Source: an uncultured Spartobacteria bacterium (GTDB lineage: Bacteria; Verrucomicrobiota; Verrucomicrobiia; Chthoniobacterales; Chthoniobacteraceae). From it: a stretch of 42,180 nucleotides of DNA. Under the pieces are notes generated by a model. The model saw only the letters and a program-made list of their open reading frames with translations, had not been told where the DNA came from and made no database searches. The stretch spans positions 1-42,180 of the forward strand of contig CAIRYQ010000090.1 in the NCBI GenBank assembly GCA_903882875.1, read 5' to 3'. Positions 1 through 42,180 of the stretch are shown piece after piece (positions within the stretch are counted from its first letter, which is position 1; each line of letters begins with the position of its first letter). A program made the position numbers and the translations under genes.

Positions 1-139
1 AGATCGAACGCACCTTTGCCTGGCTGGGCAACTACCGCCGCCTGGTCGTCCGTTACGAAAATCACCTCCTGATGTATCAAGCCTTCTTCCATGTCGCTTG
101 CTCGCTCATCACCCTTCGATACTTATGAAACCACTTCTA
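1..139 (+). mobile_element. Right end of an IS5-family insertion sequence
   Basis: The window opens inside an insertion sequence: the end of a DDE transposase is followed within about ten bases by sequence that belongs to the neighbouring restriction-modification gene. The element boundary is placed near 137-140 by inference. The transposase stops at 128, and from about 140 onward the minus strand reads naturally as methyltransferase. The other end lies outside the window, so the terminal inverted repeats and the target duplication cannot be compared. Confidence 0.7.
3..128 (+). CDS. IS5-family transposase, C-terminal fragment
   Basis: Only the last 41 codons are present; the gene starts before the window. 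The fragment begins IERTFAWLGNYRRLVVRYE, the characteristic C-terminal signature of IS5-family (IS4/IS5 superfamily DDE) transposases. In that signature the Glu is the third catalytic acidic residue, and R-F-W-L-R-R surrounds it. The frame ends in the TGA at 126-128. The protein would catalyse cut-and-paste movement of its element. Whether it is active cannot be judged because the first two catalytic Asp residues are outside the window. Its 3' end overlaps the stop codon of the converging restriction-modification gene (123-125). Confidence 0.8.
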   Translation: MERTFAWLGNYRRLVVRYENHLLMYQAFFHVACSLITLRYL

Positions 140-2378
140 CTACAATTTGGTCTATATCAGCTCCTCCGCCCGCAACGACCAGGGTCGTCGTATTGAGAAC
201 CTTTGTTGTGAAGATGTCTTTCCCGAGATTAACAACGCATCTCACTCCGTGATCCAGCAGTACCTTTCTGATTGGCTGCGTGTCCACTTGGTTCACCACC
301 GTGCTTGGGATGACATACCCAATTATTCCTCCCGGTCGAACTAGCCGAAGAACCTGATCCGTAAAGTAGATGTAGGAATCAACCATGCGCTGGACGACGC
401 GAGCGAACTTCCGGCTCAGATACCTCAATGCTTCAGACTTGAGGTCCGCTCCCCACGGCGGATTCCCCACGATGGCATCGAAGCCCCCATTCACCGGCTG
501 CGCCTTCGCCTTTGCCTCCTTCACCGGCTTGCGCTCGGAGTAGTCCACGGCTTCCCGCTGCGGCTCGGGTCCGACATCCACATGGAAGCCATCCGCGTCA
601 TCCTTCACACGGTCCGCGCCGCTCCACTTCGGGGCGAAGACCTGAGGGAAGGCGCTCTCGAAATCCATCGGGCAGAGCTTGCGTTCCTCCTCGGAGGAGA
701 ACTCGAACTGGCCGTAGAGCATGTCCGTGCCGACGAGGGAATTGCCGCGCTTGATGTTGCCGCCGAGAGGGGGGAGCAGCGCCTCGTGGAAGGCGAGGTA
801 GTCGTCGCGAGTGCTGGCAGTGGTCTCGTCCTCCAGCAGCTTCAGGTAGAGCGAGAGCTGCGCGACCTCCACGGCCTGCGGGTCGAGGTCCACGCCGAAG
901 ATGTTGTTCAGGAGGATCTGCCGCTTCTTCTCCAGCGTGAGGCAGAGCAGCCCCTCGCGCTCGGCCACGGCGGGGATGAATTCCTTCCTCCGCTTTTTGT
1001 TCTTCGTCGAGGGGGCGAGGTTTTCCTTCCGCGCGGCGTCGGGATTCGCGGCATACCAGCGCCCGTGGTGCCGGAGCAGGAGGTCGAAGATGCCGAGGAG
1101 GAAACTGCCGGAGCCACAGGCGATGTCGGCAAAGCGCATCTTCTCGACCTGCGCGGGAGTCTTTCCCTCGATGAGCTTCCCGACGGTTTGCTCGCAGATG
1201 TAGCGGACGATGTATTCCGGCGTGTAATAGACGCCGCCCGCCTTGCGCACCTCGGGCTTCAGCTCGGGCTTCGCGCGCTTGTCCGTCGTGGTGATGACGG
1301 TGCCGAGGAAGCGCTCGTAGATGCTCCCGAGGATGTGGATGGGGATGGTATTGAAATCGTAGGGCGAGCGCTCGTGCTCGAGTTCCTTGCAGATGGCGAC
1401 GAAGTCCGCGTCGTCCACCGCGAGCGAGCCGTCGTCCAGCCTCGGGTGGGACTTGAAGACGACGCCATTATAGCGGACATCCAGCTTGCGGGAGGCGGCG
1501 AGGAAGCTCGGCCAGACCTGTCCCGTCGCCGCCTTCGTGAACTGATGCACGCTGTGCTCGGTCTCGATGAGCTTGTCCTCCAGGAAACGGAGGAAGACCA
1601 GCCGGTCCAGGATGCGCTGCACCAGCTCGGTGAGCGCGTCTCCGTCGAGTTCCGCGTTGCGGTTCTTCAGCATCCGCGCGAGATCGCCGCGGTAGCGTTC
1701 GAGGTCGTCAAGGAAGGCGTCGTCGATCGTCTGCGAATCGCCGCCGCGCTTCCCGTCCTTTTGCTTGCCGCTCTTCTTCAGCTTCGGCATCGCCGCCACG
1801 TAGGCATCGAGCTTCCCGGTGACGACGGCCTCGCGGGAGAAAAGCCAGTAGATCTCGCCAAACTTCGCCTCGTCCTCGAAGTCCCCGTAGCAATAGCTGC
1901 GGTGCGCGGAGGTGAGCGCGAAATCAATGTTCGGCTTGCGGCGACAGTCCACGATGACCAGCTCCTGGAAATCAAACAGCACGGAGAGCTTTGACTTGGA
2001 GCCGTAGCCGTAGCGGTGCGTCTGGAAATGCGCGTCGCGGTCCTCGCGGATTTTCACGGAGGGCTTCTTCGCCTCGCAGTAGAAACGGGCGGTGCGGTAG
2101 TCCGGCCCGCGGAAGAAGGCGTAGTCCGCACGCTTCTGCGCAAGCCCGCCGCCCACCTGCACGCCGCGCTCCACCTTCACCTCCTGCTCGTAGGGATTCT
2201 TCTCCCGGTCGTGCCGCACATCCCAGCCGAGCGCGATCCAGAACTTGTCTATGAAGTCCTGGCGCGCCTCCGCCTCCTGATACTCCGACGAGAGGTAGAA
2301 CGGCTCCCGCGCACGGAAGTCCGCGATGAGTGCGCAGACCTGCGCATGGCTTTCCTGAAAGTTGCCGGGGATGTTCAT
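123..2378 (-). CDS. Type IIG/IIL-like restriction-modification protein, truncated at its C-terminus by an insertion sequence
   Basis: Single-chain restriction and N6-adenine methylation enzyme, 751 residues as it stands. The N-terminus looks like a PD-(D/E)XK nuclease: KRADYAFF near residue 83, then FYCEAKKP near 100 supplying the E-x-K. A helical linker follows. The Eco57I/N6-type methyltransferase core has GVYYTPEYIVRYICEQTVG, SAM-binding motif I (FADIACGSGSFLLGIF) and catalytic motif IV (DAIVGNPPWG). Relatives usually run on for 200-300 residues as a TaqI-like target-recognition domain; here the frame ends shortly after PGGIIGYVIPSTVV. Its last four or so codons and its stop are supplied by the end of the insertion sequence at 1-139. 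Start ATG at 2378 has no strong ribosome-binding site. Without the specificity domain it is probably inactive or non-specific. Motif assignments are seen; loss of function is inferred. Confidence 0.85.
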   Translation of the reverse strand: MNIPGNFQESHAQVCALIADFRAREPFYLSSEYQEAEARQDFIDKFWIALGWDVRHDREKNPYEQEVKVERGVQVGGGLAQKRADYAFFRGPDYRTARFYCEAKKPSVKIREDRDAHFQTHRYGYGSKSKLSVLFDFQELVIVDCRRKPNIDFALTSAHRSYCYGDFEDEAKFGEIYWLFSREAVVTGKLDAYVAAMPKLKKSGKQKDGKRGGDSQTIDDAFLDDLERYRGDLARMLKNRNAELDGDALTELVQRILDRLVFLRFLEDKLIETEHSVHQFTKAATGQVWPSFLAASRKLDVRYNGVVFKSHPRLDDGSLAVDDADFVAICKELEHERSPYDFNTIPIHILGSIYERFLGTVITTTDKRAKPELKPEVRKAGGVYYTPEYIVRYICEQTVGKLIEGKTPAQVEKMRFADIACGSGSFLLGIFDLLLRHHGRWYAANPDAARKENLAPSTKNKKRRKEFIPAVAEREGLLCLTLEKKRQILLNNIFGVDLDPQAVEVAQLSLYLKLLEDETTASTRDDYLAFHEALLPPLGGNIKRGNSLVGTDMLYGQFEFSSEEERKLCPMDFESAFPQVFAPKWSGADRVKDDADGFHVDVGPEPQREAVDYSERKPVKEAKAKAQPVNGGFDAIVGNPPWGADLKSEALRYLSRKFARVVQRMVDSYIYFTDQVLRLVRPGGIIGYVIPSTVVNQVDTQPIRKVLLDHGVRCVVNLGKDIFTTKVLNTTTLVVAGGGADIDQIVVEVVS

Positions 2379-2721
2379 GTGCGCCGCCTAGAGAATGCGG
2401 GAAGTGGAGCGGATGTCGAGCGCGGGCAATCACGGTCACTCCGCTTTCGGCATGCCTGTCACGGCGACCAAACGGAACTTGCGCGCGAAGGCAGCGAATT
2501 TGTCGAGGGAGGTGCGCAGTTCGGCCGTGGCCACGCGACGGAGGATGCCAGTCCCTTCCGGGCGCTGCAAGCGCAGCGTGCGGCGTGCGGGGGTGCGAAC
2601 AGCGTGTACATTGTAAGATGCCGGGCTTGGAGGATCTCGGTTCTCAAATTTTGATGCGTCAGCCCTGCCCAATGCGCGGTTTCCGGTTGTATGCACAAAG
2701 GGAGCCCGCGATGGTCGTCGC
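2379..2721. other. Intergenic region between divergent genes, no gene assigned
   Basis: This 343-base gap lies between the start of the restriction-modification gene (minus strand) and the Kelch gene (plus strand), so it should hold both promoters. No convincing -35/-10 pair was found. A minus-strand open frame covers most of it and has GC-rich third positions, but it matches no family I recognise and runs into the Kelch signal peptide. It may be a decayed gene. Confidence 0.4.
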
Positions 2722-3723
2722 ATGAACCGGAGCTTCATTCTTGCCGCTTTTCTCGCTCTCCCTGCACTGCTGCCCGCCGCGCCACCCCCGCTGCCGAAGG
2801 CGTTGACCAGCTTCGGCTCCGGTGCCTGCGATGGGGCTGTGTATGTTTACGGCGGGCACATGGGCAATGCTCATGATTACTCAAAGGCCACGGTCAGCGG
2901 TGCGATGTGGCGCCTGTCCTTGAGTCGGCTTGATGTTTGGCAGGCATTGCCCGGCGGAGTGCCCCTCCAGTCACCGGGGGTGGCCACATGGAAAGGCAAG
3001 GTCTGTCTTGCGGGCGGAATGCAGCCGCAGAACGAACCGGGCACCAAGAGTCGCCTGCTATCGCTGGATCATGCGGCGCTTTTCGATCCGGCAAAGAATG
3101 CGTGGGAGAAACTTCCTCCGCTGCCCGAACCGCGCTCCAGCCATGCACTGGCGGTCATCGGGGACAGGCTCTACGCGATCGGCGGATGGCCGCTCGATTC
3201 CGGCGGACCGGAACCCAAGGCCGACGCGCCGCCAGCGAAGGGGTATCACGACACCATGGCGGTGATCGATCTCGCGAATCCGGATCGCGGATGGCAATCG
3301 CTGCCGCAGCCGTGGAAACGACGTGCATTGACCGCAACGATGTTCGCCGGGAAGATCTGGTGCATCGGCGGCATGACCGAGGACAATGAGCTGTCGTCCG
3401 TCATTGATGTCTATGATCCCGAGGCGAAGAAATGGAGCACCGCGCCGCCTGTGGCCGAGACCGACCGTGCAAAGGCGTTCGGCTGCGCGGCGTGCGTGGC
3501 CGGTGGCAGCCTGTTTGTGAGCCCCGAGGGCGGCAGGGTGTATCGCATCGGAGCGGATGCGCAAAACTGGGTGCAATGCGGGAAGCTCGCCAAGCCGAGA
3601 TACTTTCACCAGCTCATCGCGCTTGATGCCACGCACCTCGTGGCCATCGGCGGTACGGCTGGCGGGAGGCCGCTGGACGATGTGGAGATCGTCACGGTCG
3701 AACAAGGCCCGCCCGCCCGATGA
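2722..3723 (+). CDS. Secreted Kelch-repeat beta-propeller protein
   Basis: A 333-residue exported protein. Residues 1-20 form a signal peptide (hydrophobic FILAAFLALPALLPA, cleavage near AAP). The rest consists of Kelch-type blades with recurrent W, GG and Y-x-x-GG motifs: VYVYGGHMGN near 42, VCLAGGMQP near 93, LYAIGGWPL near 150, IWCIGGMTEDN near 213 and LVAIGGTAGG near 310. This is the layout of galactose-oxidase-like/N-acetylneuraminate-mutarotase-like propellers. No enzymatic residues are recognised, so a binding or sugar-handling role is only inferred. The ATG at 2722 was chosen because it gives a clean signal peptide. The gene ends in an ATGA overlap with the PQQ-like gene that follows, so the two are probably translated together. 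Confidence 0.8.
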   Translation: MNRSFILAAFLALPALLPAAPPPLPKALTSFGSGACDGAVYVYGGHMGNAHDYSKATVSGAMWRLSLSRLDVWQALPGGVPLQSPGVATWKGKVCLAGGMQPQNEPGTKSRLLSLDHAALFDPAKNAWEKLPPLPEPRSSHALAVIGDRLYAIGGWPLDSGGPEPKADAPPAKGYHDTMAVIDLANPDRGWQSLPQPWKRRALTATMFAGKIWCIGGMTEDNELSSVIDVYDPEAKKWSTAPPVAETDRAKAFGCAACVAGGSLFVSPEGGRVYRIGADAQNWVQCGKLAKPRYFHQLIALDATHLVAIGGTAGGRPLDDVEIVTVEQGPPAR

Positions 3724-5009
3724 TCGCCGCACTTTCACATCTCACTGCCGGTGTGTGGCGACTGTTCGCGCACGCGTCACTCATTTACGCCGTGATGATC
3801 GGTCACGCGCTGGCGGACGAGGGTGCGATGTTTGTGGACTGGCCCCAGTTCCACGGGCCGATGCACAACAACACGACTTCGGAAACCGGCTGGCGTAAGG
3901 ACTGGCCGCAGGATGGTCCCCCTGCATCGTGGAGAGCAAAAGTGGGTGCGGGGATGGCGTCGTTCGCGGTCGTGGGCGATCGGGTCTTCACCGCGGGAAA
4001 TGACGGCAACGACAGGGACACAATCTTCTGCCTCGATCTCGCAACCGGAAAAACCGTCTGGCGGCATGACTATCCGTGCAAGAGCGCCGCGCACATGATG
4101 TCCATCGTTCCCGGCGGCCCGTGCGCCACGCCGTGTGTGAGCGGCGGCCATGTCTTCACCATCAGCCGTGAGGGCGATGTGTGTTGCCTTGAGGCATCAA
4201 AAGGCGCGCTGGCCTGGCAGAAAAACTTGGTGCGCGATTTTCAAGGGCACCGGCCCGTGTACGGCTACGCTGGCAGTCCGCTCGTGTGGCAGGACAGGCT
4301 GTTCCTTGATGCGGGAGGGGAGGAAGGTTCCACAGTCTGCCTCAACGCGGGGACTGGCGAAACGATTTGGGCGAAGGGCATGGGCGAGGCGGGTTACTCG
4401 ACGCCCGTTATCGCGCAAATGGCCGGCAAGGACAGGCTGCTGATGTTCAAAGGGCGCGAACTCGCGGTGCTCGATCCGAAGGACGGCAGCGCGGTCGCGA
4501 GCTACGCGACGAGAACGGCTGATTTTTGCAACTGCGCGACGCCTGCCGTCACTGCGGACGGGCACATCTTCATTTCGCACACTGGTGCAGACGGCTCCAC
4601 GGGATTGAAGTTCAACGGCGCATCTCTCACGAGGAAATGGAACGTGAGGGATCTCGGCATGCTCTACAATTCCGGCGTGCCGTTGGGAAAAAACGCGCTA
4701 ATGGTCTTCAACGATTCCGTGCGAGGAGTGGATGACATGCGCTGCCTCGATCTGGAAACAGGCAATGCCTTGTGGCAATCGGGCAATGTGGAAAAGGGAA
4801 CCGCCCTTTTCAGCGACGGCCATCTCATCGTGCTGAGCACGAAGGGCGCGATACTGCTCTGCAATCCCTCGCAGGCCGGCATCAAGGTGCTCGCGCGTGC
4901 CCAGATTCTCAGCGGAAAATGCTGGGTGCTGCCCGTGCTCTCACATCGCCGCCTGCTGTGCCGCAGCAACGATGGTGATGTCGTATGCTTGGATCTCAGT
5001 CATCCCTAA
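3720..5009 (+). CDS. Secreted PQQ-like beta-propeller repeat protein
   Basis: A 429-residue protein with an N-terminal hydrophobic export signal (about residues 8-32, ending near GHALADEG). A propeller of PQQ-like repeats follows. The repeat pattern is a Gly/Asp-rich strand, then D-x-x-T-G-K-x-x-W: CLDLATGKTVWRHD, CLEASKGALAWQKN, CLNAGTGETIWAKG, and CLDLETGNALWQSG. The start DWPQFHGPMHNN is typical of planctomycete/verrucomicrobial periplasmic members. Most of these lack proven PQQ binding or dehydrogenase activity, so no reaction is assigned. The ATG at 3720 overlaps the Kelch stop codon (ATGA), indicating translational coupling. A paralogue of similar build is encoded at 13726-15057. Confidence 0.82.
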   Translation: MIAALSHLTAGVWRLFAHASLIYAVMIGHALADEGAMFVDWPQFHGPMHNNTTSETGWRKDWPQDGPPASWRAKVGAGMASFAVVGDRVFTAGNDGNDRDTIFCLDLATGKTVWRHDYPCKSAAHMMSIVPGGPCATPCVSGGHVFTISREGDVCCLEASKGALAWQKNLVRDFQGHRPVYGYAGSPLVWQDRLFLDAGGEEGSTVCLNAGTGETIWAKGMGEAGYSTPVIAQMAGKDRLLMFKGRELAVLDPKDGSAVASYATRTADFCNCATPAVTADGHIFISHTGADGSTGLKFNGASLTRKWNVRDLGMLYNSGVPLGKNALMVFNDSVRGVDDMRCLDLETGNALWQSGNVEKGTALFSDGHLIVLSTKGAILLCNPSQAGIKVLARAQILSGKCWVLPVLSHRRLLCRSNDGDVVCLDLSHP

Positions 5010-5142
5010 ACGGGGAAACAATCCTCAGCATTGAGGCATGAGCGGCTGCAAAAGGATCTCCTCCCTATCCGATGGCGACGCATCAAGGATCTCTTATCTT
5101 TGCCAGCACGTCTTCCGAAATTGACGCCGCCGCCGCGTTTGG

Positions 5143-6087
5143 TTGCGATCAAGCGTGATTTTTTCCACCGATTCAATATGCAGAAGCCACGACGCCGGAC
5201 CGGGGCATCCCGAGCAGCCGGCGCGATACGATGCCGTGCTCGCGGCGCTGGAAATGGCGGGCCTGCGCGCGAAGATGCGCGATGTCCCGCCCCGTGCGGT
5301 GAAGCGCGAGGATCTGCTGCTCGTCCACACCGCTCCGTATCTCGATCTCGCGGAGCGCGAAATCCGCGCTGGCGCGGCGCAGCTCAGCACCGGCGACACG
5401 GGCGTGGGCGCGCATTCGTGGGATGCGGCGATGGCCGCGGTCGGCTGTGTGCTCGCGGCGACGGATGCCGTGGTGAAGGGCGACGCGAAGACGGCCTTCT
5501 GCCTCGTGCGTCCGCCGGGGCATCATGCGGGTGCCGCGCGCGGGATGGGTTTCTGTGTCGTGAACAACGTCGCGATCGCGGCTCGCCACGCGCAGAAGCG
5601 GCTCGGCATCGGAAAGGTCGCGATCGTGGATTGGGACGTGCATCACGGCAACGGGACACAGGATATTTTTTATGCGGATGGCAGCGTGTTCTTTTTCAGC
5701 ACGCACCAGTCGCCGTGGTATCCCGGCACGGGCCGCGCCGATGAGACGGGCGAGGGTGCCGGGAAGGGCACGACGCTCAACTGCCCTCTGCCCGCCGGGA
5801 GCGGGCGCGCGGAAATCTTCGAGTGCTTCGAACGGAAGCTGTTGCCCGCGATGGAAAAATTCCGCCCGGAACTCGTGCTGATCAGCGCGGGCTTCGACTC
5901 GCGTGCGGGCGATCCGCTCGGGCAGTTCAAGCTCACCGACGCAGACTTCTCCGATCTGACCCGCATAGTCCGCGGCATCGCGGAAAAAGGCGCGCAAGGC
6001 CGCGTGGTGAGCATGCTCGAAGGCGGTTACAGCCTCACCGGCCTCGCGAGCGCGGCGACCTCGCACGTCGCGGCGCTGCTGGAGTAA
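5143..6087 (+). CDS. Histone deacetylase family amidohydrolase (AcuC/acetylpolyamine amidohydrolase-like)
   Basis: Zinc-dependent deacetylase fold, 314 residues, full family length. It begins with the family signature [16 protein letters not shown] (residues 17-32). Catalytic features are complete: the RPPGHHAG His pair (127, 128), the zinc ligands Asp165 and His167 in [10 protein letters not shown], Asp252 in [11 protein letters not shown], and Tyr296 in LEGGYS. Bacterial relatives act on acetylated small molecules or proteins such as acetylpolyamines or acetyl-CoA synthetase; the substrate here is unknown. No signal peptide is seen, so it is cytoplasmic. The TTG at 5143 keeps the first beta strand; GTG at 5155 is a plausible alternative, and neither has a clear ribosome-binding site. 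The gene stops only three bases from the convergent hydrolase gene. Confidence 0.9.
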
Positions 6088-6090
6088 TCC

Positions 6091-6735
6091 TCACTCGCGC
6101 AGCGCTGCGGCGACCGCGCGGATGCAGCGCCTTTCCAAAACGAACGACGGGTGTGTCGCAGCCCACACGCGGACGTTGCGCGCCTGCGGTACCACAGAGC
6201 TGCTTGCGGGGACGATGACCGTGTCGAGCGGCGTGTAGAGGCTCGTGAACGGAATCGCGCGCAGCACATCCGCGTCACGCGCGAGGTCGCGGAGGAATTC
6301 GCTGCCGGGCCGCATCTCCACGTAGCCGGGCCGTCCGCCGAGCCTCGCCATGTGCGTGCCGTTGTGTGGGGTCGCCATCGTGACGAAGCGGTGCACGCGT
6401 TCGATGCCGCCGAGCCGCTGGAGAAACACGCGCGACACGAGCCCGCCCATGCTGAAGCCGACGAGGTCGAATCGCCGTGCACCGATCTTTTCCGACACAA
6501 AATCCGCGAGCTGCTCTGCGAGTTTTCCGATCGGCGCGATGCCGCTGTTCGGCGTGAGCGTCGGCTGGAAGACCTCACGTGCCTGCGAGCGCAGGTGCTG
6601 CGCGAGCCGCTCCATGTCGTCGCCGTTTGAACGGATCCCATGCACGAGCACGACGGGCGGCAGCGCGGGATCGGGCGCGACTGCGGGCGCGTCGAGGCGC
6701 GCGAGAGTCTTTGCGAGGAAGGCGACGAGGCGCAT
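6091..6735 (-). CDS. Alpha/beta hydrolase (lipase/esterase-like)
   Basis: A 214-residue serine hydrolase of the small lipase/PGAP1-like alpha/beta fold. The oxyanion-hole motif VVLVHGIRSNGDD lies at residues 28-40. The nucleophile elbow is GFSMGG with Ser95, followed by TMATPHNGTH, common in triacylglycerol lipases. The candidate acid is Asp171 (PLDTVIVP) and the base His195 (ATHPSFV). There is no obvious signal peptide. The substrate is unknown; a short-chain acyl ester or lipid is likely for the fold. Start ATG at 6735. It converges with the deacetylase gene with a 3-base gap and lies 61 bases downstream of folA on the same strand, so it could be the last gene of a thyA-folA transcript. Confidence 0.85.
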   Translation of the reverse strand: MRLVAFLAKTLARLDAPAVAPDPALPPVVLVHGIRSNGDDMERLAQHLRSQAREVFQPTLTPNSGIAPIGKLAEQLADFVSEKIGARRFDLVGFSMGGLVSRVFLQRLGGIERVHRFVTMATPHNGTHMARLGGRPGYVEMRPGSEFLRDLARDADVLRAIPFTSLYTPLDTVIVPASSSVVPQARNVRVWAATHPSFVLERRCIRAVAAALRE

Positions 6736-6796
6736 TGGAGGAAATGACGCACCACAGATGACGAGAACGGATGATTAGGGCAACACAACTGCATCG

Positions 6797-7384
6797 TCAT
6801 TGGTCACTGGTCATTTTCCGATAATGCCTCACCTCGAAGTCCGCAGTCTTCAGCGCGACATCGGCGAAATCAAACTGATGCTCGAACTCGGGAAAGAACG
6901 CGTCGCCTTCGACGATGCGCGGCACGACGGTGAGGTAGAGGTCGCTGCACAGCGGCAGCAGCCGACCGTAGATTTGCGCGCCGCCGATCACAAACACCTC
7001 GCGTTGCGGCTTGTGCTTTTTCAGCGCGGCAAGGAATCGCTCCACACTGCGCACGAGCCACACTTCACGCTGCGCGATTTTTTCAAACCCGAGCTGCGCC
7101 GGCCCGCGCCGCAGCCGCGCAGTCCAGTGGCCGACGACGGGCTTCACTCCGCAGCGCGCAGCGAATTCCGGATCGTGCGCGAGCATCCGTGGGCCGCGCG
7201 TGAAGACGACGTTCGTGCGGTTCGGCAGCGGCTTCGGCAGGCTGAGGAAAGTTTTCCGCCCCATGAGCACGATGCCGCCGGTGGTGAGCTGCTTGAACCA
7301 CTTGAAGTCCTCCGGCAGGTGCCACGGGATTTGCCCGCCGTTCCCGATCACGCGGTTCAGCGACATGGCGGCGATGACTTTCAC
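6797..7384 (-). CDS. folA: Dihydrofolate reductase
   Basis: NADPH-dependent reduction of dihydrofolate to tetrahydrofolate in the cytoplasm, regenerating the cofactor consumed by the adjacent thymidylate synthase. The protein is 195 residues from the GTG at 7384. Visible family motifs are KVIAAMSLNRVIGNGGQIPW (residues 2-21), the substrate-binding acid in LPEDFKWF (Asp26), VLMGRKTFLSLPKPLPNR (39-56), and VIGGAQIYGRLLP (132-144). Typical bacterial enzymes are about 160 residues. The excess lies between about 64 and 108, an Arg/Gly-rich insertion. GTG was chosen over the internal ATG at 7366 because it restores the first beta strand. It starts 11 bases after the thyA stop, so the two form an operon. 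Confidence 0.93.
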   Translation of the reverse strand: MKVIAAMSLNRVIGNGGQIPWHLPEDFKWFKQLTTGGIVLMGRKTFLSLPKPLPNRTNVVFTRGPRMLAHDPEFAARCGVKPVVGHWTARLRRGPAQLGFEKIAQREVWLVRSVERFLAALKKHKPQREVFVIGGAQIYGRLLPLCSDLYLTVVPRIVEGDAFFPEFEHQFDFADVALKTADFEVRHYRKMTSDQ

Positions 7385-7395
7385 GGTGCGGGAAT

Positions 7396-8307
7396 TTACA
7401 CGGCGATCGGCGCCTTGATCACCGGGTGCGGGTCGTAGCCCTCGATGGCGATGTCCTCGAACTTGAACGCGAAGATGTCCTTCACGTCGGGATTCAGTTT
7501 CAGCACCGGCAGCGGGCGCGGTTCGCGCGAGAGCTGTTCTATCGCCTGATCGGTGTGATTCGCGTAAAGGTGCAAGTCGCCGAAGGTATGGATGAATTCC
7601 TTCGCTCGCAGTCCGCACACTTGCGCGACCATGTGCGTGAGCAGCGCGTAACTCGCGATGTTGAAGGGCACGCCGAGGAAAATGTCCGCGCTGCGCTGGT
7701 AGAGCTGGCAGCTCAATTCGCCCTCGCTCACGTAGAATTGAAAAAGGCAATGGCACGGTGGCAGCGCCATGCTTTCAATATCCGCGACATTCCATGCGTT
7801 CACAATCAAACGTCGGCTGTCAGGATTTTTTTTAATTTGCTCAATGACCATCGCAATTTGGTCTATCCCCCAGTCTCCGCTGCGAACCCGCGCTCCCGTG
7901 GAGATCGCCGCAATCGGTTCTGTCTCGAATTCGCTCAAATCAAAAAGTGTGGGCTGACTGCTTTCAGCATCTGTCTGTTTTCGCGGTCTGCTTCTCTTTA
8001 CCCAACGCCGCCATTGTTTTCCATAAACTGGCCCAAGTTCACCAGTTTCTTTGTCCGCCCATTCATCCCAGATGGTAACGCCATGTTGCTGGAGCCACCG
8101 AACGTTGCTCTCGCCGCGAAGGAACCAAAGTAGCTCGTAGATGATGCTGCGCGTGTGGACTTTCTTTGTTGTGAGTAGCGGGAAGCCCGCAGTGAGATCG
8201 AAGCGCGTCTGAGCGCCGAAAAGGCTGAACGTGCCGGTGCCCGTGCGGTCCGCCTTGAAGCGTCCGTGTTCCTGCACATGGCGAAGCAAATCGAGATACT
8301 GGCGCAT
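7396..8307 (-). CDS. thyA: Thymidylate synthase with an internal insertion
   Basis: Methylates dUMP to dTMP using methylenetetrahydrofolate, yielding dihydrofolate. The 303-residue protein starts at the ATG at 8307 ([15 protein letters not shown]); the open frame extends further upstream but without homology. Motifs: [27 protein letters not shown], the catalytic [11 protein letters not shown] (Cys185), [20 protein letters not shown], and the C-terminal [15 protein letters not shown]. Compared with the usual 264 residues it carries about 40 extra between [11 protein letters not shown] and GIDQI (about residues 103-147). Codons over roughly 7765-8110 are markedly more AT-rich at third positions than the gene's two ends. 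It is followed by folA. Confidence 0.95.
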
Positions 8308-8397
8308 CGTGTGCGGGATACGGGAATGAGGTCGCTCGTTGCAAGCGCCGTCAGCGGCGGCACTGCGAAACGCCGGCAATCCTCCGGAGCATGCCGC

Positions 8398-9882
8398 CTA
8401 TTCGAGGAACTTCAGCGCGGGCAGACGGTATTGCATCTGCACCTGACGCTCGGTCTTTTGCGTCTCCGCGGCGTCGAGGTAAATGGTCTTCGGGTCTTCC
8501 TCGAATTCGATTTTGTGAAAGCCGTCCACGGGCTTCTCCAGCGCCTTCGGCACATCGTCGAGCGACTGGAGCGCGACGCCGTTGATTTTGGTAACGAGCA
8601 AATGGTTCAGCTCCTCGTAGCCGACGGTCGCCGAAGTCGGCATGACGCGGCTGAGGAATACGAGTTTGCGCGGGCCGTCGGCGAAAAGATCGCTCTGGAA
8701 GCGATCCCAGTAGATGAGCCGCTCGGGTGCGCGGCGCAGCCAGTCGGGGCCAAAGTCCTTGAGATACTGCCGCGAGAGTTCCTGGAGGATGAGTCCGCCG
8801 ACGATCACGAAGCGCGGACGGCGATCAATGATGTAGGGATCGCTCACGTAGCTCTCCGGTGCGCGGTGCTCGAGCGTCGCATCCAGCGATTTGCGCTCGC
8901 CGGCACGGAGGATTTGCAGGTTCACCTTGTCGCCGACGAAGTGGTGGACATTGAACAGATGCGCGACGGGGATTTTTCCGTACGCGGCGTCGTCGAAGTT
9001 GCCATCCTGATCCACGGCAAAGTCATCCACGCGGATGAGCACGTCGCCCTTTTGCAGGCCTGCTTTTGCGGCGGGGCTGTCCTTCAGCACCTCGGTGATG
9101 TAGACGCCGCCGGTCACGGCATCGGGGATTTTCGCGTAGCGGCGCAACGAAGGATCGCGCGTGGGGCTGAACGCGTATCCGATGCGCGGAAAGCCCGCGT
9201 AGTGGCCGCCCGCGACATCCTTCAGGAAATGCTGGATCACCGGCGCGGGGATGATGTTCGCATTCGTGGACTGCGCATCGTAGCTCATCAGGATGCCGGT
9301 GAGCTTGCCGTTGTTCACGACCGGCAGCGTGAAGCTGCTGTCGCGGCCCTGAATCTGCATCGTCGCGCGGTAGATGAGGAATCCGCCGTCCACGGGATAG
9401 GCGGAAATTTCCGCGGTGGTCATCGGGCCTTTTGTCACGAGCAGGCGGCCGTTGTTTTCGAGCTGCCAGACGCTGAGCTGATCGCCGATTCCGCTTTCCG
9501 TGATCTGCAGCGCGGGCGCGCCGGTGAGCAGGTCGCTGTCCGCCTCGGTCTGCAGGAGCGCGAGATTCGCCTCGTAATCCGCGGCCACGAGGCTCGCGGG
9601 AACCTTGCGCCCGCCCTCGGGATTTTCGAGTTCGAGATACGTGAGATTCGCGACGAGGTCGGCCGTGACAAGCACGCGGTTCCCCGGCAGGACGGCCCCG
9701 ATCGCACGCCGCGTCAACGGCTGCCGCTTCCCCCACGGACGGTGGAAATCCCACGACTGGGTGGTGACATTGACACGGACCACGCTCAGCTTTTCCGCAG
9801 ATGAGGCGATGCCGGATGCGAGAAATGCGAGCGCGAGAAGGAATGCGGTGCGGTGCATGGGAAGTCGGGTGCAAATGTTCAT
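8398..9882 (-). CDS. Catalytically dead HtrA/Deg-like paralogue with PDZ domain
   Basis: A 494-residue exported protein (signal peptide from Met9, HRTAFLLALAFLASGIASS). It is collinear with the active protease encoded just upstream: degenerate trypsin-like domain, PDZ near residues 255-345 (GGVYITEVLKDSPAAKAGLQ), and a C-terminal region with a second PDZ-like fold (FVIVGGLILQELSRQ). The catalytic triad is gone: the NAHVV His is Asp75 (VTADLV), the Asp position is Asn106 (EANLALL), and GNSGGP is replaced by SSFTLP (183-187 region, Phe at the Ser position). It is therefore probably a pseudoprotease that binds or regulates. ATG at 9882 follows the upstream stop by two bases; ATG at 9858 is an alternative. 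Triad loss is seen in the sequence; the function is inferred. Confidence 0.85.
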   Translation of the reverse strand: MNICTRLPMHRTAFLLALAFLASGIASSAEKLSVVRVNVTTQSWDFHRPWGKRQPLTRRAIGAVLPGNRVLVTADLVANLTYLELENPEGGRKVPASLVAADYEANLALLQTEADSDLLTGAPALQITESGIGDQLSVWQLENNGRLLVTKGPMTTAEISAYPVDGGFLIYRATMQIQGRDSSFTLPVVNNGKLTGILMSYDAQSTNANIIPAPVIQHFLKDVAGGHYAGFPRIGYAFSPTRDPSLRRYAKIPDAVTGGVYITEVLKDSPAAKAGLQKGDVLIRVDDFAVDQDGNFDDAAYGKIPVAHLFNVHHFVGDKVNLQILRAGERKSLDATLEHRAPESYVSDPYIIDRRPRFVIVGGLILQELSRQYLKDFGPDWLRRAPERLIYWDRFQSDLFADGPRKLVFLSRVMPTSATVGYEELNHLLVTKINGVALQSLDDVPKALEKPVDGFHKIEFEEDPKTIYLDAAETQKTERQVQMQYRLPALKFLE

Positions 9883-9884
9883 GT

Positions 9885-11354
9885 TCAGCGCGCCTCCGTC
9901 GTCGCCTCGTCGCCGAGGAACTGCTCCTGCAGCACGTTGTATCGCTGGCGGATTCGGTTGCGTGCGGATTCAAGATCCGTGCGCTGGAACACGAGCGGTC
10001 GTCCGTGGCTCTCGAATTCGATCACATACTCGTCCGCCTGCTTCGCGAATGCCGCTGCGAGTTCCTTCATGTTGCGGATGGCCGTGCCGTTCACCTTGTG
10101 GACGATGCCCTCGCGGAATTCCTCCAGATAGGTGTTGATCGGGTCCGGCAGCAGCGCAGTGAGAACGATCACCTCGTCGCGTTCTTTATACATCTCCTCC
10201 TCGATGAAGTGTGCGAAGGAGTGAAAAACCCGCGGGTTCACAAACTGATACGTCATGATCAGATTGCGGTTCATCGGCTGGAAAAGCAGTCCGCCGAACA
10301 CCACATACTTTGGTGGCTCGTAGCTCGTCGCCTGATGCGTGTAGGGCCACGCGCGATCGAATGTGACCTCCTCCGTCACCGGCTTCTTGTCGCGCCACAC
10401 GTCAAATTTCACCTTGTCGCCCTTGAACTTCCTCTCGGCGACTTCCGCCATCTGCATGCGCTCGCCGTCAATCTGCACCATCCCGTCGCTCTGAATCTCG
10501 AGGCCGTCAATTTTCAGCAGCACGTCGCCCGCGCGCAATTTTCCGGCGCACACGCTCGCGCTGCCCACGGTCGTCACGGCCAGGCCGCGGTCGTCGTCCG
10601 GCAGGCCGAGCGCGCGGCGGTGCGCGGTGTTCAGCAGCGGAAAAGTCCCGATGCTCAGATCCATGTAGCGGTCGTAGTGGCCGTCCTCGATGTCCTTCAG
10701 GAAGTGGCCGATCACCGGCGTCGGAATCATGTAGCCGACATTCTGCGCGTCCGCGCCGCCGAGCCCCTGAAAGGCGACGCCCACGACTTTTCCCTGCTGC
10801 ATCACGGGGCCGCCGGAGTTGCCGGGATTGATCGCCGCATCAATCTGGATGCACAGGTGCGAATCCATCACCGAGTGCGCGTAGGTGCGGAAATCAATGC
10901 GCGACACGATGCCTTTCGTCACGCTCATGCGCTCGCCGCCGATGGGGTACCCATAGACGGTCACGCTGCTCTCGATCTCCGGCACCGGGCCGAGATCGAG
11001 CGGCTTCGTGTCCTTCCAAAAATCGGGGTCCTCGACCTTGAGCTGCGCCAGGTCGCAGTCGTGCGCGATAAACTCCACCGTCGCCACGTACTTCTTCGGA
11101 TCATTCTCCTTCTCGACGGTGAGCAGCTTCGCATTCGAGACGACGTGCGCGTTCGTCATCAGGCGGTCTTTTTTCACAACCCAGCCCGTGCCGCTGCCGC
11201 CGCCCAACTGCCCCGGCAGCCACGGCACGCGGTAGTTGAATTCCTGCGCGGTATTGTTGATCCGGCAGAGTGACTTTCGGATTTCGTTCGGCCCCGCGGA
11301 AGCGGCGTGAACGACGAGCAGCGATGCGGCGGCGAGCCAGATGGGGCGAATCAT
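9885..11354 (-). CDS. HtrA/Deg-like serine protease with PDZ domains
   Basis: Periplasmic trypsin-fold protease, 489 residues, with signal peptide MIRPIWLAAASLLVVHAASA. The triad is intact: His70 in TNAHVV, Asp101 in HDCDLAQLKV, Ser180 in NPGNSGGPV. A PDZ domain with GSASVCAGKLRAGDVLLKIDG follows, then a second C-terminal PDZ-like module (KYVVFGGLLFQPMN; GIVHKVNGTAIRN). This two-PDZ layout resembles the eukaryotic/bacterial Deg9-like group more than classical DegP. The likely role is degradation or processing of misfolded envelope proteins. ATG at 11354 was chosen over the longer frame starting at 11534 because it gives the signal peptide. Its stop lies two bases before the start of the inactive paralogue, implying co-expression and possible complex formation. 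Confidence 0.9.
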   Translation of the reverse strand: MIRPIWLAAASLLVVHAASAGPNEIRKSLCRINNTAQEFNYRVPWLPGQLGGGSGTGWVVKKDRLMTNAHVVSNAKLLTVEKENDPKKYVATVEFIAHDCDLAQLKVEDPDFWKDTKPLDLGPVPEIESSVTVYGYPIGGERMSVTKGIVSRIDFRTYAHSVMDSHLCIQIDAAINPGNSGGPVMQQGKVVGVAFQGLGGADAQNVGYMIPTPVIGHFLKDIEDGHYDRYMDLSIGTFPLLNTAHRRALGLPDDDRGLAVTTVGSASVCAGKLRAGDVLLKIDGLEIQSDGMVQIDGERMQMAEVAERKFKGDKVKFDVWRDKKPVTEEVTFDRAWPYTHQATSYEPPKYVVFGGLLFQPMNRNLIMTYQFVNPRVFHSFAHFIEEEMYKERDEVIVLTALLPDPINTYLEEFREGIVHKVNGTAIRNMKELAAAFAKQADEYVIEFESHGRPLVFQRTDLESARNRIRQRYNVLQEQFLGDEATTEAR

Positions 11355-11672
11355 TTCGGGCGCGGACAATGGCCTGCGCGCGGCGCGATGCAAATGGAAA
11401 GCGAAGGCGCGGGCTGCGTGTGGCGCGGCAGCATCAGCCAGCACTGTCGCATCAAAATCACGCTGGCGTCGGATGGAGGCTCCCGGGTGGAGCACGCGAC
11501 TCGCGTGCCGTTTTCGGCGACCCGCCGGAAACACATCGCAACGTGTGAGCAGACACGCAGGACACTTAATTCAGCGCCTCCTCAAATCTGGACACCGCTC
11601 ACAGACACCGTCACACGAGCGCACGCTCCACGCCGAAACTCCCCGCCATTCCCCACGCCTCCCCTGCCCCGA
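11355..11672. other. Intergenic region upstream of the HtrA-like gene
   Basis: About 318 bases with no convincing coding sequence on either strand. Open frames here are short, rich in Arg/Ser/Pro and match nothing I recognise. It should contain the promoter of the HtrA-like operon; no clear -10/-35 was identified. The C-rich tract around 11630-11690 is the only compositional oddity. Confidence 0.4.
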
Positions 11673-12065
11673 TCACGCAGCCATCGTTCGCAATTCCCTT
11701 GCCTGCTTCCACACCCGCCCCAGCCGCTTGTGCCATTCGTCAATGAGATACGAGCGCAGCGTGGCTTCCGTGAGGTTCGGCGCACCCATCAGGCCCGAGC
11801 GATCCAGTTCATCCGCCTTAGTCGCCATCGCCACCAGCCTCACCAGCACCCACGGCTGGACATCCACCGGCGGATGGATCGGCACGCGGATGTCCGCCGC
11901 AAGTTTCCCACACCATTCATCGCAAAGCGCCTCCTGCACCGCCGAAGGCGTGCAGTCCCGCGGCGGGAGCGCCTGCTGCCACAGCTTGCCCAGCGCGTCC
12001 GCGGTATTGGAAAGCAGGACGGAGGTGATTCTCCAGCTGCTCATGGTGTCGGTGTGGGGATTCAT
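11673..12065 (-). CDS. Hypothetical small protein
   Basis: An open frame of 130 residues from the ATG at 12065 (in-frame alternatives at 12113 and 12044). No known family is recognised. The product is soluble and helix-rich, with many Trp and Leu (EWCGKLAADIRVPI, VQPWVLVRLVAMATKADELD, LRSYLIDEWHKRLGRVWKQ) and no signal peptide or membrane segment. Amino-acid composition is balanced rather than the Arg/Pro-rich look of shadow frames, which supports real coding. It lies on the same strand as the HtrA pair but 318 bases away, so operon membership is unlikely. No function is proposed. Confidence 0.55.
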   Translation of the reverse strand: MNPHTDTMSSWRITSVLLSNTADALGKLWQQALPPRDCTPSAVQEALCDEWCGKLAADIRVPIHPPVDVQPWVLVRLVAMATKADELDRSGLMGAPNLTEATLRSYLIDEWHKRLGRVWKQARELRTMAA

Positions 12066-12243
12066 GGGATTCCGGCGTTCACCCGGAACCCCTGCATTTC
12101 GAGCATCGCACATGCCGCCGCCGCCGCTTCACGCCCACCTTTCCAAATGGTAACATTGCGCAACGTCAAGGGCGGCGGAATTTCCTCGGGCTCGTGGCAC
12201 GCTCTGGAGGATTTTCAGTCAAAGTGCAGCCGCAATTGGTCAT

Positions 12244-12327
12244 GGCTCAGTTTCGATTTCACTCTAAAGGGCACAAAGGACACGAAGGCGAATCGAGTGC
12301 TTCGTGCCCTTCGCAATCCAAATCCAA
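12244..12327 (+). repeat. Dispersed inverted-repeat element, copy A
   Basis: A short intergenic element begins ggctcagttt and has a left arm (12266-12288, aaagggcacaaaggacacga...) and a right arm (12299-12313, gcttcgtgcccttcg). The arms are imperfect inverted repeats. The same modules recur in the same order at 41781-41895: ggctcagttt, gatttcact, aagggc-caaaggacacgaagg, cttcgtgcccttcg, caaatc. It sits in the 326-base gap (12066-12391) between the small hypothetical gene and the DUF2252 gene; nothing else was found in that gap. It could be a REP/MITE-like element or an RNA hairpin. Confidence 0.7.
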
Positions 12328-12391
12328 ATGAAGCCACTGCCGGATGCCGGCGGCTTCTTGGGCATGAGGGTGCGGACGGCTTTTGCGGGAC

Positions 12392-13729
12392 TCAGCGGGC
12401 GGCCGCCTTTTCCGCCTTGATCCTCCCGGCGCGGATCGCCCTCATGAATGCCGCGTAATCCCGCTCCGTCTGCGCGGCGTACGCCTGCGCAAATACGGCG
12501 ACCGCCTTGTCCAGCTTGTCGGAACTTCCGCAGTAGCCCGCAAGCATCGCCGCGGGGCCGGTGCGCGCGTGCGCCTTTGCGAGCGTCTCGCCGCACACCA
12601 TCGCGTAGTCGAAAAGGATGCCGCCGCTCAGATCCGCAGGATCGAGCGATGCCTTGTGGTCCGCGAGCTGTCGCACGAGATAGTGCCGCCCCTCGATGTT
12701 TGTCCAGCCGAGGAACGGATCGCACACCGTCTGCGTCCGCTGCTGGCCTTGCGCGACGCGCTGGCCGGAATGCGCCGCCGACGCCGCCCCCGGCAGGTGC
12801 GGCCCGTAGCACGACTTCAGCGCCTCCTTGATCTGGATGAAAAGCGGATCGTTCAGGCTGTTGCCAAACAGCAGCACCACATAGTCGCGCGTGCCCACGC
12901 TGCCGGTGCCCACGACCTTGAACGCGACATCCACCGGACGGAACGCGTCGAAAATCAACTGCCGTCCCGCGCCGAGCGTCGTGCGGTATTTTTTCAGCGA
13001 CTGAATGACGGCGGCCGCGGTCTCTTCCGGCACATGTTCGAGCACCGGAGGCTCGTCGTGGAAGCGCGGCGTGCCGTGCCCGGAAGCCTCCGTCAGCTTC
13101 GCGAGCAGCTTGTCCGCAGTCGAACGCTCCGCCTTGCGAAGCACCTTTCTGAGCGACCCCGGTGCATTTTCGCGCCGGATTTCATACCGCGCCATTTCGA
13201 GCACCGGCATGTGGCAGAATCCGGCGAGCGCCTCGCGGTAGCTGCGCACCATCGCCTGCACGGCATCCCCGCAGATCTCATCCCTGCCACCCGCCTCCTT
13301 TCCTGCCAGGATGATGCTCACGGCCAGCCGCTTGATGTCCCATTCCCAAGGCCCGACGATCGTCTCGTCGAAGTCGTTCAGGTCAAAGACGAGATGGCCG
13401 TCCGGCGCGGCATACGCGCCGAGATTCCGCACATGCGCGTCGCCGCAGAGCTGCACCTTCAGGCCGGATGCCGGCAGCGGCGCGAGATCCGCCGCCATCA
13501 CCGGAGCCGTGCCGCGGAAAAATGCAAACGGCGACACCGCCATGCGTCCCATCTTCAGCGGGAGCAGTCTCGGCACACGTCCCTCGTTCGTCGCCTTGAT
13601 GATGGAGATCACATCCGGCGTCCCTGCGGCCCGCTGAAAGCCCGCATGGACCGCCCGCCCGAGCTTCCGTCGCAATGCGCGGCCCGCTTCGATGCTCTCC
13701 TCGATTCCAGCGATCTTCGTGCGCTTCAT
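12392..13729 (-). CDS. DUF2252 family protein
   Basis: A 445-residue cytoplasmic protein. Recognisable DUF2252 features are KMGRMAVSPFAFFRGTAPVM (about residues 59-78), LCGDAHVRNLGAYA, and DLNDFDETIVGPWEWDIKRL (116-135). These carry the H-x-x-N and D-x-D-E residues of a kinase-like (aminoglycoside-phosphotransferase-type) active site. Later come FKVVGTGSVGTRDYVVLL and an H-A-R-T-G motif (KAHARTG). DUF2252 has no settled biochemical function; phosphotransfer is suggested only by the motif resemblance. The ATG at 13729 overlaps the stop of the PQQ-like gene (ATGA), so it is translationally coupled to a secreted propeller protein, an unexpected partner. Confidence 0.85.
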   Translation of the reverse strand: MKRTKIAGIEESIEAGRALRRKLGRAVHAGFQRAAGTPDVISIIKATNEGRVPRLLPLKMGRMAVSPFAFFRGTAPVMAADLAPLPASGLKVQLCGDAHVRNLGAYAAPDGHLVFDLNDFDETIVGPWEWDIKRLAVSIILAGKEAGGRDEICGDAVQAMVRSYREALAGFCHMPVLEMARYEIRRENAPGSLRKVLRKAERSTADKLLAKLTEASGHGTPRFHDEPPVLEHVPEETAAAVIQSLKKYRTTLGAGRQLIFDAFRPVDVAFKVVGTGSVGTRDYVVLLFGNSLNDPLFIQIKEALKSCYGPHLPGAASAAHSGQRVAQGQQRTQTVCDPFLGWTNIEGRHYLVRQLADHKASLDPADLSGGILFDYAMVCGETLAKAHARTGPAAMLAGYCGSSDKLDKAVAVFAQAYAAQTERDYAAFMRAIRAGRIKAEKAAAR

Positions 13730-15057
13730 ATTTTTGAGCGGATCAAATAGCAGAACAGCATCTCCTGCTCGCGGATGTAGAGCCTGCCGTCGGCCACCAC
13801 GGGATGAGCCCATGCCTTCGTGCCCCGCCGACGCGATTGCGACACGGCTGGCAGCGTGAACTTGCTTGCGGCCTTCGCCCCCGCGGGGGTCATCTCAATG
13901 AGCGAGACCGTGTCGGTATCCTGGCTCAGCACGTACATTTTTCCATCGGCCACGGTGATTGCGCCGACGCCCGCAGCCTTCGCGTCCTCCCACTTCTGTT
14001 CGCCGGTTTTGAAATCGAGGCAGCGCCAGGCCCGCATGTCGTGGGAGCCGTAAAGGTGCCCCTCGTGCAGAACCACGCCACCGTGCGCGTTGCCGAGCGT
14101 GTTCTTTGCCCAGACCTGCGCGGCGTCAAAGATGTCGCCGTGCCGTTCGATCGTGAAGACGTCGCCGCCTCCCTTCCATGCGGTGATGAAAACCTGGCCG
14201 TCGTGGAAGAGCGGTGTGACTGCGGCAATGTCCGGCCATTCCCGCGCGCTCCGGTAGCTCCACAGGAGCCTGCCGGTCTTCGCCTCGATGCCGACCGCAC
14301 CGCTCTGCTTCGGCACGACGTACTGCCGCACGCCGCACGACTCGATGACGATGGGCGAGGCATAAGTGCATGGCTCGGCAATGTTGCGAGTCTGCCAGAC
14401 CAATGCGCCGGTCTTCTTGTCGAGCGCCGCGACGAGTCCCTGTGCTCCGCCGGGCGTGATGATCACATGGTCGCCATCCACGAGCGGCGACCACGAGAAG
14501 CCCCACCCGCCCTTTCCGCCGCCGATGGGATTGACTTCCGCGCCGAGTTCCGCAGGAATATCTTTGCGCCATCGCTCCTTGCCGGTCGCGGTCTCGACGC
14601 AGACGAGAACGCCCTGGCTGCCGAGTGCGTAGAGCGCATCGCCGTCCACCGCGGGTGTGGAATTCGGGCCGAGGCTCCACTCGTTGCCCTCGAAGTCAAA
14701 GGGCGGCGCAATCTTCGCCGACCAAATCTCCCTGCCCATGTTGTCGAGCGCGATCACGCATTCGCTCCCCTTTCGCGAACCGAGCGCGAACACCTTCCCG
14801 CCGACCACCGCCGGCGCGCTGATGCCGACGCCCGTGTCCTTGAAACTCCACAGCAATTTCGGGCCGCCCACAGGCCATGTTTTCAGCAGGCCCGTTTCGT
14901 CCGCGTGGGCATCGCGATGCGGGCCGTTCCACTGCGGCCAGTCGCCCGCGTGGACGATGCCCGCGGAAAGCGACGCCAGTGCGGCGAGCATGGGGATGAG
15001 ACGGGACGGGCTTCCGAATGCCGGAGGAAAAGGTGACTGGGAGGTTGCAGTGGCCAT
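13726..15057 (-). CDS. Secreted PQQ-like beta-propeller repeat protein
   Basis: A 443-residue exported propeller. The signal sequence falls around residues 20-38 (LIPMLAALASLSAGIVHAG), cleaved just before DWPQWNGPHRDAHADETGLL, the stereotyped opening of verrucomicrobial/planctomycete PQQ-like proteins. Blades repeat the pattern of a Gly-rich strand followed by a D/E-x-x-T-G-x-x-x-W segment: CVETATGKERWRKD, ALDKKTGALVWQTR, IEAKTGRLLWSYRS, and CLDFKTGEQKWEDA. No catalytic or heme motif is visible. ATG at 15057 was chosen because upstream in-frame sequence (to 15147) has no signal-like features. It is divergent from the DUF1501 gene at 15257 and coupled to DUF2252. Confidence 0.85.
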   Translation of the reverse strand: MATATSQSPFPPAFGSPSRLIPMLAALASLSAGIVHAGDWPQWNGPHRDAHADETGLLKTWPVGGPKLLWSFKDTGVGISAPAVVGGKVFALGSRKGSECVIALDNMGREIWSAKIAPPFDFEGNEWSLGPNSTPAVDGDALYALGSQGVLVCVETATGKERWRKDIPAELGAEVNPIGGGKGGWGFSWSPLVDGDHVIITPGGAQGLVAALDKKTGALVWQTRNIAEPCTYASPIVIESCGVRQYVVPKQSGAVGIEAKTGRLLWSYRSAREWPDIAAVTPLFHDGQVFITAWKGGGDVFTIERHGDIFDAAQVWAKNTLGNAHGGVVLHEGHLYGSHDMRAWRCLDFKTGEQKWEDAKAAGVGAITVADGKMYVLSQDTDTVSLIEMTPAGAKAASKFTLPAVSQSRRRGTKAWAHPVVADGRLYIREQEMLFCYLIRSKI

Positions 15058-15256
15058 GCACGCGATGGTGCCCTCGCGCGCGGTGCTGTCAATGCGCGCG
15101 GATGCGTCCGCGTCTCGTCGTCCGAAAGTTTCGTTCACCACGGGCACTCAGGATCCCGGAAATTGTTCAAAGGCACGCCGCGGGTGCCGGTGGATATTGC
15201 ACCGCGCTGGAGCCGGGATTTTTCCAGGAGCCGCGCGAGTCCCTCAGTTCCTCCGA

Positions 15257-16723
15257 ATGACACCGGTTCCCAATCCTCACAGCGCGCAGCATCCGCGCGG
15301 AGTTCCGCGACGGACGGCGATCCAGGCTGGAGCGATCGGGCTGCTCGGGCTGGGGATGAATCACGTCGCGGGATTGCGCGCGCTGGGTGCTGCAGGCGGC
15401 GCATTGACGGCGGGCGGGAAGGCAAAGTCGGTGATCTACATTTTCCTCTCGGGCGGGCTCGCACAGCACGAGAGCTTCGACATGAAGCCGGATGCGCCGC
15501 TGGAGATCCGCGGAGAATTCCGTCCGATCCGCACGAGCGCGCCGGGCGTCCACATCTGCGAACACCTGCCGGAATTGGCGAAACGCGCGCACAAGTTTGC
15601 GCTCGTGCGCTCGCTCACGCATCCGTCGAGCGACCATTCGGCGGCGCACCACATCATGCTCACCGGGAAGAGCGATCTGCCGCTGGGCTTTGACCCGAAC
15701 CAGCCGAAAGAGAGCGACCACCCGAGCATCGCGGCAATCGCAGGCGCGGTGCTGCCGCGGCGGAACAATCTGCCGCCTGCGATCGTACTGCCGGAGAAAT
15801 TGCGACATCGCACGGGACGCATCATTCCGGGTCAGTCCGCGGCGCAGATGGGCAGGCAGCACGAGCCGTGGTTCCTCGAAATGTCGCCGTATCACCCGGC
15901 GCACTACGGAGCCTATCCCGAGTATCTTTTTCACCACGAGACGGGCAGCGCGACGGACGCGGGACTTATCTTCGAGGCGCCGCACCTTTCGCTGCCGCAG
16001 GGCCTGAGCACGGCTCGCGTGCTGGATCGCGTGTCGCTCCGCGGCGAAATGGAACGCCAGTCGCGTCTCGTGGAAGGCACGGTGGAAGATGCGGGCCTCG
16101 ACAAATACCGCGAGGCGGCGGTGTCGCTGATCACGAATGGAAAAGTCCACGACGCATTCGACGTGAGCCGAGCCGATCCGAAGTGGCTCGACCGTTACGG
16201 TCGCAACAGCTTCGGCTGGTCGCTGCTCATGGCGCGGCAGCTCCTCGAAGTCGGCGTCCGCCTCGTGCAGGTGAACCTCGGAAACAACGAGACATGGGAC
16301 ACGCACCAGTCGGCGTTTCCGAATCTGAAAAACTTTCTGCTCCCGCCGATGGATCGCGCGGTGAGCGCGCTGATTGATGACCTTGATTCGCGCGGCCTGC
16401 TCTCGGAAACACTCATCGTGATGGGCGGTGAATTCGGTCGCACGCCGAAGATCTCGAAACTCTCCAGCGCGGCGCTCCCCGGCCGCAACCACTGGGGCCC
16501 GAGCCAGACGGTGCTGCTCGCCGGCGGCGGCGTGCGCGGCGGCACAGTCATCGGCGCGACGGACAAGATCGGCGCGTATCCCTCGGAGTCGCCCCAGCGC
16601 CCGGAAAATCTCGCCGCGACGATTTACGAGGGTCTCGGGCTGCCGCGCCATGTCGAATGGCACGACCCGCTCGATCGCCCGCACCCGATCTACGACGCCG
16701 AGCCGATCGCGGGGCTCACCTAG
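15257..16723 (+). CDS. DUF1501 domain protein, Tat-exported
   Basis: A 488-residue secreted protein of the DUF1501 family, related to the alkaline phosphatase/sulfatase fold. Near residue 16 comes a twin-arginine-like signal (PRRTAIQAGAIGLLGLGM). The core contains IFLSGGLAQHESFDMKPDAP, FALVRSLTHPSSDHSAAHH, the mid-region RYGRNSFGWSLLMARQLLEV, VNLGNNETWDTH, and GGEFGRTPKISK followed by GRNHWG, all conserved in the family. Substrate and reaction are not established for DUF1501. The long in-frame extension upstream to 14657 is antisense to the PQQ-like gene and is not coding; ATG at 15257 fits the signal. Unlike the DUF1501 gene at 27175 it has no adjacent DUF1549/DUF1553 gene. It converges with the WD40 gene 9 bases away. 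Confidence 0.88.
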   Translation: MTPVPNPHSAQHPRGVPRRTAIQAGAIGLLGLGMNHVAGLRALGAAGGALTAGGKAKSVIYIFLSGGLAQHESFDMKPDAPLEIRGEFRPIRTSAPGVHICEHLPELAKRAHKFALVRSLTHPSSDHSAAHHIMLTGKSDLPLGFDPNQPKESDHPSIAAIAGAVLPRRNNLPPAIVLPEKLRHRTGRIIPGQSAAQMGRQHEPWFLEMSPYHPAHYGAYPEYLFHHETGSATDAGLIFEAPHLSLPQGLSTARVLDRVSLRGEMERQSRLVEGTVEDAGLDKYREAAVSLITNGKVHDAFDVSRADPKWLDRYGRNSFGWSLLMARQLLEVGVRLVQVNLGNNETWDTHQSAFPNLKNFLLPPMDRAVSALIDDLDSRGLLSETLIVMGGEFGRTPKISKLSSAALPGRNHWGPSQTVLLAGGGVRGGTVIGATDKIGAYPSESPQRPENLAATIYEGLGLPRHVEWHDPLDRPHPIYDAEPIAGLT

Positions 16724-16732
16724 GGGCTGCCT

Positions 16733-19318
16733 TCAGCTCAGAGCCCGGCGCAATTCATCGGCACGTGCCCTGAGTCCTGGCGGGAGGTCGGCGGGCAACC
16801 GTTCGAGTCCGTGGTAGCGGAGGAATGCCGTGCGAATGGGATTTTTCTGAAACGGGGCGATGGCCAGATGGATCAGCGGGTGCGCAGGGTGGAGGGCATA
16901 AGCACGTTCGATGTCCGCCAGGTTCGCGCCGGGCACTATGAGTGAATCGGCAGCATCGCCGCATGTCGTCTTTGCACCGGGGCGGATGGGTCTTGCCGCA
17001 CCGTGCGCGAGGTGGTGGCGGGCAATATTGCCATACCTCGTGGCGTCCGTGGCGAGCGATCCGTCCAACGCCGCGCGGTGACGGCGCCACTCGTCGGAAG
17101 GGAGATCCACGGGCTCGCCGTCCGGATTCAGGGTGCGCGCCGCGAGCATGCGAAGAAAATCGGGGAACCACGCAGGCGCGGGGGTATTGGTGCCGAGCAT
17201 TTCCCAGACGCGCACCGTCCGATCGTCGGACGCGGTAAGCATTCGCGCGCCGTCCGCGCTGAAGCATGCGTGGCGGACTCTCGCGGCGTGGGTGGGAAAA
17301 ACGGCAACGAGTTTCCCCGACGCCGCTTCCCACAGGCGTGCAGTCTTGTCGTCCGAGGCGGTAACGATGCGCAGCCCATCCGGACTGAATTGCGCACTCC
17401 GCACGGTGCCTTCGTGACCGGAGAGCGTGAGCAGCATTTTTCTCGTGGCCGCATCCCAGACACGTGCAGTCTTGTCATCTGAAGCTGTGACGATACGCTG
17501 GCCGTCCGCACTGAACTGCGCGCTACGGATGGAATCCTGATGGCCTGAAAGGGCAGCAATTGCTTTTCCCGTGGAAAGATCCCAAATGCGCGCGCTTTTG
17601 TCCGCAGATGCAGTGATGACGAGCAGCCCGTCCGGGCTGAATTGCGCGCTCCACACGCACCCCTGATGGCCCTTGAGCCGCATCTCCGGCTCACCCGTCG
17701 CGGCGTCCCATACGCACGCTGTGTTGTCGGATGAGGCGGTGACAATGCGCAGCCCGTCGAGGCTGAATTGCGCGCTCCACACGGAGTCCTCGTGTTCGGA
17801 AAGTGTGAGCAGTCGCCTCGCGGTGCCGGCGTCCCATATGAATGCGGTCTTGTTGTAGCACGCGGTGACGACCCTCGATCCGTCCGGGCTGAACTGCGCG
17901 CCCATAACGGAGTCCTGCAGGTGCGAAAGTGTCGCGACGGCATTGCCGGTGGCGGAGTTCCAGATGCGCGCGGTCCGGTCGGAAGAGGCGGTGACGATGA
18001 ATGTTCCATCCGGGCTGAAACGCGCGCTCCTCACAGAATCCAGATGCCCGGAGAGCGTGTTGAGCGCCTTCTCACAGGAGGTGTCCCATATGCGAGCCGT
18101 CCCATCCGACGACGCGGTGACGATGCACTGCCCGTCGGGGCTGAATTGTGCGGACCAGATCGCGGCATGATGGCCGGGAAATACGGTGATCCATTTTCCC
18201 GTCGTCGCGTCCCATAGGCACGCCGTGCCATCCGCGGACGCGGTGGCAATGCGCAAGCCGTCGTCGCTGAATTGCGCCATGCTCACCGCGCGCTGGTGGA
18301 ATGCGAGCACCGCGGATTCCTTTCCCGCCGCCGCATCCCAGATGCGCGCGGTGTTGTCCGATGAGGCGGTGACGATGCGGGTCCCATCGGGGCTGAACTG
18401 CGCCCGGAGAACCGATTCCTGATGACCAGTGAGAGTCGAAAGGAGGCGTTCTCCGGCAACATCCCAGACGCACGCCGTCCGGTCATAGGATGCCGAGACG
18501 ACGCGCGAACTGTCCGGGCTGAACTGCGCATTCCACACGGCGCCCTGATGGCCGGAAAATGTGGCGACGGCTTTCCCATTCGCGACGGTCCAGACGATCG
18601 CGGTGTTGTCGGAGGATGCGGTGACTACGCGTTCACCATCCGAGCTGAATTGCGCGGAGCGGACAGCGTCTTTGTGGCCAGTGAGGATGGCCACACATTT
18701 TCCAGTTTCAGCTTCCCAAACGCGCACGGTGGATTCCTCGGACACCGTGACGACGCGCGAACCGTCGGGGCTGAATTGCGCGCTGCTCACGGCGCGCTCA
18801 TGACCAATGAGCGTGGCGATCATCGTTCCCGCCGCCGCATCCCATATTCGTGCGGTGCCATCCGCAGAGGCTGTCGCAACGTGCGAACCGTCGGGGCTGA
18901 ACTGCGCGTGGCTGACGGCGCGGGTATGGCCCGCGAGTGTAGTGATGAGTGTCCCGGCGGCTGCGTCCCACACGCATGCGGTATTGTCATACGATGCGGT
19001 CACCACGCGTGAGCCGTCCGGGCTGAACTGCGCGCTCCAGACGGCACCCTCGTGCTCGAGAATGGCGACCGGCGAATGGACGTCCGCAGAGTTCAACAAG
19101 GCGACCGCCTGCTCGGCAGCGAGCGTCGAATCCGGCGCGTATTCGCACGCGCGGGCGAGATGTGCGAGGGCATCGCGATGCAGGCCACGCTTCACGAGTT
19201 CGCGGGCCACGGCACGATCGGCTTGCGCGGCACCAGCCAGCAAGCCGAGAGCCCGCTCGTAGCGCACACGGATGTCGGAATCCGCGAGTGATTCGGAGTT
19301 GCTCGGCTCGTGAGGCAT
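16733..19318 (-). CDS. WD40-repeat protein with 15 near-uniform repeats (STAND partner)
   Basis: An 861-residue protein. Residues 1-75 form helices of TPR type (ARELVKRGLHRDALAHLARA). Then come 15 WD40 repeats of about 42 residues each, with the pattern L-x-G-H-x-x-x-V-x-x-A-Q-F-S-P-D-G-x-x-I/V-V-T-A-S-x-D-x-T-A-x-x-W-D. The C-terminal 150 residues are helical and degenerate TPR-like (PAHPLIHLAIAPFQ). Fifteen repeats would make two seven-bladed propellers plus an extra blade, or a 7+8 arrangement. No signal peptide or enzyme motif is seen. The start at 19318 lies 32 bases after the stop of the STAND NTPase gene on the same strand, so the two form an operon; in many bacteria these modules are fused in one chain. 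The likely role is a ligand-binding or scaffold partner of the NTPase. Confidence 0.88.
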   Translation of the reverse strand: MPHEPSNSESLADSDIRVRYERALGLLAGAAQADRAVARELVKRGLHRDALAHLARACEYAPDSTLAAEQAVALLNSADVHSPVAILEHEGAVWSAQFSPDGSRVVTASYDNTACVWDAAAGTLITTLAGHTRAVSHAQFSPDGSHVATASADGTARIWDAAAGTMIATLIGHERAVSSAQFSPDGSRVVTVSEESTVRVWEAETGKCVAILTGHKDAVRSAQFSSDGERVVTASSDNTAIVWTVANGKAVATFSGHQGAVWNAQFSPDSSRVVSASYDRTACVWDVAGERLLSTLTGHQESVLRAQFSPDGTRIVTASSDNTARIWDAAAGKESAVLAFHQRAVSMAQFSDDGLRIATASADGTACLWDATTGKWITVFPGHHAAIWSAQFSPDGQCIVTASSDGTARIWDTSCEKALNTLSGHLDSVRSARFSPDGTFIVTASSDRTARIWNSATGNAVATLSHLQDSVMGAQFSPDGSRVVTACYNKTAFIWDAGTARRLLTLSEHEDSVWSAQFSLDGLRIVTASSDNTACVWDAATGEPEMRLKGHQGCVWSAQFSPDGLLVITASADKSARIWDLSTGKAIAALSGHQDSIRSAQFSADGQRIVTASDDKTARVWDAATRKMLLTLSGHEGTVRSAQFSPDGLRIVTASDDKTARLWEAASGKLVAVFPTHAARVRHACFSADGARMLTASDDRTVRVWEMLGTNTPAPAWFPDFLRMLAARTLNPDGEPVDLPSDEWRRHRAALDGSLATDATRYGNIARHHLAHGAARPIRPGAKTTCGDAADSLIVPGANLADIERAYALHPAHPLIHLAIAPFQKNPIRTAFLRYHGLERLPADLPPGLRARADELRRALS
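17200..19075 (-). repeat. Tandem 126-bp coding repeat encoding 15 WD40 units
   Basis: Within the WD40 gene the DNA repeats with a period close to 126 bases (42 codons). The conserved core encodes AQFSPDGxRIVTASxDxTA; on the plus strand this appears as recurring ctgaactgcgcgctcc-type strings roughly every 126 bases. The uniformity across 15 units points to recent expansion or gene conversion and makes copy-number change by recombination or slippage likely. Confidence 0.85.
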
Positions 19319-19332
19319 TGGTGTTCAGCGTT

Positions 19333-19350
19333 CGCGGGAAAATGTCCGCG
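19333..19350. other. Short hairpin between the STAND and WD40 genes
   Basis: The sequence cgcgggaaaatgtccgcg forms a 5-bp stem (cgcgg/ccgcg) around an A/T-rich loop in the 32-base gap. A T-run follows on the plus strand, but both genes lie on the minus strand, where the hairpin is preceded by an A-run, so it is not a normal terminator for them. It might modulate translation of the WD40 gene. Confidence 0.35.
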
Positions 19351-22300
19351 CTATTTTTTCTGCGGCCGCAGTTGCGCCCTCACCTTTTCGAGGTTCTCGC
19401 GGAAAATGTCCGGCAATGTCACCATCGTCGCTGGAAGTTTTCCCGCCTTGCGGAGCGGCTCCACGAGTTCGACGGCCTCCGCAAAATTCTTTTCCGCGTC
19501 CGTGAGCTCGTGCTGTTTCTCCTGAATGGATGCCAGATTGGCGATGTTCACAATTCGCGCCAATTGCCACTCCGCGTTTTCCGAATCGCCGGCACAGAGT
19601 TTCCGCAACATCTCGATTGACCGCAGGAATTTTTTCTCCGCATCGGCGAGATTCCCCTGCTCCAGCTCGATGCTGCCGGCCTTTGTAAAACTCCTGCTCA
19701 GTTCAAACCTTGCACCGTTGCTGTCAGGATTGCTGTCCGACATCGCCTGAAAAATCCGCATCGCCTGCGCATGACTCTCGGCCGCGCCCTTCAAGTCCCC
19801 CCGTGATCGGAGAACATCGCCGCGGTTGCTGTAACTCACCGCCAGCGCGCGTTGGTCTTCGGCACCGGGCGCGGATGCGAGCTGGCTCAGGATTTTCTGC
19901 TCCTGTGCGAAGTGGGCTGCGGTGCCCTCGGCATCGCCCAGTTTCGTCGCAAGAATGCCCAGCTTGTCGTGAATCACGCTCAGGCTCAGTTGCCAGTTCC
20001 GGTTCTTCGCGTCGCGTTTCACCAATTCCCGCCGGATATTCAGCGCCTCGCCGTAGCTCTCGTCGGCGCTGTCATAATCCCCCTGCGCTGTCTGGGCGTC
20101 GCCCATCTTCGTGAGGCCCACACTTTGAAGATGCTGCCAGTCATCATTGTTCGTGTCGCGCGCCACGAGCTGCTTCGAGATGTCCAGCGCGTTTGTAAAA
20201 CTCAGAGTGGCTGCCTTGAAATCCGCGGCATCCATCTGCGTGTCGCCCGTCCGGATCGCATCCTCGGCGCGGCGCACCAACTGGACAGGATTGTTTTCGT
20301 CCACGTCCAGCTTCTTATAAACCTCGTCCACCCGCTTCTTCAGGTCTTGCAAAAAAATGGTGGGGCCTTTTTCCGACAGTTGCCTGTCCACGTTTCGCAC
20401 TTCATCCACAAAATCGAGCGCCACTTTGTACCTCGAGTCCGCAGTCTTTTTCGCCGCGGTGGCTTCGAGCGCCTCAGCCTTGGCCTGGGCGGACGCTTCG
20501 TCGGCGAGTTTCCGCAGGTCCTCCTCTGTTTTCCTCGCGACTATCGCCTCCTTCTCCCGTTGTGCGAGCGCACTAGCCTGCTCTGTGGCGCGCTTCGTGG
20601 CTTCCACGGCCAGTTTCCGCTGCGTGTCCGCGCTCGTGGCGGCATCCCGCGCCGCCTTCGTCTGGATCATTGCCACCGCGCCGCCTGCCAAGGCGATGCC
20701 AGTCAGAAAAGTCATCGCCGTGAACGCTATCCGGCGCCTCCGTTTTGCCGCACGCTCGCGTTCCTCCGCGTGCGCGATGGATGCCTCGATGTATTCGCGC
20801 TCAGTCGGCCCGAGGTCATCCTCGCGGGCGGCAAGGATTGTCCGTGCGTCTTCGAGCGGCTTGCCCGGCGAGAGGAGATACTCGGCGGCTCGGGCGTTTT
20901 CATTCCACGCCCGCAATCCCTCGCGGAGACGTGCGCGGGCGCGGAGAAAATCCCGGTTGCGCTCGATCCATTGCGAGGCGCGGGGCCAGCAGCGCAGCAG
21001 CGCCTCGTGCGAAAGTGTGACGATCGACTCGCCGCTGGACGCATCGCGATCGGTAAAAAAGAGACGCTCCTTCACAAATGCCGCGATCAATTTCGCGCGC
21101 TCGGGTGTGGACGCCGCGCTGTCCGTCAGAACACGCGCGCGGGTCGCCCCGGCATCAGTGTCCTCGCGCAGAGTCACAAGCGAGGAAAGGACTCCATCCA
21201 GCGCGGCCTGCACCGCGAGCTGCAGCGCCAGGAAGACGGCTTCCGCGCGATGTCCGAGCGCGCCTTCAACACCGCCAAGTTCGCGATATTGCGTCAGCGT
21301 AAGCGTGCCGTCGGAAGTGCGGCGCTCGAAGAGTTCACGCAACGCGTATTCGAGGAGCGGCAGCGCCTCGGGGTGCCGCGTCGCATCGTCCAGCAACAGC
21401 CGATCGAGCGCCGCGCCGGTGGAGCTGTCCTTTTCAAAGCGCAGCCCGGCGAGACTCGCGGGCGCCGTGATGATGCGGCGCAAATCGTCCGCATCCGGCA
21501 CGAGGAGATCGAATTGCCCGTGCGCGCCTTTCATCGCCATGAGACGCGGAAGCGTCTGGCATTGATCGTAGAAGTCCGAGCGCACCGTCGCGAGCACCCA
21601 CACCGAACCGGAACGCGCAAGCGCATCCACCGCGACGCTGAAAACTTCCCGATCGTCGGGACCGATGGCGCTGTGGCTGAAGAGTTCCTCGAACTGATCG
21701 ATCAGCAGAAAAAGCCGCACGCCGGTGCCGAGCGCATTTGGCAGCACGACGCGGCAGAAGAGCCTTGGATCCTCCCGCAGGCCGGCGGCGAGTGCATCGG
21801 GGCTCGTGCCGCTCTCGCGCAATTCCGGCAGCGCAGAGCACAACACGCTGGCGAGTCCGGCGCAGAGATCTCTTCCCGAGGTCCCGGGGATGAAAATCGC
21901 GTGCCGCCAAGCACGCACCGTTTCATCCACGTCGAACTGTGTCACCATCGGCAGCACGCCCGCGCGGGCGAGTGACGACTTGCCGCTGCCGCTCGCACCC
22001 ACAATGAGCACAAAGGCGCAACCCGCCGCCGCCTGATGACGCAGGGCGAGTTGCACGGAACAGATCTCATCCTCGCGTCCGAAAAAAATCCCCGCGTGCT
22101 GCGGCTCGAACACATCCAGTCCTCGGAAGGGCGCACCCATTTCGGAGAGATCCCACGTGGCCCCGCCGCCGTCGCCGAGCAGCCCGTCGAGAATCTCGCG
22201 CACATGCACACGCAGCCGGTGCGCGAACTCGACCGGCTTCGTATAGGTGTGGTGGGTGCGCGCCTTCGATCCCTGCAACGCGTCGGCCAGGTGCGCGGCG

Positions 22301-22752
22301 ATGAAATCCTCGGCGAGCTGCCGCTCGCGCAGCATATCCTCGAGGCTGTCGGGAGGCTGGCTTTTCTGCCGTTCAAGAAAGCCGTCCGGATCGTCGCGCG
22401 TATAGGCGAGAATCGCCGGGCGCATCCCACCGCTGGTCTCCCGGCTGGCAAGCACGAGCTGGAATTCGCGTTCCGTGCCGCCGGACTTTTTTCCAGAAGC
22501 GTCCGCCAGCGATCCGAGCTGCGACCACAGGATGAGCACCGCGATGTCGATGCCATGCTCCGGCGAAAGCATGAGATCGATTTTCTGCCGTGCCGTCATG
22601 TCCTCCTGCAGTTGCAGTTCTTCCCACGGCACCGAGATGAGCAGGAAACGCCCCTCATACCTGGGCTGAAGACTGGCGATCACATCGCGCGCTTTCTGCC
22701 GTTCATCCGCCACGTCCTCGGGACTGGAAATGAGTATGCGAATCGTTTTCAT
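19351..22752 (-). CDS. DUF4062-like/STAND NTPase with transmembrane, coiled-coil and TPR regions
   Basis: A 1133-residue multidomain protein. Residues 1-150 are DUF4062-like (IRILISSPEDVADERQKA; IDIAVLILWSQLG; SGGTEREFQLVLAS). Near 206-226, PFRGLDVFEPQHAGIFFGRE marks the start of an nSTAND1-type NTPase, with Walker A GASGSGKSS (Lys258) and Walker B FLLIDQFEEL (Asp352). Winged-helix/ARC-like sequence follows, including VTLSHEALLRCWPRASQW. A membrane segment lies near 673-695 (FTAMTFLTGIALAGGAVAMI), then an Ala/Lys/Glu-rich coiled coil (about 700-775), then TPR repeats to the end. STAND proteins are ATP-driven switches that oligomerise on ligand binding. ATG at 22752 is preferred over the GTG at 22779 because the DUF4062 strand begins there. 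It is followed by the WD40 gene. A conflict/defence or signalling role is inferred from architecture. Confidence 0.88.
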   Translation of the reverse strand: MKTIRILISSPEDVADERQKARDVIASLQPRYEGRFLLISVPWEELQLQEDMTARQKIDLMLSPEHGIDIAVLILWSQLGSLADASGKKSGGTEREFQLVLASRETSGGMRPAILAYTRDDPDGFLERQKSQPPDSLEDMLRERQLAEDFIAAHLADALQGSKARTHHTYTKPVEFAHRLRVHVREILDGLLGDGGGATWDLSEMGAPFRGLDVFEPQHAGIFFGREDEICSVQLALRHQAAAGCAFVLIVGASGSGKSSLARAGVLPMVTQFDVDETVRAWRHAIFIPGTSGRDLCAGLASVLCSALPELRESGTSPDALAAGLREDPRLFCRVVLPNALGTGVRLFLLIDQFEELFSHSAIGPDDREVFSVAVDALARSGSVWVLATVRSDFYDQCQTLPRLMAMKGAHGQFDLLVPDADDLRRIITAPASLAGLRFEKDSSTGAALDRLLLDDATRHPEALPLLEYALRELFERRTSDGTLTLTQYRELGGVEGALGHRAEAVFLALQLAVQAALDGVLSSLVTLREDTDAGATRARVLTDSAASTPERAKLIAAFVKERLFFTDRDASSGESIVTLSHEALLRCWPRASQWIERNRDFLRARARLREGLRAWNENARAAEYLLSPGKPLEDARTILAAREDDLGPTEREYIEASIAHAEERERAAKRRRRIAFTAMTFLTGIALAGGAVAMIQTKAARDAATSADTQRKLAVEATKRATEQASALAQREKEAIVARKTEEDLRKLADEASAQAKAEALEATAAKKTADSRYKVALDFVDEVRNVDRQLSEKGPTIFLQDLKKRVDEVYKKLDVDENNPVQLVRRAEDAIRTGDTQMDAADFKAATLSFTNALDISKQLVARDTNNDDWQHLQSVGLTKMGDAQTAQGDYDSADESYGEALNIRRELVKRDAKNRNWQLSLSVIHDKLGILATKLGDAEGTAAHFAQEQKILSQLASAPGAEDQRALAVSYSNRGDVLRSRGDLKGAAESHAQAMRIFQAMSDSNPDSNGARFELSRSFTKAGSIELEQGNLADAEKKFLRSIEMLRKLCAGDSENAEWQLARIVNIANLASIQEKQHELTDAEKNFAEAVELVEPLRKAGKLPATMVTLPDIFRENLEKVRAQLRPQKK

Positions 22753-22891
22753 CGGGAAGGGACGGATTCCCTTATGCACCTACCGGGAGCGCCACATTTC
22801 AGCAACACACGAAATGCTGTGTCGCGGGGCGGCACCTCATTTGCATGCGACGCCCACAGGCACCAGTCATCCCGAGTTCGGCGGGACAAGT

Positions 22892-22920
22892 TTGGAGTTG
22901 CGAGCACGGGCGGGGACAAT
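22892..22920 (+). promoter_or_regulatory. Possible sigma-70-type promoter for the small lipoprotein gene
   Basis: A -35-like TTGGAG (22892-22897) and a -10-like GACAAT (22915-22920) are separated by exactly 17 bases, each matching four of six consensus positions. Transcription would begin near 22927, about 44 bases before the ATG at 22971. It lies in the 218-base divergent region shared with the STAND gene; no equally good pair was found facing the other way. Confidence 0.3.
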
Positions 22921-22970
22921 GGCAAACAGATGAGTTGTAGTGCCGGAATCGCTGTGTCAGCCTCAACCCC

Positions 22971-23564
22971 ATGAACGCCATCCTGTCCTTTAAGAAAGTC
23001 TGTGTTACCTGTGTGACGCTCCTCGCTTTTGCCGGAGGCACGATTCTCATGACAAGCTGCAAGACTGCGGCGCTCGTGGGAGCCATCGCGGGTGCGGGCA
23101 CTGTCGTCGCGGTCGTGGTCGTCGCAAAGTACAAGGCGAACGAACGGCAGAAGACCGCCGCTACCGCGCGCGCACGCGCCGCAACAGTGGAACTCGCCGC
23201 ACACCCCGTTGCCGGCAAGCACCACGTCAAGGCGCAGGCTGCACCGAAAAAGAAAGCCGCCGCGGCGAATCCCGACGTCGTCGTCGCCGTGGAAAATCCA
23301 AAGCCTGAGCAACCCGCACGTCCCATTCCGAGCCCTGAGGAGATGGAAGAAGCGCTCACCCACAAGCTGCCGAAGTATCTCGCCGTACCCGTACCTAAGC
23401 AACAAATCGCCGCCGAGGAGAAGGGCGAGGCGACCTACATGCTCTGGGACACGCACCGCCAACAATTGGTTACCGACGATGTCTATGTACTGAAACACGA
23501 CGTACGCGCAGGGGTGACTGTGAGGCTGAATGGCGTCAAAGCGCACGTCGCCAGCGCCGAGTAG
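22971..23564 (+). CDS. Small predicted lipoprotein, Ala/Lys-rich
   Basis: A 197-residue protein of no recognised family. It has a hydrophobic N-terminus with a plausible lipobox, LMTSC near residue 30, followed at once by a second hydrophobic stretch (ALVGAIAGAGTVVAVVVVA, about 34-52). The middle is a low-complexity Ala/Lys/Pro-rich linker (APKKKAAAANP). The C-terminal domain has ATYMLWDTHRQQLVTDDVYVL and VRLNGVKAHVA, suggesting a small beta-rich module. It is probably anchored in the envelope. It is transcribed divergently from the STAND/WD40 operon, so shared regulation is possible but unproven. A hairpin lies about 20 bases after the stop. Confidence 0.65.
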   Translation: MNAILSFKKVCVTCVTLLAFAGGTILMTSCKTAALVGAIAGAGTVVAVVVVAKYKANERQKTAATARARAATVELAAHPVAGKHHVKAQAAPKKKAAAANPDVVVAVENPKPEQPARPIPSPEEMEEALTHKLPKYLAVPVPKQQIAAEEKGEATYMLWDTHRQQLVTDDVYVLKHDVRAGVTVRLNGVKAHVASAE

Positions 23565-23583
23565 TCGTACCGATTTACCGGAG

Positions 23584-23603
23584 TCGGAGCGAACCCGCTC
23601 CGA
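23584..23603. terminator. Perfect 8-bp stem hairpin after the lipoprotein gene
   Basis: TCGGAGCG and CGCTCCGA pair perfectly around the loop AACC, 20 bases after the stop at 23564. There is no T-run on either side, so an intrinsic terminator is only one possibility; a transcript-stabilising hairpin or a protein-binding palindrome fits equally well. Confidence 0.35.
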
Positions 23604-23648
23604 TGAATTCAGCGCTAACCAGGGGCGACACGCCGGGTCATTAAGCGT

Positions 23649-26600
23649 GTGACACCGTTTCAAAATACCGCCTCGCTGCTGCGGAAAAACCGTTCGTCTG
23701 TCCGCCACATCGTCGCGTGTCTGGTGGTGCTGCATCTGGCTTTTTCCGCTTGGGCGTTGGATTCGACCGACACCGCAAGCGCAATGCGTGTGCTGAAATC
23801 GAACTGTTTCTCGTGCCACGACGATCAAAAGAAAAAAGGCGGCCTCGTGATGACTTCGCGCGAGGCGTTGCTGAAAGGCGGCGATGACGGCGCGGCGCTC
23901 ACCGTCGGCAAGCCGGACGGGAGCAAGCTCATTTCCTCACTCGCAGCGGATGCCGATCCGCACATGCCGCCGAAAAAGCAGCTCGCCTCCGCGCAGATCG
24001 ATCTGCTGCGAAAGTGGATCGCCGAGGGCGCGCCCTGGGATGCGGCGGCGCTGAAAGCCCAGCCCTCGGCTCCGCGCACCGTCGCGCTCGCGGCGATGCC
24101 GGCGGCGTATCGCCCGGTGCTCGCGATTGCGCTTTCGCCCGATGCGAAGCGCCTCGCGGTCGGCTGCGGAAATGAAGTCGTGCTCTTCGACGTGACTGGA
24201 AAGGATCCCGCGGTCGTCGCGCGTGGGAGCGCGCATCTCGATCCGGTGCAATCCGTCGTGTGGAGCCCCGATGGGAAACGGATCGCGAGCGGCGCGTTCC
24301 GGCGCATCGTGCTGTGGAATGGCGAGACGCTTGCGCAGGAAGGCGAGATCATCGGCGGTCTCACCGATCGCATCACGGCACTGCGATTTCTCGGCGAGGG
24401 GAAACAGATCCTCGCCGCGGACGGACGCGTGGCCGAGGAGGGCACTGTGCGCATCGTCGAGACCGCGACCGGCGCGTTCACGGCGTCGTGGCTCGCGCAC
24501 AAGGACACCATTTTCGATCTCGCGATGAGCCGCGACGGGAAGCTGCTCGCAACGGCGGGCGGCGACCGGCTCGTGAAAATATGGGACCTCGCGACGCGCA
24601 GGGAAATCGCGAAGCTCGAAGGCCACACGGCGCAGGTGCTCGCGGTGGCGTTCGATGAGAAAGGCGAGCGGCTCATCAGCGGCGGTGCGGATCAGGATCT
24701 CAAGCTGTGGGACGTGAAGACGAAGGAGCGCATCAACTCGCTCGGCAAGCACAGCGCCGCCGTCACGTCGCTCGCGTGGGTTCCGGGCGGGCCGACGATT
24801 TTCGCCGCGAGCGACGACGGCGACGCGCACAGCTACACGGAGCTTCAGGCGCACAACGGCACGCAGGCCTCGGGCTCCGCCAAGGCGCTGCGGATGCCGG
24901 GCGCGGAGAGCGCGCTGCACTGCATCACAGCGAGCACGGACGGCGAGCGCGTCTTCGCAGGCACACAGGACGGCCGCGTGGTCGCGTGGGACAAGGCGGG
25001 CAAGCAGACGGGCGTGAGCGATGTGCGCGCGAAGGCGGAGGTGAAAGGCGAGGCCCCGAGCTTCGTGCGCGACGTGCTGCCGATTTTGAGCAAAGCCGGC
25101 TGCAACGCGGGCGCGTGCCACGCGAAGGCCGAGGGACAAAACGGGTTCCGGCTCACGGTGTTTTCATTCGATCCGCTCACAGACCACCGCGAAATCACAC
25201 AGGAGGCACGCGGACGCCGCATTTTTCCCGCATCGCCCGAGGAGAGCCTGCTGCTGCTGAAGGCCACGCTCACCATCCCGCACGAGGGCGGCGAGCGCAT
25301 CGAGAAAAATTCCGAGGCCTACCGCACGATCGCGCAGTGGATTCGCGGCGGCACGGTGTATCGCGCAGACAATGAGCCGACGCTCGAACGTCTCGTCGTG
25401 ACGCCAGCGGAGCGGACGTACAAAAAATCCGAGACGCAGCAGCTCACGGTGAAGGCTCACTATTCCGACGGTTCAGTGCGCGACGTGACAGGGCTCGCGG
25501 GCTTCGACTCGAACGACAAGGAAATCGTGCGCGTGACCGAGGACGGCCTCGTGCGGACGGGCACACTCAGCGGCGAAGGCGTGATCATCGCGCGCTACAT
25601 GGGCCTCGTAGCCGGTTCGCGGATCAGCGTGCCGTCTGACAAGCTGCTGGCGGAGGAAAAATACGCGGCGCTGACGGTGAACAACGTCATTGATGAGAAG
25701 GCCTACGCCCATTTCAAGCGGCTCGGACTTTTTCCCTCGGAGCCGTGCAGCGATTCGGAATTTCTGCGACGCGCATCGCTCGACACCATCGGCGTGCTGC
25801 CGACTGGGGAAGAGGCGCGCGCCTTTCTCGCCGACACTGATCCGAAGAAACGTGAGAAGCTGATCGAGCGGCTGCTCGCGCATCCCGCGTGGGCGGATTT
25901 CTGGGCGAACAAGTGGGCCGACCTGCTGCGCCCCGCGCCGGATCACGCGGGTGTGAAGAGCGTTTACGTGATCGATCAATGGCTGCGCGAGACGTTCCGC
26001 GCGAACACGCCTTACGATCAGTTCGTGCGCGAAATCATCACTTGCGAGGGCAACACGCACCGGCACGGGCCCGCAGTCGTGTACCGCGACAAGCGCGAGC
26101 CCGCGGAATTCACCACGATGTTCAGCCAGCTCTTCCTCGGCGTGCGGCTCGACTGCGCGAAGTGCCATCATCACCCAAATGAAAAATGGGGGCAGGATGA
26201 TTTCTACCGCTTCGCCGCATTCTTCGGCCCGATGGGACGGAAAGGCGCGGGAATCTCCGCGCCGATCTCGGCGGGAAATGAGACTTTCTATTTTGCACCA
26301 GGAAAATCCGTGAAGCACCCGGTGACGAATGAAGTGATGCAGCCGCAGCCGCCCGACGGCCCGGCGGTGAAGACGGACGACAGCGCCGATCCGCGCCATG
26401 CGCTCGCGGACTGGATGACCGATGCAAAGAATCCATTCTTCGCACGCGCCGCTGTGAACCGCGTGTGGGCCGCGTTTTTCGGCCGCGGCATCGTGGATCC
26501 GGTGGATGATTTCCGAATCTCGAATCCGCCGTCGAATCCCGCGCTGCTCGACGCCCTCGGGCAGGAATTCGTGAAGCAAAAATTTGATCTGAAGGCCCTC

Positions 26601-27170
26601 ATGCGGACGATCCTCCGATCGCATCTCTACCAACTCAGCACCGAGCCCAACGACACGAACCGCGCCGACACGCACAACTTCTCCCGCGCCTACCGCCGCC
26701 GTTTGCCAGCCGAGACGCTCGCTGATGCCATCGCCGACATCACCGGCGTGCCCGACAACTACCCCGGCATGCCGCCCGGCAGCCGCGCGATGCAGACGTG
26801 GACCTACAAGATTGATTCGCAGACGATGGACGCCTTCAGCCGCCCGAACTCGAGCAGCGACTGCCCCTGCGAACGCGATACCAAGCCGAGCATCGTGCAG
26901 GCGCTGCACCTCATGAATTCGCGTGGCCTCCAGGAAAAACTCGCGAGCAAAGATTCCCGCGCCCGTGCCCGGCAACTCGCCGAAAGCAAACTCACATCCG
27001 AAGAAATTGTGAACGAAATCTACCTCGCCTGCTTTTCGCGCAAGCCGACCGAAGATGAACTGAAAACCGCGACGGCCACATTTTCCACGGAAGGCGCAAC
27101 CCGTCCCAGCGCGACGGAGGATATCCTTTGGTCGCTAATGAACTCGGCGGAATTTGTTTTTAACCACTGA
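23649..27170 (+). CDS. Cytochrome c / WD40 / DUF1549 / DUF1553 fusion protein, secreted
   Basis: An 1173-residue exported fusion. The signal anchor spans about residues 18-36 (VRHIVACLVVLHLAFSAWA). Then comes a planctomycete-type cytochrome module with CFSCH (53-57) and HMPPKKQL. WD40 blades fill about 150-470 (GHTAQVLAVAFDEKGERLISGG). A second heme-like motif, CNAGACH (485-491), is followed by a Big2-like strand-rich segment (VTPAERTYKKSETQQLTVKA). DUF1549 contains a CAKCHHHPNEKW motif (836-840 for CxxCH). DUF1553 closes the chain (NPFFARAAVNRVWAAFFGRG; LHLMNSRGLQEKL). The function is not established; surface redox or polymer processing is suggested for this group. The start is the GTG at 23649, since later ATGs would remove the signal. 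The DUF1501 gene follows 4 bases after the stop. Confidence 0.9.
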   Translation: MTPFQNTASLLRKNRSSVRHIVACLVVLHLAFSAWALDSTDTASAMRVLKSNCFSCHDDQKKKGGLVMTSREALLKGGDDGAALTVGKPDGSKLISSLAADADPHMPPKKQLASAQIDLLRKWIAEGAPWDAAALKAQPSAPRTVALAAMPAAYRPVLAIALSPDAKRLAVGCGNEVVLFDVTGKDPAVVARGSAHLDPVQSVVWSPDGKRIASGAFRRIVLWNGETLAQEGEIIGGLTDRITALRFLGEGKQILAADGRVAEEGTVRIVETATGAFTASWLAHKDTIFDLAMSRDGKLLATAGGDRLVKIWDLATRREIAKLEGHTAQVLAVAFDEKGERLISGGADQDLKLWDVKTKERINSLGKHSAAVTSLAWVPGGPTIFAASDDGDAHSYTELQAHNGTQASGSAKALRMPGAESALHCITASTDGERVFAGTQDGRVVAWDKAGKQTGVSDVRAKAEVKGEAPSFVRDVLPILSKAGCNAGACHAKAEGQNGFRLTVFSFDPLTDHREITQEARGRRIFPASPEESLLLLKATLTIPHEGGERIEKNSEAYRTIAQWIRGGTVYRADNEPTLERLVVTPAERTYKKSETQQLTVKAHYSDGSVRDVTGLAGFDSNDKEIVRVTEDGLVRTGTLSGEGVIIARYMGLVAGSRISVPSDKLLAEEKYAALTVNNVIDEKAYAHFKRLGLFPSEPCSDSEFLRRASLDTIGVLPTGEEARAFLADTDPKKREKLIERLLAHPAWADFWANKWADLLRPAPDHAGVKSVYVIDQWLRETFRANTPYDQFVREIITCEGNTHRHGPAVVYRDKREPAEFTTMFSQLFLGVRLDCAKCHHHPNEKWGQDDFYRFAAFFGPMGRKGAGISAPISAGNETFYFAPGKSVKHPVTNEVMQPQPPDGPAVKTDDSADPRHALADWMTDAKNPFFARAAVNRVWAAFFGRGIVDPVDDFRISNPPSNPALLDALGQEFVKQKFDLKALMRTILRSHLYQLSTEPNDTNRADTHNFSRAYRRRLPAETLADAIADITGVPDNYPGMPPGSRAMQTWTYKIDSQTMDAFSRPNSSSDCPCERDTKPSIVQALHLMNSRGLQEKLASKDSRARARQLAESKLTSEEIVNEIYLACFSRKPTEDELKTATATFSTEGATRPSATEDILWSLMNSAEFVFNH

Positions 27171-27174
27171 CCCC

Positions 27175-28503
27175 ATGTCCTCCATCCACCGCAACTGCGC
27201 CGGCATTTCGCGTCGCGACTTCTTGCAAGTCGGACTCGGCGGGACGCTCGGCATCGGCATGTGCGATCTGCTGCGGATGCGCGCAAATGCCGCGACGACG
27301 GAGGCGAGGAAGAACGTCAACTGCATCATGATCTGGATGGATGGCGGGCCGTCGCATTACGAGACGTTTGACCCGAAGCCGGATGCGCCGGAGGAGATTC
27401 GCGGGATTTTCAAGACGATCCCGACGTGCGTGCCGGGCGTGCATTTTTCCGAGCCGGTGCCGCTGCTTGCGAAGTCGTTCGACAAATTCACCGTCGTGCG
27501 ATCGATCGCGCACAAGGATCCGAATCACGGCGGCGGGAACCACTACATGATGACCGGCGCGCCGACGCCCGTGCCGGTGGGCTGCGGGGCGTTCGTCACG
27601 TATCATCCGTCGTTCGGCGCAATGGTTTCGTATGACCGCGGTGTGCGCAGCGGGCTGCCGGCCTACATGGCGATGCCGAGCAACACGCGCAGCGGCGGGC
27701 CGAATTTCCTCGGCGGGCAGCACGCGCCGTTTGTCATCGGCGGCGATCCGAATTCGGATGGCTTCCAAGTGCGCGACGTAGTCGTGCCCGCGGACATCGC
27801 CGAGGGGCGCGCACACACGCGGCGCGATTTGCGTGCGTCGCTCGACCGCATGGTGCGCTTCAACGACAAGGTCACGGATGATCCGGCCGTGGTGTTCGAC
27901 AAATTTTACCAGCAGGGATTCGATCTCGTGTCCTCGACGAAGGCGCAGGCGGCGTTCGACATCGGCCACGAGGACGAGAAAATGCGCGACCGCTACGGGC
28001 GCTCGGATTTCGGTCAGCGCATGTTGCTCGCGCGTCGGCTCGTCGAGGTCGGCGTGTCGTGGGTGACGGTGAACTTTGGCGGCTGGGACGATCACCGGAA
28101 GCTCTTCGAGACCTACAAGGGCAAGAAGCTCACTACATTCGATCAGGGCCTCTCCGCGCTGATCTCGGACCTGCATGAGCGCGGGCTGATGGAAAACACG
28201 CTCGTCCTCGCGCTCGGCGAATTCGGCCGCACGCCGAAGATCAACAAGGACGCAGGCCGCGATCATTGGCCGCACGCGATGTCAGTGCTGATGGCGGGCG
28301 CGGGAATTCCCGGCGGACAGATCGTCGGCGCGACGGATGCGAAGGGCTACAACGCCTCGGAGAATGTGTACCGGCCGGAGGATTTCGCGGCATCGCTCTA
28401 CACGAAAATGGGGATCGATCCGAACCAGGTGCTGCACACCGCGACCGGCAAGCCGGTGCATCTCGTGAACGAGGGGCGGATGATCAAGGAGCTGTTCGTT
28501 TGA
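27175..28503 (+). CDS. DUF1501 domain protein, Tat-exported
   Basis: A 442-residue secreted protein with a clear twin-arginine signal (ISRRDFLQVGLGGTLGIGM, residues 11-29). DUF1501 core motifs are IMIWMDGGPSHYETFDPKPD, FTVVRSIAHKDPNHGGGNHY, RYGRSDFGQRMLLARRLVEV, VNFGGWDDH, and LGEFGRTPKINKDAGRDHW. The fold is related to alkaline phosphatase/sulfatase, but the enzyme activity is unknown. The ATG at 27175 lies 4 bases after the stop of the DUF1549/DUF1553 fusion gene, giving the classic pairing in which the two proteins are thought to work together outside the cytoplasm. The PPC-domain gene follows 62 bases later on the same strand. Confidence 0.92.
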   Translation: MSSIHRNCAGISRRDFLQVGLGGTLGIGMCDLLRMRANAATTEARKNVNCIMIWMDGGPSHYETFDPKPDAPEEIRGIFKTIPTCVPGVHFSEPVPLLAKSFDKFTVVRSIAHKDPNHGGGNHYMMTGAPTPVPVGCGAFVTYHPSFGAMVSYDRGVRSGLPAYMAMPSNTRSGGPNFLGGQHAPFVIGGDPNSDGFQVRDVVVPADIAEGRAHTRRDLRASLDRMVRFNDKVTDDPAVVFDKFYQQGFDLVSSTKAQAAFDIGHEDEKMRDRYGRSDFGQRMLLARRLVEVGVSWVTVNFGGWDDHRKLFETYKGKKLTTFDQGLSALISDLHERGLMENTLVLALGEFGRTPKINKDAGRDHWPHAMSVLMAGAGIPGGQIVGATDAKGYNASENVYRPEDFAASLYTKMGIDPNQVLHTATGKPVHLVNEGRMIKELFV

Positions 28504-28565
28504 ATGGGCGGATCGTGAATTCGTTGCGGCCCTGCGTGCGCCCAAGCGGTCGGCGTCCGAAATTC

Positions 28566-30281
28566 ATGCTACTGCACGGCGCAGTCTTTCATTGGAGGCG
28601 CATCGCAGTGCTGTTCGTCCCCGCCATTTTCGCCACCGCTTCATTCGCTGCCGATCCGATTTTGAACCATATCAGCCCTGCCGCCGGACAGCAGGGCACC
28701 ACGGTCTCGGTTAGCGTGGCCGGGAAATTTGATCCGTGGCCTGTGCAGGCGTGGGTAGATGCGCCGGGCATCACATTCAAGCCGGCAAAGACCGCGGGAA
28801 AATTCGACGTGGAAATCGCGAAGGACGCCGCGCCGGGGCCGCACCTCGTCCGGCTTTTCAACGAGACCGGTGCGTCGGCTCCGCGGTTCTTCATCGTCGC
28901 GCGCGAGCCGCAGACGGCCGAGGTGGAGCCGAACGATGACTTTCGCTCGCCGCAAAAAATCGCGACGCTGCCCGCGACGATCAATGGAAAGCTCGACAAG
29001 GCGGGCGACGTGGATTCGTTCGCAGTCACGCTGAAGCACGGGCAGACGCTCGTCGCGTGGATCGAGGCTTATGTGCTCGCATCTACGTTCGACGGAATGC
29101 TGCGCATCGTGGACACGGACGGGCACGAGCTTGCATTCAATCACGACGGACGCACGCTCGATCCGTTCCTCGCATGGACGGCTCCGCGCGACGGCACGTT
29201 CGTCGTGCAGACGATGGGCTTCGTATATCCGGGCAGCTCTGCGATCGGGTTCACCGGCGGCGAAGGCTGCGTGTACCGGCTGCATCTCACGAACGGACCG
29301 TTCGCGCGGCACACGCGGCCGATTGCCGTCGCGCGCGGAAAAAAAACGCCGGTGGAACTCGTCGGGTGGAATCTTACGTCCACGCACGCGGAAATTGACG
29401 GGACGAATTTTCCCGCAGAGGCGACGACTGCGGAACTCGCCCTGCCCGACATCACATCGGATCTCCCGGTGATGGTGAGCGGCATTCCCGAGATCTTGGG
29501 AGTGAAGCCGGACAGCCACGCCGCGACGGCACAGACGGTAGCGGTTCCGACGGGCATCACCGGCTGCATCACTCGTCCCGGCGAGGAAGATCGCTTTGCA
29601 TTTACGGCAGTGAAAGGGCGCGCTTACGAATTCAAAGTCAACTCGGCAGCACTCGGCTCTGCACTCGATTCGTGGCTGAAGATCGAGAACAAGGACGGCA
29701 AGCAGCTCGCGACCAACGATGACGTGAACGGTTTTAGCGATTCCGCCCTCACGTGGACTGCTCCGGCGGACGGCACGTTCACATGCGCAATCGGTGATGT
29801 CGCGCATCACGGCGGCGACAACTATTTTTACCGCCTCGCGATCACCGAGGCCGCGCCGTCGGTCGCCGCGACGATCACAGTCCATTCCGCGAACATCGTG
29901 GCCGGGAAAACTTCAGAGCTGAAGGTCGCGGTGAAGCGCGCAAATGCGTTCAAATCAAAGCTCCAGCTCGTGGCAAAAAATCTCCCGGACGGCATCACTG
30001 CCACGCCGGTTGATGTCCCGGAAAAGGACGGCGAAGTGACTCTTAAACTCATTGCGGACGCCGACGCAAAACCGGCGGGCCAGGCATGCACTCTCGTCCT
30101 TCGTGAGACAGACAGCGGTGCCGAACATCCCGCGAGATTCTCCTTGCTGGCAGGATCGGAGAACAACGGCGTACCGCAGGGCTACACGGAGCTGATCATC
30201 AATTCGACCGAGCATCTCTGGCTCACGGTGCTGCCACCTTCCGCGAAGCCGGAGCCGCCGAAGCCCGCGGAGAAAAAGTAG
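28566..30281 (+). CDS. Secreted PPC-domain (pre-peptidase C-terminal) protein
   Basis: A 571-residue exported protein with signal peptide RRIAVLFVPAIFATASFAADP. The first domain is Ig/TIG-like (ILNHISPAAGQQGTTVSVSV). Two PPC-type beta-sandwich domains follow, recognised by VEPNDDFRSPQKIATLP...LDKAGDVDSFAV (about 118-150) and GCITRPGEEDRFAFTAVKGRAYEFKV (about 336-362). Each ends in the D-x-x-x-x-W-T-A-P-x-D-G-T-F strand. The C-terminus is Pro/Lys-rich. It has no enzyme motif and is likely a binding or adhesion component. It is the third gene of the cassette beginning at 23649. ATG at 28566 gives the signal peptide; the frame is open much further upstream but overlaps the DUF1501 gene antisensibly in content. 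Confidence 0.85.
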   Translation: MLLHGAVFHWRRIAVLFVPAIFATASFAADPILNHISPAAGQQGTTVSVSVAGKFDPWPVQAWVDAPGITFKPAKTAGKFDVEIAKDAAPGPHLVRLFNETGASAPRFFIVAREPQTAEVEPNDDFRSPQKIATLPATINGKLDKAGDVDSFAVTLKHGQTLVAWIEAYVLASTFDGMLRIVDTDGHELAFNHDGRTLDPFLAWTAPRDGTFVVQTMGFVYPGSSAIGFTGGEGCVYRLHLTNGPFARHTRPIAVARGKKTPVELVGWNLTSTHAEIDGTNFPAEATTAELALPDITSDLPVMVSGIPEILGVKPDSHAATAQTVAVPTGITGCITRPGEEDRFAFTAVKGRAYEFKVNSAALGSALDSWLKIENKDGKQLATNDDVNGFSDSALTWTAPADGTFTCAIGDVAHHGGDNYFYRLAITEAAPSVAATITVHSANIVAGKTSELKVAVKRANAFKSKLQLVAKNLPDGITATPVDVPEKDGEVTLKLIADADAKPAGQACTLVLRETDSGAEHPARFSLLAGSENNGVPQGYTELIINSTEHLWLTVLPPSAKPEPPKPAEKK

Positions 30282-30356
30282 CCCCGCTCCGCGAACGAAG
30301 TGCAACGGCGGGAGTGAAAATCACCGCCCACCCGAGCGTTGATTTCCAACGCGACG

Positions 30357-31403
30357 TCAGAAATCTCCGCCACCGCCTGAGTCGCCGCCACCACCGAAGT
30401 CCCCTCCTCCGCCACCCCAATCCCCACCTCCGGAACTTCCGCTGTCGGAACCACCGCCGATGTCGTCACCAGAACCGGAGTAGTCATTGTCTTGCCCGGA
30501 GAAGCCGGTTTCGCCGCTGTTCGTGTCGTTCCGATCCGAACCAAAGGCGCTGTTGCTGTGGCTGCTGAAGAACTGGTCATACATCCACATTCCCGCGGCC
30601 GCGCCGAACATGCCGCCGATGAGCGAACTGAAAAATCCGCCGCCACCGCCACCGCCACCGTAGCCAGGCTGCCCCATCGCGGAACCGCCGCCCATCCTGC
30701 CCAAGATTGCGCGGATGAGGCCGATGACGACCCACACCACAAGGCCGATCACGATGAACTGGATGATCCAGCCTCCACCGCCCGATTTCTCCGCGGGGTG
30801 CGACGACGACGAGGGCACCGGCGCGGCACCCGTGCGGGGCCGGCTGGGCAGATGGGATTTCATCGTCGCGTGGACAAAATTTACACCGTCGCGCAAGGCC
30901 TCGTCATTCTGCTTCGCCGCGAGTTTTCCGACCATGAGGCTCACGAGCGCCGTTCGATCTTTCAGCGTGAAGGCAAGCTGCTGCGTGTCCGTGCCCACCT
31001 CGGCCTGGAGGTGCGATGGCGATTTCACGAGGAGCACATATACGCCATTCACGCCGTGCTGCTTCGCCTGTTTCAGCGCCCACTGGTCAAACATTTTCGA
31101 CCTTGCCGATTTGTCCTCCATGTCCACGCCCGCCTTCACGTCCGCGGGGATTTCCTTAAACGTCTCGATGAGCACGCCCTTGTGCAGCGTGCGCTCCATT
31201 TCGGCGATCACTTTCACGGCATCGGACTTCGCCTGCTCGGAAAAGAACGCACCATTGTCCACCACACCGCCGCTGCCCGCGCGGCTGACAGCAGTGCAAA
31301 GGAACAGCATCGCGAGAATGCCGGCCATGCTTGCGAAGATACGGCCTGAAACGCCGAGGTTCCGCAGTTTGCGTGACGACGTGGGAATGCTCGTAATGTT
31401 CAT
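30357..31403 (-). CDS. TPM-domain protein with glycine-rich tail
   Basis: A 348-residue membrane-associated protein. The N-terminal signal/anchor covers about residues 20-42 (GRIFASMAGILAMLFLCTAVSRA). The TPM (TLP18.3/Psb32/MOLO-1) domain covers about 45-180: VVDNGAFFSEQAKSDAVKVI, NGVYVLLVKSPSHLQAEVG, and LRDGVNFVHATMKSHL. A second membrane segment (IIQFIVIGLVVWVVIGLI, about 212-230) is followed by a Gly-rich linker. The tail of the last 40 residues is almost only Gly, Ser and Asp. TPM domains are linked to photosystem repair in plants and to envelope maintenance in bacteria; the role here is unknown. It is divergent from the SHD1-like gene. Start ATG at 31403. Confidence 0.85.
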   Translation of the reverse strand: MNITSIPTSSRKLRNLGVSGRIFASMAGILAMLFLCTAVSRAGSGGVVDNGAFFSEQAKSDAVKVIAEMERTLHKGVLIETFKEIPADVKAGVDMEDKSARSKMFDQWALKQAKQHGVNGVYVLLVKSPSHLQAEVGTDTQQLAFTLKDRTALVSLMVGKLAAKQNDEALRDGVNFVHATMKSHLPSRPRTGAAPVPSSSSHPAEKSGGGGWIIQFIVIGLVVWVVIGLIRAILGRMGGGSAMGQPGYGGGGGGGGFFSSLIGGMFGAAAGMWMYDQFFSSHSNSAFGSDRNDTNSGETGFSGQDNDYSGSGDDIGGGSDSGSSGGGDWGGGGGDFGGGGDSGGGGDF

Positions 31404-31535
31404 AGGATCGAAACATACTCAGCCTGCACGCAGACGCAAGCGACGCCGGGTGCCGCCCCTGAATCGGAGAGTCACCCCGGCTTGCCAGCCCGCTCCGCTC
31501 TTGCGTTGCCGCAAAGACGCGGCATTTTTCCACTC

Positions 31536-31991
31536 ATGAATGCGCTCCTCCCCTCCATCGTGTTCGGACTTCTCGCCACGCTGCCGCTCGCGGCGCAGGT
31601 AGGCGTCCCGGCTACTCCGAAGAAATTCGACACCACCCGCATCGGTGAAACCACAGCCGCATCGGGTGGCACATCGATCAACAACTCGACGCCGACGCGC
31701 CCGCAGACGACCGTACGCACCGTGACGCACATCGTGCTTGGCGAGCCGCGGCAGTGGAAAATGGCGAACGGGCAAAGTTTCATCGGCAAGCTGATCGCGT
31801 TTGAGGACATCGTGATCGAGGGCACCGCGTCCGCACCGATGAACGTGCCGAAAAAACCGACCGTCGTACGCAACGCGAGCGCGCGCTTTTACGTGAACTC
31901 AAAATCGTACGAGGTCGCGCTCGACAAGCTCGGCGCGGAGGAGCGCAAGTTCATCGAGGACACTGCCGCCGCGATCGCGGCGAAGAAGTAA
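31536..31991 (+). CDS. Small secreted SHD1-like protein
   Basis: A 151-residue protein with signal peptide MNALLPSIVFGLLATLPLAAQ. A Thr/Ser-rich linker (about 25-65) precedes a C-terminal domain. That domain has the strand pattern of SLA1-homology-domain-1-like modules common in Planctomycetes and Verrucomicrobia: W-x-x-A-N-G-Q-x-F-x-G-K-L-I-A-F-E, then ARFYVNSKSYEVALDKLGAEERKFIED. These domains are assumed to be protein-binding; no catalytic residues are visible. The ATG at 31536 was chosen because it gives the signal peptide. It is divergent from the TPM gene and 141 bases upstream of the peptide transporter gene on the same strand. Confidence 0.72.
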   Translation: MNALLPSIVFGLLATLPLAAQVGVPATPKKFDTTRIGETTAASGGTSINNSTPTRPQTTVRTVTHIVLGEPRQWKMANGQSFIGKLIAFEDIVIEGTASAPMNVPKKPTVVRNASARFYVNSKSYEVALDKLGAEERKFIEDTAAAIAAKK

Positions 31992-32132
31992 GACGGCAGC
32001 CGGCGACGGCAGAAGGGCGGCACTTCGCCCCGGAGCCACATCAAACCAGCCCGCCTCGCGACGCCAGCGAACACGAAGATCATTGTCCTCGCGCAGCACG
32101 AACGGGTAGCACGGCGGGCGTCCATTTTTCCC

Positions 32133-33458
32133 ATGAGCAACGATCGCCTCCCCCCGCAGACAAAATACATCGTCGGAAACGAGGCGTGCGAGCGCTTGAG
32201 CTATTACGGGATGCGCTCGGTGCTCGTCGTGTATATCGTCAGCCAGCTCTATCCGGGCGGAAAAGATGCGGAGCCATTCGCCAAGTCCGTTTACCACTAC
32301 TTCATCGCGGCGACGTATTTCCTGCCGCTGCTCGGCGCGTGGATCGCGGATCGGTACTGGGGCCGTTACAAGACCATCCTCTATATCTCGCTGATGTATT
32401 GCCTCGGCCACGGGCTCCTGGCCATGTGCGATCTCTCCGGAGCATTGGCTGTGAAGCGCGTATTCTTTTTCTCGGGTCTCGCGTGCATCGCGATCGGCTC
32501 GGGCGGCATCAAGCCGTGCGTCTCTGCATTTGCGGGCGACCAGTTCCGCGGCGGACGCGAGCATCTGCTGCCGAAAATTTACGGCCTGTTTTATTGGAGC
32601 ATCAACTTCGGCAGCTTCTTCGCATTCATCATGATTCCGGTGATCAAAAAGAACCTCGGCTACGCGTGGGCCTTCGGCATTCCGGGGATTTTCATGGCGA
32701 TCGCCACGTTCATTTTCTGGCTCGGCCGCCACACGTATCAGCACGTCCCGCCGAACCGCAACGAGCCGCCCGTGGACGCCGCCACGCGCAAGGCGGACCT
32801 TGTGACGCTCGGCCGCATCGCACTCGTCTTTCTGCCGGTTTCAGTCTTCTGGTCGCTGTTCGATCAGACGGGCAGCACTTGGATTCTCCAGGGCGAAAAG
32901 ATGACTCCTTACCTGCTGAAGTGGGCATGGAACTATCCCGTGGACGCCGAGACCATCCAGGCCGTGAACGCGCTCTTCGTGATGATCTTCATCCCGATCT
33001 TCACCTACTGGCTCTACCCGCGCATCGAGCGCGCGGGATTGAAGCCGACACCACTGCGCCGCATGGGCGCAGGAATGGTGATTGGCGCGCTCTCGTTCGT
33101 CGTCTCTGCATGGCTTCAGCGGCGCGTGGATGCGGGCGAACACCTGAGCATCCTCTGGCAGCTCGCGCCTTACGCGGTCCTCACTGCGGGCGAAGTCCTG
33201 CTCTCGGCCACCGGGCTTGAGTTCGCATTCATGCAGGCACCTCCGCGGCTGAAGAGCACCATCATGAGCTTCTGGCTGCTCACCGTCTTCCTCGGGAATT
33301 TCCTCACCGGCAGCATCACATGGCTGAATGCAAAATTGATCGGCGGCTCGGTCGCCGGCGAAATGCTCTTCTACGCCGCGCTCATGCTCGTCGTCGCCGT
33401 CATCTTCGCCGCTGTCGCAAAGCAGTTTCCCGAGCGCAATGCGGATGCCGCAAAATGA
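32133..33458 (+). CDS. POT/PTR2-family proton-coupled peptide transporter
   Basis: A 441-residue inner-membrane carrier of the major facilitator superfamily that imports di- and tripeptides with protons. The first helix carries the E-x-x-E-R motif (NEACERLSYYGMR, residues 16-28). PTR2 signature 1 is GAWIADRYWGRYKTILY, and signature 2 is FYWSINFGSFFAFI. About 12 hydrophobic segments can be followed, with a cytoplasmic loop (QHVPPNRNEPPVDAATRKAD) between the halves, and FWSLFDQTGSTWILQ in the second half as in other members. No clear ribosome-binding site precedes the ATG at 32133. Together with the secreted prolyl oligopeptidase immediately downstream it suggests a peptide-scavenging pair. Confidence 0.92.
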   Translation: MSNDRLPPQTKYIVGNEACERLSYYGMRSVLVVYIVSQLYPGGKDAEPFAKSVYHYFIAATYFLPLLGAWIADRYWGRYKTILYISLMYCLGHGLLAMCDLSGALAVKRVFFFSGLACIAIGSGGIKPCVSAFAGDQFRGGREHLLPKIYGLFYWSINFGSFFAFIMIPVIKKNLGYAWAFGIPGIFMAIATFIFWLGRHTYQHVPPNRNEPPVDAATRKADLVTLGRIALVFLPVSVFWSLFDQTGSTWILQGEKMTPYLLKWAWNYPVDAETIQAVNALFVMIFIPIFTYWLYPRIERAGLKPTPLRRMGAGMVIGALSFVVSAWLQRRVDAGEHLSILWQLAPYAVLTAGEVLLSATGLEFAFMQAPPRLKSTIMSFWLLTVFLGNFLTGSITWLNAKLIGGSVAGEMLFYAALMLVVAVIFAAVAKQFPERNADAAK

Positions 33459-33544
33459 ACAGGTATTCGGATGCGGCACGCGTCCAGTATTCGCATACAG
33501 CCAACTTGGATTCGCAACGATGGCGATCCGCACTCCTTTCCCCA

Positions 33545-35674
<2,130 letters not shown>

Positions 35675-35836
35675 ACGCGCAGAGCCCGACGGCCGGAGAT
35701 CCCTCGCGCCGCCAATAACAGCGCACACCGAGCCGACGGCTTTCACATCCCGGAGATTCAATATCTGCCAGCCCATCGAGGCGCGGGCTACGAGAAGCAG
35801 GCGCAAACCTACAACGTGAACCGCGGCTTCCGAACG

Positions 35837-37843
35837 TCAGAACGCGAAACCGAAGCTGAGATGAAACGCACCGGACGCCTCGCCGGCCTTTGAGCTCGGA
35901 TTATAGCCGTAGTCAATCCGCACCGGGCCGATCGGAAGCTGGTAGCGCAGGCCGACGCCGATCGCGTAACGCATGTCTTCGAGCGACACCCTGGAGCCTC
36001 CGATCAGATTGCCCGCATCCGCAAAGACCGCACCGCCCAGCGCGCCCTTGATGGGGTAATCCCACTCCGCGTTGAACACGGTGTAAAAGTTGCCGCCCAG
36101 CGGATTGCCACCCGCGTCCTTTGGGCCGAGTTTGCGCTCGGCGAAACTGCGCACCGTCGTGCCGCCGCCATTCACGAACCGCAGATCGATCGGCACGATC
36201 TCGCCGCCCACGGGAATGATCCAGCCGGCGCGCGCGCCCAGACCGAGCAGCGACTTTCCGAATTTGCGGTACCACGAATACCGCGCTGAGGCGCGGGCGA
36301 ACGCAATGCGTCCATCGAGGGCATCCAAATCGGCGGAGGTCGTGAACACCCAGCCGCGCGTCGGATTCATCACATCATCGCGATAGTCGAGCGTCTGCGT
36401 GAGGCCCACGGCGGCGAGCGTGTAGTCGGTCGGCCCGGCGAGGCTCGGAGCTATGGCGAGGCTGCTGATCTTCGTCGTTTCAAACACCGTGTAGCCACCC
36501 GCCTCCCAATGCGGCGTGAAGTGCCGGGCGAGTTCCAGCCGGACTCCCTCGGTCGTCTTCGAGTAGCCGATTTCGTCGCGGACCGCCGAATAGATCTTCG
36601 CGCGCAACATCCACTGCGAATCGAACAGCCACGGATCCACATAGAGCAGTTCGCCACGGAAGCCGCGCTGCGAGTATTGCAGGCTCAGTGAGAGCGGACG
36701 GCCGAAGCGGAGGAAATTCCGATCGCCGGCCGTGACACCGGCGGAAACGCCATCGTAGGTGCCGTAGCCGAGTTCAAAGCCGAGTTCCTTCGCCTTTGCT
36801 TCCACGACCTCGACATCAAGGTTCAGCGAGTCCGGCCCCTCGGGCACAGGTTTCACATGGAGGCTTTTGAAAAGCCCCGTCTTGATGAGTTCCCGGTAAC
36901 GTGCCTCGAGCTTCGCAGGGTCATACGGCTCGCCCGTGAGCGACGCAAACCGCTTCTCGATGAAATCCGACGAGAGCCGGTCCGTGCCGCGCGGCACGAC
37001 TGCACCGACTCGGAACCGCAACCCCGGCTCGCACAGAAACGTCACCGGCACTCCGCCATTTGTGCGTGTGCGATCTGCGCGCACCTCGACTGTCGCGGCA
37101 AAAAATCCCTTCGAGCGATAGAAGCCCCGCAGCGTGCGCTGCATCTCATCCACGACGAAGGGGGTGAACACCGCGCCAGGCTTCAGCGCGAGCGCATCGA
37201 GAAGCTCCTTCCGCTCCAGCACCGGGTGGCCGGCAAACGTGATCGCACCGAGCAGATATTTCCGGCCTTCGATAATCCGCACCACGAGATCCGCACTCTT
37301 CCCGCTCGCGCTCACCCGTGTGCCGGACACATCCACCGCCACATCGAGATATCCCTCCGACTGATAAAACGCCGCGACACGCCCCGCGCCCGCCGCGACT
37401 TCCGTCTCGTTGAAGGGCAGCTTCGATTCCGCCACTTTGTCCGGCGCGATGCCGAGCATGTACTCGGCGAGCTTGCTGTCATCGAATGCACGGTTGCCCG
37501 CGAATCTCAGCGACTGCACAAAAGTCCGGTTCCCTTCGCTCACTTTCAGAACGAGCTGCGAACCGCGGATCTCGAACGTCACCTCCGCCGAGGGAAATCC
37601 CTGCTTCCGGTAAAACGATCCGAGGAACCACGCCGCATCGTCGGCGCGCGCGGGCGTGAGGCCCGAGGAGGAAATCTCACCCAGTTGCTCCGAAAGTGCG
37701 GCGCGGAGCTTTTCCACGGTGAAACTCGTCGCGCCGGGAAAGCTCACAACCGCATCCGCGCCGGACGCGCCAGTTTGCAGCACGCTCACCGCCGCCAGCA
37801 GCAACGTCACGCGTCGAAGCAATGCCATGAGGCGGCTCGTCAT
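35837..37843 (-). CDS. tamA: Omp85-family outer membrane protein, TamA/BamA-like
   Basis: A 668-residue outer-membrane assembly protein. The signal peptide spans about residues 10-28 (RVTLLLAAVSVLQTGASGA). About four POTRA-like beta-alpha-alpha-beta-beta units follow (residues 30-330), recognisable by FYRKQGFPSAEVTFEI, FYQSEGYLDVAVDV, FYRSKGFFAATVEV and YRELIKTGLFKSLHV. The 16-strand barrel (about 340-668) includes RDDVMNPTRGWVFT, NGGGTTVRSFAERKLGP and the closing signature GPVRIDYGYNP, ending in a terminal Phe (HLSFGFAF). It inserts or exports outer-membrane proteins. ATG at 37843 overlaps the tamB stop (ATGA). Pairing with tamB favours TamA over BamA. Confidence 0.9.
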   Translation of the reverse strand: MTSRLMALLRRVTLLLAAVSVLQTGASGADAVVSFPGATSFTVEKLRAALSEQLGEISSSGLTPARADDAAWFLGSFYRKQGFPSAEVTFEIRGSQLVLKVSEGNRTFVQSLRFAGNRAFDDSKLAEYMLGIAPDKVAESKLPFNETEVAAGAGRVAAFYQSEGYLDVAVDVSGTRVSASGKSADLVVRIIEGRKYLLGAITFAGHPVLERKELLDALALKPGAVFTPFVVDEMQRTLRGFYRSKGFFAATVEVRADRTRTNGGVPVTFLCEPGLRFRVGAVVPRGTDRLSSDFIEKRFASLTGEPYDPAKLEARYRELIKTGLFKSLHVKPVPEGPDSLNLDVEVVEAKAKELGFELGYGTYDGVSAGVTAGDRNFLRFGRPLSLSLQYSQRGFRGELLYVDPWLFDSQWMLRAKIYSAVRDEIGYSKTTEGVRLELARHFTPHWEAGGYTVFETTKISSLAIAPSLAGPTDYTLAAVGLTQTLDYRDDVMNPTRGWVFTTSADLDALDGRIAFARASARYSWYRKFGKSLLGLGARAGWIIPVGGEIVPIDLRFVNGGGTTVRSFAERKLGPKDAGGNPLGGNFYTVFNAEWDYPIKGALGGAVFADAGNLIGGSRVSLEDMRYAIGVGLRYQLPIGPVRIDYGYNPSSKAGEASGAFHLSFGFAF

Positions 37844-40800
37844 CGGAATCTCAGCAGATACTTCACCTTGCCGGTGAACTGCCCCTCCGTGTCGAGTTCT
37901 CCGAGAAAATACACTTTGTCGCTGATGCGCACGCTCGCATCCACGCTCGGGCGGCCTGTCTTCGGATCCACGTTGCTGATGTCCAAATCAAAGCGGTCGG
38001 CAAACGATCCCTGACCTTCCGCCGCCGGAGCGTCCGCGCCCTTTTTGAATGTCTTCCGATACCACCGCTTCACGGTGAGCAGCGCCGCCTTGGTCGCGAG
38101 CGTGCTTGCATTTGATCCGATCGCGCCGCTCGTCGTGCCCGTCGCGAGCAGGGAAAGGATGTCCTTCTGCGGCAGCGGCGGCTCGCTATCGAGTTCGAGG
38201 TGCGGCGCAGTCGCCGGGCCGGTGATGTTGACCTTCACCGTGTTCTTCCCGATGCGCGACTCGGCCTGCAAATCAAGCTGCGGCTGGAACGGATCCTCCT
38301 CGGAAAAAGTCACGAAGCCCCGCTGCACCTCCAGTTTGCTGACCGGCAGGATCGCGGTGAAGTTCTCGACCTGCACGTGGCCCGTGAGGAATGGATTCAG
38401 CCCCGTGCCGCCGAGCCGGAGATCGATCGCCGACGATCCCTTCGCGAGATTGCCGCGGATCAAAAACGAATCGCTCTCACGCGTCTTGATCGCGATGTCG
38501 AATTTCCAGTCGCGCAGCGGCGGATTCGGAAATGACACCCGCATCGGTGTGGCGACCGAGCGTGCCTGCGGCTTCGCCTTTCCGGGCAGCGAGAGCGGCA
38601 GGATGTCCACGTCCTTGAAAAAGCGGCTCTGCGTCACATAGACCGTCCCCGCCGCGGTGGCGGAATTGAACGGCCCGCGCAGCGTCACATCGGCATCCGC
38701 GCGCACCGTGATGGATTCATCACGCAGCACGAGCACCTTGTTCGAGCGCAGCCGCAGGTCGAAGGCCATCTTCGCCACATTCACACTGCCATCCATATTG
38801 AAAGTGCCGCCGCCGATTTCCCCGCGCGTGTCGCGCAGCGTGACCGTGTCGTCGCGGAAAATGAGCTTCGTCGTGAAATTGGAAACCGGCGGCAGCGCAC
38901 CCGAGGAGAGCCGCACACTCTTCGTCGCGACGGACACCTCGCCGCTCACGACCGGCTTCGCGACCGTGCCGCTCACCGACACGTTCGCAGCCACGGTGCC
39001 GTCCATCTTCGCAATGGCGCTCACGAATCTCGGAACGATCGCCAGCGATGTCGCGGGAAGTTTCACCGCGACCATCAGCGGCAATTCACGCAGGAGCGCG
39101 GGCTGTGCACGCAGCTTTTCCAAATCGAACGGCAGTGACGCCGTCACCGTGAGCGGCTGGATGTCGCGCTGCTTCGCGATGGCATCGAGCGTGAGTCGTG
39201 CGTCGGACACGGCCAGTTTCACATCCACATCCGCCGGCGCGACCGACGCGGCCTTCGGACTCTTCACCGAGCGCGCCGCGACGGTGAGCTTCACTTCCGG
39301 TTTTGCCAGCGTGCCGCCGATTGAAAGATCGCCGGACATGTTGCCGGACACCGGCGCGGCCACTCCCGCGCTCGAAAGAATCTTTGCGAGGTCCACGTTC
39401 CTGCCGGTGAATTGCGCATTCAGCGGCTGGTCGAATGGCAGGACGCCGTTTGGATTCGCCGGAGTCAGCGGAATGGAAGCCGCGCCTTTCACCGCCTCCT
39501 CCCCGGAGATCGAAACCATGAAGTCCGAAAGTTCGAGGCGGTCGGCTTTCCATTGAATGCGGCCGCTGGCCTTGGTCTTGTCCGCTACCACGAGGAACTC
39601 GTCCGTGGAGAACTGCCCCGGCGAATACGCGGCGCTGAGCCGGACCTCGTTCAGCACGAGCGCATCGTGGCGCACATTTTTGCCGGACACCTTCAGCTTG
39701 CCGTTGTGCTTCGCGTCCGTGATTTGACCGTCGCCCGACCAGTCGAGCGTCAATGCGCCGCCGAGCTTTGAGGGATGGCCGGCGGTCGCGAGCAGCGCGT
39801 CGAGCTTTCCGAGGTTGGTAAAATTCACGTGCAGTTCGCCGCTGTAGGCCATCGGCGCGTCGAGATTCGCGCGGCCATGCGCGGTGATTTCACCGGCATC
39901 GGCGACAGCGACATTTAGCGATTCGAGAATTGCCGCGTCTTGCTCGAATTTCACCTGCGCGCGGAATCCGCCGAGCGGCGTTTTCCCGAGCCGCAGCTCC
40001 GTGCCGCCTGCCTGGATGTTTCCCGCGAGCTGTGTGCCATCGAGCCGCAGCTTCCCCTCGGCGGTCACGGCGCCGGAAAGCGCGGCTCCGTTCACGACCA
40101 CGCCGAACTGCTCCACGCGCGGCGCGGCGACGAGCACATCGATCTCCGGCGGGCTCGCGAGTCCCGCGGCGCCGGGCTTCAGCGTCGTGCGCGCGGAGCC
40201 GGTGAAGCGGTTCTCGCCGCTCACGATGCTGAACTGCTCGATGCTCACCCGCTGCCCGTCGAGTTTTCCTGTCGCCGACAACGCATCCAGCCGGATGCCG
40301 TTTGCCGTCACGCCTTTCACGTCGAAGGAAACATTCGCCGTGAGGCTCGCGAGGATGTCGTTCAGCGATTCGATTTTCCTCCGCGCATCCACGTGGAAAT
40401 TCGCGGAATCAATCTGCACCGCTCCCTGCGCGAGCTTCATCGTTTCGATCTCGCCGGTCGTGTGCGCCTCGCCTTTTTCCAGGCGCAGCCTTCCCGCTCC
40501 CGACAGCGCCCCGCGAATGGCGGGCACGTCGCGCACTTTGAGCGTGGCGAGATCCGGCGCGGAAAGTTTCCACGTGATTTCCCCGCCGAGCTTCGACGGC
40601 GCGAAGTCATTGAGCGGCACGTTCAGCTCGCCGCCGATGCGCAGGTCCACGCCCGACGAGGATGCCGTGAGTTCGGAAATGCGGAACACGCCGTTGCTCA
40701 GCTTGGCCGAGCCGCGCAGCAGTGCGGCGGGGAACAGCGCCTTCTCCTCCATTCGCAAAACGAACGCGACATCCGCGGTGGACGTTTCGAGATTCTCCGG

Positions 40801-41721
40801 CTCGCCCGTGAATTTCGCATGAAAACTCTCGATGGCCGCCGGCGATGGCAGCTCGACGCCGAATGGCGCGGCCACCTCGTTCAGCCGCAGCGCATCCACA
40901 TCCACCGAGACATCGAGCGCGTCATTTGTGAGCGACGGCTCGACTTTCAAACCTGCCGTGCCGCCTCCCGCTTCCAGCAAAACCTCCAGCCCTCCGCGCG
41001 GCAACGTGGGCGTGACGTGATTCAGCGACAGCCGCCGCACGATCACGTCCGGGAGCAGTGTGAGTTTGGAAATCACGAAAGTCGTTTCGCCCGTCACGAG
41101 TTCCGCGTGCGCCGGGCCGAAGTCGGGCAGGCCGGCGACGTGGATTTTCTCCCACGCGATGTGCCCCGGCTGCCGGTTGCTCACTTCCGCCTGCAAGCCG
41201 TGAATCGCCACCGCGCCCTTCACTTCGAGGTCCACGCGCCCGACCGACAGTTGCTCCACCGGCGAGAGCGAGCGGGAAAGAATGTCCTCAAACGCCTTCG
41301 CGATCGGCGTCGGCGGCTCGGCTGCATTCTCCGGCTGCACCGCGATCACGCCATCCAGCTTGCCGACCTGCACACGGCGCAACGCATGAGACCAGTCCGA
41401 ATGAATCACCTTCCAGAGATCGTATTCCACCGACGCATGATCCAGCGTCAGCCGCTCGACTGGCGCGGGGCCCTTCCCATCGGCGCGAAGCGAAACATCC
41501 CGCACCTCCACCTTGCTCCACAGATTCCCGCCGAGGCGCAAATCGAGGACCATGTGCTCCCGCGCCGCCAGCCAGATCGCCACGCGCCGCCCGGCGAAAT
41601 GCAGCAGCGGCCGGTGCAGCACGATGAGCGCGAGCAGAGTCCACAGGGCCCGGCGCCCGATCCGGCGCAGCCAGCCACGAGGCTTCGCGGGGACGGGAGT
41701 GGGCTGGATTTTGTCGGGCAT
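37840..41721 (-). CDS. tamB: TamB/DUF490 translocation and assembly module protein
   Basis: A 1293-residue bridge-like envelope protein. An N-terminal membrane anchor lies at about residues 20-48 (ALWTLLALIVLHRPLLHFAG). A very long region of repetitive beta strands of AsmA/TamB type follows. The C-terminal DUF490 region (about 950-1293) has VYVTQSRFFKDVDILPLSL, LLRFRF-type ending motifs and YFLGELDTEGQFTGKVKYLL at the very end. TamB works with TamA to deliver outer-membrane proteins and is also implicated in phospholipid transport. Length is close to the E. coli protein (1259). Gene order is tamB then tamA, the reverse of E. coli, with a 4-base ATGA overlap. Start ATG at 41721. Confidence 0.9.
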   Translation of the reverse strand: MPDKIQPTPVPAKPRGWLRRIGRRALWTLLALIVLHRPLLHFAGRRVAIWLAAREHMVLDLRLGGNLWSKVEVRDVSLRADGKGPAPVERLTLDHASVEYDLWKVIHSDWSHALRRVQVGKLDGVIAVQPENAAEPPTPIAKAFEDILSRSLSPVEQLSVGRVDLEVKGAVAIHGLQAEVSNRQPGHIAWEKIHVAGLPDFGPAHAELVTGETTFVISKLTLLPDVIVRRLSLNHVTPTLPRGGLEVLLEAGGGTAGLKVEPSLTNDALDVSVDVDALRLNEVAAPFGVELPSPAAIESFHAKFTGEPENLETSTADVAFVLRMEEKALFPAALLRGSAKLSNGVFRISELTASSSGVDLRIGGELNVPLNDFAPSKLGGEITWKLSAPDLATLKVRDVPAIRGALSGAGRLRLEKGEAHTTGEIETMKLAQGAVQIDSANFHVDARRKIESLNDILASLTANVSFDVKGVTANGIRLDALSATGKLDGQRVSIEQFSIVSGENRFTGSARTTLKPGAAGLASPPEIDVLVAAPRVEQFGVVVNGAALSGAVTAEGKLRLDGTQLAGNIQAGGTELRLGKTPLGGFRAQVKFEQDAAILESLNVAVADAGEITAHGRANLDAPMAYSGELHVNFTNLGKLDALLATAGHPSKLGGALTLDWSGDGQITDAKHNGKLKVSGKNVRHDALVLNEVRLSAAYSPGQFSTDEFLVVADKTKASGRIQWKADRLELSDFMVSISGEEAVKGAASIPLTPANPNGVLPFDQPLNAQFTGRNVDLAKILSSAGVAAPVSGNMSGDLSIGGTLAKPEVKLTVAARSVKSPKAASVAPADVDVKLAVSDARLTLDAIAKQRDIQPLTVTASLPFDLEKLRAQPALLRELPLMVAVKLPATSLAIVPRFVSAIAKMDGTVAANVSVSGTVAKPVVSGEVSVATKSVRLSSGALPPVSNFTTKLIFRDDTVTLRDTRGEIGGGTFNMDGSVNVAKMAFDLRLRSNKVLVLRDESITVRADADVTLRGPFNSATAAGTVYVTQSRFFKDVDILPLSLPGKAKPQARSVATPMRVSFPNPPLRDWKFDIAIKTRESDSFLIRGNLAKGSSAIDLRLGGTGLNPFLTGHVQVENFTAILPVSKLEVQRGFVTFSEEDPFQPQLDLQAESRIGKNTVKVNITGPATAPHLELDSEPPLPQKDILSLLATGTTSGAIGSNASTLATKAALLTVKRWYRKTFKKGADAPAAEGQGSFADRFDLDISNVDPKTGRPSVDASVRISDKVYFLGELDTEGQFTGKVKYLLRFR

Positions 41722-41780
41722 TCGTCGCGCACGGTATCACCGCACATCCGCGACGCAAAGCGGCACATGCGCCCGGCAGT

Positions 41781-41895
41781 GGCTCAGTTTGGATTTCACT
41801 GCGAAGGGCGCAAAGGACACGAAGGGCAGCCGGGGAAGACGCTGGGATCAAAATCGTCCCCTTCGCGATCTTCGTGCCCTTCGTAGTTCAAATCG
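41781..41895 (+). repeat. Dispersed inverted-repeat element, copy B
   Basis: Second copy of the element found at 12244-12327, in the same orientation. It starts ggctcagttt at 41781, has a left arm cgaagggcgcaaaggacacg (from 41802) and a right arm cgatcttcgtgcccttcgta (from 41866), and ends with tcaaatcg. The spacer between the arms is about 30 bases longer than in copy A. It lies upstream of tamB in the gap 41722-42045, which shows no gene. Confidence 0.7.
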
Positions 41896-42045
41896 AGCCG
41901 CGACCGATGCGCATGGCCCCGCTTGGGCCGAGCATTTTGAGATAAAGTTTAGCCGCTAAACTTCAAGGATTGTTGTCACGGTGGAACGCGTCGCTCCGCG
42001 CGCGTTTCGACGTGGACTGCAAGGCTTGCTCGAAATCGTAAGTGG

Positions 42046-42180
42046 TTTTCCGGTTTGTAAATCGTGTTCTCCAGTTTGGAAAATGCGTCCGCCGGTTTGG
42101 AAGGTGCATTTTCCAGTTTGGAAAACCGCTTCTCCAAGTTGGCGGATGACTTTTCCAAGTTGGAAAATCCATTCTCCGAT
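42046..42180. repeat. 21-bp tandem repeat array (heptapeptide coding potential)
   Basis: Six complete 21-base units (starting at 42046, 42067, 42088, 42109, 42130 and 42151) and a partial seventh run off the window edge. The consensus is ttctccagtttggaaaatgc followed by one variable base. Because 21 is a multiple of three, several frames stay open on both strands. Plus strand from GTG at 42064 reads FSSLENA-SAGLEGA-FSSLENR-FSKLADD-FSKLENP, a heptad pattern. Minus-strand frames read repeated FSKLENA or FPNWRTR. Whether any frame is expressed cannot be told from this fragment. Confidence 0.75.

What the first reader, a model, noticed from the sequence alone, without database searches (positions are those of the whole stretch)
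16733..22752. Split DUF4062-STAND-TM-TPR plus WD40 operon: candidate conflict or signalling system
The first gene joins a DUF4062-like N-terminus, an intact STAND NTPase (Lys258, Asp352), a membrane helix, a coiled coil and TPRs. The second is an almost pure 15-repeat WD40 sensor with TPR-like ends. STAND-plus-repeat proteins are known switches in bacterial immunity and programmed death. Here the sensor is on a separate chain, the NTPase is membrane-tethered, and no separate toxin gene is present, so the DUF4062 part or the membrane segment could be the effector. A crippled restriction system lies 17 kb away, outside any tight defence island.
Basis: partly seen in the sequence, partly recalled or inferred. 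Interest (0 to 1): 0.65.

Follow-up and report, generated by a model that had tools for sequence, protein, structure and literature searches.

The report
Two-gene TIR-like STAND switch, WD40 split
Two neighbouring bacterial genes encode the parts of an apoptosome-like alarm protein: one carries a probable NAD-destroying domain, an ATP-driven switch and a membrane anchor, and the WD40 sensor that relatives carry in the same chain has become a separate protein; what it senses, and whether it fights phages, is unknown.

Summary
Gene 1 (22752..19351, 1133 aa) is DUF4062 - nSTAND1 (Walker Lys258, Asp352) - one membrane helix - TPR. Gene 2 (19318..16733, 861 aa) has 15 WD40 repeats of exactly 42 residues. 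A 32-nt gap and a frame change separate them. In relatives the same core carries a WD40 or a TPR sensor in one chain; the core's nearest full-length relative is a fused 1790-aa WD40 protein matching both window proteins. A congener's assembly shows the split (end of gene 1, then a separate WD40 gene; dN/dS 0.18-0.37), so it is neither an assembly error nor decay; a small divergent lipoprotein-like gene is also shared. I found this split only in these two genomes. A 2026 preprint shows DUF4062 proteins are TIR-like NADases (Swarozyc antiphage system, human TEP1), so DUF4062 is the likely effector. Best reading: a STAND-gated NADase with its WD40 sensor or lid in trans. Against a confident defence claim: no defence genes close by, no enrichment test, Asp at the predicted catalytic Glu in the congener, inactive DUF4062 in human NWD1, NWD2 and NPHP3, and a sub-threshold DUF4062 score for the window protein. 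New variant of a known kind.

The parts
19351..22752 (-). Gene 1 (P0001, 1133 aa): DUF4062 - nSTAND1 - membrane helix - coiled linker - TPR
22153..22752 (-). DUF4062 / TIR-like N-terminal domain (residues 1-200; profile match 5-98), predicted effector
   Evidence: PF13271 E 0.013 for the window member (below cut-off); 15 of 17 family members match at E<=1, best 3.1e-6
22465..22467 (-). Glu96 codon, predicted catalytic Glu (T-x-x-E of DUF4062)
   Evidence: invariant in the 17 rows of A1; 22 of the 25 rows with a DUF4062-like N-terminus; a weak profile-profile alignment (probability 1%) puts it on the Glu of canonical DUF4062s of the same genome
20887..22131 (-). nSTAND1 NTPase (residues 208-622); Walker A 252-259 with Lys258, Walker B 352-356 with Asp352
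20674..20730 (-). Single membrane helix (residues 675-693), Arg/Lys-rich on its N-terminal side
19354..20265 (-). TPR region (residues 830-1133)
   Evidence: similar to TPR parts of 8 core-bearing relatives, E 2e-8 to 9e-30
19319..19350 (.). 32-nt gap between the genes; frame change and TGA before gene 2's ATG
16733..19318 (-). Gene 2 (P0002, 861 aa): free-standing WD40 protein without membrane helix or evident signal peptide (the latter by eye)
19055..19318 (-). Head of gene 2 (residues 1-88), like the stretch in front of the WD40 array of fused relatives
   Evidence: 43% to L072 residues 735-791, E 5e-4; alignment with L021 starts at residue 49
17165..19054 (-). 15 WD40 repeats (residues 89-718), 42 residues each, probably two propellers
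   Evidence: model with two better-scored blocks, about 90-335 and 430-700
16736..17164 (-). Tail domain of gene 2 (residues 719-861), shared with fused WD40 relatives
   Evidence: L084 E 7e-9 and L085 E 1e-10
22971..23564 (+). Divergent 197-aa lipoprotein-like gene, probable third member of the conserved unit
   Evidence: 51% relative beside the start of gene 1 in congener G415; strong match in 2 of 210 order genomes; no Pfam match

Best explanation
The two genes form a STAND-gated TIR-like NADase whose WD40 sensor has become a separate protein. Proposed mechanism: at rest the nSTAND1 domain of gene 1 is held closed, with the WD40 protein docked on it as a lid in trans, as WD40 propellers do in cis in APAF-1. 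A signal read by the TPR part and/or the WD40 protein releases it, nSTAND1 binds ATP and oligomerises at the membrane, the DUF4062 domains pair and hydrolyse NAD+, and the cell stops growing or dies. Shown: the domains, intact NTPase motifs, a conserved Glu, fused WD40 relatives, the split in a second genome and purifying selection on both genes. Inferred: the two chains bind each other, NADase activity, and the immune or cell-death role.
For: nSTAND1 308.8 bits and conserved Walker residues. DUF4062 in 15 of 17 family N-termini at E<=1, predicted catalytic Glu in 22 of 25. Fused sibling L021 matches P0001 1-803 and P0002 49-841, both 45%, and its core is the nearest full-length one to the window's (52%; support 90/86). 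7 relatives and one (L163) carry the core plus 12-16 detected WD40 repeats in one chain. Congener G415: end of gene 1, 46 nt, separate WD40 gene at 69%; dN/dS (NG86) 0.18-0.20 for gene 2 and 0.27-0.37 for gene 1. WD40 modules related to gene 2 sit behind canonical TIR domains in 4 of the 10 stretches scanned. Preprint PMC13174449 (Summary to Discussion read): DUF4062 = TIR-like NADase, antiphage Swarozyc, TEP1 = DUF4062-NACHT-WD40. Patchy: 2 of the 10 same-genus genomes shown.
Against: The congener's gene 1 has Asp instead of Glu96 and Ala instead of Glu94. In the preprint NWD1, NWD2 and NPHP3 showed no NADase activity. The window's DUF4062 score is below Pfam's cut-off and was missed by two searches; the fold model of the core is poor (pLDDT 56). 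No defence genes close by and no enrichment shown for relatives. Nothing shows that the two chains bind. If the membrane helix puts the TPR part outside the cytoplasm, the two proposed sensors lie on opposite sides of the membrane.
Confidence: 0.5

Rival explanations
1. A membrane STAND receptor for stress, envelope or developmental signalling, not defence: the DUF4062 domain makes or clears a nucleotide signal, and the cell does not die.
For: The genes around the pair are of other kinds (PQQ, DUF1501, PSCyt/PSD1), and metabolic and surface families are among the 25 of 95 Pfam families shown for relatives' neighbours. Related WD40 modules also sit on protein kinases (L122, L026).
Against: Patchy distribution (2 of 10 genus genomes; 10 of 387 phylum genomes at E<=1e-20). 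The characterised bacterial DUF4062 proteins are antiphage NADases (PMC13174449).
Confidence: 0.25
2. The DUF4062 domain is a non-catalytic oligomerisation or adaptor domain, as may be the case in NWD1, NWD2 and NPHP3, and the output is recruitment of another protein or a membrane effect.
For: The congener has Glu96 to Asp; 3 of 25 rows with a DUF4062-like N-terminus lack the Glu (L079 D, L086 V, L088 D). NWD1, NWD2 and NPHP3 gave no NAD+ hydrolysis in the preprint.
Against: 22 of 25 rows keep the Glu, the window included. No candidate partner effector in the unit apart from the lipoprotein-like gene.
Confidence: 0.2
3. Gene 2 is a WD40 protein left over from a sensor exchange (TPR gained, WD40 detached) that no longer works with gene 1.
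For: TPR and WD40 sensors interchange on the core tree (at least 5 changes among 18 labelled rows), so a leftover is expected. The split was seen only in this genus.
Against: In G415 a separate WD40 gene lies directly behind the end of gene 1, and gene 2 has the lower dN/dS (0.18-0.20 against 0.27-0.37, rough values).
Confidence: 0.12
4. Artefact: one gene broken by a sequencing or assembly error.
For: Fused relatives exist.
Against: Frame change plus upstream TGA, and the same split in another species' assembly.
Confidence: 0.02

Closest known systems
Fused DUF4062-nSTAND1-WD40 proteins of relatives (here L021, L073, L083, L084, L085, L087, L163; L072 without a detected membrane helix)
   Same: Same core, similar WD40 array (12-16 detected repeats); linker similarity shown for L072, tail similarity for L084 and L085, both in part for L021
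   Different: One chain with the sensor behind the membrane helix; the window has TPRs there and WD40 in a second gene
Human TEP1 / NWD1 (DUF4062-NACHT-WD40) and APAF-1
   Same: Effector - STAND ATPase - WD40 order; two predicted propellers; full-length Apaf-1 (3sfz) is the second Foldseek match of the P0002 model, although WD40 matches are generic and TM-scores are about 0.3
   Different: Two chains, nSTAND1 instead of NACHT/NB-ARC, a membrane helix and TPRs
Swarozyc (KpSwz), bacterial DUF4062 antiphage NADase
   Same: DUF4062 domain with a conserved Glu
   Different: KpSwz has stalk helices and a winged helix-turn-helix auxiliary domain that binds phage portals, with no STAND domain described in the parts read; here STAND, TM, TPR and WD40
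Fungal NWD/HNWD receptors (HET-E, HET-D)
   Same: WD40-sensing STAND receptors; the fused sibling L021 has near-identical repeats that vary at a few positions
   Different: P0002's own repeats are only 52% identical on average; different effector and NTPase domain

Membership tests
nSTAND1 (PF20703) STAND NTPases | Profile match over curated cut-off | tested here: met
   308.8 bits, cut-off 27.1
nSTAND1 (PF20703) STAND NTPases | Intact Walker A and B | tested here: met
   Lys258, Asp352, Glu355 in 27 of 27 covered rows
DUF4062 TIR-like NADases (PF13271) | Profile match | tested here: inconclusive
   Window N-terminus 16.2 bits against 24.7, missed; 15 of 17 family members match at E<=1, best E 3.1e-6
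DUF4062 TIR-like NADases (PF13271) | Conserved catalytic Glu | tested here: met
   Glu96; 22 of 25 rows. Equation with KpSwz E97 is inferred; that sequence was not fetched
DUF4062 TIR-like NADases (PF13271) | TIR-like fold | tested here: inconclusive
   Model of the core from 4 sequences, mean pLDDT 56; no usable PDB sequence match for the domain
DUF4062 TIR-like NADases (PF13271) | NAD+ hydrolysis | not testable with these tools
   Needs an assay
Swarozyc antiphage system | DUF4062 plus portal-binding winged-HTH auxiliary domain | tested here: not met
   Pfam finds only nSTAND1/AAA and TPR domains in gene 1
Swarozyc antiphage system | Phage protection | not testable with these tools
   Needs phage challenge
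TEP1/NWD1/APAF-1-like receptors | Effector, STAND and WD40 in one chain | tested here: not met
   Two chains in the window and at the G415 contig that shows the junction; one chain in 7 relatives and in L163
Known defence systems in PADLOC-DB 2.0.0 | Match to a specific system model | tested here: not met
   Gene 1: a P-loop stretch (mad3) and a generic TPR model; gene 2: a HEAT/ARM-named model

The most novel reading that the evidence does not exclude
The window shows sensor exchange in progress in a membrane-bound, apoptosome-like receptor. A TPR sensor has taken the place behind the membrane helix, and the former WD40 sensor has been kept as a separate cytosolic chain, giving a dual-input NADase receptor (TPR outside, WD40 inside) with a divergent lipoprotein as third part. 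It would be a natural two-chain counterpart of TEP1/APAF-1-type receptors in which sensor and executioner can be separated genetically.
Probability: 0.22. Interest if true: 0.75.

Novelty: new variant of a known kind. Interest (0 to 1): 0.52.

Why it matters
How WD40 sensors gate STAND ATPases in TEP1-type proteins is open (the preprint only speculates on it). A natural version with the sensor on its own chain lets one add, remove or swap the sensor and test inhibition in trans. The family also shows bacterial receptors exchanging TPR and WD40 sensors on a conserved DUF4062-STAND core.

Tried and rejected
Single-gene-with-frameshift: rejected (frame change, upstream TGA, congener). Hypervariable sensor in P0002: between P0002 and the G415 genes the five HET-like positions differ in 27 of 75 cells against 169 of 555 elsewhere, so no clear excess; within P0002 these positions are among the variable ones but others vary as much. 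Which fused protein gave rise to P0002: the tail tree is unresolved apart from the G415 sister (17 rows, 4 of 21 in the set left out). Defence-neighbour test: 114 proteins near 18 relatives (123 listed, 9 not passed on, among them the kinase-WD40 neighbour of L026). 59 PADLOC models matched, 25 shown, none in more than 2 of 114 proteins (phospholipase, subtilase and mad8 models in 2; methylase, mad3 and PDC-S40 models in 1); the number of different proteins hit is not given, and no control set was run, so no enrichment figure. Empty-site test in congeners: the flanking genes have only distant relatives there (45% or less). Viral contigs: no DUF4062-bearing relative among the loci confirmed (4 nSTAND1 loci and none). 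Plasmids: 158 records match; 19 of the 20 shown start at residue 173 or later of the query, so mostly nSTAND1 alone; phages: 3 records, nSTAND1 alone. Genome contigs gave one relative.

Profile-profile comparison of the family's N-termini with three canonical DUF4062s was weak (hhalign probability 1%). Structure: P0002 pLDDT 65, core pLDDT 56; the core model was not used for fold search. In the membrane-topology count 6 core proteins were left out: L072, L080, L081 (no helix found there) and L074, L078, L079 (end motif not found).
Full report
Observation. The two ORFs are real and correctly placed. Gene 1 (22752..19351, minus strand) is 1133 aa: DUF4062-like N-terminus, nSTAND1 208-622 (308.8 bits), a hydrophobic helix at 675-693, a coiled linker and TPRs. 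Gene 2 (19318..16733) is 861 aa with 15 WD40 repeats of 42 residues. The gap is 32 nt and gene 2 is in another frame with a TGA just before its ATG. The own genome has only this one nSTAND1 gene over the cut-off.

DUF4062. The window protein alone is weak: no match at E<=0.01 for the whole protein, none in the genome search that found three other DUF4062 genes over the cut-off, 16.2 against 24.7 bits for the isolated N-terminus. But 15 of 17 family N-termini match PF13271 at the permissive E<=1, best E 3.1e-6. The motif is SGTExEF. Position 96 is Glu in all 17 rows of A1 and in 22 of 25 rows with a DUF4062-like N-terminus in the larger alignment; the exceptions are L079 (Asp), L086 (Val) and L088 (Asp) (rows L075, L025 and L031, which look unlike DUF4062 there, not counted). 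In a weak profile comparison this Glu falls on the Glu of canonical DUF4062s in the same genome. The preprint PMC13174449 (Summary to Discussion read; passages) reports that DUF4062 is a TIR-like NADase family, that bacterial Swarozyc proteins are antiphage NADases (KpSwz is activated by a phage portal), and that human TEP1 (DUF4062-NACHT-WD40) is active while NWD1, NWD2 and NPHP3 were not.

Family. The core was found in 10 of 387 phylum genomes (E<=1e-20), 18 of 213 order genomes (E<=1e-15) and 9 of 384 class genomes (E<=1e-60); these counts include the window's own genome, the samples overlap, and some matches lack DUF4062. In the genus it is in 2 of the 10 genomes shown. I fetched 32 regions; one (L082) gave no core ORF in its table. 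7 proteins carry the core and 12-16 detected WD40 repeats in one chain (L083 cut by a contig end); L023, L025 and L031 have 1-6 detected repeats; 8 carry a TPR part similar to that of P0001. Of four further regions, L163 is fused with 14 repeats and none shows a split.

Split. L021 (G083) is a 1790-aa fusion that matches P0001 1-803 and P0002 49-841, 45% each; its core is the sister of the window's (90/86) in a clade with L022 and L071 (100/99). WD40 and TPR types interleave on that tree: at least 5 changes among 18 labelled rows (9 of 24 inner branches are weak). Gene 2 keeps a head like the stretch before the WD40 array of a fused protein and a tail like theirs. Which fused protein it came from is unresolved. 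In congener G415, contig L111 has the end of gene 1, 46 nt, then a WD40 gene 69% identical to P0002; L088 has the start of gene 1; L112 has the end of a WD40 gene that overlaps L111 at only 75%, so G415 seems to hold two copies. That L088 and L111 belong to one gene is inferred. dN/dS (NG86) is 0.18-0.20 for gene 2 (tail 0.30, head 0.24) and 0.27-0.37 for gene 1; dS is near or above 1, so values are rough. Two results qualify the claim that the split is unique: beside L026 a kinase-WD40 gene, and beside L021 a 1722-aa protein with weak similarity to P0002, are encoded next to the core gene on the same strand (the kinase). Neither is a free WD40 protein like gene 2.

Third gene. A divergent 197-aa lipoprotein-like gene (22971-23564, plus strand) lies beside gene 1 here and in G415 (51%). 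Strong matches occur in 2 of 210 order genomes, weak partial ones in 10 more; the other eight congeners shown have none. Apart from these genes the G415 contigs matched nothing else in the window at E<=1e-8. That it is a lipoprotein is my reading of its N-terminus (recalled rule).

Topology. Lys/Arg counts are higher before the helix than after it in 18 of 19 core proteins in which the script found both the end motif and a helix, the exception being L087 (my count from its rows; six core proteins and the partial rows L111 and L121 not counted). By the positive-inside rule (recalled) the DUF4062 and NTPase parts are cytosolic and the TPRs outside. Gene 2 has no membrane helix or evident signal peptide, so it is probably cytosolic. 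L072, L080 and L081 show no helix there, so the anchor is not universal.

Context. Neighbours in the window include PSD1/PSCyt2, DUF1501, PQQ, DUF2252, thymidylate synthase, DHFR, PDZ/trypsin-like, Omp85 and TamB genes. Of 18 ORFs given to PADLOC (8, 10) only 123-2378 matches defence models well (type IIG restriction-methylase, 446.6 bits); the pair itself has only generic matches. Among 114 proteins near 18 relatives, 59 PADLOC models match, none in more than 2 proteins (25 shown); no control was run. Four single-chain proteins with related WD40 modules have canonical TIR domains, two have kinases (ten stretches scanned).

Structure. The P0002 model (single sequence, pLDDT 65) shows two propeller blocks with an uncertain middle. 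Foldseek's first matches are 2ymu and full-length Apaf-1, with low TM-scores. The core model is poor.

Literature. Searches of the held library for DUF4062 with STAND and WD40, nSTAND1, STAND/WD40/conflict systems, STAND NTPase/antiphage, Verrucomicrobia/WD40/TIR and DUF4062 alone listed no title or abstract start on a split DUF4062-STAND / WD40 pair. I saw passages of PMC10907252, PMC7159879, PMC8195603, PMC12222747 and PMC4986451. Supplements and subscription journals were not seen.

Verdict. A real two-gene variant, conserved in two species of one genus, of a known kind of receptor. The NADase-switch reading is likely, the defence role plausible but unproven, and the trans arrangement is the new element.

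Noticed in passing
L021:8279-13651 (G083): 15 WD40 repeats with mean DNA identity 0.85; codon differences at repeat positions 3, 4, 6, 22, 24 are 434 nonsynonymous to 15 synonymous, elsewhere 398 to 500 (pairs not independent). The spacing fits the fungal HET sites 11, 12, 14, 30, 32 (PMC12222747, passage) if the register is shifted by 8, which I took from recall.
   Followed up: partly
L119:10870-15807 (G083): A 1645-aa protein with DUF4062 over Pfam's cut-off, NACHT/AAA, weak NWD1-HTH and NPHP3 matches, and WD40-like repeats similar to P0002: a bacterial TEP1/NWD1-like architecture.
   Followed up: no
L117, L118, L119:2530-6669, L123: Canonical TIR domains in one chain with WD40 modules related to that of gene 2.
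   Followed up: no
L038, L039, L040 (own genome): Three other DUF4062 proteins over the cut-off; L039 and L040 continue into TPR-like repeats, L038 and L039 show a hydrophobic segment (both by eye).
   Followed up: no
window 123-2378: 751-aa ORF matching type IIG restriction-methylase models (446.6 bits, residues 9-581 to 5-530 of 1011 in the best stretch) and Eco57I/N6-methylase; shorter than the model, so perhaps truncated.
   Followed up: partly
window 19340-19415: A short near-repeat, GGACATTTTCC followed by a CG-rich stretch, at the end of gene 1 and again in the gap before gene 2 (by eye).
   Followed up: no
L121:3-2954 (own genome, contig C24): A second WD40 protein like gene 2, with a membrane helix and linker in front and its N-terminus cut by the contig end.
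   Followed up: partly
L020:9731-13183 and L161:1175-4474: The same core with a different helical C-terminal part, possibly of the squalene-cyclase-like repeat kind (by eye): a third sensor type.
   Followed up: no
L026:11872-14733: A 953-aa protein kinase with WD40-like repeats encoded directly upstream of a core gene, same strand.
   Followed up: no
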